DNA from: Armatimonadota bacterium
GTDB lineage: Bacteria; Armatimonadota; Fimbriimonadia; Fimbriimonadales; GBS-DC
Length of the DNA: 38,399 nt
Assembly (NCBI GenBank): GCA_023511915.1
Contig: JAIMAN010000021.1
Location: 1 to 38,399 of the forward strand
Direction of reading: 5' to 3'
The notes beneath the pieces are model-generated. The model saw nothing but the letters and a program-made list of their open reading frames with translations, was not told where the DNA came from and did not search any database. A program made the position numbers and the translations under genes. This document shows positions 1-38,399 of this stretch, one piece after another. Each line of letters starts with the position of its first letter. Position 1 is the first letter of the stretch.

Positions 1-844
1 GCGCGGTGGCGCGTTCCAGTTTCTCAAGGCTCGGCGCGGGGTCACCCGCCCAGACTGCGCCCAGCAGTCCAATTGTGCCTGCGTGCGCGTCCACGATGCC
101 GATGGCGACCTGCGTGCGGGTGGACAGCCCCAGCTCGCTGGCAGCCTGTGGTGTGAGGGTGCCCGCCGAGCTGCCCAGCGGCAGAATCGCCTCGCCCGCG
201 CGCCCGCGCTCCAGAATGCTCTCGATGCCCAAGTCCTGCAGCAGGCGCATGTCCCACCGCTTCTCGGCGGGCAGGTAAGTCCACTTGCAGCCCATCGTGC
301 ATTCGCCGCGCAGGTTGTTGCCCGTGCTGCGGTACACGAGGAAGTCGGCGAGGTCCAGGAACTTGCCCGAGCGCTCGAAGGTTTCGGGCATGTGGCGGCG
401 CAGCCACGCGAGTTTCGGCGGCTCCATTTCGGGCGAGAGCGCGCCCCCCGAATAGCGCAGCGCCTCGTAGCCGCCTGCGTTCGCCTGCTCGGTCTCGGCA
501 ATCGCGCGGTGATCCATCCACATGATGATGTTCCACTGCGGGTCGCCCGTGGGCGAGATGCTGATGGGCTGGGCGCTGGCGTCCAGCGCGACGAGCGAGC
601 AGGTCGCATCGTAGCCGATGCCCAGCACCATGTCGGGCTGGATGCGCGCCTCGTTGACCACCACACGCACGACGGTGCAGACCGCCCGCCAGATGTCCTC
701 CGACGACTGCTCGGCGTATTCGGGCAGTGGGCGGTGGATTTGGATGGGTTCCGTGGCGATTGCCAGCCGTTTGCCCGTCAGGTCAAACAGCCCCGCCCGC
801 GCACTCGCCGTGCCCACATCGACGCCAATCGTGTAGCCTGTCAT
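1..844 (-). CDS. FGGY-family pentulose kinase (C-terminal part outside window)
   Basis: The first 281 residues are present and the frame runs off the left edge. FGGY kinases are usually about 500-550 residues and phosphorylate carbohydrates in the cytoplasm. Visible marks are the N-terminal phosphate-1 loop GVDVGTASARAGLFD (residues 7-21), GYDATCSL near 77-84 and the WMDHRA motif near 106-111, which is typical of the D-ribulokinase / FGGY pentulose-kinase branch rather than glycerol kinase. The exact sugar cannot be fixed because the C-terminal half is missing. The ATG at 844 overlaps the TGA of the upstream hepT gene as ATGA, so translation is probably coupled to the toxin gene. No frame break was found when the first 120 or so codons were translated by hand. 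Confidence 0.85.
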   Translation of the reverse strand, partial: MTGYTIGVDVGTASARAGLFDLTGKRLAIATEPIQIHRPLPEYAEQSSEDIWRAVCTVVRVVVNEARIQPDMVLGIGYDATCSLVALDASAQPISISPTGDPQWNIIMWMDHRAIAETEQANAGGYEALRYSGGALSPEMEPPKLAWLRRHMPETFERSGKFLDLADFLVYRSTGNNLRGECTMGCKWTYLPAEKRWDMRLLQDLGIESILERGRAGEAILPLGSSAGTLTPQAASELGLSTRTQVAIGIVDAHAGTIGLLGAVWAGDPAPSLEKLERATA

Positions 845-1185
845 AGGGTGTCTTCCTCAGCCAAAATCTCCTCAAGACGCTCGATGAGGAGTGGCACATC
901 CTCCTCAATGGTTTTCCAGAGTGTGTCCAAGTTGACATCGTAATAAGCGTGTATGAGGCGGTTGCGCATCCCGATGATGTCTGCCCACGGCAGTAGCGGG
1001 TACTGCGCCCGAAATTCGGGGGTGAGGCGACTTGCTGCCTCACCGATAATCTCTACGCATCGGATAAGTGCGAAGGTAAGCATTTTGTCAGTTTCAAGGT
1101 ACTGTCGAGTTCGTCCGCTGGCGAAACTCAGTGCATCGCGAGCCGCTTCGAGCATGTGCTTCACTCGCACCCTGTCATCGTGCAT
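841..1185 (-). CDS. hepT: HepT-like HEPN ribonuclease toxin
   Basis: This 114-residue all-helical protein carries the HEPN catalytic motif RX4HXY as R74-NRLI-H79-A-Y81. In the characterised HepT/MntA pair this motif is the RNase active site, and its tyrosine is AMPylated by MntA, which switches the toxin off. Size and motif match the family (DUF86). It starts 11 nt inside the end of the upstream mntA gene, in the antitoxin-toxin order usual for this family, and overlaps the following kinase gene by 4 nt. Family membership is very likely. That it is an active toxin in this host is inferred. Confidence 0.9.
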
Positions 1186-1495
1186 GGTATATCACCTTCG
1201 CGCTCGCCGCCACAGCATCTCGAAAGTAGCGGCTGAGGTCTTCTTTGGTGCGCAGGTCGATTTTGCGCCCGCCGAACAACGCCGACAGCTCGCGCTCCAG
1301 TCGCGCCATCTGGAGCAAGCTGGGCGTGTGTTCGGGTTCGAACTCCACCAGCAGGTCGATGTCGCTGTCGGGGCGGAAGTCGCTCCTCAGCGCGGAGCCG
1401 AACACCGCCAGACGGCGGATGTGATTCTGCTGGCAGAACTCCTGCAGCGGCACGGTCGGTATGGGTATGGGCAGTGCCTGCACGCTTCCCTCCAC
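1175..1495 (-). CDS. mntA: MntA-like minimal nucleotidyltransferase antitoxin
   Basis: This 106-residue protein has the DNA-polymerase-beta-like signature GSx10DxD: G33-S34, then D45 and D47 in a SDIDLLVEF stretch, with a further aspartate in the KIDL segment. It is a complete MNT domain. MntA proteins transfer AMP to a tyrosine of the partner HEPN toxin. The start is a GTG at 1495. A TAAAAT box lies only 5 nt upstream, so the message would be nearly leaderless and would carry mntA and hepT together. Confidence 0.9.
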
Positions 1496-1500
1496 CTCCG

Positions 1501-1506
1501 ATTTTA
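1501..1506 (-). promoter_or_regulatory. Probable -10 box of mntA-hepT
   Basis: TAAAAT on the minus strand, 5 nt before the GTG start of mntA. It fits the leaderless pattern seen at several other genes here, but the spacing is the shortest of the set and no -35 box is evident. Confidence 0.4.
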
Positions 1507-1537
1507 CCCTACGCGCCGCGCCGAAATGGGCAATCGC

Positions 1538-3541
1538 TCATCGCCGATGGAGAAGCACTTCGGGCGGGGTGTCGTCCTTGCGCGGGAGCGGGCATGGCGC
1601 GAGGGAAAACACCAAACTCTTGTTGACCGAGAACGGCGTTGGGTCGCTGGGGTCGGGCAGATAGAACATCCACCAAGTGCCTGTGCGATAGAGTGCGAGT
1701 CGCTCCACCAGCGCGGCAGGGTCTTCGGAGAGGAACGATTCGCTGATTCCCAGCGCCGCACGCCACTGGCTGAGGATTTGCGTCAGTTGCGCCCGCGCGT
1801 TGGGAGGCAGCGTTGCCAGCGCGACGGTGAGCGGCTTCTGCTCGTCCGTGTACGCCCAGAGTTGGTTGCGCAGGGCGGGCGGCAACTGCTCCAGCACCAT
1901 GGTAATCAGCCACGCTTTGCCGAACTCACTGATAGTTGGATACACCTCGTGGTGGCTCAAACGCGTGACTTCTGGGGGATGAGCGTAGCCCGCTGCCAAT
2001 AGCCAGCGCGCCTGTTCGGGCGTGATGGCGCGGTAGAAGGCGCGCCAGTCGTCGTAGTCGCCTTTGGAGCGCAGCAGGTCGCGCAGGGCAGTTAGCGGCA
2101 GGTCGGGCACGCGCTGCACGAACGCTGCCCAGTGGCGCAGTACCCACACGGCCTCGTGCCGCTCCAGTAGGTAGGGAACATCGCTTCGCTCCAGCCACTC
2201 GGCAAGCGTCTTGCCTTGACCGCCGAACGGTTCAGGGTACACTTCGGCAACCAGTTCCGCCCCGCGCTTCTGCGCCCACTCGTAAAGCGCACGAGTCAGC
2301 GTGCGGGCGGAGCCTTCGAGCGGCGCGCGCATCAACGGGTCATCCAGCAGCTGCTTGTGTCGCTCATACGCCGCTTGATACGCCTGCGCGAGTTCAGGGT
2401 CGAACCGCTGGAAGGTTTTCTGGGCAGATTCTGGGGAAAGCGCCAGCGACTTGCTGAGTTTTGGAGAGTAGCTAAAGGTATTTTCCTCCGTGCGCTCCCG
2501 ATCGAGTGGCTGGATGTTCAAGTAGTAGTCATATCCGAGTTGACTCCAGCGCGCGGTTGCCAGCAGGCGCGTAGGCACGGGGTCGGTCGCGTTGAGGGGA
2601 ATCTGGTCGCCGTTCACATCGTTGCGCAGCCATGCCGCAAGTTCAGGGGGCAGGGCAAGGTCGTAGACGCGGGCGACAACGCCTTGCTCGATCGCTTCGA
2701 GGGCGCGCAGCGGCGGCTGCAAGCGCAGCAGCAGGGTATTCGCAGAGTAGGCGGAGAGATACCCTTCCGCAAACATCCCCAGAGAGAACAGCGCCTGCGC
2801 TTTCCGTTGGGCAGGCGACTCGGACTCGCTGCTACCCATCAGGAGTTGCCACTTTTCGTCTTTGCTTTGAGCGACCTGCTCTGCCCACTGCAGTTCCGCC
2901 GCCGAGAAGCCCAGTTCGGCAAGCGACTGCTCGGTCAGCGCAAGCTCGGCGTTATCGCTCCGCATGGCGTTTAGAAAACGCTGCTGCAGCCGTTTATGGG
3001 CGCGCCAGCTGCGCAGGGCGCTCTCCAAAGGCAACTCGCGCATCAGTTCCACGAGCTGCAACATCGCTTTGCGATGTTCTTCTGGGACGGCGAATTCTGG
3101 GTCTAACGCCTGCGCCATCTCCAGCGCTTTCTCTGGCGGGATGGTTTTGTCCAGGAAGATCTGCATCAGGCGTAGCTCGGTAAATGCTTCCTTATCGAGG
3201 TAGTTTGCGAGCCGTTCGCGCCGTTGGCGTTCCGAGCGCGCCACTTCGGGGTCACGCTCTACGATCCAGCGGTTCGCGGCGTCGCTGATTTTGCGGAAAC
3301 GCACATCCAACACCTTCTCCAGCAGTTCGCGCGTCTGTTGCCACGAGCGCGGCTTGAGGTGAATCAGCGCGAGCCGTTGACGCAAATCGCGGGCGCACTC
3401 GATGCGTCGTCCGTCTACCGACATCCGCTGGGCAATCTCGGCGAACGAGTAGAACTCCAGCGGGAACTCCACCTGTTGCGCCGTCGCGAGGCTTAGCGAC
3501 GCGGCGCACCAGCAGCCCAAAACAGTCCCCCACCGTCGCAT
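1538..3541 (-). CDS. Large secreted protein of unknown function (paralogue of 8936-10828)
   Basis: A 667-residue protein with an N-terminal signal peptide (MRRWGTVLGC...LATAQQ, about 22 residues) and no other clear membrane segment. Residues about 30-100 resemble a small secretin/TonB-like alpha/beta (STN-type) domain: a strand, a helix beginning WQQTRELLEKVL, then RWIVERDP. The rest is long, helical and rich in charged residues. The same order (signal peptide, STN-like start, helical body, WAAF-containing segment near 490-570, short beta C-terminus) recurs in the 630-residue gene at 8936-10828, so the two look like divergent paralogues. No catalytic motif was recognised. The start at 3541 is chosen because the signal peptide begins there; no good Shine-Dalgarno is seen. 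Confidence 0.75.
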   Translation of the reverse strand: MRRWGTVLGCWCAASLSLATAQQVEFPLEFYSFAEIAQRMSVDGRRIECARDLRQRLALIHLKPRSWQQTRELLEKVLDVRFRKISDAANRWIVERDPEVARSERQRRERLANYLDKEAFTELRLMQIFLDKTIPPEKALEMAQALDPEFAVPEEHRKAMLQLVELMRELPLESALRSWRAHKRLQQRFLNAMRSDNAELALTEQSLAELGFSAAELQWAEQVAQSKDEKWQLLMGSSESESPAQRKAQALFSLGMFAEGYLSAYSANTLLLRLQPPLRALEAIEQGVVARVYDLALPPELAAWLRNDVNGDQIPLNATDPVPTRLLATARWSQLGYDYYLNIQPLDRERTEENTFSYSPKLSKSLALSPESAQKTFQRFDPELAQAYQAAYERHKQLLDDPLMRAPLEGSARTLTRALYEWAQKRGAELVAEVYPEPFGGQGKTLAEWLERSDVPYLLERHEAVWVLRHWAAFVQRVPDLPLTALRDLLRSKGDYDDWRAFYRAITPEQARWLLAAGYAHPPEVTRLSHHEVYPTISEFGKAWLITMVLEQLPPALRNQLWAYTDEQKPLTVALATLPPNARAQLTQILSQWRAALGISESFLSEDPAALVERLALYRTGTWWMFYLPDPSDPTPFSVNKSLVFSLAPCPLPRKDDTPPEVLLHRR

Positions 3542-3592
3542 AGCAGGCGCAGGATTCGCCCCAGCGCGCGGGTTTCCTGCCGTGTGTATTGG

Positions 3593-4009
3593 CTATTCGC
3601 CGAGGATTTGCACATGCACGGTGCGCGTGCGCGGGCGGGTGTCGAAGTCGAGCAGGATAATCTGCTGCCACGCGCCCAGCGTCATGCGCCCGTTCACGAT
3701 AGGCACAGTGAGCGAGGGTCCCAGCAGCGAGGCGCGCAGGTGCGAGTGCCCGTTGTCGTCGTGCCAGCGCGCCTCGTGCGCATACGGCGCGTCGCGCGGA
3801 ATCAGCCGCTCCAGCAGCGACGCCATATCCTGCTTCAAGCCTGGTTCGTACTCGATGGTGGTAATCGCCGCGGTGGAGCCGACCACGAACACCGTCGCGA
3901 TGCCGTTCACGACGCCCGACTCCAGAATCGCCTGCTCGACGCTGCCAGTGATGTCGAGCATGTCGTCGTTGCCTTGCGTGGAAACCGTGAACCGCCCAGC
4001 GTAGACCAT
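3593..4009 (-). CDS. yjbQ: YjbQ / UPF0047 family protein
   Basis: A 138-residue protein with the family core near its C-terminus: the metal-site stretch DDNGHSHLRASLLGPSL, then NGRMTLGAWQQI, DFDTRPRTR and the terminal VQILGE. YjbQ proteins are single-domain and about 130-140 residues long; some have been reported to have a weak thiamine-phosphate-synthase side activity, but their main role is unclear. The frame is open further upstream, but the ATG at 4009 gives the normal family length and has TACACT 9 nt before it. The gene lies 32 nt downstream of the PhoD-like gene on the same strand. Confidence 0.92.
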   Translation of the reverse strand: MVYAGRFTVSTQGNDDMLDITGSVEQAILESGVVNGIATVFVVGSTAAITTIEYEPGLKQDMASLLERLIPRDAPYAHEARWHDDNGHSHLRASLLGPSLTVPIVNGRMTLGAWQQIILLDFDTRPRTRTVHVQILGE

Positions 4010-4018
4010 CCCGCTAAT

Positions 4019-4024
4019 AGTGTA
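4019..4024 (-). promoter_or_regulatory. Probable -10 box of yjbQ
   Basis: TACACT on the minus strand, 9 nt before the yjbQ ATG, with no Shine-Dalgarno between them. It lies in the 32-nt gap behind the phosphatase gene, so yjbQ could be transcribed separately. Confidence 0.4.
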
Positions 4025-4041
4025 CCTGTTGGGCGGTTGCC

Positions 4042-5397
4042 TTAGTTCTGCCAGCATAGCTCGCTTTCGGTGATCGTGTGTTCGAACAATGGCTTGCCGT
4101 CTTTGTCGCACAGGCTCAGCACGAGTTTGCGCTCGCCGCGTTTGCCCAGCACGCGGATTAGCCCGAAGTGTCGCTTGCCGCGCATCCAAGTGCCAGGCAC
4201 GCGCGCGGGGTTGTTCGCCTCGTCGGGATGCCCGTTCGCGGGTCCCGCCGTCAGCGGGCTGGCGGTCAGCTCGTAGAACGGGTAGCACCCCTCGCGCTGC
4301 ACCTTCAGCAGTTCGCCGAAGTGCCGATCGCCCGACAGGAACACCACGCCCGTGATGCGCTCCCGCGCAATAAACTCGAACAGCTCCTGCTGCTCGGTTG
4401 GGAACAGCCCGAAGCCCTCGAAGTAGACCATCGGGTTAATCATCTGCCCGCCGCAAGCGATAATCTTGAAGGTCGCATTCGACGACTTGAGCGCGTTTTT
4501 GAGCCACTCCAGTTGCGCCTTGCCGAGCATGCGCTTGTCAGGCGAGGGCGGCAGGTTGTTGGGCGAGCGGTAGGTGCGGTTGTCCAGCATGAAAAACTCC
4601 ACATCGCCCCACTCGAAGCGGTAGAAGCACCCAGGCGCGTCGGGCAGCCCGTAGCGCACCTGCGGGAAGTAGTCGGCAAACACGCGCAGCGCGGCGTCCT
4701 TGAGGCGGAAACTGCTGTCGGAGTTGTTGGGACCGTAGTCATGGTCGTCCCAAATGGCGTAGTGATGCGTGCTTGCCAGCAGCGGCTGCAGCTCGGGCTG
4801 CTGGCGACTCAGCCGCCACCGCCGACGCATCGCCGACTCGGTCAGCCAGTCAGGCTCCACATAGTAGACATTATCCCCCAGCCAAAACATCAGGTCAGGG
4901 CGCAGGCGGTGCATCGTCTGGAAAATCTCGAACTCGCCGCCGTAGGGGTTGCCCGGACGGTCTACCACAGGGTCGTTGAAGTAGGCGCAGGAGCCGAACA
5001 CAATGGTAAACTCTGGCGGGTCGGTACGCCAGCGCCAGTGCGGCTGCGTCTGGAACACCAACGGATAGTCGCGCTTGACATACTCGCCGTTGAGGTACAG
5101 CTCGTACTCGAACCGCGTCCCGAACGGCAGGTCGGTCAGCCGAAAAAGCGCGATGTGGTCGCCTGCTTTCGTGGTGCGGACAGGGTCGGTCAGGCGACTG
5201 GTTTCGGGCTTGCCCTGCTGCCAATAGCGAATCTGCACGGTCGCCTCCTGCGAGGTTTGCACCCAAATCGCGACTTCGGTCATCTCCGCGTAGCCGAGCA
5301 TGGGGCCTGAACTCAGCAGGGGGTGGGATTGCGAGAGCGCGAAACTCCAAAGCGCACACCAGATACCGAAAAGAGCCACAAAACGCCGCACAGCCAT
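4042..5397 (-). CDS. PhoD-like alkaline phosphatase / phosphodiesterase, exported
   Basis: A 451-residue protein with a signal peptide of about 22 residues. A fibronectin-like N-terminal region (about 25-120) is followed by a metallophosphatase domain carrying FGSCAYFND (134-142), FWLGDNVYY (171-179), WDDHDYGPN (216-224), FFMLDNRTYR and SGDRHFGELL (about 355-364). These are the metal-binding blocks of the PhoD family, whose members hydrolyse phosphate mono- and diesters outside the cytoplasm. The signal peptide lacks an obvious twin-arginine motif, unlike classical PhoD. A TATAAT lies 7 nt before the ATG. Confidence 0.9.
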   Translation of the reverse strand: MAVRRFVALFGIWCALWSFALSQSHPLLSSGPMLGYAEMTEVAIWVQTSQEATVQIRYWQQGKPETSRLTDPVRTTKAGDHIALFRLTDLPFGTRFEYELYLNGEYVKRDYPLVFQTQPHWRWRTDPPEFTIVFGSCAYFNDPVVDRPGNPYGGEFEIFQTMHRLRPDLMFWLGDNVYYVEPDWLTESAMRRRWRLSRQQPELQPLLASTHHYAIWDDHDYGPNNSDSSFRLKDAALRVFADYFPQVRYGLPDAPGCFYRFEWGDVEFFMLDNRTYRSPNNLPPSPDKRMLGKAQLEWLKNALKSSNATFKIIACGGQMINPMVYFEGFGLFPTEQQELFEFIARERITGVVFLSGDRHFGELLKVQREGCYPFYELTASPLTAGPANGHPDEANNPARVPGTWMRGKRHFGLIRVLGKRGERKLVLSLCDKDGKPLFEHTITESELCWQN

Positions 5398-5404
5398 GCC
5401 CAGA

Positions 5405-5410
5405 ATTATA
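5405..5410 (-). promoter_or_regulatory. -10 box, leaderless-type, of the PhoD-like gene
   Basis: A perfect TATAAT on the minus strand ends 7 nt before the ATG at 5397, with no Shine-Dalgarno in between. The predicted transcript would begin at or next to the start codon. Confidence 0.6.
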
Positions 5411-5474
5411 GCCTTGCGAGGTTAAAAAGCGGTTAAGTTGCACAGTGTGGGGCTTTCCGAAGGTAAGCGCGGGG

Positions 5475-5480
5475 TACACT
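5475..5480 (+). promoter_or_regulatory. Probable -10 box of the YprB-like gene
   Basis: TACACT 9 nt before the GTG at 5490, without a Shine-Dalgarno sequence; leaderless-type spacing. It diverges from the promoter at 5405-5410. Confidence 0.45.
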
Positions 5481-5489
5481 TAACCCACT

Positions 5490-6239
5490 GTGTTGACGCG
5501 CACCTACATTCACATTCCGGGCATCACCGAGTCGGTGGAACGCGAACTGTGGCTGCAGGGAGCGGAAGACTGGTACGCCCTTGTGGAGAACCCACGGCGG
5601 TGGCGCATCAGCGAGCCGTACCTGAGCGCCGTGCTGCAGGGCGCGGCGACCTCCATCGACGCGCTCGAAGAAGGCGACCACGCCTACTTCGCCACGCGAC
5701 TGCCCGTCAAGGAACACTGGCGCGCCTACGAAGAGTTCCGACTCAACGCCGCCTACCTCGACATCGAGACCGACGGCACAACGCAGATTACCGTTATCGG
5801 CGTCTACGACGGCGAGGAGGTCTATCAATTCGTGCTGGGCGACAACCTCGACGAGTTCCCCGACTTCATCGCGGAGTTTTCGATGCTGGTGACCTTCGGC
5901 GGGCTGAACTTCGATGTGCCGATGCTGTACCGCAACTTCCCGAAGCTGGCGCTGGATCAGCTGCACTTGGATCTGTGTCCGACGCTGCGTCGGCTGGGAC
6001 TGCGCGGCGGGCTGAAGCGCATCGAGCAGCAACTGGGGCTGCTGCGCGACCCCGACTTGGACGGGCTGAGCGGGCGCGAGGCGGTGCAACTCTGGCAAGC
6101 GTACCGACTGGGACACGAGACCGCGCTGGAGACCCTGCTGCGCTACAACCGCGAGGACATCGTGAACCTCAAGCCGCTGGCGGGACTGGCGTACAAACGC
6201 CTGCGCGAACGCACCACCGCGCTGCGCCCGATACGCTAA
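5490..6239 (+). CDS. YprB-like RNase H-fold 3'-5' exonuclease
   Basis: A 249-residue protein with the DEDD exonuclease pattern: D91 and E93 in AAYLDIETDG, D142 in GGLNFDVPML, and D223 in YNREDIVNL. The C-terminal arrangement (LCPTLRRLGL, GGLKRIEQQLG, YNREDIVNL) is typical of the YprB / predicted ribonuclease-H-like family. The first 80 residues are a family-specific extension with no nuclease motif. The GTG at 5490 is used because it lies just behind a TACACT box; the TTG immediately after it is an alternative. The substrate is unknown. Confidence 0.85.
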   Translation: MLTRTYIHIPGITESVERELWLQGAEDWYALVENPRRWRISEPYLSAVLQGAATSIDALEEGDHAYFATRLPVKEHWRAYEEFRLNAAYLDIETDGTTQITVIGVYDGEEVYQFVLGDNLDEFPDFIAEFSMLVTFGGLNFDVPMLYRNFPKLALDQLHLDLCPTLRRLGLRGGLKRIEQQLGLLRDPDLDGLSGREAVQLWQAYRLGHETALETLLRYNREDIVNLKPLAGLAYKRLRERTTALRPIR

Positions 6240-6247
6240 CGGGAACC

Positions 6248-6274
6248 TTGCCCGCGCGAAATTCGTAGTATAAT
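6248..6274 (+). promoter_or_regulatory. Promoter of the prkA transcription unit
   Basis: A perfect TATAAT at 6269-6274 with a weak TTGCCC at 6248-6253 (15-nt spacer). This gives a start near 6281, about 295 nt upstream of the prkA ATG, in contrast to the near-leaderless genes around it. Confidence 0.55.
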
Positions 6275-6280
6275 AGCATG

Positions 6281-6576
6281 GCAGGTGAACGCCTGCCGCA
6301 TCGGGCAGTACTCTTTCAGAGCTGGCGTTTCGGGAGCGTCGCCTCAAGCGCATCCGCCGAAGTATGCGAGGTTTACACGGCGCGTATGGAATACTTCCCT
6401 CAAGGGTCAGAAACCCCTGCGATTTCAATCGCGTCTAACCGATAATAGACCTATGGCGTCGTAGGAGCGACCCTATATCCTTTAGGCATGGGGTGACCAT
6501 GATGAGGCAAACCGAACGCCCGTCGCGGGAACACGCGACCCGACTGCCCGTGGAGCGCACAAGGGGGTCTACGAAT
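6281..6576 (+). promoter_or_regulatory. Long structured 5' leader of prkA (possible cis-regulatory RNA)
   Basis: This stretch of about 300 nt holds no convincing gene. It contains several short inverted repeats in series: GGCAGG/CCTGCC at about 6280-6298, GAAGTAT/ATACTTC pairing 6359-6365 with 6391-6397, GGGT/ACCC around 6404-6416, GCGAT/ATCGC around 6419-6432 and GTCG/CGAC around 6458-6471. It starts just behind a TATAAT box and ends at AAGGGGG before the prkA ATG. It matches no riboswitch, tmRNA, 6S or SRP RNA consensus that I could recognise. It may be a cis-acting leader or a separate small RNA. Confidence 0.4.
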
Positions 6577-8508
6577 ATGAGCGCATCCGATTTCTTGCGC
6601 CAGATTGAAGAACAGCGACGGCTGGAAAAACAGATTATCTGGGAAGGCACTTTTCGGGACTATCTGGAGATTGTGCAGCAGAACCCGAAGGTGGCGAACC
6701 TCGCGCACGCGCGCGTGTACGACATGATCATCAGCGCGGGCGTCGAGGAGCGCGGCGACGGTCAACCGCGCGAATACAAATTCTTCACCTCCGAGCTGTT
6801 TGGCATGGAGCGCACGCTGCAACAGCTGGTGGAGGAATACTTCGCGCCCGCCGCCAAGCGGCTCGATGTGCGCAAGCGCATCCTGCTGCTGGTCGGTCCG
6901 GTGGGCGGGGGCAAGTCGACGCTGGTGACGATGCTCAAACGCGGGCTGGAGCGCTACTCGCGCACCGACGAGGGCGCGGTCTACGCCATCAAGGACTGTC
7001 CCATGCACGAAGAGCCGCTGCACCTCGTGCCCGAAGAGCTGCGCGCCGACTTCAAACGCCAGTTCGGCGTGCATATCGAGGGTGACCTGTGCCCCGTGTG
7101 CCAGTGGAAACTGCGCCACGAGTGGGGCGAGAACATCCAAGATGTGCCCGTCGTGCGCATCAAGTTCTCCGAACGCGAGCGCACAGGCATCGGCACCTTC
7201 AAGCCCTCCGACCCCAAATCGCAGGATGTGTCCGAACTCACAGGCAGCGTGAACCTGAACCTGCTCACCCAAATCGGCGTCGAGTCCGACCCGCGCGTCT
7301 ACAACTTCGACGGCGAACTCAACAAAGCCAACCGCGGCATCATGGAGTTCATCGAGATGCTCAAGGCGGACAAGCGGTTCCTCTATGAGCTGAACACCGT
7401 CGCGGGCGAGCAGATGATCAAAATCGGGCGGTTCGCGCTCATCTACACCGATGTCGTCGTGATCGCCCACACCAACGAGTACGAATACAACGCCTACTTC
7501 TCCAACAAGGAGAACGAGGCGATGATCGACCGTATGTTCGTGGTCAAAGTGCCCTACAACCTGCAGGTCTCGCAGGAGGTGCGCATCTACGAAAAGCTCA
7601 TCCAGCAGTCGCAGTGGAGCGACGAGACGCAGGACCTGTCGAAGGTGCATATCGCGCCGCATTCGCTGCGCGTGGCGGCGATGTTCGCCGTGCTGAGCCG
7701 CCTCAAGCCGCCCAAAAAGAGCGGCATGTCGCTGATGACCAAAATGAAGCTCTACGACGGCGAGCGGCAGGTCGGCGACTGGGATCAGCGCCATGTCAAG
7801 GAGCTGCGCGAGGAGTACCCCGACGAGGGTCTCAACGGCGTCTCGCCGCGCTTCATTCTGAACCGTCTCTCGGCGGCGATGGTGCGCGGCGACAAGCCCT
7901 ACATCACGCCCATCGATGTGCTGCGCTCCATCCGCGACGGACTCGCCGAATACACCAGCAACGACGAAGAGCGCAAGAAACTGCTGACCCTGCTCGACGA
8001 TGTGCGCAAGGAGTACGACGAGCAAATCAAGAAGGAGGTGCAACGCTTCTTCGTCTACAGCTACGAGGAAGCCGCGCACACCCTGCTGGAGAACTACCTC
8101 GACAATGTGGATGCCTTCTGCAACAAGACCAAAGTGCGCGACCCGATCACCAACGAAGAGGTTGACCCCGACGAGAAGCTGATGCGCAGCATCGAAGAGC
8201 AAATCGGCGTCTCGGAGAACGCCAAGCGCGAGTTCCGCGAAGGGATTATGCGCTCGGTGGCGTCGCTGGCGCGGCGCGGTGTGCGCTTCGAAATCGGCAG
8301 CGACGAACGCCTGCGCGAAGCGATTGAGCGCAAGCTGTTCGCCGACCTCAAGGATGTGGTCAAAATCACCACCTCCGCGCGCACGCCCGACCCCGAGCAG
8401 CTGCGCAAAATCAACGATGTCATCGACCGCATGGTCGCGCACGGCGGCTACACGCCCGAAAGCGCGAACGAAATCCTGCGCTATGTCGGCGCGCTGCTGA
8501 ACCGCTAA
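6577..8508 (+). CDS. prkA: PrkA-family serine protein kinase / AAA+ protein
   Basis: A 643-residue protein, the same size as E. coli YeaG/PrkA. The N-terminal AAA-type region has the Walker A loop GPVGGGKST (about 107-115), followed by the cysteine-containing CPVCQW segment (about 200-205), and the C-terminal kinase-like part includes RGDKPYITPIDVLRSIRDGL. PrkA proteins act in stress, stationary-phase or sporulation responses in the cytoplasm. The frame is open 28 codons further upstream, but the ATG at 6577 is preferred because AAGGGGG lies 9 nt before it and the residues before it lack family character. The usual neighbours YeaH (DUF444) and SpoVR are absent nearby. Confidence 0.95.
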   Translation: MSASDFLRQIEEQRRLEKQIIWEGTFRDYLEIVQQNPKVANLAHARVYDMIISAGVEERGDGQPREYKFFTSELFGMERTLQQLVEEYFAPAAKRLDVRKRILLLVGPVGGGKSTLVTMLKRGLERYSRTDEGAVYAIKDCPMHEEPLHLVPEELRADFKRQFGVHIEGDLCPVCQWKLRHEWGENIQDVPVVRIKFSERERTGIGTFKPSDPKSQDVSELTGSVNLNLLTQIGVESDPRVYNFDGELNKANRGIMEFIEMLKADKRFLYELNTVAGEQMIKIGRFALIYTDVVVIAHTNEYEYNAYFSNKENEAMIDRMFVVKVPYNLQVSQEVRIYEKLIQQSQWSDETQDLSKVHIAPHSLRVAAMFAVLSRLKPPKKSGMSLMTKMKLYDGERQVGDWDQRHVKELREEYPDEGLNGVSPRFILNRLSAAMVRGDKPYITPIDVLRSIRDGLAEYTSNDEERKKLLTLLDDVRKEYDEQIKKEVQRFFVYSYEEAAHTLLENYLDNVDAFCNKTKVRDPITNEEVDPDEKLMRSIEEQIGVSENAKREFREGIMRSVASLARRGVRFEIGSDERLREAIERKLFADLKDVVKITTSARTPDPEQLRKINDVIDRMVAHGGYTPESANEILRYVGALLNR

Positions 8509-8515
8509 CGCTTCA

Positions 8516-8544
8516 GGCGCGGCGGCGAACCAAGCTGCCGCGCC
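8516..8544 (+). terminator. Hairpin terminator after prkA
   Basis: An 11-bp GC-rich stem with one G-U pair (8516-8526 with 8534-8544) and a 7-nt GAACCAA loop, starting 8 nt after the prkA stop. The T-tract is poor (GTGTTAT), so termination may be only partial. Confidence 0.5.
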
Positions 8545-8564
8545 GTGTTATACCAACTGCATGT

Positions 8565-8882
8565 CTATCTGCTCGTGTCCTGCATCCACATCGCCCATGC
8601 GTCTACCTCTGCTTGCGCCTCTTCAAGGGTTTGCGGTCCAAGCCGAAGAGGAATCCCCTTTTCAAGAAACTCTCGCTGGAGCTGCAGACGGTGCATGCCT
8701 AAGAGTTCAGCCGCCTTGCCCAAATTGATGTGTCCCTCCAGGTAAGCGCCGACGACCATCGCCCATCGGAACGCCGCATCCTCTTGCATCGCCCGCTGGA
8801 GAACCGATTCCACCATATCGGGTCGCATTCGCGCTAACTTGTCGAACTGGGTATAGAGCCACGAGGGTACCGTCTCCGTCAT
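8565..8882 (-). CDS. UPF0175-family small protein (orphan antitoxin-like)
   Basis: A 105-residue protein. Its middle section, GHINLGKAAELLGMHR followed by EFLEKGIPL, is the small helix-turn-helix of UPF0175 proteins, which often sit beside PIN-type toxins. No toxin gene is adjacent, so it may be a solitary regulator or the remnant of a module. The ATG at 8882 has AAGGCG about 8 nt before it and a TAAAAT box further upstream. A GTG 33 nt upstream is an alternative start, but it would overlap that box. Confidence 0.65.
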   Translation of the reverse strand: MTETVPSWLYTQFDKLARMRPDMVESVLQRAMQEDAAFRWAMVVGAYLEGHINLGKAAELLGMHRLQLQREFLEKGIPLRLGPQTLEEAQAEVDAWAMWMQDTSR

Positions 8883-8935
8883 AACTGTCGCCTTGCCCGC
8901 CGCTATTTTACCCACTGCCTGCCCTCAAGCCGACT

Positions 8936-10828
8936 TCACTCCCCCACGAGGATATAGACCCGCTGCCAATCGTCTACGGCAAAGTAGAGTAGCCAGCCGC
9001 GTGGGGAACCCGGAGACGGCTCCGACAAACTGGAGAACGAATACCCCTGCTGCGTGGCTTCTTCCCCGTCTTTGGACGGCAAGGTAATTAGGGGCTTGTC
9101 CAGCCGTTGTACGGAGCGCCCGATACGGAAGTGGGGCGGCGGCGGGTCGCCGATGCGCGTTGTCATGGTGATGGTCTCGCCCTGACTGCCAATCCGAACC
9201 GAGAGGCTGCCATAGTTGTCCTCGTGGACATACCGTTTGATGAGCGGCGCGCCTACCAAGTCGGGCAGGGGGCTGCTGAACGCCTGCAGGAACAGCTCCC
9301 GCTGCTTGGGCGTCATCCGTTCGGGCAGGAGCCGCTCGCCGTCCAGCGCGGCTTGCCGCTGCTGAGGCGACAGCGACGCCCAAAACCGAAGCGCGGGCAG
9401 CGCGACCACGAGGTTCTCCAGCGGCGCGAGCGTCTCGTGGGAGGCAGGCTGCCCCGCGAGGCGTATCCAGCCTTCGGCGCGGGCAAGCTGCATCGGCGTC
9501 AGTTGCGTGGCAAACGCCGCCCACTCGTCGAGCGTAATCTCCTGCTTGGCGCGGAGCTTCTGCTCCAGCGGCTCAAGCAGGGGTTCGGGGATCTCGGACG
9601 GGCGCAGCAGCGGATACGCCCGATAGCGCGCCATGAGCGCATCGCCCTCCAAGCGCACCCAGAAGAACTGGCTGCGCGCCTGCTCGAAGTCCGTCTGCGG
9701 CGTGCGCTCCCGCTCATCGCCCAAGAGGAGGCGAATGCGGTAGGCGTCGGCGTACAAATCCAGCCCATGTTCGTGCGCGTAGCGAATCAGCGCGACCAGC
9801 GGGCTGCGCCGAATCGGCTCAGGGATGGTGAGCGTCGGGGCGCGCGTGGGGGTAGGCTTCAACGCGCGGAACGCCTCTGCATCGCTGTGCCACTCGCGCC
9901 AGACGGCGCTTTGGGGATGCCGAGCAATCACTTCTTCCGAGCGTACAAGTGTATGCATTATATCAAATATATTTATCAGTTCTGTCTTGCCATTCACAAA
10001 ACGCCGAATAGCGATGTATCTGAAACTTATATCGTTCCAATCTCCGCTGTCGGGCAGGTTCGTATCGAAGACGAGAGCACACCTCAAAACGACCCGCGTG
10101 GGGTCAACGAAGAATCGGACGGCTGCCTTCTGAATTGCCTCTTCGGGTACTGGGCGGCAGAATTCCACGACCTTCCGTCGCAGCGGCTGGGGCATCGGAA
10201 GCTCGCCGAATTTGGGGTGGCTGGAGAACGCGATTGGCTCGCCGTGCGCGAGTCGTTGGAGGACGCTGTCGGGCAGCGTCGCCAGCGCGTGCAAGCCCAG
10301 CGCAACAGGCGTCTCGTCAACTGCCCACTTGAGTAGGGCGTGCGCTTCGGGCGAGAGGCGGCTGTTGGGGTCGGCGGCGAGTTGCTCCAGCTGCTGGCGG
10401 GTGTAGCGGCGCAGGAGTTGTATGACCTCGCGGAGCGGCTTTTGGATGGCGTCGATGCGGGCTTGCTCGTAGGCGCGCAGCAAGCTCTGTTCGCGGGCGC
10501 GCTCAGACGCGGGCTGCACCAATCGGTAGCCCTTGCCGTCCGCGCTGGGCTGCCAACGGTAGCGCAGCGTCTGGGCAAGGCGCGTCAGAATCTCGTGCGC
10601 GGGTCGCTCGCGCGTCAGCACACAGACCTTATCGTCGGCAATCGCGCGGTCAGCGTACAGCGGGACGCCCGTCGCCTCTTGTACCGTGCGCAGCACCGCA
10701 CGCAGCGGCGCGAACGGCTTCTGAATCGCGAGCGTCTCCTGCAAACGCGAGTCGTCCTGCAGGCGCGCCTCCTGCGCCAGCAGACTGCCCCAGAACACGA
10801 CCCCACACAGCACCGCACAGATTCGCAT
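8936..10828 (-). CDS. Large secreted protein with STN-like start (paralogue of 1538-3541)
   Basis: A 630-residue protein with a signal peptide (MRICAVLCGVVFWGSLLAQ). The next 90 residues resemble a secretin/TonB short N-terminal domain: APLRAVLRTVQEATGVPLYA, then RPAHEILTRLAQTLRYRWQ and GKGYRLV. The body is helical and rich in charged residues, with a WAAFATQLT segment near 470. The C-terminus looks beta-rich and ends YILVGE. The plan repeats that of the 667-residue protein at 1538-3541. The ATG at 10828 is chosen because it starts the signal peptide and has TACAAT 6 nt upstream. Function is unknown; a periplasmic or envelope role is inferred. Confidence 0.75.
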   Translation of the reverse strand: MRICAVLCGVVFWGSLLAQEARLQDDSRLQETLAIQKPFAPLRAVLRTVQEATGVPLYADRAIADDKVCVLTRERPAHEILTRLAQTLRYRWQPSADGKGYRLVQPASERAREQSLLRAYEQARIDAIQKPLREVIQLLRRYTRQQLEQLAADPNSRLSPEAHALLKWAVDETPVALGLHALATLPDSVLQRLAHGEPIAFSSHPKFGELPMPQPLRRKVVEFCRPVPEEAIQKAAVRFFVDPTRVVLRCALVFDTNLPDSGDWNDISFRYIAIRRFVNGKTELINIFDIMHTLVRSEEVIARHPQSAVWREWHSDAEAFRALKPTPTRAPTLTIPEPIRRSPLVALIRYAHEHGLDLYADAYRIRLLLGDERERTPQTDFEQARSQFFWVRLEGDALMARYRAYPLLRPSEIPEPLLEPLEQKLRAKQEITLDEWAAFATQLTPMQLARAEGWIRLAGQPASHETLAPLENLVVALPALRFWASLSPQQRQAALDGERLLPERMTPKQRELFLQAFSSPLPDLVGAPLIKRYVHEDNYGSLSVRIGSQGETITMTTRIGDPPPPHFRIGRSVQRLDKPLITLPSKDGEEATQQGYSFSSLSEPSPGSPRGWLLYFAVDDWQRVYILVGE

Positions 10829-10834
10829 AGCGTA

Positions 10835-10840
10835 ATTGTA
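10835..10840 (-). promoter_or_regulatory. -10 box, leaderless-type, of the secreted paralogue gene
   Basis: TACAAT on the minus strand, 6 nt before the ATG at 10828, with no Shine-Dalgarno. Confidence 0.55.
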
Positions 10841-10909
10841 GACGATTCGCGTCGCGCACGGTTGCACGCGCCCACAGGAATCGCGTGTCCGACGCCGAAC
10901 CTACGCCCC

Positions 10910-11776
10910 GTGCGCGAACTGGTGCGGGAACTGTGGGCATATCGCGAGCTGCTGCGGACGCTGGTGATTCGCGAGCTGCGCGTGCGCTACAAAAACTCCG
11001 CGCTGGGCTTTTTTTGGTCGCTGCTGAACCCGCTGGCGACCGTGCTGGTGATGACCATCGTGTTCAAGTATGTGATGGGCATGCGCATCGCGAACTACTC
11101 GGCGTACATTCTGGCGGCGTACCTGCCGTGGACTTTTTTTCAGTTCGCGCTGTTAGATTCGAGCCAGACGATTCTGGTCTACATGCAGGTGATTCGCAAA
11201 ATCTACTTCCCGCGTGTGCTGTTGCCGTTGGCGGCGGTGCTGTCGAACTTCATTCACTTTCTGCTGGCGCTGGGCGTGCTGTTTGTGTACCTGTACGGGT
11301 ATGTCGGCACGCCGTTGCAGGTGGGGCTGCTGTGGCTGCCTGTGGCGATGCTGAGCCAGTTGCTGTGGGTGGTCGGGCTGGCGGCGATGATTGCCTGCTG
11401 GAATGTGTTCTACGAGGATGTGAAGTACCTGGTGAGCGTCGGGCTGCAGCTGCTGTTTTTCCTGACGCCCGTGATTTACTTCTCGGAGCAGCTGCGCTAC
11501 ACAACGCTGGTTCCCGAAGCGTATCGCGAGGGGCTATTCTGGGCGTATCATGTGTTGAACCCGATGGCGGCGTTGACGATGGCGTACCGCAAGGCGATTC
11601 TGCCGCCAATCACGATTGTGCAGGAGAACGCCGCGCTGGGTCAGGCGACGCAGTTCCCCGATATGCCCCTGCCTGTATGGCTGCTTGGGCTGAACCTGTT
11701 GCTGGGGTTGGGCGTTGCGCTGTTGGGGTTGAGCTACTTTAGGAAACGCGAGTGGGAGTTTGTGGAGCGACCATGA
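10910..11776 (+). CDS. ABC-2 type polysaccharide/teichoic-acid-like export permease
   Basis: About 288 residues with six hydrophobic segments. It begins with the amphipathic family signature ELWAYRELLRTLVIRELRVR and continues with SALGFFWSLLNPL, as in TagG/Wzm/RfbA permeases that export polysaccharides or lipid-linked sugars through the inner membrane. No matching ATPase gene is adjacent, so its partner must be encoded elsewhere. The start is uncertain: GTG at 10910 is preferred because the family sequence begins there; TTG at 10862 and GTG at 10922 are alternatives. Its TGA overlaps the dprA ATG as ATGA. Confidence 0.85.
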   Translation: MRELVRELWAYRELLRTLVIRELRVRYKNSALGFFWSLLNPLATVLVMTIVFKYVMGMRIANYSAYILAAYLPWTFFQFALLDSSQTILVYMQVIRKIYFPRVLLPLAAVLSNFIHFLLALGVLFVYLYGYVGTPLQVGLLWLPVAMLSQLLWVVGLAAMIACWNVFYEDVKYLVSVGLQLLFFLTPVIYFSEQLRYTTLVPEAYREGLFWAYHVLNPMAALTMAYRKAILPPITIVQENAALGQATQFPDMPLPVWLLGLNLLLGLGVALLGLSYFRKREWEFVERP

Positions 11777-12855
11777 GCCGAGAGGAGCTGTGCGCGTGGC
11801 TGAAGTTGCTGCGCTTGGACTTTTCGCCGAGCAAGGTACGCGCGTTGCTGGAGCGGTTCGGCGACGCGGAGGGCGTGTTGCGTGCGCCTGCGGGCGCGCT
11901 GCGCGAGGTCGCGGGCATGCGCGAGGCGGATGTCGTCGCGATTGAACGCGTGGCGCATGAGCCGCTGGAGGTTCCCGCGCCATTGCAATCGGGCGAGGCG
12001 CGACTGGTGCTGGAGAGCGACCCCGACTTCCCGCGCCCGCTGGTGGGGCTGCCCGACATCCCGCCCGCGCTGCTGGTGTGGGGCGCGTTACAGGAGCGCG
12101 ACCGCTTCGCCGTCGGCGTGGTGGGTACGCGTCAGCCGAGCGCATACGGGCGCATGGTCGCCGAGCGGTTCACGCGCGACCTATGCGAGGCGGGGCTGAC
12201 GATTGTTAGCGGGGGCGCGCTGGGCATCGACACGGTTGCGCACCGCACTGCGCTGGAAGCGGGCGGGCGCACCGTCACGATTTTGGGCAGCGGCTTGGGC
12301 AGCCCGTACCCCGCCGAGAACCGCGCGCTGTTCCGACGCATCGCCGAATCGGGCGGCGCGGTCGTGTCGCAATACGCTTGGGACGCGACGCCCGACCAGT
12401 GGCGGTTTCCTGTGCGCAATCGGTTGATTGCCGCGTGGGGGCTGGGCGTGCTGGTGGTGGAAGCCCCTGCGCAGAGCGGCGCGCTAATCACCGCCCGCCT
12501 CGCCGCTGAGTACGGACGCGAGGTGTTCGCCGTGCCTGGCAGCATCGACAACCCCAAAAGCAAGGGCTGCCACGCGCTGATTAAAGACGGCGCGGCGCTG
12601 GCGGAATCGGCGGAAGACATCCTAAGCACCCTGAAAATCGTCGCCGAGCCGCGCGAGCGCACCGAGAGCCTGCCCCTGCTGACCGAAGTGCAGGAACGGC
12701 TGCTGGGGGCGTTGGACTTGGAGCCGCGCCATGTGGACGCGCTGGCGCGGCAGGTGGGGCTGGCGGTGCATGTGGCGCAGGCGGAGCTGACGATGCTGGA
12801 GATGCAGGGGCTGGCGCGACGGATGCCGGGCGGGGCGTTCGTGCGCGTGCTTTAG
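11773..12855 (+). CDS. dprA: DNA-processing protein DprA
   Basis: A 360-residue protein with a helical N-terminus, a Rossmann-like DprA/Smf core and a C-terminal winged-helix region (about 300-360). Core marks are VGTRQPSAYG, SGGALGIDTVAH, VTILGSGLGSPYPAEN, FPVRNRLIAA and SGALITARLAAEYGREVFA. DprA loads RecA on incoming single-stranded DNA during natural transformation. The start at 11773 is fixed by the ATGA overlap with the permease gene. Its stop overlaps the convergent stop of the gene at 12852-13265. Confidence 0.96.
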   Translation: MSREELCAWLKLLRLDFSPSKVRALLERFGDAEGVLRAPAGALREVAGMREADVVAIERVAHEPLEVPAPLQSGEARLVLESDPDFPRPLVGLPDIPPALLVWGALQERDRFAVGVVGTRQPSAYGRMVAERFTRDLCEAGLTIVSGGALGIDTVAHRTALEAGGRTVTILGSGLGSPYPAENRALFRRIAESGGAVVSQYAWDATPDQWRFPVRNRLIAAWGLGVLVVEAPAQSGALITARLAAEYGREVFAVPGSIDNPKSKGCHALIKDGAALAESAEDILSTLKIVAEPRERTESLPLLTEVQERLLGALDLEPRHVDALARQVGLAVHVAQAELTMLEMQGLARRMPGGAFVRVL

Positions 12856-13265
12856 CGACGACTGCCCACCCGCCGCGTCTCGCTGCGGTACACCTCCGCC
12901 AGCCCGTGAAACGGATTGTTGCGCCACGCCTGCTTGAGCTTGATCAGCGCGAACTTGAGCGTCTTCGCCGTCGCCTGCTTGGTGACGCCCAGCTGCTTGC
13001 CAATCTCCTGCAGCGTCCAGCCGTTGAGGTACTGCTCGCACACATAGCGTTGGCGCGGGGTCAGGTTCGCCCGCTCCAGCACGGTTTGAATCTCCACGCG
13101 CTCCAAGTAGGCAATCGCCCGCCGTTGGGGGTCCACAAGGTCGTGCAGCTGCGTTTGCAGTTTGCGGTGGCGACGCAGCTTGCGCTCGAACGAATCTTCG
13201 CGTGTGAAGGGATACTCTCCGTTGCGCTCCGACGCAATCCAGAACTCCGTCTCTTGGGCTTGCAT
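12852..13265 (-). CDS. Sigma-70 region-4-like helix-turn-helix protein
   Basis: A 137-residue protein. Residues about 65-118 (LTPRQRYVCEQYLNGWTLQE, then IGKQLGVTKQATAKTL) form a sigma-70 region 4 / LuxR-like helix-turn-helix. The N-terminal half is helical and charged, without a recognisable sigma region 2. It is therefore a small DNA-binding regulator or a minimal sigma-like protein. A clear GGAGG lies 7 nt before the ATG, and a perfect palindrome (13295-13312) is about 30 nt upstream, which suggests autoregulation. The stop overlaps the dprA stop on the other strand. Confidence 0.7.
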   Translation of the reverse strand: MQAQETEFWIASERNGEYPFTREDSFERKLRRHRKLQTQLHDLVDPQRRAIAYLERVEIQTVLERANLTPRQRYVCEQYLNGWTLQEIGKQLGVTKQATAKTLKFALIKLKQAWRNNPFHGLAEVYRSETRRVGSRR

Positions 13266-13294
13266 GACAACGCCTCCACCCTTTAGGATGGGTT

Positions 13295-13312
13295 GGTATA
13301 CATTTGTATACC
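13295..13312. promoter_or_regulatory. 18-bp palindrome, probable operator
   Basis: GGTATACA-TT-TGTATACC: perfect 8-bp arms around a 2-nt centre. It lies between the sigma-like gene (minus strand) and the methyltransferase remnants (plus strand), and contains TATAC -10-like cores on both strands. It is a good candidate binding site for a dimeric regulator. Confidence 0.5.
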
Positions 13313-13369
13313 TTGCGGGATGGGGTGGGAGTCAAGGGGGTACAATTTACAGCCGATGCGGAGACTACC

Positions 13370-13549
13370 ATGGTCTATTTCGTTGGCACTGGCGCCACTG
13401 CTGTTGTTTCCCAACGACTTGGGCGACAGTGGATTGGTATTGAGAAAAACCCCATCTACTATGAAGCTGCTTGCAATCGCTTGCAGAATTCCCAGATTGT
13501 CCTAATCATGGAGCGCCAGTATGCCTATCATTCAACTCATTCACGGTGA
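13370..13549 (+). pseudogene. DNA methyltransferase C-terminal remnant A
   Basis: The frame encodes FVGTGATAVVSQRLGRQW followed by IGIEKNPIYYEAACNRLQ. This is the SAM-binding motif I and following helix of N4/N6 DNA methyltransferases, where DPFVGTGTT is usual; the leading Asp-Pro is replaced. Nothing upstream encodes the DPPY catalytic part, and the frame drifts into unrelated residues after about 40 codons. A second, similar remnant follows. GC content is visibly lower than in the flanks, which suggests an acquired and decaying restriction-modification fragment. Confidence 0.6.
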
Positions 13550-13901
13550 GAAGCGGTATTACTTCGACTACGATATGGCAAAGCGTCTGAATGGGGGCAA
13601 GCAGATGCGCAATCTGTGGGTCATCCCCGCTGAGAAGCACCGCACGGAGCATCCCGCCGAGAAGCCCGAAACGCTCCTCACGCGCATTCTGCTGCTTGCC
13701 ACTCGAGAAGGCGACACGGTGTTGGACCCGTTCATGGGGTCGGGCACGACAGGCGTTGTGGCGAAGCGCCTAAAACGCAACTTTGTCGGCATCGAGATTG
13801 ACGCTCACTACTACGCGATTGCTAAGGCGCGAATTGAGGGTGAATGCGGCGATTATCCCGCCGTCAATCTGTTCGCAGGGGAACTACCGTTCGGGGAGTA
13901 G
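13521..13901 (+). pseudogene. DNA methyltransferase C-terminal remnant B
   Basis: 126 codons that match the C-terminal half of a beta-class DNA methyltransferase: KRYYFDYDMAKRLNGGKQMR, then HPAEKPETLLTRILL, DTVLDPFMGSGTTGVVAKRL and NFVGIEIDAHYYAIAKARI. The catalytic (D/N)PP(Y/F) motif is absent, so it cannot methylate by itself. It could still be translated from the ATG at 13521 (a GGAG lies nearby). No restriction endonuclease gene is adjacent. Confidence 0.65.
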
Positions 13902-13916
13902 ACGCTCAACTTCCGT

Positions 13917-14900
13917 TTACGCCCCCAGCGCGAACTCGCGAATGGTCAGCAGCACTTCGGGGCTGATGTCGGTGGGCACGGAGCAGCCCGGCGCAAGGAT
14001 AAACCCGCGCCTGCCGACGCTATCGCGCGCGTCTAACGCCTGCTGGAACACCCGCTCGCGACACATCTTCGGCAGCTCGAGTTCGTTCAGCCCGCCCATC
14101 ACACAGCGGTCAAACAGCCGCTTGCCCTCCGCGAGGCTCAGCGTCGTGCTGCGGTCGCTCCAGCACACAATCGCGGCGGGCACATCCGCCAGCAGGTCGG
14201 CGTACAACTCGCCGTAGCCGTGCAGGTGCAGCACATTGAACCGCCCGTCGGCGACCGACTCCAGCAAGGCGCGATCCAGCGGCGCAAAGTATTCCACATA
14301 GACCGCACGCGGCGCAGCGTCCGCGCCAATCCCGTTCACAGCGTAGTAGATCCCGTCGCAGACGGTCAGCGCGTAGCGGGCGTACACCTGCAGGTTCGCC
14401 TGAATCGTGCGCAGCCCCTCCTGCACGGCGTCGGGCGCCAGCGCGAGATGCTCCAGCAGTTTGCCCTCGCAGAGTTTGTTCGCATAGTAGAAGGTGTTGA
14501 AGACGGTCTCGATAATCGGCACATCGTCGGGAACCATCGCGCGCAGGCGGCGCAGCATTTCGATCTGTGCGCCGAAGTGCCCGCGATCAGGCTCCAGCGG
14601 GGTGAGTTTCGCCCAGTCGTCGGCAGTGCGCACGAACGGCAGCCCTTCGGGCGTCTCGTAGGGGATGTCGTGCATCACCTTCAGCAGGTCGGGCTGGTAG
14701 CGTCGCCAGAACTCGTAGGTCGCGCGGCTCATGCCGTCGATATACTGTTGCAGGACGGCGTCGCTGGCGGGGGCGCGGTACTCGGCGTGCAACGCCTGCG
14801 GGAACCACGCCTCCGTGCGGAAGTGGTACCAAAAACAATACGGCAATCGGTCTACCTCGCCGCCGACGATTGCCTGCTCGATGCGCTCGCGCGAGTTCAT
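13917..14900 (-). CDS. Uroporphyrinogen decarboxylase-family protein
   Basis: A 327-residue TIM-barrel protein of the URO-D superfamily. It opens with MNSRERIEQAIVGGEVDRLP, the usual first helix of the family, and contains FNVLHLHGYGELYADLLADV near 225-245 and FILAPGCSVPTDISPEVL near the C-terminus. The superfamily includes HemE, methyltransferases acting on corrinoid proteins, and many uncharacterised members. The HemE N-terminal RxPVWxMRQAG block is not seen, so a role in haem synthesis is unlikely. The ATG at 14900 is selected because TACAAT lies 9 nt upstream and the family start matches; ATG at 14909 is possible. Confidence 0.85.
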   Translation of the reverse strand: MNSRERIEQAIVGGEVDRLPYCFWYHFRTEAWFPQALHAEYRAPASDAVLQQYIDGMSRATYEFWRRYQPDLLKVMHDIPYETPEGLPFVRTADDWAKLTPLEPDRGHFGAQIEMLRRLRAMVPDDVPIIETVFNTFYYANKLCEGKLLEHLALAPDAVQEGLRTIQANLQVYARYALTVCDGIYYAVNGIGADAAPRAVYVEYFAPLDRALLESVADGRFNVLHLHGYGELYADLLADVPAAIVCWSDRSTTLSLAEGKRLFDRCVMGGLNELELPKMCRERVFQQALDARDSVGRRGFILAPGCSVPTDISPEVLLTIREFALGA

Positions 14901-14909
14901 CCCATGCAT

Positions 14910-14915
14910 ATTGTA
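14910..14915 (-). promoter_or_regulatory. -10 box, leaderless-type, of the URO-D-family gene
   Basis: TACAAT on the minus strand, 9 nt before the ATG at 14900, with no Shine-Dalgarno. Confidence 0.5.
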
Positions 14916-14933
14916 CCACAGGCGCAAGGTTTT

Positions 14934-16328
14934 TCACACCGACGGCTCCTGAACCTGTCGCAGGTACGCTTCTGCCAGGCGCAGGGCGTGTTCGGTGTCG
15001 TCGGGATGCAGCGCGCCTTCAATCACCTGCTCTTCCAGGTAGCGTTTCAGTTGCCCCACCAGCGGGCTGGGTTTCAGTCCGAAGTGCTGCATCAACTGCT
15101 CGCCTGTGAGGGGGCTGCACCAGCGCGTGGGGGGCTGTGCCGCCTGCACCTTCGCAATCCGCTCGCGCAGCGCGGCGATGTCGGCGTGTACCACATCGTG
15201 CCGTTGCGCCTTGATGTCCGCCTCTACCAGGCGCAGCAGCGGCTCCAGCAGGTCGCCCGCATCGCGAATCAGCCGTCGCACCGCCGCGTCGCGCCACTGC
15301 GGGGTGTAAAAGCCCGGGCGCATGTGCAGGCGCACCAGCGTCGTGATGCGCTCGATGCTCTCGTTCGAGTAGCGCAGACTCCGTAGCCACGCGCGGGCGA
15401 TTTGTGCGCCGACACGGTCGTGTTCGTAGAAGTGAATTGCGCCGTCCTCGCCGACCGTCTTGGTCGTGGGCTTGCCGACATCGTGCAGCAGCGCCGCCAA
15501 GCGCACCTCCCAAGCGGGCATCGTTAGCCCCGAAGGGTCAACATACTCCACCGTCTTCAGGCTGTGTTCCCACACATCGTAGAGGTGGTAGTCGTTCTGC
15601 GTGCAACCGACCATCGGTAGCAGTGGCTCGGCGAACTGCGCCAGTAGCCCCATCTCCAGCAGCATCTGCAGCCCCGCTGCCGCTTGGGGCGAGTCCATCA
15701 GGCGCGTGAACTCGGTCTGGATGCGCTCGACGCTCACGATTTTGAGGCGGTCGGCTTGCTCGCGGATCGCTTGCGCGGCGGCGGGGTCTATGGTGAAGCC
15801 GAGTTGCACGGCGAATCGCACGGCGCGCAGCATGCGCAGCGGGTCTTCGTAAAAGGTCTCGTGCGGGTCGCGCGGGGTGCGCAAGAGTTTCGCCTGCAGG
15901 TCGCGCAGTCCCGTGCCCAGCAGGTCGACGATTTCGCCTGTGTGCAGGTTCTCCAGCAGCGTGTTGACCGTGAAGTCGCGGCGCAGGGCGTCCTCGTAGA
16001 GGGTTGCGGGCTTCACTGTAGCGGGCTTGCGGCTGGCATCATGATACGACTCGGCGCGGGCGGTCACCAGCTCCACCATGAGCCCGCCGACATGCACCAT
16101 CGCCGTGCCGAAGCGCGGGTAGGTCACGGGCGGGTGGTCGGCGACGCCCCGTTCGTGAAGGAACCGCGCGAGTTCGAGCGCGTCGCCTTCCAGCACGAGG
16201 TCGACATCGCTGGGCAGGGGGCGTCCCAGCAGCTTGTCGCGCACATAGCCCCCCACAAGGTACACCTTGCCCTCGTAGGGCGTGCCTGAGAGTCCATTCC
16301 GTAAACGCTCCAACGCGCGATCGAGCAT
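14934..16328 (-). CDS. cca: CCA-adding tRNA nucleotidyltransferase / poly(A) polymerase family, with HD domain
   Basis: A 464-residue class II nucleotidyltransferase. The head has LVGGYVRDKLLGRPLPSDVD with D41 and D43, followed by the DALRRDFTVN block near 113-122 and the DPLRMLRAVRFAVQLGF neck near 161-177. An HD domain follows, with HSLKTVEYV and LLHDVGKPTTK. Such enzymes build or repair the CCA end of tRNAs; some bacterial relatives instead add poly(A), and sequence alone does not decide. The ATG at 16328 lies 1 nt after the stop of a possible small upstream frame. TACAGT lies 15 nt and TAGAAT 21 nt upstream. Confidence 0.92.
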   Translation of the reverse strand: MLDRALERLRNGLSGTPYEGKVYLVGGYVRDKLLGRPLPSDVDLVLEGDALELARFLHERGVADHPPVTYPRFGTAMVHVGGLMVELVTARAESYHDASRKPATVKPATLYEDALRRDFTVNTLLENLHTGEIVDLLGTGLRDLQAKLLRTPRDPHETFYEDPLRMLRAVRFAVQLGFTIDPAAAQAIREQADRLKIVSVERIQTEFTRLMDSPQAAAGLQMLLEMGLLAQFAEPLLPMVGCTQNDYHLYDVWEHSLKTVEYVDPSGLTMPAWEVRLAALLHDVGKPTTKTVGEDGAIHFYEHDRVGAQIARAWLRSLRYSNESIERITTLVRLHMRPGFYTPQWRDAAVRRLIRDAGDLLEPLLRLVEADIKAQRHDVVHADIAALRERIAKVQAAQPPTRWCSPLTGEQLMQHFGLKPSPLVGQLKRYLEEQVIEGALHPDDTEHALRLAEAYLRQVQEPSV

Positions 16329-16329
16329 A

Positions 16330-16525
16330 TCATTGTTGCCGATACTGTAATTCTACCTCAAGTAGGGCTATCCAGTCCATGTATTGTTTGCCGATATTGT
16401 TGCCTGCCTTGACGCGCTGGCGCACCAAATCGCGATGCGCCATAAAACGCTCATAGAAGTACCGACTCCACAATCGAGTCGACGAACGGTATCGACGCTT
16501 GCTGTGTGGCGGATTGCGCTCCCAT
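16330..16525 (-). pseudogene. Possible small gene upstream of cca, split by a frameshift
   Basis: Two overlapping frames look protein-like. The first starts at ATG 16525, 7 nt after a TATAGT box, and encodes 24 residues ending IPFVDSIVESVLL. The second continues from about 16460 to a TGA at 16330-16332 and encodes ...YERFMAHRDLVRQRV... to ...IALLEVELQYRQQ. A single-base shift near 16455 would join them into about 65 residues. The joined frame ends 1 nt before the cca start. No family was recognised, and chance cannot be excluded. A 38-codon frame with its own ATG at 16443 is an alternative reading. Confidence 0.3.
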
Positions 16526-16589
16526 CGGCATAACTATACCTTACGCCTGCTTGGCGCTGATGTGGAGCTGGGAGCAACCCTGATCCCCC

Positions 16590-17342
16590 TCACAGCCGCT
16601 TCAGGTAGGGTTCCAGTTGCTGTTGCGTAAGCAGGCGGAAGCGGTTCTCGCGCAGCGTCTGGCGTTCCAAGATGCCGACCTCCACCTGCGCTTCGCCGAG
16701 CATTTCGCGCAGGCGGGCGCGCGCGGCGTCTTCGGAGACCGAGTCGGCGTCTTCCTGTTGCGCGGCTTCGTAGGCGACGCCCCAGGCAATCAGCGCAATC
16801 GGCAGCGCGCTCTCCAGCGTCGGCAGGCGCGTCAGTTGCGCCTCCAAGTAGCGCGTCGCCTGCTCTTCGGCGGTCTGCGTACCCCCAATCGCGGCGAACC
16901 GCTCGTAGGGCAGAAACTCGCCGTCGTAGTTGAGCGTGTAGAACTGGTCGCGCTCAGGGGCGTCGTGCAGCTCGGCGAACAGCGCACGCGCCACAAACGG
17001 CGTCGTGAGCGGGTCGCCGAACGCCTTTTTGAGCGCGGGCGAGAGCGCAAACCCCACCACCCGCTGAATCGTCACATCGTCAGGGCTGCGCACGAAGCCC
17101 TCTTGGTGCGCGAAGTCAATCGCCGCCAAGCGCAGGTTCTCCACATCCGCTTGGTTGCCAATCGCGGAGAACATCAGGCGGTCGTAGACCTCGTACACCT
17201 TGCGCCCGCGCCGCTTGAGCGCAAGCAGCAATATGCCGTTGTCGTAGCTAATCCCGATTACGGGACTGCCCGCACGCAAGCGGTTGCGGATATACTGCGC
17301 CCGCTGCTGCAGGTTCTCCTGAAAATCATACGGGGTAAGCAT
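16590..17342 (-). CDS. prcA: 20S proteasome alpha subunit
   Basis: A 250-residue proteasome alpha-type protein. It opens with MLTPYDFQENLQQRAQYIRN, followed by RAGSPVIGISYDNGILLLAL, VYEVYDRLMFSAIGNQADVE and YTLNYDGEFLPYE, aligning with actinobacterial PrcA throughout. It has no catalytic threonine after a glycine, as expected for the gate-forming outer rings of the 20S barrel. Its ATG overlaps the prcB TGA as TGATG, so the two subunits should be made in matched amounts. The C-terminal tail is short and lacks the Gly/Ser-rich extension of the mycobacterial protein. Confidence 0.95.
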   Translation of the reverse strand: MLTPYDFQENLQQRAQYIRNRLRAGSPVIGISYDNGILLLALKRRGRKVYEVYDRLMFSAIGNQADVENLRLAAIDFAHQEGFVRSPDDVTIQRVVGFALSPALKKAFGDPLTTPFVARALFAELHDAPERDQFYTLNYDGEFLPYERFAAIGGTQTAEEQATRYLEAQLTRLPTLESALPIALIAWGVAYEAAQQEDADSVSEDAARARLREMLGEAQVEVGILERQTLRENRFRLLTQQQLEPYLKRL

Positions 17343-18145
17343 CAGCCGTTGCCTCCGTTCCGAATCGACTGCACGATGTCGCGGATAGTCGCTTCGGGCA
17401 CTTCGAACACGCCCTCGCGGTTCACATAGCGCGCGGTGGGCAGCACCTTGTCGATGCCGCCTGTCGCCGCATCCAAGTCGGCAGCGATGTCCAGCAGCAG
17501 AATCGCCTCGCGCAGCACTTCCTCCAGCGGTCGCTGACTGAACGCCCCGCGCGTCTTGGTGATGTAGTCGAACACGCCGCGAATGCGCTCGGAGCCAGAG
17601 CCTGACGCGCCGTATTCAGGCGTTTCGAAGCGCGCGCCGCTCACATCATAAAAGAAGATGCGCCCGCAGTCGCGGTCGGGGTCGTATACGCTCAGGATGG
17701 GGATGAACAGCCCGATGCCGCCCAGTGCGTTGGGCAGATTCGCCGACAGCGCACGCGAGACCTCTTGGAGCTTGCCGTCCAAGCTCATGGGCTGGAGTTG
17801 GCTGCGGGCGTAGTATTTGAAGGCGTGGCGCAAGTAGCGCACGACTTCCATCGCGCGCCCGTACGCGCCCGCGATGGCGACCAGCGTGTGGTCGTCCAGC
17901 GGGATGATTTTGTCCGCGCGGTCGTACATCACGGCGTTGGCGGCAGTGGCGCGTCGGTCGCCGACATTCAGCACGCCGCCCTGAAACTTCAGCGCAATCA
18001 CCGTCGTGCCGTGCACCTCCAGCGCGGCGTTGGGCGCGGGCTGCGGCGCGTCGATGGGACTAAACAGCGGCAGACGCACACCCGTTTGCGCTTGGTAGCC
18101 CTGTAGCAGTTCATAAAAGTCGCCCGAATAGGTTCGTGTTGTCAT
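17342..18145 (-). CDS. prcB: 20S proteasome beta subunit with N-terminal propeptide
   Basis: A 267-residue precursor. Cleavage after G46 in LEVHGTTVIALKF exposes the catalytic Thr47 (Thr1 of the mature enzyme). In mature numbering, D17 (NVGDRR) and K33 (DRADKII) are both in place, so the active site is complete. The beta subunits form the proteolytic inner rings. The ATG at 18145 is chosen because it gives a normal 46-residue propeptide and has GAGG about 6 nt upstream. A TATACA 10 nt upstream may be an internal promoter for prcBA. The mature part shares GDRRATAANA-type sequence with actinobacterial PrcB. Confidence 0.96.
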   Translation of the reverse strand: MTTRTYSGDFYELLQGYQAQTGVRLPLFSPIDAPQPAPNAALEVHGTTVIALKFQGGVLNVGDRRATAANAVMYDRADKIIPLDDHTLVAIAGAYGRAMEVVRYLRHAFKYYARSQLQPMSLDGKLQEVSRALSANLPNALGGIGLFIPILSVYDPDRDCGRIFFYDVSGARFETPEYGASGSGSERIRGVFDYITKTRGAFSQRPLEEVLREAILLLDIAADLDAATGGIDKVLPTARYVNREGVFEVPEATIRDIVQSIRNGGNG

Positions 18146-18155
18146 AGCGCCTCGT

Positions 18156-18161
18156 TGTATA
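18156..18161 (-). promoter_or_regulatory. Possible internal -10 box for prcB-prcA
   Basis: TATACA on the minus strand, 10 nt before the prcB ATG, inside the 82-nt gap between ubact and prcB. It could allow the proteasome core to be expressed apart from dop-ubact. Confidence 0.3.
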
Positions 18162-18227
18162 GGTTTGGCGGACGCCCGCGCAGGCGGCAGGCGTCGCGCC
18201 CGTTGATCGGTTCGCTCAAGCGTTGGC

Positions 18228-18416
18228 TTACTGCCCGCTGCGCTGGCGGTAGCGACGCGCCTGCTCTGGGTCAATGCGGCGCATGCGCTTAAGCAGCTCG
18301 TTCGTATCAGGTCGCTTCACATCCGGCTTGCCTGGTCCGTCGCCGTCGCCGCCGGGTCGCGTCAGCGGCTCTGTCGGCACAGGGCGTCGGACGCGCTCTT
18401 CCGCTCGTGTGATCAT
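18228..18416 (-). CDS. ubact: UBact, Pup-like protein modifier
   Basis: A 62-residue, hydrophilic, probably disordered protein. Its C-terminal part, NELLKRMRRIDPEQARRYRQ then RSGQ, matches UBact, the Pup homologue described in Nitrospirae, Armatimonadetes and other Gram-negative phyla. The N-terminal half is rich in Gly, Pro, Asp and Arg (RPGGDGDGPGKPDVKRPD). By analogy with Pup, the terminal residue is joined to lysines of target proteins; here it is Gln, so Dop must first deamidate it to Glu. The ATG overlaps the dop TGA as ATGA. Identification rests on sequence pattern and operon context together. Confidence 0.93.
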   Translation of the reverse strand: MITRAEERVRRPVPTEPLTRPGGDGDGPGKPDVKRPDTNELLKRMRRIDPEQARRYRQRSGQ

Positions 18417-19942
18417 TGCGGTTCCTCCTGTTTGGGTGCGCTCGCCCTGTGGGGCGCACGCAATAGGTCTACGAATTGCGTAATCGTCTCTGCCGTCGTC
18501 AGACGACGGTTCAAATCGCTCGTGTCGCCGATGAGCTGGCTCAAGTCCAGCCGCACGGTCTGGTCATCGTTGCGCAGCACGATGCGCTCCCAGTTGATGC
18601 TTTCCACCTGCGATGCGTAGCGCTGCACGCACAGCGCACGGATGGCAGCGCGGGTGTCGCGTGGCGGGTTGTGCATCGCGAACGCCACCGCTTCGGGGCT
18701 GACCAGCGTCTGCATCCGCCCCTGCTCCACCAGCGCGTAATACAGCCCTTCGGCAGGGTCTACATCATGATACGCCAAATCGAGCGCAATCATCGCAGGG
18801 TCGTCCAGCGAAACGCCTTCCGCCTCCGCAAAAAGGCTCAACAACTGGCGTTTGGCGACCCAGTCGAGTCGGTCGCCCAGCGCGTCGGGGTCGGTCTCCA
18901 GCAGGTGCAGCACAGTCTCCCACTCGCGCAACACCCAGTCGGTCTCGGCGTCGCGCCCTGCAAACCGTTGCGCGGCGGCGTCCAAGTAGTAGCGTTGCAC
19001 CTCGATGGCGGTCATCACCCCGCGGTCGGTCTCCACCAGCCATTTGCCGTCGGGGTCGCGCGAGATTCGCTGCGCGGTCGCCACAGGGTCTACGACAATC
19101 AGGTTCGCTGCCCAGCCCGTCTCCAGCAGCTCCAGCACGAGCGCGGTCGCGCCGACCTTGAGCGCGGTCGCGTACTCGCTCATGTTCGCGTCCCCGCAAA
19201 TCACATGCAGGCGGCGGTAGTCGTGCATGCGGGCGTGCGGTTCGTCACGCGTGTTGAATATCGGGCGGCGGTACAGCGTCTCCACATTCATCGTGTCCAT
19301 GTAGAAGTCGGCGCGCTGGCTGATTTGGTACGGCACGCGCGGGTTCGGGTTGTTTTCCACGCCGACCTTGCCCGCCCCTGCGTAAATCAGGCGCGTAGTC
19401 AAAAACGGCGTCATCGTGGACGCCAGCGTCTCGAAGGGGATGTCGCGCCGCAGCAGGTAGCTCTCGTGCGTGCCGTAGCTGCTGCCGTGGTAGTCGGTGT
19501 TGTTCTTGTAGAGTTTGACCGTCGCGTTGATACGCTGCTGGTACGCCTGCGCACACGCCAGCAGGATACGCTCGCCCGCCTTGTCGTAGGCGATCAAGTC
19601 CATCAGGCGTCGGCATTCGGGCGTGGCGTATTCGGGGTGCGCGTGGTCGTTATACAGCCGTGCGCCGTTGGCAAGCCCATGGTCGCTGCGCACCTCGCGC
19701 TCGGAGAGGCTAATGGGGTGTTCGCGCTCGATTTGCGCGTCGTGTGGGTCTACGGCGAGATGCTCCACGCGGAAGCCGCGCATGTCGCGTCGGGGGTCTT
19801 CCAGTCGGTAGTCCCAGCAGCCTTTGACGGCGGGGAACGGGCAGCTGCGCAGCACGCCGACGGCTTCCATCACCTGGTCTGCGACGCCACGCCCCTCCAC
19901 ATACAGCCCATATTCAGTTTCGATGCCCAGCAGGCGGTTCAC
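18413..19942 (-). CDS. dop: Pup/UBact deamidase-depupylase Dop
   Basis: A 509-residue glutamine-synthetase-fold enzyme. Marks are LLGIETEYGLYVEG (metal/ATP glutamates E8 and E10), NGARLYNDHAHPEYATPE with the catalytic-position D99, LYKNNTDYHGSSYGTHESYL and NTRDEPHARMHDYRRLHVI. Two points favour Dop over the ligase PafA: the insert WDYRLEDPRRDMRGFRVE (about 43-60), which corresponds to the Dop loop, and DHAHPEY where PafA has DVGSHPEY. Dop converts the C-terminal Gln of the modifier to Glu and also removes it from substrates. It starts with GTG at 19942, 7 nt after a TATAAT. Confidence 0.94.
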   Translation of the reverse strand: MNRLLGIETEYGLYVEGRGVADQVMEAVGVLRSCPFPAVKGCWDYRLEDPRRDMRGFRVEHLAVDPHDAQIEREHPISLSEREVRSDHGLANGARLYNDHAHPEYATPECRRLMDLIAYDKAGERILLACAQAYQQRINATVKLYKNNTDYHGSSYGTHESYLLRRDIPFETLASTMTPFLTTRLIYAGAGKVGVENNPNPRVPYQISQRADFYMDTMNVETLYRRPIFNTRDEPHARMHDYRRLHVICGDANMSEYATALKVGATALVLELLETGWAANLIVVDPVATAQRISRDPDGKWLVETDRGVMTAIEVQRYYLDAAAQRFAGRDAETDWVLREWETVLHLLETDPDALGDRLDWVAKRQLLSLFAEAEGVSLDDPAMIALDLAYHDVDPAEGLYYALVEQGRMQTLVSPEAVAFAMHNPPRDTRAAIRALCVQRYASQVESINWERIVLRNDDQTVRLDLSQLIGDTSDLNRRLTTAETITQFVDLLRAPHRASAPKQEEPQ

Positions 19943-19949
19943 AGGGGCA

Positions 19950-19955
19950 ATTATA
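19950..19955 (-). promoter_or_regulatory. -10 box, leaderless-type, of the dop-ubact-prcB-prcA operon
   Basis: A perfect TATAAT on the minus strand, 7 nt before the dop GTG. It diverges from the ZIP-gene promoter about 40 bp away; the 63-bp gap holds both. Confidence 0.6.
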
Positions 19956-19991
19956 CACTATCTCGCGTCCAGTGGGGCGCGTGAGGCGGGG

Positions 19992-19997
19992 TATAAC
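19992..19997 (+). promoter_or_regulatory. -10 box, leaderless-type, of the ZIP transporter gene
   Basis: TATAAC 8 nt before the GTG at 20006, with no Shine-Dalgarno. Confidence 0.5.
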
Positions 19998-20005
19998 TTA
20001 CCCAA

Positions 20006-20782
20006 GTGGAGCTTCTCGAAAGTTGGATGCCTGCGCACCCTGTGGCGCAGGGGCTGGTCGCGGGCGTGTTTATTGTGGCGTTGAACATGGCGGGCGCATT
20101 GCTGGTGCTTTTGGTGCGCCAGCCGTCGGAGCGCATCTTGGACACGCTGCTGGGCTTCGCGGCGGGCGTGATGCTGGCGGCGAGTTTCACCAGCCTGATT
20201 CTGCCTGCGATTGAGCGCGGCGGTGTGTTCCCTGCACTGTTCGGCGTTGCGCTGGGCGCGCTGGCGATGGACGCCGCCGACCACCTGATTCCCCACCAGC
20301 ACCCCGTGATTGGGCGCGAAGGGGTAGACGGGCGTCGCCTGCGCGCCGTGTTGCTGTTCGTGATTGCGATTACGCTGCACAACGCGCCCGAAGGGTTGGC
20401 GGTCGGCGTGGCGTTCGGGGGCGGGCACTTCCGCGAGGGCGCGCTGCTGATGCTGGCGATCGGCGCGCAGAACATCCCCGAAGGCATGGCGGTCGCCTTT
20501 GCGGCGCTGGCGGCGGGCTTCGGCAGACGGTACTACGCGGCGTTCGTCGGCGTCCGTTCAGGGCTGGTGGAGCTGCCGATGGCGGTGCTGGGCGCGACGC
20601 TGGTCTACTACCTTGCGCCGCTTGTGCCCTACGCGATGGGCTTCGCCGCAGGCGCGATGCTCTACATTATCAGCGACGAAATCGTGCCCGAAACGCACCG
20701 CAAGGGGCACGAACGCTGGGCGACCTTCGGGCTGATGGCGGGGCTTATCGTGATGCTCTATCTGGATGTCGTGCTGGGCTAA
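20006..20782 (+). CDS. ZIP-family metal transporter
   Basis: A 258-residue inner-membrane protein with about eight hydrophobic segments. The family metal-binding helices are seen as ITLHNAPEGLAVGVAFGGG (about 122-140) and AIGAQNIPEGMAVAFAALAA (about 151-170), each with the N-x-P-E-G core. A short histidine-bearing loop (DHLIPHQHP) lies between segments 3 and 4, as in ZIP/ZupT proteins that import zinc or other divalent cations. The metal cannot be told from sequence. It is transcribed away from dop. Confidence 0.93.
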   Translation: MELLESWMPAHPVAQGLVAGVFIVALNMAGALLVLLVRQPSERILDTLLGFAAGVMLAASFTSLILPAIERGGVFPALFGVALGALAMDAADHLIPHQHPVIGREGVDGRRLRAVLLFVIAITLHNAPEGLAVGVAFGGGHFREGALLMLAIGAQNIPEGMAVAFAALAAGFGRRYYAAFVGVRSGLVELPMAVLGATLVYYLAPLVPYAMGFAAGAMLYIISDEIVPETHRKGHERWATFGLMAGLIVMLYLDVVLG

Positions 20783-20846
20783 CCGTAAAATCGCCGAATT
20801 TGCCCGCAATCCGTTCCCGAAGTGGCAGGAATCGGAGGGCAGGCGG

Positions 20847-20940
20847 TATACTTAAGCGCGGCAGGAAAAAAGGGGACGACAGGCAAAGGAGAGCAAAACC
20901 TGCCGCCCCCAAGAGAGGTGTGTAGTTGCTTGCTACCTAT
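20847..20940 (+). ncRNA. Candidate small hairpin RNA in the ZIP-nrnA gap
   Basis: A TATACT box (20847-20852) is followed 5 nt later by GCGGCAGG (20858-20865), which pairs perfectly with CCTGCCGC (20899-20906). The 33-nt loop is almost all purine and includes AAAGGAG. A second small stem (GTAG/CTAC) lies at about 20923-20935. It could be a short RNA that starts at the stem, or a leader or terminator element. No coding frame of note exists here. It is supported only by the box and the pairing. Confidence 0.35.
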
Positions 20941-20979
20941 ATAGACGGAGAATCGCGCCGAAAAGTTCCCGCCGTCGGG

Positions 20980-20985
20980 TACAAT
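20980..20985 (+). promoter_or_regulatory. -10 box, near-leaderless type, of nrnA-truB-ribF
   Basis: TACAAT 10 nt before the nrnA ATG at 20996, with no Shine-Dalgarno. It probably drives the three-gene overlap unit. Confidence 0.5.
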
Positions 20986-20995
20986 TCGGCGCGAT

Positions 20996-21997
20996 ATGCG
21001 TTCGCGAGGCTCGTTGACACACGCTGCCCAACTCCTGCACGAGGCGGAATCGTTTCTGATTGTCCCGCACCTGCATCCCGATGGGGACGCGCTGGGCAGC
21101 GCGCTGGGGCTGTACCACGCCCTGAAGCAGATGGGCAAGACCCATGGTGTGGTCGTTAGCCACGACCCCGTGCCCGAAATCTACCGATACCTGCCCGACT
21201 GGCAGCAGGTTCACACGGAGCATTCCCACCACCGCACCTACGATGTGGCAGTCGTGGTGGATCAGAGCCAACTCAATCGCGCGGGCAAGCACGAGCCACT
21301 GGTACGCGCGGCGCGAAAAATCCTCCAGATTGACCACCATGTGCTGATGGAGCCGTTCGCGGATGTGGCGCTGGTGGACACCCGCGCGGCAGCGACGGCG
21401 GAGCTGGTCTATCGGCTGCTGCGCCATATGCGCCTGCCGCTCACCCCTGAAGTGGCGACCTGCCTGCTCACGGGCATCGTCACGGACACCTTCTCGTTCA
21501 AGTTCCCCAACACGACGCCGCGCACGCTGCGCATCGCCGCCGCGCTGCAGCAGGCAGGCGCAGACCTCAGCTACATCAACGAGCAGGTGTTCGAGACGCG
21601 CTCGTTCTCGGCGGTGAAGCTGCTGGGGCTTGCGCTTGCCACCCTGCAGCGCACGGAAGACGGCAAAATCGCGTGGGTGAGCATCCCGCGCAGCGCGTTC
21701 GAAGCGGCGCACGCGCACGAGGAGGAGACGGAAGGCATCGTGAACTTCGTGCGCTCGGTGCGCGGGGTGGAGGTAGCGATGATGCTGCGCGAGTCGCCTA
21801 ACCACAAGGTGCGGGCGAGCCTGCGCAGTCGCGGCGCAGTGAATGTCGCGCTGCTGGCGCAGCAGTTCGGCGGCGGCGGACACGAAAACGCCGCAGGCTG
21901 CACCTTAGAGACCAGCCTCGCGGAAGCGGAGCGCATCTTAGTTGCGGAGGCACAGCGATGGATGGCGTCCTCATCGTCGATAAGCCGCGCGGGATAA
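20996..21997 (+). CDS. nrnA: DHH-family oligoribonuclease / pAp phosphatase NrnA
   Basis: A 333-residue protein with a DHH domain (HLHPDGDALGS at 25-35, DQSQLNR near 89-95, and the DHH triad D113-H114-H115) and a C-terminal DHHA1 domain with the GGGGHENAAGC signature near 295-305. NrnA degrades very short RNAs and dephosphorylates 3'-phosphoadenosine 5'-phosphate in the cytoplasm. The start at 20996 follows the TACAAT box. The C-terminus overlaps truB by 40 nt in another frame. The neighbourhood rbfA-nrnA-truB-ribF is common in bacteria; rbfA is not here. Confidence 0.94.
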   Translation: MRSRGSLTHAAQLLHEAESFLIVPHLHPDGDALGSALGLYHALKQMGKTHGVVVSHDPVPEIYRYLPDWQQVHTEHSHHRTYDVAVVVDQSQLNRAGKHEPLVRAARKILQIDHHVLMEPFADVALVDTRAAATAELVYRLLRHMRLPLTPEVATCLLTGIVTDTFSFKFPNTTPRTLRIAAALQQAGADLSYINEQVFETRSFSAVKLLGLALATLQRTEDGKIAWVSIPRSAFEAAHAHEEETEGIVNFVRSVRGVEVAMMLRESPNHKVRASLRSRGAVNVALLAQQFGGGGHENAAGCTLETSLAEAERILVAEAQRWMASSSSISRAG

Positions 21998-22839
21998 CCT
22001 CGCACGATGTGATTGACCACCTGCGCCGCGCGTCGGGGCTGAAAGATGTCGGGCACGCGGGCACGCTGGATCCGCTGGCGGAGGGCGTGCTGCTGTGCCT
22101 GCTCGGACGCGCCACGCGCCTCACGCCCTACCTGCAGGAGCTGCCGAAGGCATACCGCGGGGTCATCCAGTTCGGTATCCGCACCGACACCCAAGACGCC
22201 GACGGCGAGGTGTTCTACCAAAAGCCCGCGCCGCACCTGACGCTGGAGCAGGTACGCGCCGCCGCCGAGCAGTTCAAGGGACGCATTATGCAGACCCCGC
22301 CGATGTTCTCCGCGCTGCGCGTGCAGGGCAAAAAACTGCACGAGCTGGCGCGTGAAGGCAAGGAAGTGCCCCGCGAGCCGCGCCCTGTGCATATCTACAA
22401 ACTGGAGATCCTTAGCCTTGAGCCAGGCGACTACCCGACGGCGGCGTTCGAAGTGGAATGCTCGAAGGGGACCTATGTGCGCACGCTGGCGTCCGATATC
22501 GGCGACGCGCTGGGGGTGGGGGCGCACCTCAAGCAACTCACGCGCACGGCAATCGGCGACTTTCGGCTGGAGGACGCCAGCACGCTGGAGCAGCTGACCG
22601 ATCGCGCGAGCATTCATGCGCGGCTGATTCCGATTGCCGACGCGCTAACGCACCTACCGCAGTGGACGCCGACGCCCGCCGTGCTGGAACGCCTCAAGCA
22701 CGGCAACTTCGTGCTGGCGGAGCATCCGCTGTGGACGCCTGGGGGCTATGTGGTGGTGCGCGATGCGGAGGGCAAGGTCGCGCTGATCGCGCGCTGGTTG
22801 CCGCCGCTGCTGCGACCGACGCGGGTGATTCAGGGATGA
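21958..22839 (+). CDS. truB: tRNA pseudouridine-55 synthase TruB
   Basis: A 293-residue protein. GVLIVDKPRGITSHDVIDHL opens the catalytic domain, and the catalytic aspartate is D38 in GHAGTLDPLAEGVL. Further family blocks are KAYRGVIQFGIRTDTQDADG, PPMFSALRVQGKKLHELARE and CSKGTYVRTLASDIGDALG. It converts U55 of tRNAs to pseudouridine. The ATG at 21958 lies inside the end of nrnA, and its TGA overlaps the ribF ATG as ATGA, so the three genes form one unit. Confidence 0.96.
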   Translation: MDGVLIVDKPRGITSHDVIDHLRRASGLKDVGHAGTLDPLAEGVLLCLLGRATRLTPYLQELPKAYRGVIQFGIRTDTQDADGEVFYQKPAPHLTLEQVRAAAEQFKGRIMQTPPMFSALRVQGKKLHELAREGKEVPREPRPVHIYKLEILSLEPGDYPTAAFEVECSKGTYVRTLASDIGDALGVGAHLKQLTRTAIGDFRLEDASTLEQLTDRASIHARLIPIADALTHLPQWTPTPAVLERLKHGNFVLAEHPLWTPGGYVVVRDAEGKVALIARWLPPLLRPTRVIQG

Positions 22840-23792
22840 GCTGGGTGGTCGGCGTTGAGGCCTTGTGTGGGGCGTTCCCCGACGGGTGCGCCGTGACGCT
22901 GGGCGTGTTCGACGGCGTGCATCGCGGGCACGCCGCGCTGGTGGAGGCGACCGTGCGCTGGGCGCGGGCGCAGGGCGTCCCCGCCGTCGCGCTGACCTTC
23001 GAGCCGCACCCCGCCGCCGTACTCGCGCCCGACCAGCGCCCGCCGATGCTGTGCCCGCTGGCGCATCGCGTGCAGAAACTGCTGCGGCTGGGCATCGATG
23101 CGGTCGTCGTGCAACCGTTCACGCAGGCGTTCTCGCACCTGAGCGCGGCGGAATTTATCGAGGAGGTGCTTCTGCGGAGCCTACGCGCCCGCGCGGTGGT
23201 CGTCGGCGACGACTTTCGGTTCGGGCGGCAGCGAGGCGGCAGCGTGCAAACCCTGCGCGCGGCGGGCGCGTTCGAAGTGATTGCCCTGCCGCGCGTGCTG
23301 GATGCGGACGGCGCGCCGATTTCGTCGACGCGCGTGCGCGAGCTAATCGCGGCGGGGCAGCTGGAGCAGGCGCACACGCTGCTGGGCGAGCCGTACCCGT
23401 GGGCGGGCGTCGTCGTGCGCGGGGACGGACGCGGGCGCGGGCTGGGCTACCCGACAGCGAACCTCGCGCCGATTGAGCCGCTGCTGACCCCGCCCGAAGG
23501 CGTCTACGCATGCTGGGCGCAACTCGGCGCGGAGGCGTACCCCGCCGCTGTGAGCGTCGGCGCGCCGCCGATGTTCCAAAACGCGCGCGGACGCATCGAA
23601 GCGTACCTGATTGGGCTGCCCGACCACGACCTCTACGGGCGGATGCTGACCCTGCGCTTCCTCCAACGCCTGCGCCCCCAACAGAAGTTCGAGAGCATCG
23701 ACGCGCTGCTGCAGCAGATGCAACGGGACACGGAGCAGGCTGCAGCAATCGCCGCCAATCATGGGGCGATTGCCGACAGGGGAAACCTATGA
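22836..23792 (+). CDS. ribF: Bifunctional riboflavin kinase / FAD synthetase RibF
   Basis: A 318-residue protein with two domains. The N-terminal FAD synthetase (about 15-180) has VTLGVFDGVHRGHAALV, GDDFRFGRQRGG and ISSTRVRELI. The C-terminal riboflavin kinase (about 190-305) has GRGLGYPTANL, PPEGVYACW and RFLQRLRPQQKFESIDAL. It makes FMN and FAD from riboflavin. The frame is open far upstream, but the ATG at 22836 is fixed by the ATGA overlap with truB and by the family N-terminus. Confidence 0.95.
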   Translation: MSWVVGVEALCGAFPDGCAVTLGVFDGVHRGHAALVEATVRWARAQGVPAVALTFEPHPAAVLAPDQRPPMLCPLAHRVQKLLRLGIDAVVVQPFTQAFSHLSAAEFIEEVLLRSLRARAVVVGDDFRFGRQRGGSVQTLRAAGAFEVIALPRVLDADGAPISSTRVRELIAAGQLEQAHTLLGEPYPWAGVVVRGDGRGRGLGYPTANLAPIEPLLTPPEGVYACWAQLGAEAYPAAVSVGAPPMFQNARGRIEAYLIGLPDHDLYGRMLTLRFLQRLRPQQKFESIDALLQQMQRDTEQAAAIAANHGAIADRGNL

Positions 23793-23800
23793 GGGAAGTT

Positions 23801-23827
23801 GGGTTCCCCCTGCTGGAGGGGGAACCC
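23801..23827. terminator. Bidirectional hairpin between ribF and the lectin gene
   Basis: A perfect 10-bp stem GGGTTCCCCC/GGGGGAACCC with a 7-nt loop. It lies in the 41-nt gap between two convergent genes. There is no strong T-run on either side, so its efficiency is uncertain. Confidence 0.6.
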
Positions 23828-23833
23828 AGCAGA

Positions 23834-24385
23834 CTACTTGCGTCGGCGGCGCAAGCCGAGTAAGCCTGCAAGTCCAATCGAGAGGGCTGCCATACTGGCA
23901 GGCTCGGGAACCTCTACAACGAATCCCCTAATGTGGCTCAGATCGCCCTCATCATTCCAGCTCGTAGGGGAGTAGAGACCGATGGCGAGATGCTGCTCGC
24001 TGCCAGGTCCGAAGGCATCGTTCGGTTCCCCAGGACCCCAGTTGGTGTAGCCCCAAGCCTCGCCTGTGACCCACTGCCAGTTGGCTAACGGATTCGTCTC
24101 GCCCTGCGGTTGGAAACCGCCCAACCATCGCTGATCTGAGATCACACTGCTGTTGAGGCTTGCCACGAAGGCGTTTTCCCCAGCGTCCGTGATGGTCGCC
24201 AGATAACCCCCCAGGCTTGTGGCGAACGCCTGCGCGCTTGCCCAATCGATTCCAGCAGCATCGTAGATGTAGTACTGATGCCCATTGCCAGAGTAAGTGC
24301 CCGATGTGACGAGGGTCTGCGCATGAAGACCACTCGTCAACGCGAACGCACAAACTGCAACGAACCCCATCACTCGTTTCATCAT
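23834..24385 (-). CDS. Secreted C-type lectin-like protein with PEP-CTERM anchor
   Basis: A 183-residue protein. It has a signal peptide (MMKRVMGFVAVCAFALTSGL, cut near LHAQ) and a C-type lectin-like domain with SAQAFATSLGGYLATITD, then WLGGFQPQGE and WGPGEPNDAFG, the calcium/sugar-binding EPN signature. The tail VPEPASMAALSIGLAGLLGL ending in RRRRK is a PEP-CTERM signal: a PEP motif, a hydrophobic helix and a basic end. Such proteins are processed by an exosortase; none is encoded here. The start is fixed by AAGGAGG (24390-24396) 4 nt before the first ATG, one of the strongest ribosome-binding sites in the window. Confidence 0.9.
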   Translation of the reverse strand: MMKRVMGFVAVCAFALTSGLHAQTLVTSGTYSGNGHQYYIYDAAGIDWASAQAFATSLGGYLATITDAGENAFVASLNSSVISDQRWLGGFQPQGETNPLANWQWVTGEAWGYTNWGPGEPNDAFGPGSEQHLAIGLYSPTSWNDEGDLSHIRGFVVEVPEPASMAALSIGLAGLLGLRRRRK

Positions 24386-24588
24386 ATGTCCTCCTTCTGA
24401 TATTGGGTGTTGCTGTCTTCGGCTGCTCCGAAGCGACACCCGCGGCGGAGTCACGCGCGCCGCGCTGTCGGATGTGTCCGTGCTCTTGCGCAGTGGACAC
24501 CTCCACGGAAACAATGAGCAACTCCCGTGCCAGACCTCGTGGAGTGGGCAGGCACATCTACGAGTTTTGGGGCGTCGCCCGCACAAGG

Positions 24589-24594
24589 TACAAT
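24589..24594 (+). promoter_or_regulatory. -10 box, leaderless-type, of lptB
   Basis: TACAAT 7 nt before the ATG at 24602, with no Shine-Dalgarno. TTTTGG at 24565-24570 is a weak -35 candidate. The rest of the 216-nt gap from 24386 shows no other feature. Confidence 0.55.
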
Positions 24595-24601
24595 TCGCGA
24601 G

Positions 24602-25321
24602 ATGACCATTCGCGCCGAGAATCTCAAACGCGCCTACCGCAAGCGGCTGGTGGTGCGTGATGTGTCGCTGGAGGTCGGGCAGGGCGAGGTGGTCGGACTG
24701 CTGGGACCCAACGGCGCGGGCAAGACGACCACCTTCTACATGATCGTCGGTCTCATCCGCCCGCATGGGGGGCGCGTGTTCGTGGGCGAGCGGGAGATTA
24801 CGCGCCTGCCGATGTACCAGCGCGCGCGGCTGGGGCTGGGCTACCTGCCCCAAGAGGCGTCCGTGTTTCGGCAACTCACGGTCGAGCAGAACCTGCTGCT
24901 GGTGATGGAGATGCGCGGCATTCCGCCCAAAGAGCGTCGCGAACGCGCCGAACAACTGATGGAGGAGTTCCACATCGCGCACCTGCGCCACAGCAAGGGC
25001 TACGCGCTGTCGGGCGGCGAGCGACGACGCGTCGAAATCGCCCGCGCACTCGCCCTCCAGCCCGCCTTCCTGCTGCTCGACGAACCGTTCACGGGGATTG
25101 ACCCCAAGACCATCGAGGAACTCCAAGAGATTATTCTGGGGCTGCGCGCGCGCACTATCGGCGTGCTGATTACCGACCACAATGTGAGCGCGACGCTGCG
25201 CATTACCGACCGCAGCTACATCCTTGCCGACGGCGTGATTGTCGCACAGGGCGCGCCCGAAGAGGTGATTACCGACCCGCTCGCACGGAAATACTACTTC
25301 GGCGAGAGTTTCGAGCTATAA
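24602..25321 (+). CDS. lptB: Lipopolysaccharide export ATPase LptB
   Basis: A 239-residue ABC ATPase with Walker [18 protein letters not shown] (about 36-52), Q-loop [19 protein letters not shown], signature [17 protein letters not shown], Walker [14 protein letters not shown] and switch histidine in LITDHNV. The signature and the [12 protein letters not shown]-terminus are those of LptB, which drives lipopolysaccharide transport from the inner to the outer membrane with LptFGC. The Lpt partners are not adjacent. Its stop codon lies inside the TATAAT of the following regulator gene. Confidence 0.93.
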
Positions 25322-25322
25322 T
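25317..25322 (+). promoter_or_regulatory. -10 box of the SARP-like regulator gene
   Basis: TATAAT overlapping the lptB stop codon (CTATAA), 19 nt before the ATG at 25342. It gives a short leader that includes AGCGGGG. Confidence 0.5.
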
Positions 25323-25341
25323 TAAGAGTAAGCGGGGTTGA

Positions 25342-28300
25342 ATGATGCACGCGGAGCCGCGCTGGTATTTTCGGCTGTTTGGGGGCTTCGAGGCGCGCTG
25401 GGGCGCGGTTTGCGTGCATCGCCTACGCACGGCGAAGACCACCGCGCTGATGGGCTACATGGTCGCGCACCCGCCGCACCGCTTCCCGCGCGAGGCGTTG
25501 TGCGCGCGGTTCTGGGACGACAGGGAGCCCGAGCGCGCCCGCAACAGCCTCAGCGTCGCCCTGAACGCGATTCGACACGCCTTTCACCCCGACGAGGCGT
25601 CCGCGCCGTTACTGGAGTGCGACGCGCACACCGTCGCGCTGAACCCCGACCTGTTCGCCGCCGATGTGTTGGCGTTCGAGGAAACCCTTGCGTTGGCGCA
25701 GCGCACAAGCGACCCCAGTGCGCAGCGCCAACACTACGCGCACGCCGCGAGCCTCTACCACGGCGAGTTTATGGCTGGCTACTACGAGCCGTGGATTATC
25801 GACAAATCGGCGCAACTCCAGCTGCGGTATGTCCACACGCTGCGCCAACTCGTGGAGTTAGAGATGCAGCGCGGGGAGCGCGTGTCCGCCATCGAGTGGC
25901 TCCAGCGGTTAGTGAGCGCGCAGCCGTATGACCCTGACCCGCTGTACGCGCTGACGATGCTCTATTTGGAGGAGGGATTGGACGCGGCGGCGCGGCAGCT
26001 CTGCGAGGCGTGGCAGGAGCAGTATGTGCGCGAGCAGGGGCGCGCGGTTCCCGACAAGGCGCGCGCTGCACTTTTGCACTGCCAGCAGTATCATGGCGTG
26101 CGTCGGCGACGCGGACGGCAGGCAAGCCCCGCGCGCCCCGATAAGCCCGAACGGAACGCGCCGCCCGCGCTGTCCGTTGCCGTCGAGCCTGCCGAGAGCG
26201 CACTGCCGACCCCTGCGACGCCCCTTTTGGGGCGGGAACAGGAGCTGGAGTCGCTGCTGCGCGCGCTGCGTCAGCACGACACGCGCTGCCTCACGCTGCT
26301 GGGGCTGGGCGGGGTGGGCAAGACGCGCCTCGCGCTGGAGGTCGCCCGACGCTGGACGCCGCACGACGCCGTGTGCTGGACGCCGCTGGCGAGCCTCACG
26401 CACGCGGAGCAACTCCCCGAAGCGGTGCTGCTGGCGATGGGCGTCGCGCCCGAAGGCGAACCGCTCGCGCAGCTGCGACACTGCCTGCGCCAGCGCGGGA
26501 CGCTGCTGCTCGTGCTGGACAACCTGGAGCATCTGCTGCCCGACGCCGCGCGGCTCGTCGCGCGCCTGCTGCAGGACGCGCCCGAATGCCGTCTGCTGAG
26601 TACCTCCCGCGCGCCAATCGGCATCGACGGCGAGACGCTGGTCGCGCTCGCGCCGCTGCCCTGCGACGACACGCTCGCCAGCCCCGCTGTGCAGCTGTTC
26701 GTGCATCGGGCGCGGCAGGTCGCGCACGATTTCCGCACGACAGACGAGAACCTGCCGATCATCGGCGCGCTGTGCCGACGGCTGGACGGCGTGCCGCTGG
26801 CAATCGAGCTGGCAGCCTCGCGTGTGAATGTGCTTAGCCCGCGCCAGATGCTCGACTCGGTCGCGCATCGGCTGGAGTGGCTCAAGACGCACCGTGTGGA
26901 CATCCCGCCGCGCCATCGCGAGATGCGCAGCGTGCTGGATGTCGCCTACGCGACGCTGCCTGCCGCCGCGCAGACGCTGCTGCGCCAACTCGCCGCGTCG
27001 CCAGGCGCGTGGACATTGGCGACGCTGCACGCGGTGTTTTACCCCGACGCGCCGTTGGAACCCGTCGCCGACGCGCTGGAGACGCTGCTCGGCGCAGGGC
27101 TGGCGATGCGCCTGCCCAACGGCGACGCGCCCAAGTTCCACCTGCTGGAAGTCGTGCGCGAGTACGCCCAGATGCTTCAGACGCCCGACGAGACGCACGC
27201 CTACAGGCGCGCCATCAGCGATTGGGTGCGGGCGCAGGCGGCGACGCGCGCTGCCCAAAGCCACACGGCGCAACTCCCCGATTGGCTCGCTTTCTGGGAC
27301 GACCACAAGGAGCTGCTGCGCGAGACGCTGGAGTTCCTGCACGAGCAGGGGCAGACGGGCGCACTGCTGACGCTGTTTGAGCATGGGGCGCGCTACCTGC
27401 TGTTGCGTCCCGCGGCGTCGTGGGCGCGTGAGTCGCTCGCGCGCGTGCAAGCCGCCGACGCCCCGCCCGACGCGCTCTGCCGCGCGATGTGCCTGCTCGC
27501 ACGCCTGCACTTCCATCTGGAGTCGTTCGAGGCGAGCCGCGCATGGGCGCGCCGCGCGCTCGCACTCGCCGAATCGCCCGACGCGCCCGTCGACGACGCC
27601 ACGCGCGGCTGGGCGCTCTACTGGACGGTGCAGACCGCCTTCACCGCGCGCGCGATGGACACGGTGAATGCCCACTGGGAGCGGCTGTGGGCGTACTACC
27701 CGTGCCCACACGAGCCGCGTTTGCATCTGGCGATTCACTACCTGGCGGGCTACCTTTTTCCTGAACGCCACACCGCCGAATGGCGCGAACAGGCGGTGCA
27801 GTTCGCGCACGCGCAGGGCGACCCGCTGCTGCTGCTGGACGCGATTGACGCGCTGCTGGAGCCGCTCTACTTTCGCGGCGAGTACGAGCGGGCGCGGGCG
27901 TACCTGCGCGAAGCCGAAACGCTCGCGCGACTGTTAGGCTCGCAGACGCGCCTGCTGGCGATGCTCTACACCCGCACATACATCGACATCCAGCAGGGCG
28001 CACTCGACTCGGCGGAATCGCTGATTGCCGAACTCTACGCGCTCGACGCGCAACTTGGACGCCACTCGGAGAGCATCCAGTGGCTGCACGGGATGCTGTA
28101 TCGCCATCAGGGGCGATACGCCGACGCGCTGCGCCTCGCGCTGGAGCTGACCGCCCAGCAGGAGATGGCGCAGCGCCCGCACGAGGCTGCCAGCGCGTGG
28201 GACTTGGCGGCGACCGTCGCGCTGGAGATGGGCGACCTGACCGCCGCGCGCCGCTACGCCCAACACGCGCTCGACCAACGCGCCCGACAAGACGACGCCT

Positions 28301-28608
28301 ACCGCCTGCACTTTAGCAAGACCCACTATTACGGCATCCGCGGTATGACCGCGCCCGACGCCGAAGCCATCAACGGCTTGCACGCCTGCCTGCGCTTCTG
28401 GGAATCGCAAGACCTCCCGCCTTGGCGTGCGAACACGCTCTACTACCTCGCCGCCGCATTCGCTATTGCAGGCGAGACCGCCCGCGCCCACGACGCCCTC
28501 GACGCCGCCATCCACCTCAACGAAGCGATGGGACGCCGTATCGCCCTCGAACGCTGCTACGCCCTGAAAGCGCAACTGCCAATTTCCCCCCCAAAAACCC
28601 CAAATTAA
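25342..28608 (+). CDS. SARP/AfsR-like regulator with BTAD, STAND ATPase and TPR domains
   Basis: A 1088-residue cytoplasmic regulator. Residues about 8-100 form an OmpR-like winged helix of SARP type (RLRTAKTTALMGYMVAHPP, PERARNSLSVALNAIRHAF). Residues about 105-250 form the BTAD domain. After a Pro/Arg-rich linker, an NB-ARC/STAND ATPase follows: Walker A LLGLGGVGKTRLALEV (about 318-333), Walker B TLLLVLDNLEHLL (about 386-398) and GVPLAIELAASR (about 480-491). The C-terminal 450 or so residues are Ala/Leu-rich helical repeats of TPR type. In AfsR-like proteins the winged helix binds direct heptad repeats and the STAND module acts as a switch. ATG at 25345 is an equally possible start. The likely target is the promoter at 28605-28669. 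Confidence 0.92.
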   Translation: MMHAEPRWYFRLFGGFEARWGAVCVHRLRTAKTTALMGYMVAHPPHRFPREALCARFWDDREPERARNSLSVALNAIRHAFHPDEASAPLLECDAHTVALNPDLFAADVLAFEETLALAQRTSDPSAQRQHYAHAASLYHGEFMAGYYEPWIIDKSAQLQLRYVHTLRQLVELEMQRGERVSAIEWLQRLVSAQPYDPDPLYALTMLYLEEGLDAAARQLCEAWQEQYVREQGRAVPDKARAALLHCQQYHGVRRRRGRQASPARPDKPERNAPPALSVAVEPAESALPTPATPLLGREQELESLLRALRQHDTRCLTLLGLGGVGKTRLALEVARRWTPHDAVCWTPLASLTHAEQLPEAVLLAMGVAPEGEPLAQLRHCLRQRGTLLLVLDNLEHLLPDAARLVARLLQDAPECRLLSTSRAPIGIDGETLVALAPLPCDDTLASPAVQLFVHRARQVAHDFRTTDENLPIIGALCRRLDGVPLAIELAASRVNVLSPRQMLDSVAHRLEWLKTHRVDIPPRHREMRSVLDVAYATLPAAAQTLLRQLAASPGAWTLATLHAVFYPDAPLEPVADALETLLGAGLAMRLPNGDAPKFHLLEVVREYAQMLQTPDETHAYRRAISDWVRAQAATRAAQSHTAQLPDWLAFWDDHKELLRETLEFLHEQGQTGALLTLFEHGARYLLLRPAASWARESLARVQAADAPPDALCRAMCLLARLHFHLESFEASRAWARRALALAESPDAPVDDATRGWALYWTVQTAFTARAMDTVNAHWERLWAYYPCPHEPRLHLAIHYLAGYLFPERHTAEWREQAVQFAHAQGDPLLLLDAIDALLEPLYFRGEYERARAYLREAETLARLLGSQTRLLAMLYTRTYIDIQQGALDSAESLIAELYALDAQLGRHSESIQWLHGMLYRHQGRYADALRLALELTAQQEMAQRPHEAASAWDLAATVALEMGDLTAARRYAQHALDQRARQDDAYRLHFSKTHYYGIRGMTAPDAEAINGLHACLRFWESQDLPPWRANTLYYLAAAFAIAGETARAHDALDAAIHLNEAMGRRIALERCYALKAQLPISPPKTPN

Positions 28609-28669
28609 GACCAAAGTCCCATTAAACCCCCCATTTTTTAAGACTCTCGTAAGACCCCCTATGGATAAT
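28605..28669 (+). promoter_or_regulatory. Direct-repeat promoter of SARP type for the exported cluster
   Basis: Heptads TTAAGAC at 28605-28611 and 28638-28644 and GTAAGAC at 28649-28655; the steps are 33 and 11 bp, i.e. three helical turns and one. The last heptad ends 8 bp before GATAAT (28664-28669). A related TTAAACC lies at 28622-28628. Actinobacterial SARPs bind heptads 11 or 22 bp apart, with the promoter-proximal heptad 8 bp from the -10 box and no good -35. The first copy overlaps the end of the regulator gene. Confidence 0.6.
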
Positions 28670-28704
28670 AGAGGCGGGATACTTCCCATAGGAGGTCTGA
28701 TGGA

Positions 28705-30309
28705 ATGAAACGATGGTTTGTAGTTTCGGGACTCAGCGCACTGGTTGCGCTCTCGACCCTTGCAGGCGTTCACGCGCAAGGCGTGTCTCAGCCGTTCACT
28801 TATCAGGGCTACCTGCGCCAAGGCGGCGCGCCCCTGAATAACCCGTCCCAATCGATGCAGTTCCGCATCTACGGCGCGCTCACGGGCGGAACCGCGCTCT
28901 GGGATTCGGGCGCGCTGACCGTGAATGTTGCCAACGGGCTGTTCACGGTGCAACTGAACCCGCCTGTATCCGTCTGGACAGGCGCGGATCGGTTCCTGGA
29001 AATCCAAGTCGGTGCGACGACGCTCACCCCACGCGTGCGTATCGGCGCGACCCCGTATGCCAACACGGCGACCCAGCTCAACATGTTCCAATCGGGTACC
29101 AGCAACCCCGATCGCATGGTGATTACCCACTCGCCTGCGTTCAGCAACTGGGGCTTGCAGTACCGCGACACGGACGATAGCTTCCATTTTCTGAGCAACG
29201 GCACGACGGTGCTGCGCGTGGGGCTTGGGGCGCCTCAGGGTCTTCAGATCCCTGCGGGCGCGGCGGCGGGGCGCGTGCTGACCAGCGACGCCAGCGGGAA
29301 CGCCTCGTGGCAAGCGCTGCCTGCAGGCGCAAGCGCCTGGGCGATCAGCGGCGCCAATATCCACAACACCAATACGGGCAATGTGGGAATTGGAACCACC
29401 AGCCCTGCCTACCTGTTGAATGTAGTTGGCGACCGCAACGCGCGACTGCTGAATATCGTCAACTCGAACACGGGCAACGTTGCCGACGGCGTCTGGGTGC
29501 AAACGGGCGGCTCGGGGAGCTGGGGCGTCTACTCAGTCCTAAACGCGACCTCTGGACGCGCGGTGTACGGCAACGCCAGCGGCGCGTCGGGCGACGGGAT
29601 TGGCGTCTTTGGACGCTCCGCCAGCCCAGACGGATACGGCGGCTACTTTATAGGGCGCATGCGTATCGAATACAACAGCAGCACCACCAACGCCACCTTG
29701 TGCCTACACGAGTCCGAAGCCGAGTTCGCCCGCTTGGAGTTCACGAACACCAACACCGCGCGCAAGTGGCATATCGCGGGCGCGATCGGCTCCGCCGTCG
29801 CCTACGACCGCCTCAACTTCTGGAACAGCGCGGCAGGCGACATCATGAGCATTCACGGCGACGGCACAGTCGCGGTCAAGGTGCTGGAAATCACGGGCGC
29901 AGACCTCGCGGAGAAATTCCCCACCACCGAGACTCTGGAACCAGGCACGGTCGTGGAGATCGACCCCGACAACCCTGGACAACTGCGCAAGGCGCGGGGC
30001 GCGTACAACACGCGCGTGGCGGGCGTCGTGGCGGGCGCGAACGGGCTGTCCAAAGGCATCGTCTTGGGCAACCTCGAAGGCAGCGAGAACCACACCCCAA
30101 TCGCGATGAGCGGGCGCGTGTGGGTCTACGCCGACGCCACCCACGAAGCCATCGAGCCGGGCAACCTGCTGACCACATCCGACACGCCCGGACACGCGAT
30201 GAAAGCGAGCGACCCCACCCGCGCGCACGGCGCCGTGATTGGCAAGGCGATGACCCGCCTTGAGAAGGGCAAGACGGGCATGGTACTCGTGCTCGTGAAC
30301 CTGCAATAA
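28705..30309 (+). CDS. Exported tail-fibre-like beta-structured surface protein
   Basis: A 534-residue protein with a signal peptide (MKRWFVVSGLSALVALSTLA...HAQ). Residues about 28-135 form a beta-rich domain opening FTYQGYLRQGGAPLNN, common at the start of large exported proteins in environmental phyla. The middle holds the fibre-type motif NTGNVGIGTTSPAYLLNVVG (about 225-244) and repeats rich in Gly, Ser, Thr and Asn. The C-terminal 140 residues (GADLAEKFPTTETLEPGTVV onward) form a recurrent capping domain of such proteins. It is probably a secreted filament or adhesin. GGAGG (28691-28695) precedes the ATG. A 2-codon frame, ATG-GAA-TGA at 28700-28708, overlaps the start. Confidence 0.8.
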   Translation: MKRWFVVSGLSALVALSTLAGVHAQGVSQPFTYQGYLRQGGAPLNNPSQSMQFRIYGALTGGTALWDSGALTVNVANGLFTVQLNPPVSVWTGADRFLEIQVGATTLTPRVRIGATPYANTATQLNMFQSGTSNPDRMVITHSPAFSNWGLQYRDTDDSFHFLSNGTTVLRVGLGAPQGLQIPAGAAAGRVLTSDASGNASWQALPAGASAWAISGANIHNTNTGNVGIGTTSPAYLLNVVGDRNARLLNIVNSNTGNVADGVWVQTGGSGSWGVYSVLNATSGRAVYGNASGASGDGIGVFGRSASPDGYGGYFIGRMRIEYNSSTTNATLCLHESEAEFARLEFTNTNTARKWHIAGAIGSAVAYDRLNFWNSAAGDIMSIHGDGTVAVKVLEITGADLAEKFPTTETLEPGTVVEIDPDNPGQLRKARGAYNTRVAGVVAGANGLSKGIVLGNLEGSENHTPIAMSGRVWVYADATHEAIEPGNLLTTSDTPGHAMKASDPTRAHGAVIGKAMTRLEKGKTGMVLVLVNLQ

Positions 30310-30320
30310 GGAGGCGTGTG

Positions 30321-31895
30321 ATGACACAACAATACCGATGGACACGCTGGGTGTTGGGCTTGCTCGTGAGCCTCTGCATCGGGCACGCCCAAGCGCCCGA
30401 AGACGACCTTGAGGAGCGCCCCGCGATTGACGGCGCAACGATGCCCGACGACCTGCTCCAGCGGCTGCGCATGCACCAACTGCCCACCACCATCCGCGCC
30501 CCCAAAGCCCCGCCGACGAAACTCGTCCTGCCCGAAACCGTCGCCCCGCCCGACGACCGTCAACCTGACCGCGTGGGCGTCCCCGCCCCTGCAACGATGC
30601 CCATCGGGTATGTCGGGGATGTGCCGCAGGGCATCTTTGAACGTGCGCCGTGGCACACACAGCCCGACGGCGGACGCATCAAGCGCATCGAACTCCACTC
30701 GCGAAACGCCACTGCCCTGCGCGTGATTATGACCGACCTCGGACCGCTGGAACTGCGAGTGTATGACCCTGTGACAATGTCGGCGTTCGGTCCCTACACC
30801 GCGCCGATTCTCAACGAAGACGGCACTTGGTGGTCAACGATTATCTTCGGCGACACGATTGGACTGGAGTTCTACTTACCGCCAGGCTACACGACCCCGC
30901 CGAAGACGCTCCCGCGCATCGTGGGCGCGTTCTACTGCTACGCGGACTTCTATGGCTCCGACTTTTATCCCCAGTCGGGCGATTGCCACACGGATCTGAC
31001 CTGTTATCCCGCGTGGGCAAACTCGATTGAAGGGCGCGCGATTGGGCGCTTGACGGGCACCACAGGCTGCACAGGCGCGCTCATCAACCGCACGGGCACA
31101 GACTTTTGCCCGATTATGCTGACGGCGCGCCACTGCATCCAGACCCAAGCCGAAGCCAACGGCGTGGTGGTCATCTGGTTCTACGAGAGCCAGACCTGCA
31201 ACGGCAAGAACCCGCCGAACCTCAACACCCTGCCGCGCAACGACGGCGCGCTCCTGCTCAAGACCGACTTCAGTTCCGAGTGGACGCTGATGGGGCTGTA
31301 TGCCCCTTCAAGGTCGGACAGCTTCGTGGGCTGGGATTCGGGCTACTGGTCTAACTGGAGTACAGCGACCAGCATCAACCACCCCGCGCTCCTGCCCAAA
31401 CGCATCCAGTTCGGCACGAAGACCACGGACTCCGGTTGTTTGGGCGCCTCTTCGTTCTACACGTACTGGGCGGCTTTTCGCACTTCGGCGGGGGCGTCGG
31501 GGTCGCCCGTGTATGACGCCAGTCGTCGGGTGCGCGGGACGTTGTCTTGCGCTACCGATACCGACGGGGACGGGTCTGGCGGTCCGTGCGCGAACGATGG
31601 GTGGTACGGTCGCTTGGATATTGGCTTCCCTGAGCTGCGCTGGTACATCTTCGAGATGGCGAACCCGACCTTTGTGAACCGCGCGGTTGCAGGCGACCCT
31701 GGCAACGACGGCAGTGCCGAGCGCGGCACGGCGGCGAACCCGTTCAACACCGTGTATGAGGGCACCTTCTGCGTGCCCAGCAACGGCACGGTGCGCATCG
31801 TGCCTGGCAACTACAACGAGCGGTTCCGCGTCTGGCGTCCGATGCGCTTGGAGCGCAGCGGCGCCTCGGGCGTCGTGCGCATCGGCGCGCCTTAA
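30321..31895 (+). CDS. Exported trypsin-like serine protease
   Basis: A 524-residue protein with a signal peptide (about 24 residues). An Ala/Pro-rich region (about 50-95) and a beta domain precede a chymotrypsin-fold protease of lysyl-endopeptidase type: the histidine is in CPIMLTARHCI (about 265-275), the probable aspartate in NDGALLLKTDFSSEW (about 309-323), and the serine in RTSAGASGSPVYD (about 389-401). Cysteines around these blocks suggest disulphides. The last 55 residues (GTAANPFNTVYEG...IVPGNYNERFRV) resemble the first turn of a right-handed beta-helix. AAGGAGG lies 5 nt before the ATG at 30321, which is preferred over the adjoining GTG at 30318. Confidence 0.88.
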   Translation: MTQQYRWTRWVLGLLVSLCIGHAQAPEDDLEERPAIDGATMPDDLLQRLRMHQLPTTIRAPKAPPTKLVLPETVAPPDDRQPDRVGVPAPATMPIGYVGDVPQGIFERAPWHTQPDGGRIKRIELHSRNATALRVIMTDLGPLELRVYDPVTMSAFGPYTAPILNEDGTWWSTIIFGDTIGLEFYLPPGYTTPPKTLPRIVGAFYCYADFYGSDFYPQSGDCHTDLTCYPAWANSIEGRAIGRLTGTTGCTGALINRTGTDFCPIMLTARHCIQTQAEANGVVVIWFYESQTCNGKNPPNLNTLPRNDGALLLKTDFSSEWTLMGLYAPSRSDSFVGWDSGYWSNWSTATSINHPALLPKRIQFGTKTTDSGCLGASSFYTYWAAFRTSAGASGSPVYDASRRVRGTLSCATDTDGDGSGGPCANDGWYGRLDIGFPELRWYIFEMANPTFVNRAVAGDPGNDGSAERGTAANPFNTVYEGTFCVPSNGTVRIVPGNYNERFRVWRPMRLERSGASGVVRIGAP

Positions 31896-31910
31896 CCCAC
31901 ACATCACGCA

Positions 31911-31936
31911 GGGGGCAGCCCCCGAGGTCTGCCCCC
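31911..31936 (+). terminator. Hairpin between the protease and dockerin-like genes
   Basis: GGGGGCAG/CTGCCCCC, a perfect 8-bp stem with a 10-nt loop, 16 nt after the protease stop. It has no T-run and may act as an attenuator or as protection of the message end. Confidence 0.4.
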
Positions 31937-31964
31937 CACCAACCGAAACAGAAGGAGGCATATC

Positions 31965-32378
31965 ATGCGAACATGGCTACTGACACTGACGATCCTGACG
32001 GCAGCAACGCTGCTTGCGAGCGACGCACGCGCCCAATCGGGCGGCGGCTATGACCTAACCTGGTGGACGATCGACGGCGGCGGGATTACCTTCGCCACAG
32101 GCGGAACCTTCAACCTCGGCGGCACGGTCGGGCAGCCCGACGCCAGCAATCCGCTCACGGGCGGCGCGTTCAGCCTCACAGGCGGCTTCTGGTTCACGCC
32201 GTGCATTCTCTCCAACGGCGATGTGGACGGCAACGGCTGTGTGGACGATGCCGACCTGCTCGCGGTGCTGTTCAACTTCGGGGCGACGGGCTTGAACCCT
32301 GCCGACCTGAACTGCGACGGCACAGTAGACGACGCCGACCTGCTGACCGTGTTGTTCAACTTCGGGAGTGGGTGCTAA
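31965..32378 (+). CDS. Exported protein with dockerin-type calcium-binding repeats
   Basis: A 137-residue protein with a signal peptide (MRTWLLTLTILTAATLLASD...RAQ). A Gly-rich beta segment (about 25-80) ends in the FSLTGGFWFTP pattern. Two EF-hand-like dockerin repeats follow: DVDGNGCVDDADLLAVLFNF and DLNCDGTVDDADLLTVLFNF. Dockerins bind cohesins in cellulosomes; in other phyla such C-terminal repeats occur on many exported proteins and may simply bind calcium. No cohesin is seen. The start is set by AAGGAGG 6 nt before the ATG. The gene lies in the exported cluster behind the protease. Confidence 0.88.
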   Translation: MRTWLLTLTILTAATLLASDARAQSGGGYDLTWWTIDGGGITFATGGTFNLGGTVGQPDASNPLTGGAFSLTGGFWFTPCILSNGDVDGNGCVDDADLLAVLFNFGATGLNPADLNCDGTVDDADLLTVLFNFGSGC

Positions 32379-32379
32379 C

Positions 32380-32420
32380 CCTCACCCCAGCCCCTCTCCT
32401 GCTTGCGGCGGGAGAGGGGC
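32380..32420. repeat. REP-like hairpin element
   Basis: CCCTCACCCCAGCCCCTCTCC followed by an inverted copy: GCCCCTCTCC (32390-32399) pairs with GGAGAGGGGC (32411-32420). Sequences of this exact style are frequent dispersed intergenic repeats in several environmental phyla. It directly follows the dockerin-like gene and may also terminate it. Only one copy is visible here. Confidence 0.45.
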
Positions 32421-32530
32421 GTATAGGGACGCGCCTGCGCCGAGGGACAGTTCGGCTATCTTGGCGTACAACCGCCATAGGCTGGCGAACACAGCGTTTT
32501 TTACCAATAATTCTACTGGGAGGCGATCTG

Positions 32531-33190
32531 ATGCGGAACAGAATCGTTTGGCTAATTGTAGGCGTAGCGTCTTCGATGGGCGCGTTGATAGCGTTCCAAC
32601 GCGCACAGGTCTTCATCAACGGCAAGGAGACCAAAGAGGTGCTGGTCTCCAACAACAAGGTCTATGTCTCGGTCGCCGCGTTGCGCGAGGCGGGCGCGGT
32701 GGTGTCGCAATCGGGCAATCGGCTCGATATCCAGTTCGAGCCGCTGCGCGGGCGACTGCAAGGCGATATGATTGAGGGGCGCATCGGCGAGTGGCTCAGC
32801 AACGGCACTTGGCGCGTGCGCGTCTCCAAAGTGGAGCCTGCCCAGAACCCCTTCGGGCGCGGGCAGGGCTTCACGGCGACGGTGGAGTTCCGAAACCTGA
32901 CCCCGAACACGATTTCGCTGTTCGGGAGCGGGCTGGACAAGGTGCTGTTGCTCGATGACGCGGGCAACCAGCTCAGTTACGCCGATAGCAGCTTCCAGCA
33001 GAAGTACCGCTCGATGGTGCGGGCGGACGGCTTCACGGCGGAGCTGAAGTTTGGCGACCCGAACAACCAGCTCTCAGAGGTGGGGCAGCCCGACAAGCTG
33101 CTGGTTCAGTTCCGCTCGCGGGGCGGCAAGCCTGCGCTTCGGGGCTTCCGCATCTTTCTCAAGGAGCCCACGGTGCAGGAGGGGCAATAA
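32531..33190 (+). CDS. Exported or membrane-anchored protein with stalk-like domain
   Basis: A 219-residue protein with one N-terminal hydrophobic segment (IVWLIVGVASSMGALIAF), either a signal peptide or an anchor. Residues about 25-75 (INGKETKEVLVSNNKVYVSV, then ALREAGAVVSQSGNRLDIQF) resemble the copper-amine-oxidase N-terminal / stalk domain found on envelope proteins. The C-terminal half is predicted beta-sandwich (FTATVEFRNLTPNTISLFGS). The function is unknown. GGGAGG lies 7 nt before the ATG. The stop overlaps the next start as TAATG, so the two products are probably made together. Confidence 0.75.
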   Translation: MRNRIVWLIVGVASSMGALIAFQRAQVFINGKETKEVLVSNNKVYVSVAALREAGAVVSQSGNRLDIQFEPLRGRLQGDMIEGRIGEWLSNGTWRVRVSKVEPAQNPFGRGQGFTATVEFRNLTPNTISLFGSGLDKVLLLDDAGNQLSYADSSFQQKYRSMVRADGFTAELKFGDPNNQLSEVGQPDKLLVQFRSRGGKPALRGFRIFLKEPTVQEGQ

Positions 33191-34620
33191 TGGCGCAGCA
33201 GTTGCCCCGTCTGCCCGATGTGGGTCAGCGGCTGCCGCGCCTCGAGAGCCTGTTCTCGCCCGACGCCGAGCCGCTGACCACCTCGATGGCGGACGCGCCG
33301 ATGCCGTTGCGCTGTCTGGACGCCTTTCAGCCGACGCGCTTTCGGTTTCTGCATTCGCGCGAGCGGCAGCCTAACGGCGCGTGGCGGCTTGAGACAGGGC
33401 TGTACGAAGTTACGCTCCACTCGTTCTGCGGCAGGTTCGCCACCTATGCGCCCCACAAGGCATTGGGCTACCTGCCTGCGCCGTACAAAGGGCGCGTGGC
33501 GGGTGTCTTCCAGAAGCTGATGCAGCGGTACGCCGACCGCGCCGACCTTGAGCAGAGCGATGTACAGATGCTCGTGTGGGGGCTGCTCTCGCGCGTGAAG
33601 CCGTCCGCGCTCAAGGGGCGCGCCCGCGCCGCCGCTGAGAAACTGCTCACCGCCGCCGAAATCCGCGAACTGGACGGGCACGGCGTCGACGCGCTGCGCG
33701 ATGAGGTCATGCGCCGACTGCTGCCCCAAGTGCGCAACGCGTTGCGCCCGCTGCTGGACCTCGAAAACCGCGTGCGACGCTTCCTCACCGAAGGCGCGCG
33801 CAGCTACCAAGAACTGGAGCAACTGGTGATGCGCCCGTTCGACCCGAAGGACAAGATTCTGGTGGAGCCGCGCCACTGGTACTGGGACCCGAAGGGGCGG
33901 CACTTCCTGCGGTTCGAACCGAACGGCTTCGCACGCACCCGAGTCCTACTGTGGGTTCCCCGTCCGATTGAGGCGCGCTACGACGCGCGCGGGCGCATCG
34001 AGTCGCTCGAATCGGCAGGGCAGTGGCGCATAAGCGTGCAGTACGACGACACGGTCGAACCGTGGCGCTGTCCACGCGAGCCGCGCTGGTTAGCGTATCG
34101 CTTCACAGCTGTCCGCTTCGAGCGACCTGATTTGAGCAAGGAGCATACTGCGGAGGTGAACGGCTGGCTGTTCGCGACCGAGAAACGCGCCTCGAGCGCG
34201 GGAGGCGTGCGCGTGGCGTCTCGCGCGGCAGTCTCGCCGTTCCAGCGTGAGCCAAGTTGGATCGGACGCTGGATCGACCGCGTGGACGAGGCGAACCAGA
34301 CGCGACGCGAAATCGATTCGTATCGGGAACGGGCGGAGTGGGCTGGGCGTGTCTGGCAAAGACAACCCTCCACCGACTCGTTATTCGATCGGGAGCATTA
34401 TGTGCATGGCGTGCGCGACGCCATTCGCGGCACATCTGCCGAGCGCATCGAATGGATCGCTGAGACCCATGCCAACGCGGCGGAGGCTGCAGCGCACGCG
34501 ATTAATGTGTTGGACACACTACCGACGGAATCTTACGCAGAGTACGACCCGTCGGCGTATGTGGCGACGCCAGGCTCGAGCGGTGGACAGCGACTGTTGC
34601 TGAGCGGGCGGGTATCGTAG
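33190..34620 (+). CDS. Protein of unknown function coupled to the stalk-domain gene
   Basis: A 476-residue hydrophilic protein with no signal peptide or membrane segment. A conspicuous stretch near 90-135 (HKALGYLPAPYKGRVAGVFQ ... EQSDVQMLVWGLLSRVKPS) recalls uncharacterised proteins that start with a similar KG-repeat helix. A predicted beta-rich domain follows near 225-330 (HWYWDPKGRHFLRF, RTRVLLWVPRPIEAR), and the last 130 residues are helical and charged. No catalytic motif was recognised. The ATG overlaps the previous TAA as TAATG. It lacks an export signal although its partner has one, so it may act on the cytoplasmic side. Confidence 0.65.
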   Translation: MAQQLPRLPDVGQRLPRLESLFSPDAEPLTTSMADAPMPLRCLDAFQPTRFRFLHSRERQPNGAWRLETGLYEVTLHSFCGRFATYAPHKALGYLPAPYKGRVAGVFQKLMQRYADRADLEQSDVQMLVWGLLSRVKPSALKGRARAAAEKLLTAAEIRELDGHGVDALRDEVMRRLLPQVRNALRPLLDLENRVRRFLTEGARSYQELEQLVMRPFDPKDKILVEPRHWYWDPKGRHFLRFEPNGFARTRVLLWVPRPIEARYDARGRIESLESAGQWRISVQYDDTVEPWRCPREPRWLAYRFTAVRFERPDLSKEHTAEVNGWLFATEKRASSAGGVRVASRAAVSPFQREPSWIGRWIDRVDEANQTRREIDSYRERAEWAGRVWQRQPSTDSLFDREHYVHGVRDAIRGTSAERIEWIAETHANAAEAAAHAINVLDTLPTESYAEYDPSAYVATPGSSGGQRLLLSGRVS

Positions 34621-34640
34621 GGGCGCACGGCGGTGCGCCC
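34621..34640. terminator. Short perfect hairpin at the end of the exported cluster
   Basis: GGGCGCAC/GTGCGCCC, an 8-bp stem with a 4-nt loop, directly after the stop at 34618-34620 and before a convergent gene. There is no T-run. Confidence 0.5.
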
Positions 34641-34674
34641 TGCTCGCTTACCGCGCGCCCTGTTCGCTTACCGT
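34635..34674. repeat. 20-bp tandem duplication
   Basis: Two adjacent 20-bp units (34635-34654 and 34655-34674) with one C/T difference, plus a partial third unit. The second unit contains the stop codon of the 2-hydroxyacid dehydrogenase gene, so the duplication touches the end of that gene. Confidence 0.6.
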
Positions 34675-35633
34675 GTGCCTTGCACGACCACATCGGCGAG
34701 CGGTCTGCCCTCCAGAAAGCGCAGCACATTCTGGATGACGCCCTGCGCGATGCGCTGCTGCGCCTCCTGCGTGACGCCCGCGCCGTGCGGCGTGAGAATG
34801 ACATTCGGCAGGCGCAGCAGCGGGTGGTCGGGCGGGGGCGGCTCCTGCGCGAACACATCGATTGCCGCGCCGCCCAAATGCCCCTGCAACGCCTCCACCA
34901 GCGCGCCCTCGTCGACCAGCTCCGCCCGCGCGGTGTTAATCAGGAACGCGCCCCGCTTCATCGCCAGCAGCCGCTCGCGCCCGAACAGCCCGCGCGTCTG
35001 TGGGGTGAGCGGCATATGCAGCGTGAGGATGTCGCATTCGGGCAGCAGCGCGTCCAGCTCCAGATAGGTGACCCCCAGCGACTCCTCCTGCTCTGGGGGT
35101 AGCGGCTGGATGTCGTAGTAGAAGGTGGTCACGCCGAAGGGCAGCATGCGCGCCGCCACTTCGCGCCCGATGCGCCCCATGCCCACAATCCCCAGCGTCT
35201 TGCCCTGAATGTCCCGCGCGTGCGCAATCCACTGCGGCAGCGACCACTGCCCCTGCGCCAGCTGGTTGTGCGCGGGGATTAAGCCCTTGATAAGCGCAAG
35301 CGCAACCATCACGACATGCTCGGCGACGCTGACCGTGTTCGCGCCCGTGACGGCGGCGACCGTGACGCCCAACTCGCGCGCGGCGTCCAAGTCCACATGG
35401 TCAACGCCGACGCCCGCGACCTGAATGAAGCGCAGGCGCGGCGCAGCCTGCAACATCGCGCGGGTGAGCGGGGTGAACGCGGTGGAAATCAGCACCTCCG
35501 CGTCGGGCAAGTGCGGCTCCAGCTCGGCGGCGTTCGTCGCCAGCTCCACCGTGTGCCCCGAAAAGAGCGCACGCACCATCGCGACCTGCGCCTGTACCTG
35601 TTCCGAAGGGGGTAAGATTGCGATAACCTTCAT
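34668..35633 (-). CDS. D-isomer-specific 2-hydroxyacid dehydrogenase
   Basis: A 321-residue NAD(P)-dependent dehydrogenase. The nucleotide-binding block is GKTLGIVGMGRIGREVAARM (about 140-160), followed by LPECDILTLHMPLTPQTRGL, FLINTARAELVDEGALVEAL with the catalytic arginine, DVFAQEPPP with the glutamate and ILTPHGAG with the histidine. The family includes phosphoglycerate, glyoxylate and hydroxypyruvate reductases; the substrate here is not clear. The C-terminus lacks an ACT domain, so it is not a long-form SerA. The ATG at 35633 has GGAGG 8 nt upstream. It lies 32 nt after the PIN-like gene on the same strand. Confidence 0.92.
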   Translation of the reverse strand: MKVIAILPPSEQVQAQVAMVRALFSGHTVELATNAAELEPHLPDAEVLISTAFTPLTRAMLQAAPRLRFIQVAGVGVDHVDLDAARELGVTVAAVTGANTVSVAEHVVMVALALIKGLIPAHNQLAQGQWSLPQWIAHARDIQGKTLGIVGMGRIGREVAARMLPFGVTTFYYDIQPLPPEQEESLGVTYLELDALLPECDILTLHMPLTPQTRGLFGRERLLAMKRGAFLINTARAELVDEGALVEALQGHLGGAAIDVFAQEPPPPDHPLLRLPNVILTPHGAGVTQEAQQRIAQGVIQNVLRFLEGRPLADVVVQGTR

Positions 35634-35665
35634 CGGTAGTCCTCCAGCGCAGTGTTCGGCGCGTG

Positions 35666-36748
35666 CTACGGGTTTCCTACCGCCTGCAGGATGCGCATCG
35701 TGCGCTGCAGGGCTTGCTCCAGCGGCGCGTTGCTTGGCTCCACCGTGATTTTGAGCCGCTCGTCGTCCCAGTCGGACGCGCCCTTGCCCTGCCACACGCC
35801 GTAGACTCGCACAATCACCCCGTCGACACGGCGCAGGTCTAACCGCCCATAGACCACCGCCAGATGATACAGCAGCCAGCTGACCGCCTCCCAGTCAGCT
35901 TTGTACGCTTCGTCTATCTCCAATCGGTAGCGCACCAGCTGCGGAATCAAGTTGGGACGACCCCCACAGCGCAGGATGAATTCGTTGTCGGAACTCAGCA
36001 CGACGACCTTGCGCCCCGCAGTGGCGGCGAATTGCGCATAAGACCGAATAATCGGTCCGTCTGGGTCGGACTTTCGCCCTGCTTTGACGACGTCATAGGC
36101 GCTTGATTGGAGTATTTTGTCCCACTCACGGCGCGCAAGTAGGCGCAGGCGGTCTTCGAGGCGATTTTGATTGCCGAAAAGCTGCCTGACACCGAGCGAT
36201 GGGAACGCGGAGTTAAACGCCTCCAAGAATTTGGAGAGTATTTTGCCTTTGCACAGGTCTAACTCGTCGTAGACGGCTCGTGAGAGCAGCATGTTCGGCT
36301 CGGGGCGACCGCGTTGGGCGGGCTTGAGGTACAGCGAGTAGAGGCGGTTGCGCAGGGCGTTGTTGTCGAACGCGAAGTAGTAGATGTCGCCCCCGCGCGC
36401 GGGGTTCGACGCGCGCGCCTGCTCCAGAGCCCGCTCCAGCTCGCCCAGATTCTCAGGGGATACAATCCCCGCTACGCGGAACGCCTCGCACAGGCGGTTA
36501 TGGTCGGGTACCTCCGCCATCACCTTTACCGCCGTGTCGTTAGGCAGAGCAGCCTGCACCTGCTCTTTAACCTGCTTGTATCGTGCGTGGTATGTCGTAG
36601 AGTCAATAATCCCCTCGATGTGCGCCGTCGCTTGGGCAAGGTCTACCGTGAACAGCGTTGCGTGCTGCAGTAGGGGCGCATCGACCTGCACGCGGTCGCC
36701 CAGCAGGTTCAGCAGCGCCATCATGTAGCGTTGCGGGACGAGTACCAT
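35666..36748 (-). CDS. PIN-like putative nuclease, partner of the CARF protein
   Basis: A 360-residue protein. Residues about 120-280 show a PIN-like order of acidic residues: D128-N129 at the end of a strand in IYYFAFDNNALRNRLY, E162 in LLSRAVYDELDL, D228/D230 in KSDPDGPIIRSYAQFAA, and D254 in KVVVLSSDNEFILRC. PIN domains cut single-stranded or structured RNA using metal ions. The N-terminal 115 residues are helical without a known motif, and the last 80 (VDGVIVRVYGVWQGKGA) are predicted beta. It starts 3 nt after the CARF gene stop. The PIN call is by pattern only; it could be another Rossmann-like enzyme. Confidence 0.55.
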   Translation of the reverse strand: MVLVPQRYMMALLNLLGDRVQVDAPLLQHATLFTVDLAQATAHIEGIIDSTTYHARYKQVKEQVQAALPNDTAVKVMAEVPDHNRLCEAFRVAGIVSPENLGELERALEQARASNPARGGDIYYFAFDNNALRNRLYSLYLKPAQRGRPEPNMLLSRAVYDELDLCKGKILSKFLEAFNSAFPSLGVRQLFGNQNRLEDRLRLLARREWDKILQSSAYDVVKAGRKSDPDGPIIRSYAQFAATAGRKVVVLSSDNEFILRCGGRPNLIPQLVRYRLEIDEAYKADWEAVSWLLYHLAVVYGRLDLRRVDGVIVRVYGVWQGKGASDWDDERLKITVEPSNAPLEQALQRTMRILQAVGNP

Positions 36749-36751
36749 CGC

Positions 36752-37249
36752 TCACACAATCTCCAGAAGGTTGTAGAGTCGTTGCTGCCAGCGCGGGATA
36801 AGCGGGTGGGGCACATGCTCGTAGCGTCGCTCGTACAAGTGGTTGTAGTAGAGGCGCTCCAAGTTGAGGTCGGCTCGCCGACCCAGCGCCAACCCAAACG
36901 CGGACATGTATTTCCTGCCTGCCGTGATGTCCAGCACGACTTGCTGGCACTGGCGTCGCGCATCAAGCAGCGCTCGGTTGAGCGTCTGACGGAACCCAGC
37001 GAGGTCATCCTCGTCGATACGGCGCGTTTCGATGACGGGGTTCGGCACACCGAATTCGGGCAGGATGGCGCGCAGGTAGCGCGTGACCTCCTCGAGGCTG
37101 CGCTGCACCTGCGGTTGCTCCAGCGACCCCAGCAGGTAGATGTGCGTGGGCACGACGCCCTGCTCGCACGCCTGCCACAGCGTGTTCACAACCGCCATCG
37201 GGCTCCAGCCGACGACGGTGACCCACGCGCGTTTCGTTTCGGTCGGCAT
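36752..37249 (-). CDS. CARF-domain (CRISPR-associated Rossmann fold) protein, stand-alone
   Basis: A 165-residue single-domain protein. The first strand and turn are AWVTVVGWSPMAVVNTLWQA (8-27), followed by THIYLLGS (35-42). The CARF/Csm6-type core is VVLDITAGRKYMSAFGLALG (104-123), with D107-x-T-x-G-R-K-x-M-S116 in the ligand-binding position. CARF domains bind cyclic oligoadenylates made by type III CRISPR complexes, or related signals. No HEPN or helix-turn-helix is attached; the effector is probably the next gene. The ATG at 37249 lies 4 nt after the R2lox stop. A GTG at 37267 would overlap that gene. Confidence 0.65.
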   Translation of the reverse strand: MPTETKRAWVTVVGWSPMAVVNTLWQACEQGVVPTHIYLLGSLEQPQVQRSLEEVTRYLRAILPEFGVPNPVIETRRIDEDDLAGFRQTLNRALLDARRQCQQVVLDITAGRKYMSAFGLALGRRADLNLERLYYNHLYERRYEHVPHPLIPRWQQRLYNLLEIV

Positions 37250-37253
37250 ACCC

Positions 37254-38192
37254 CTACCCTGCCACAATCGCGCGGGTCAGTTCGGCAGCCTCCGCTTCGG
37301 CTTCCTCGGTCTCGCGGTAGAGTTGCTCCAGCGTCAGGCTCCGCGCCCGCGCCAGCCGATTATCCCGCCGCATGAACTGGTTCATCGCGTAGCCCAGAAA
37401 CTCCTCCTTGTCCAGCCCGAAGGGCATGTTCGGCTCATACGGCTCGAACACCTCCTGCACCACGCCCAGCGCGTAGGGCAGCAGGTCGTTCATGCGCTCC
37501 TGAATGGCGTTCCAGACGGGGTCGCCATGCTCGGCAATCAGGCGCGAAAGCAGGTACACCCCGAAGGCGATGTGGCGCGACTCGTCCTGCATCATCTTGC
37601 CGATGCCCTGCACCAAGCCAGGCATCCGTTGCTGCCGCTTGTACGCCTGAAAGAAGCCGTAGTAGCCCGTCTCCGCCAGCACGCCTTCCACAATCATGTT
37701 GTAGGTCACGGACGCTTCCGCTTGGGCAATCGGCGAGTCGTCGTAGGTGAGGCGGTGCATCGCCTGCGGCAGCGCCTCGTAGAAAATCTTGCGGTAGGAC
37801 GGCGAATGGTAGCGCGAGAGGTCTTCCCCGCGCACGCCCGCGACCTCCGTCAGGAAGCGGTTCATAAACTCCACATGCTTGGCTTCCTCGAACAGGAACG
37901 AGGTCAGGAACATCTCCTCTTCGAGGCGTCCCTCGCGGGCGATGACCTGAATCAGGGGCAGCAAATCCAGCGTCACGCTCTCCTCGCCTGCCTGGAACAG
38001 CGCAATCAGGCGCAGGGTGGCGTCTTTCTGCTCGTCGGTGAAGGTCTGCCAGTCGGCGCGGTCTTGCGTGAGATCAATCGCGGCGGGGTCCCAGACGCCT
38101 AACTTTTTGGCTTTCTGGAACATCTTCAGCGCGGGGTGTTCGCGGTTCAGCCCCCGCGGGCTCGTCGTGAGGAACTCCGTATGCGTCATCAT
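37254..38192 (-). CDS. R2-like ligand-binding oxidase (R2lox)
   Basis: A 312-residue ferritin-like di-metal protein. Ligands are E70 (AGEESV), E103 and H106 (EEAKH), E168 (VEG), E204 and H207 (DESRHIAFG). The Val-Tyr pair that forms the ether crosslink in R2lox is present as V73 and Y164 (SVTYN), which separates it from ribonucleotide reductase R2. R2lox proteins carry a mixed Mn/Fe site and a bound fatty-acid-like ligand; their reaction is unknown. The start (38192 or 38189) has GAGGTGG about 7 nt upstream. It lies between an oxidoreductase gene and the CARF gene on the same strand. Confidence 0.9.
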   Translation of the reverse strand: MMTHTEFLTTSPRGLNREHPALKMFQKAKKLGVWDPAAIDLTQDRADWQTFTDEQKDATLRLIALFQAGEESVTLDLLPLIQVIAREGRLEEEMFLTSFLFEEAKHVEFMNRFLTEVAGVRGEDLSRYHSPSYRKIFYEALPQAMHRLTYDDSPIAQAEASVTYNMIVEGVLAETGYYGFFQAYKRQQRMPGLVQGIGKMMQDESRHIAFGVYLLSRLIAEHGDPVWNAIQERMNDLLPYALGVVQEVFEPYEPNMPFGLDKEEFLGYAMNQFMRRDNRLARARSLTLEQLYRETEEAEAEAAELTRAIVAG

Positions 38193-38231
38193 CGTTTGCC
38201 ACCTCGTCAGTCAAAAATCATACCCAACGCC

Positions 38232-38399
38232 TCATCGAATCAGGTTTGGGTCGGTGACGCGCTGTTCGCGGATGCGGGTTTTGGGCTTAGAGTGCGCCTT
38301 GAGTTCAGTCAGTAGCGCGTCGTAGGCGGCGCGGTCAACGGGAATCGACACGGGCTGGTTGCGCGTGCTGGAGAGAATCAGCGCGTTGATGACCTCGAC
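38232..38399 (-). CDS. Gfo/Idh/MocA-family oxidoreductase (C-terminal end only)
   Basis: Only the last 55 residues are in the window; the rest lies beyond the right edge. They include VINALILSSTRNQPVSIPVD and KPKTRIREQRVTDPNLIR. VxNAxxLSS with a following (V/I)xLPxD is the usual end of Gfo/Idh/MocA dehydrogenases, which oxidise or reduce sugars and inositols with NAD(P). It is followed 39 nt later by the R2lox gene. The call rests on a short piece. Confidence 0.6.
   Translation of the reverse strand, partial: VEVINALILSSTRNQPVSIPVDRAAYDALLTELKAHSKPKTRIREQRVTDPNLIR

Follow-up and report, generated by a model that had tools for sequence, protein, structure and literature searches.

The window, a stretch of 38,399 nucleotides from the draft genome of an Armatimonadota bacterium (2.73 Mb in 122 contigs, 98% complete), carries on its minus strand the operon dop-ubact-prcB-prcA, flanked by two genes outside the system:

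dop, 18413..19942, minus strand: putative UBact depupylase/deamidase-type enzyme of 509 aa with a GTG start
ubact, 18228..18416, minus strand: 62-aa UBact tag with the C-terminal end RQRSGQ
prcB, 17342..18145, minus strand: catalytic 20S beta subunit; the ATG start at 18145 is probable
prcA, 16590..17342, minus strand: 20S alpha subunit of 250 aa
ZIP metal transporter gene, 20006..20782, plus strand: divergent left neighbour (PF02535, 69 bits)
cca, 14934..16328, minus strand: tRNA nucleotidyltransferase, right neighbour (PF01743, PF12627, HD and PF13735)

The gene set and its order had been read from the DNA letters in an earlier note and are confirmed by family scores far above chance for Dop (PF03136, Pup_ligase, 518 bits), the tag (PF20513, UBact, 82 bits), PrcB (PF00227, Proteasome, 82 bits) and PrcA (Proteasome family, 36 bits). 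The description of the operon as tightly packed holds for the ATGA overlap that joins the ubact start to the dop stop and for the TGATG overlap that joins the prcA start to the prcB stop, both read in the sequence, but not for ubact and prcB, which lie about 82 bp apart with the ATG at 18145 as the prcB start.

Dop scores 465 bits against the NCBIfam profile TIGR03688 (Dop) versus 354 bits against TIGR03686 (PafA), aligns over its whole length with Dop structures as its best solved relatives (4b0r, E 7e-105) and carries the Dop-type insert between the strand of E8 and E10 and the loop of D99, residues which were located by alignment to solved Dop. Phylogenetically, in a comparison of 43 Pup_ligase proteins, it groups with the Dops of UBact clusters in the Dop-position clade. 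The tag clears the curated cut-offs of the UBact families by a wide margin (PF20513, 82 versus 27.8 bits; NF033388, 86 versus 35 bits) and matches UBact and not Pup, ending in RSGQ in place of the Pup-type GG[QE]. PrcB (TIGR03690, 140 bits) possesses a propeptide followed by Thr1 in the motif HGTTVIAL, with TTVIAL as the mature start, and D17 and K33, so that the complete active sites claimed for PrcB and Dop are all present. PrcA is divergent by sequence, with 91 bits to TIGR03691 below the cut-off, and has an AlphaFold model of pLDDT 94.8 with the N-terminal helix of alpha subunits, the best Foldseek matches of which are M. tuberculosis PrcA-type and Rhodococcus alpha-type chains.

Ligase and ATPase at separate loci

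The earlier note had described the operon as lacking adjacent ligase and ATPase genes, which is correct for the flanks, occupied by the ZIP gene upstream and cca downstream. Both are encoded elsewhere in the same assembly, one of the two options the note had offered. Exactly two Pup_ligase proteins are present, the window Dop and the predicted second Dop/PafA-fold protein, which is encoded in an intact frame on another contig (C13:12655-14031; 425 bits to Pup_ligase). The latter is devoid of the long Dop insert and falls with 100/100 support into the PafA-position clade together with the genes 3' of prcA in complete clusters. The NCBIfam equivalog cut-offs are missed by this protein as by the window Dop. 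Its profile scores differ by a small margin (PafA 299 versus Dop 290 bits), so that its assignment as the PafA-type ligase of the UBact system, which we predict it to be, is based for the most part on its clade and its orthologous position. With a separate PafA-type protein at hand, a Dop serving more than one role, the other option, is not needed.

The genome encodes one proteasomal ATPase, in an intact frame on contig C66, which reaches 440 bits to TIGR03689 (cut-off 505), contains OB_N, OB_C and AAA domains after an N-terminal helical segment and has Mpa as its closest solved relatives; by these features it is classed as an ARC/Mpa-type ATPase. Genome-wide, ubact, prcB and prcA are each found once, besides one further gene with a proteasome fold, which is of the HslV type (contig C7). 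The operon as a decayed duplicate, with a second complete operon elsewhere, can thus be discarded, as no second UBact-proteasome operon and no second UBact/prcB/prcA set occur in the 98%-complete draft.

The absence of PafA and ARC from the window might also indicate a remnant, either a core protease only or an operon with a Dop doubling as ligase. Against this reading, both genes are present elsewhere in this genome as intact frames, no active site is disrupted and a congener assembled as a single contig (G155), which shows the window arrangement with the same cca and ZIP neighbours, has dop as well as pafA, the latter 1.21 Mb from the dop locus and next to the pair of genes that also accompanies it on C13. 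The genome search refutes a remnant unless C13 and C66 are contamination, against which, for C13, the pafA context shared with the congener speaks; we consider a remnant hardly conceivable. The window operon is the core of a complete three-locus UBact-proteasome system from which nothing is missing.

With respect to the phylum, UBact is found in 77 of 151 sampled Armatimonadota genomes; the notion that a 20S proteasome is uncommon in such a bacterium applies well enough to Gram-negatives in general, though not to this phylum. Outside the order of the window genome, the full cluster arc-dop-ubact-(prcBA)-pafA is kept in 33 of 57 UBact genomes. Within that order, arc and pafA lie away from dop-ubact in 20/20 sampled genomes, four of which are single-contig assemblies with distances between 78 kb and 2.2 Mb. 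The order-wide rule that pafA is unlinked does not hold, however, as pafA stays beside prcA in the arrangement dop-ubact-prcB-prcA-pafA without arc in three genera of the window's family (those of G151, G159 and G165) and in the sister family f39 (G152). In Fimbriimonadaceae no prcA follows prcB (13/13 clusters); loss of prcA was rejected as an explanation, as a sensitive PrcA model finds the gene elsewhere in every near-complete prcB-bearing genome. The neighbours of arc, tkt and an ogt-like gene, are not conserved in Fimbriimonadaceae.

Judged from these gene orders, the arrangement in the window genome represents the disintegration, particular to this lineage, of an ancestral cluster arc-dop-ubact-prcB-prcA-pafA and not a loss of parts, whereby the linkage of arc was lost in the taxonomic order and pafA departed within the window's family. 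As the partial orders differ among lineages, the cluster came apart stepwise and in different lines, with its parts retained. The gene order of Pup organisms has been described as rigidly conserved (PMC3511204); the series assembled here displays an operon long called rigid while it dissolves step by step.

ATPase tail and alpha-subunit pocket

In bacteria as in eukaryotes, proteasomal ATPases are regarded as docking chiefly through their penultimate Tyr (PMC8755798), and in mycobacteria the GQYL motif of Mpa is required for 20S opening (PMC12288473). The earlier note had anticipated an AAA ATPase with a coiled coil and a penultimate Tyr. The C66 protein has an N-terminal helical segment, but the Tyr is not in place: the protein ends in DLRRTVI. 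A first set of 30 ARCs from the phylum has no penultimate Tyr either (0/30). In named relatives drawn from 84,980 scanned species genomes, ARCs of UBact clusters end in [VI][VI] and those of Pup clusters in GQYL, GHYL or GTFL. Counted by cluster type, a penultimate Tyr or Phe occurs in 0/43 UBact-linked versus 52/53 Pup-linked proteins, numbers that include near-identical sequences and shrink to 34 and 26 upon a 90% identity filter. In six genomes that hold both complete clusters (four Poribacteria, two Nitrospirota), the tail differs with the cluster, namely GHYL, GTFL or GTYL in the Pup-cluster ARC and RVI, PVI or RAIE in the UBact-cluster ARC. The pore loop carries Trp in 40/40 matched UBact-linked ARCs and Tyr or Phe in 52/53 Pup-linked ones, and in the ARC tree a single branch divides the two types with 100/100 support. 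The AlphaFold model of the C66 ARC is weak, with a pLDDT of 72 and a tail under 50. The sole Pup-linked ARC without the aromatic residue in its tail, L164 of Streptomyces ipomoeae, ends in TSVP and stops inside the beta-grasp region; its short end is probably due to a frameshift, with no GQYL found in another frame.

The alpha subunit differs at the corresponding site. In M. tuberculosis, Tyr608 of Mpa contacts Arg26 or Glu119 of PrcA, the terminal carboxylate can bind Lys52, and Asp144 and Ser146 of the neighbouring PrcA also touch the motif (PMC9599533). From this actinobacterial set the window PrcA keeps K48 (K52 in M. tuberculosis numbering) and D140 (D144), and has A24 (R26), V117 (E119) and E142 (S146) at the other positions. 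Position 119, where the alignment is secure as it lies one residue after an invariant Pro, is occupied by Glu in every Pup-type PrcA (50/50) and by Val, Ile, Leu or Ala in every UBact-type one (57/57); position 26, which is aligned less securely, is Arg in 46/50 Pup-type proteins (Gln in the other four) versus 2/57 of the UBact type. Lys52 and Asp144 are invariant across both types. Tail and pocket thus covary: the alignments indicate that the carboxylate site is kept, while the presumed partner of the Tyr hydroxyl turns aliphatic where the tail turns aliphatic. Repeated independent co-evolution of tail and pocket was considered and dropped, as a single change suffices to explain the ARC tree. 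The pattern, as far as the aligned proteins tell, is a conserved association, which, given the one-branch split, may go back to one joint change of tail, pocket and tag that has been kept since.

Two other explanations bear on this association. A Tyr-less ARC might no longer dock, acting as a stand-alone unfoldase next to a 20S core gated by another activator, as might be expected from the absence of the canonical HbYX motif from all UBact-linked ARCs and from the need for the Mpa motif in the opening of the mycobacterial 20S (PMC12288473). Yet the tail persists with a tight [VI][VI] pattern across several phyla, the pocket changes just at the Tyr site and retains K52 and D144, and arc adjoins dop-ubact-prcBA-pafA in most clusters, so that this alternative is deemed unlikely. 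Alternatively, the difference might stem from neutral drift that became fixed a single time when the UBact branch arose, the beta-grasp hairpin being the docking element and the tail having a minor role. The division of the two ARC types by one branch is in line with drift, as is the contact of Mpa with the 20S through its beta-grasp hairpin in M. tuberculosis, which is required for degradation (PMC9599533), and given this contact the tail could matter less here. Drift would, however, hold neither the [VI]-[VI] tail nor an aliphatic residue at position 119 in 57/57 proteins, and we regard it as quite improbable.

The reading we favour, and hold to be probable, is a complete but dispersed system with an ARC that docks through a Tyr-less aliphatic tail in an altered pocket. 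Such a system is envisaged to work as follows. Dop would deamidate the C-terminal Gln of UBact to Glu, the PafA-type enzyme of C13 would join UBact to lysines of target proteins, and Dop could take it off again. The hexameric C66 ARC would bind the tag by its N-terminal coiled coil and pull substrates through a Trp-Leu-Gly pore loop into the PrcA/PrcB 20S core. By analogy with Mpa, to which it is homologous, the ARC would be attached to the alpha ring by its RRTVI tail instead of HbYX (hydrophobic-Tyr-X, as in GQYL), the tail entering a pocket with the carboxylate-binding Lys kept, an aliphatic residue at the Glu119 site and no Arg26, and binding there would open the gate.

Comparison with known proteolytic systems

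We lean slightly towards the broader view that UBact-type proteasomes constitute a distinct and old holoenzyme branch, in which the gate is opened without the Tyr of HbYX by an ARC with a [VI]-[VI] tail that fits an alpha pocket with Glu119 changed to Val, Ile or Leu, and in which, in bacteria with two systems (Poribacteria and some Nitrospirota), each ATPase may thereby keep to its own core. The branch spans Armatimonadota, Verrucomicrobiota, Gemmatimonadota, Nitrospirota, Nitrospinota and Poribacteria. The replaced Tyr, together with the corresponding alteration of the pocket, amounts to a natural experiment on 20S gate opening, and the two-system genomes offer natural orthogonal ATPase-core pairs in one cell.

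UBact in Gram-negatives has been reported earlier (Lehmann 2017, as cited in PMC12751074). The system found here shares with the UBact system of Gram-negatives (PF20513) the tag, the Dop and PafA enzymes, the PrcA/PrcB 20S core and the ARC, and differs from it in a gene order that is broken over three loci. While UBact systems as such are known, the proposed Tyr-less docking appears to be new, as among the papers searched, a set that did not comprise Lehmann 2017 itself, no paper linked UBact to a missing HbYX or a changed alpha pocket.

An aliphatic Tyr-less tail is also the docking element of HslU, which ends in FIL in E. coli. The apparent likeness of HslUV to the UBact-type ARC is confined to the tails; HslV works without alpha subunits, and HslU does not belong to the ARCs.

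The Pup-proteasome of Actinobacteria shares the enzyme families and the order dop-tag-prcB-prcA(-pafA), and its members are the closest solved relatives of the window Dop and PrcA and of the C66 ARC. It is set apart by its tag, which is Pup with the end GGQ or GGE and not UBact with the end SGQ, by an ARC that ends in GQYL where the one described here ends in RRTVI, by E119 and R26 of PrcA, both of which are replaced here, and by a pore loop with Tyr or Phe in place of the Trp of the UBact type.

Further open reading frames of the window

Beside the proteasome core genes, the window contains open reading frames the assignment of which is based on their translation:

23834-25180, minus strand: long open reading frame, the C-terminal part of which resembles a C-type lectin and is predicted to be secreted and to bear the PEP-CTERM-like sorting tail VPEPASMAALSIGLAGLLGLRRRRK
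25342-28608, plus strand: large open reading frame of 1088 aa for a putative regulator resembling the SARP/BTAD type, with repeats and a predicted P-loop NTPase

Co-occurrence, gene order and apparent loss of the tag systems

Complete Pup and UBact systems are present in parallel in four Poribacteria and two Nitrospirota genomes (G211, G212, G215, G216, G220 and G233), with the contig carrying the Pup cluster ending after prcB in G211. These dual-system genomes encode separate Dop, PafA, PrcB, PrcA and ARC proteins for Pup and for UBact (loci L266-L269 and L272-L279). Nitrospira genomes in which the UBact cluster is complete, as well as NPIRA06, also contain one or two orphan Pup genes, the products of which display the sequence ...NYVQKGGE; ligase, core and ATPase genes are all absent from the vicinity of these Pup genes (loci L259, L260, L262, L264 and L271).

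Two different prcB genes share a single cluster at the Nitrospinaceae loci L114 and L287, where the unusual order is dop-prcB-prcA-ubact-prcB-pafA. In the Fimbriimonadaceae, the small genomes G185 and G186 (1.5 Mb) harbour no proteasome-family gene, and the system has apparently been lost.

Pup_ligase tree and ATPase pore loop in UBact and Pup systems

In the Pup_ligase tree of 43 proteins, Dop and PafA group according to system (UBact versus Pup, 99/99) and not according to function; constraining all Dops into one group is only weakly rejected (AU test, p 0.04). This grouping possibly reflects separate origins of the ligase in the UBact and Pup systems, or else an artefact of the tree. The pore loop of the ATPase ARC (locus L008:7310-8992) reads Trp-Leu/Val-Gly in UBact-linked ARCs, whereas Pup-linked ARCs possess Tyr/Phe-Val-Gly.
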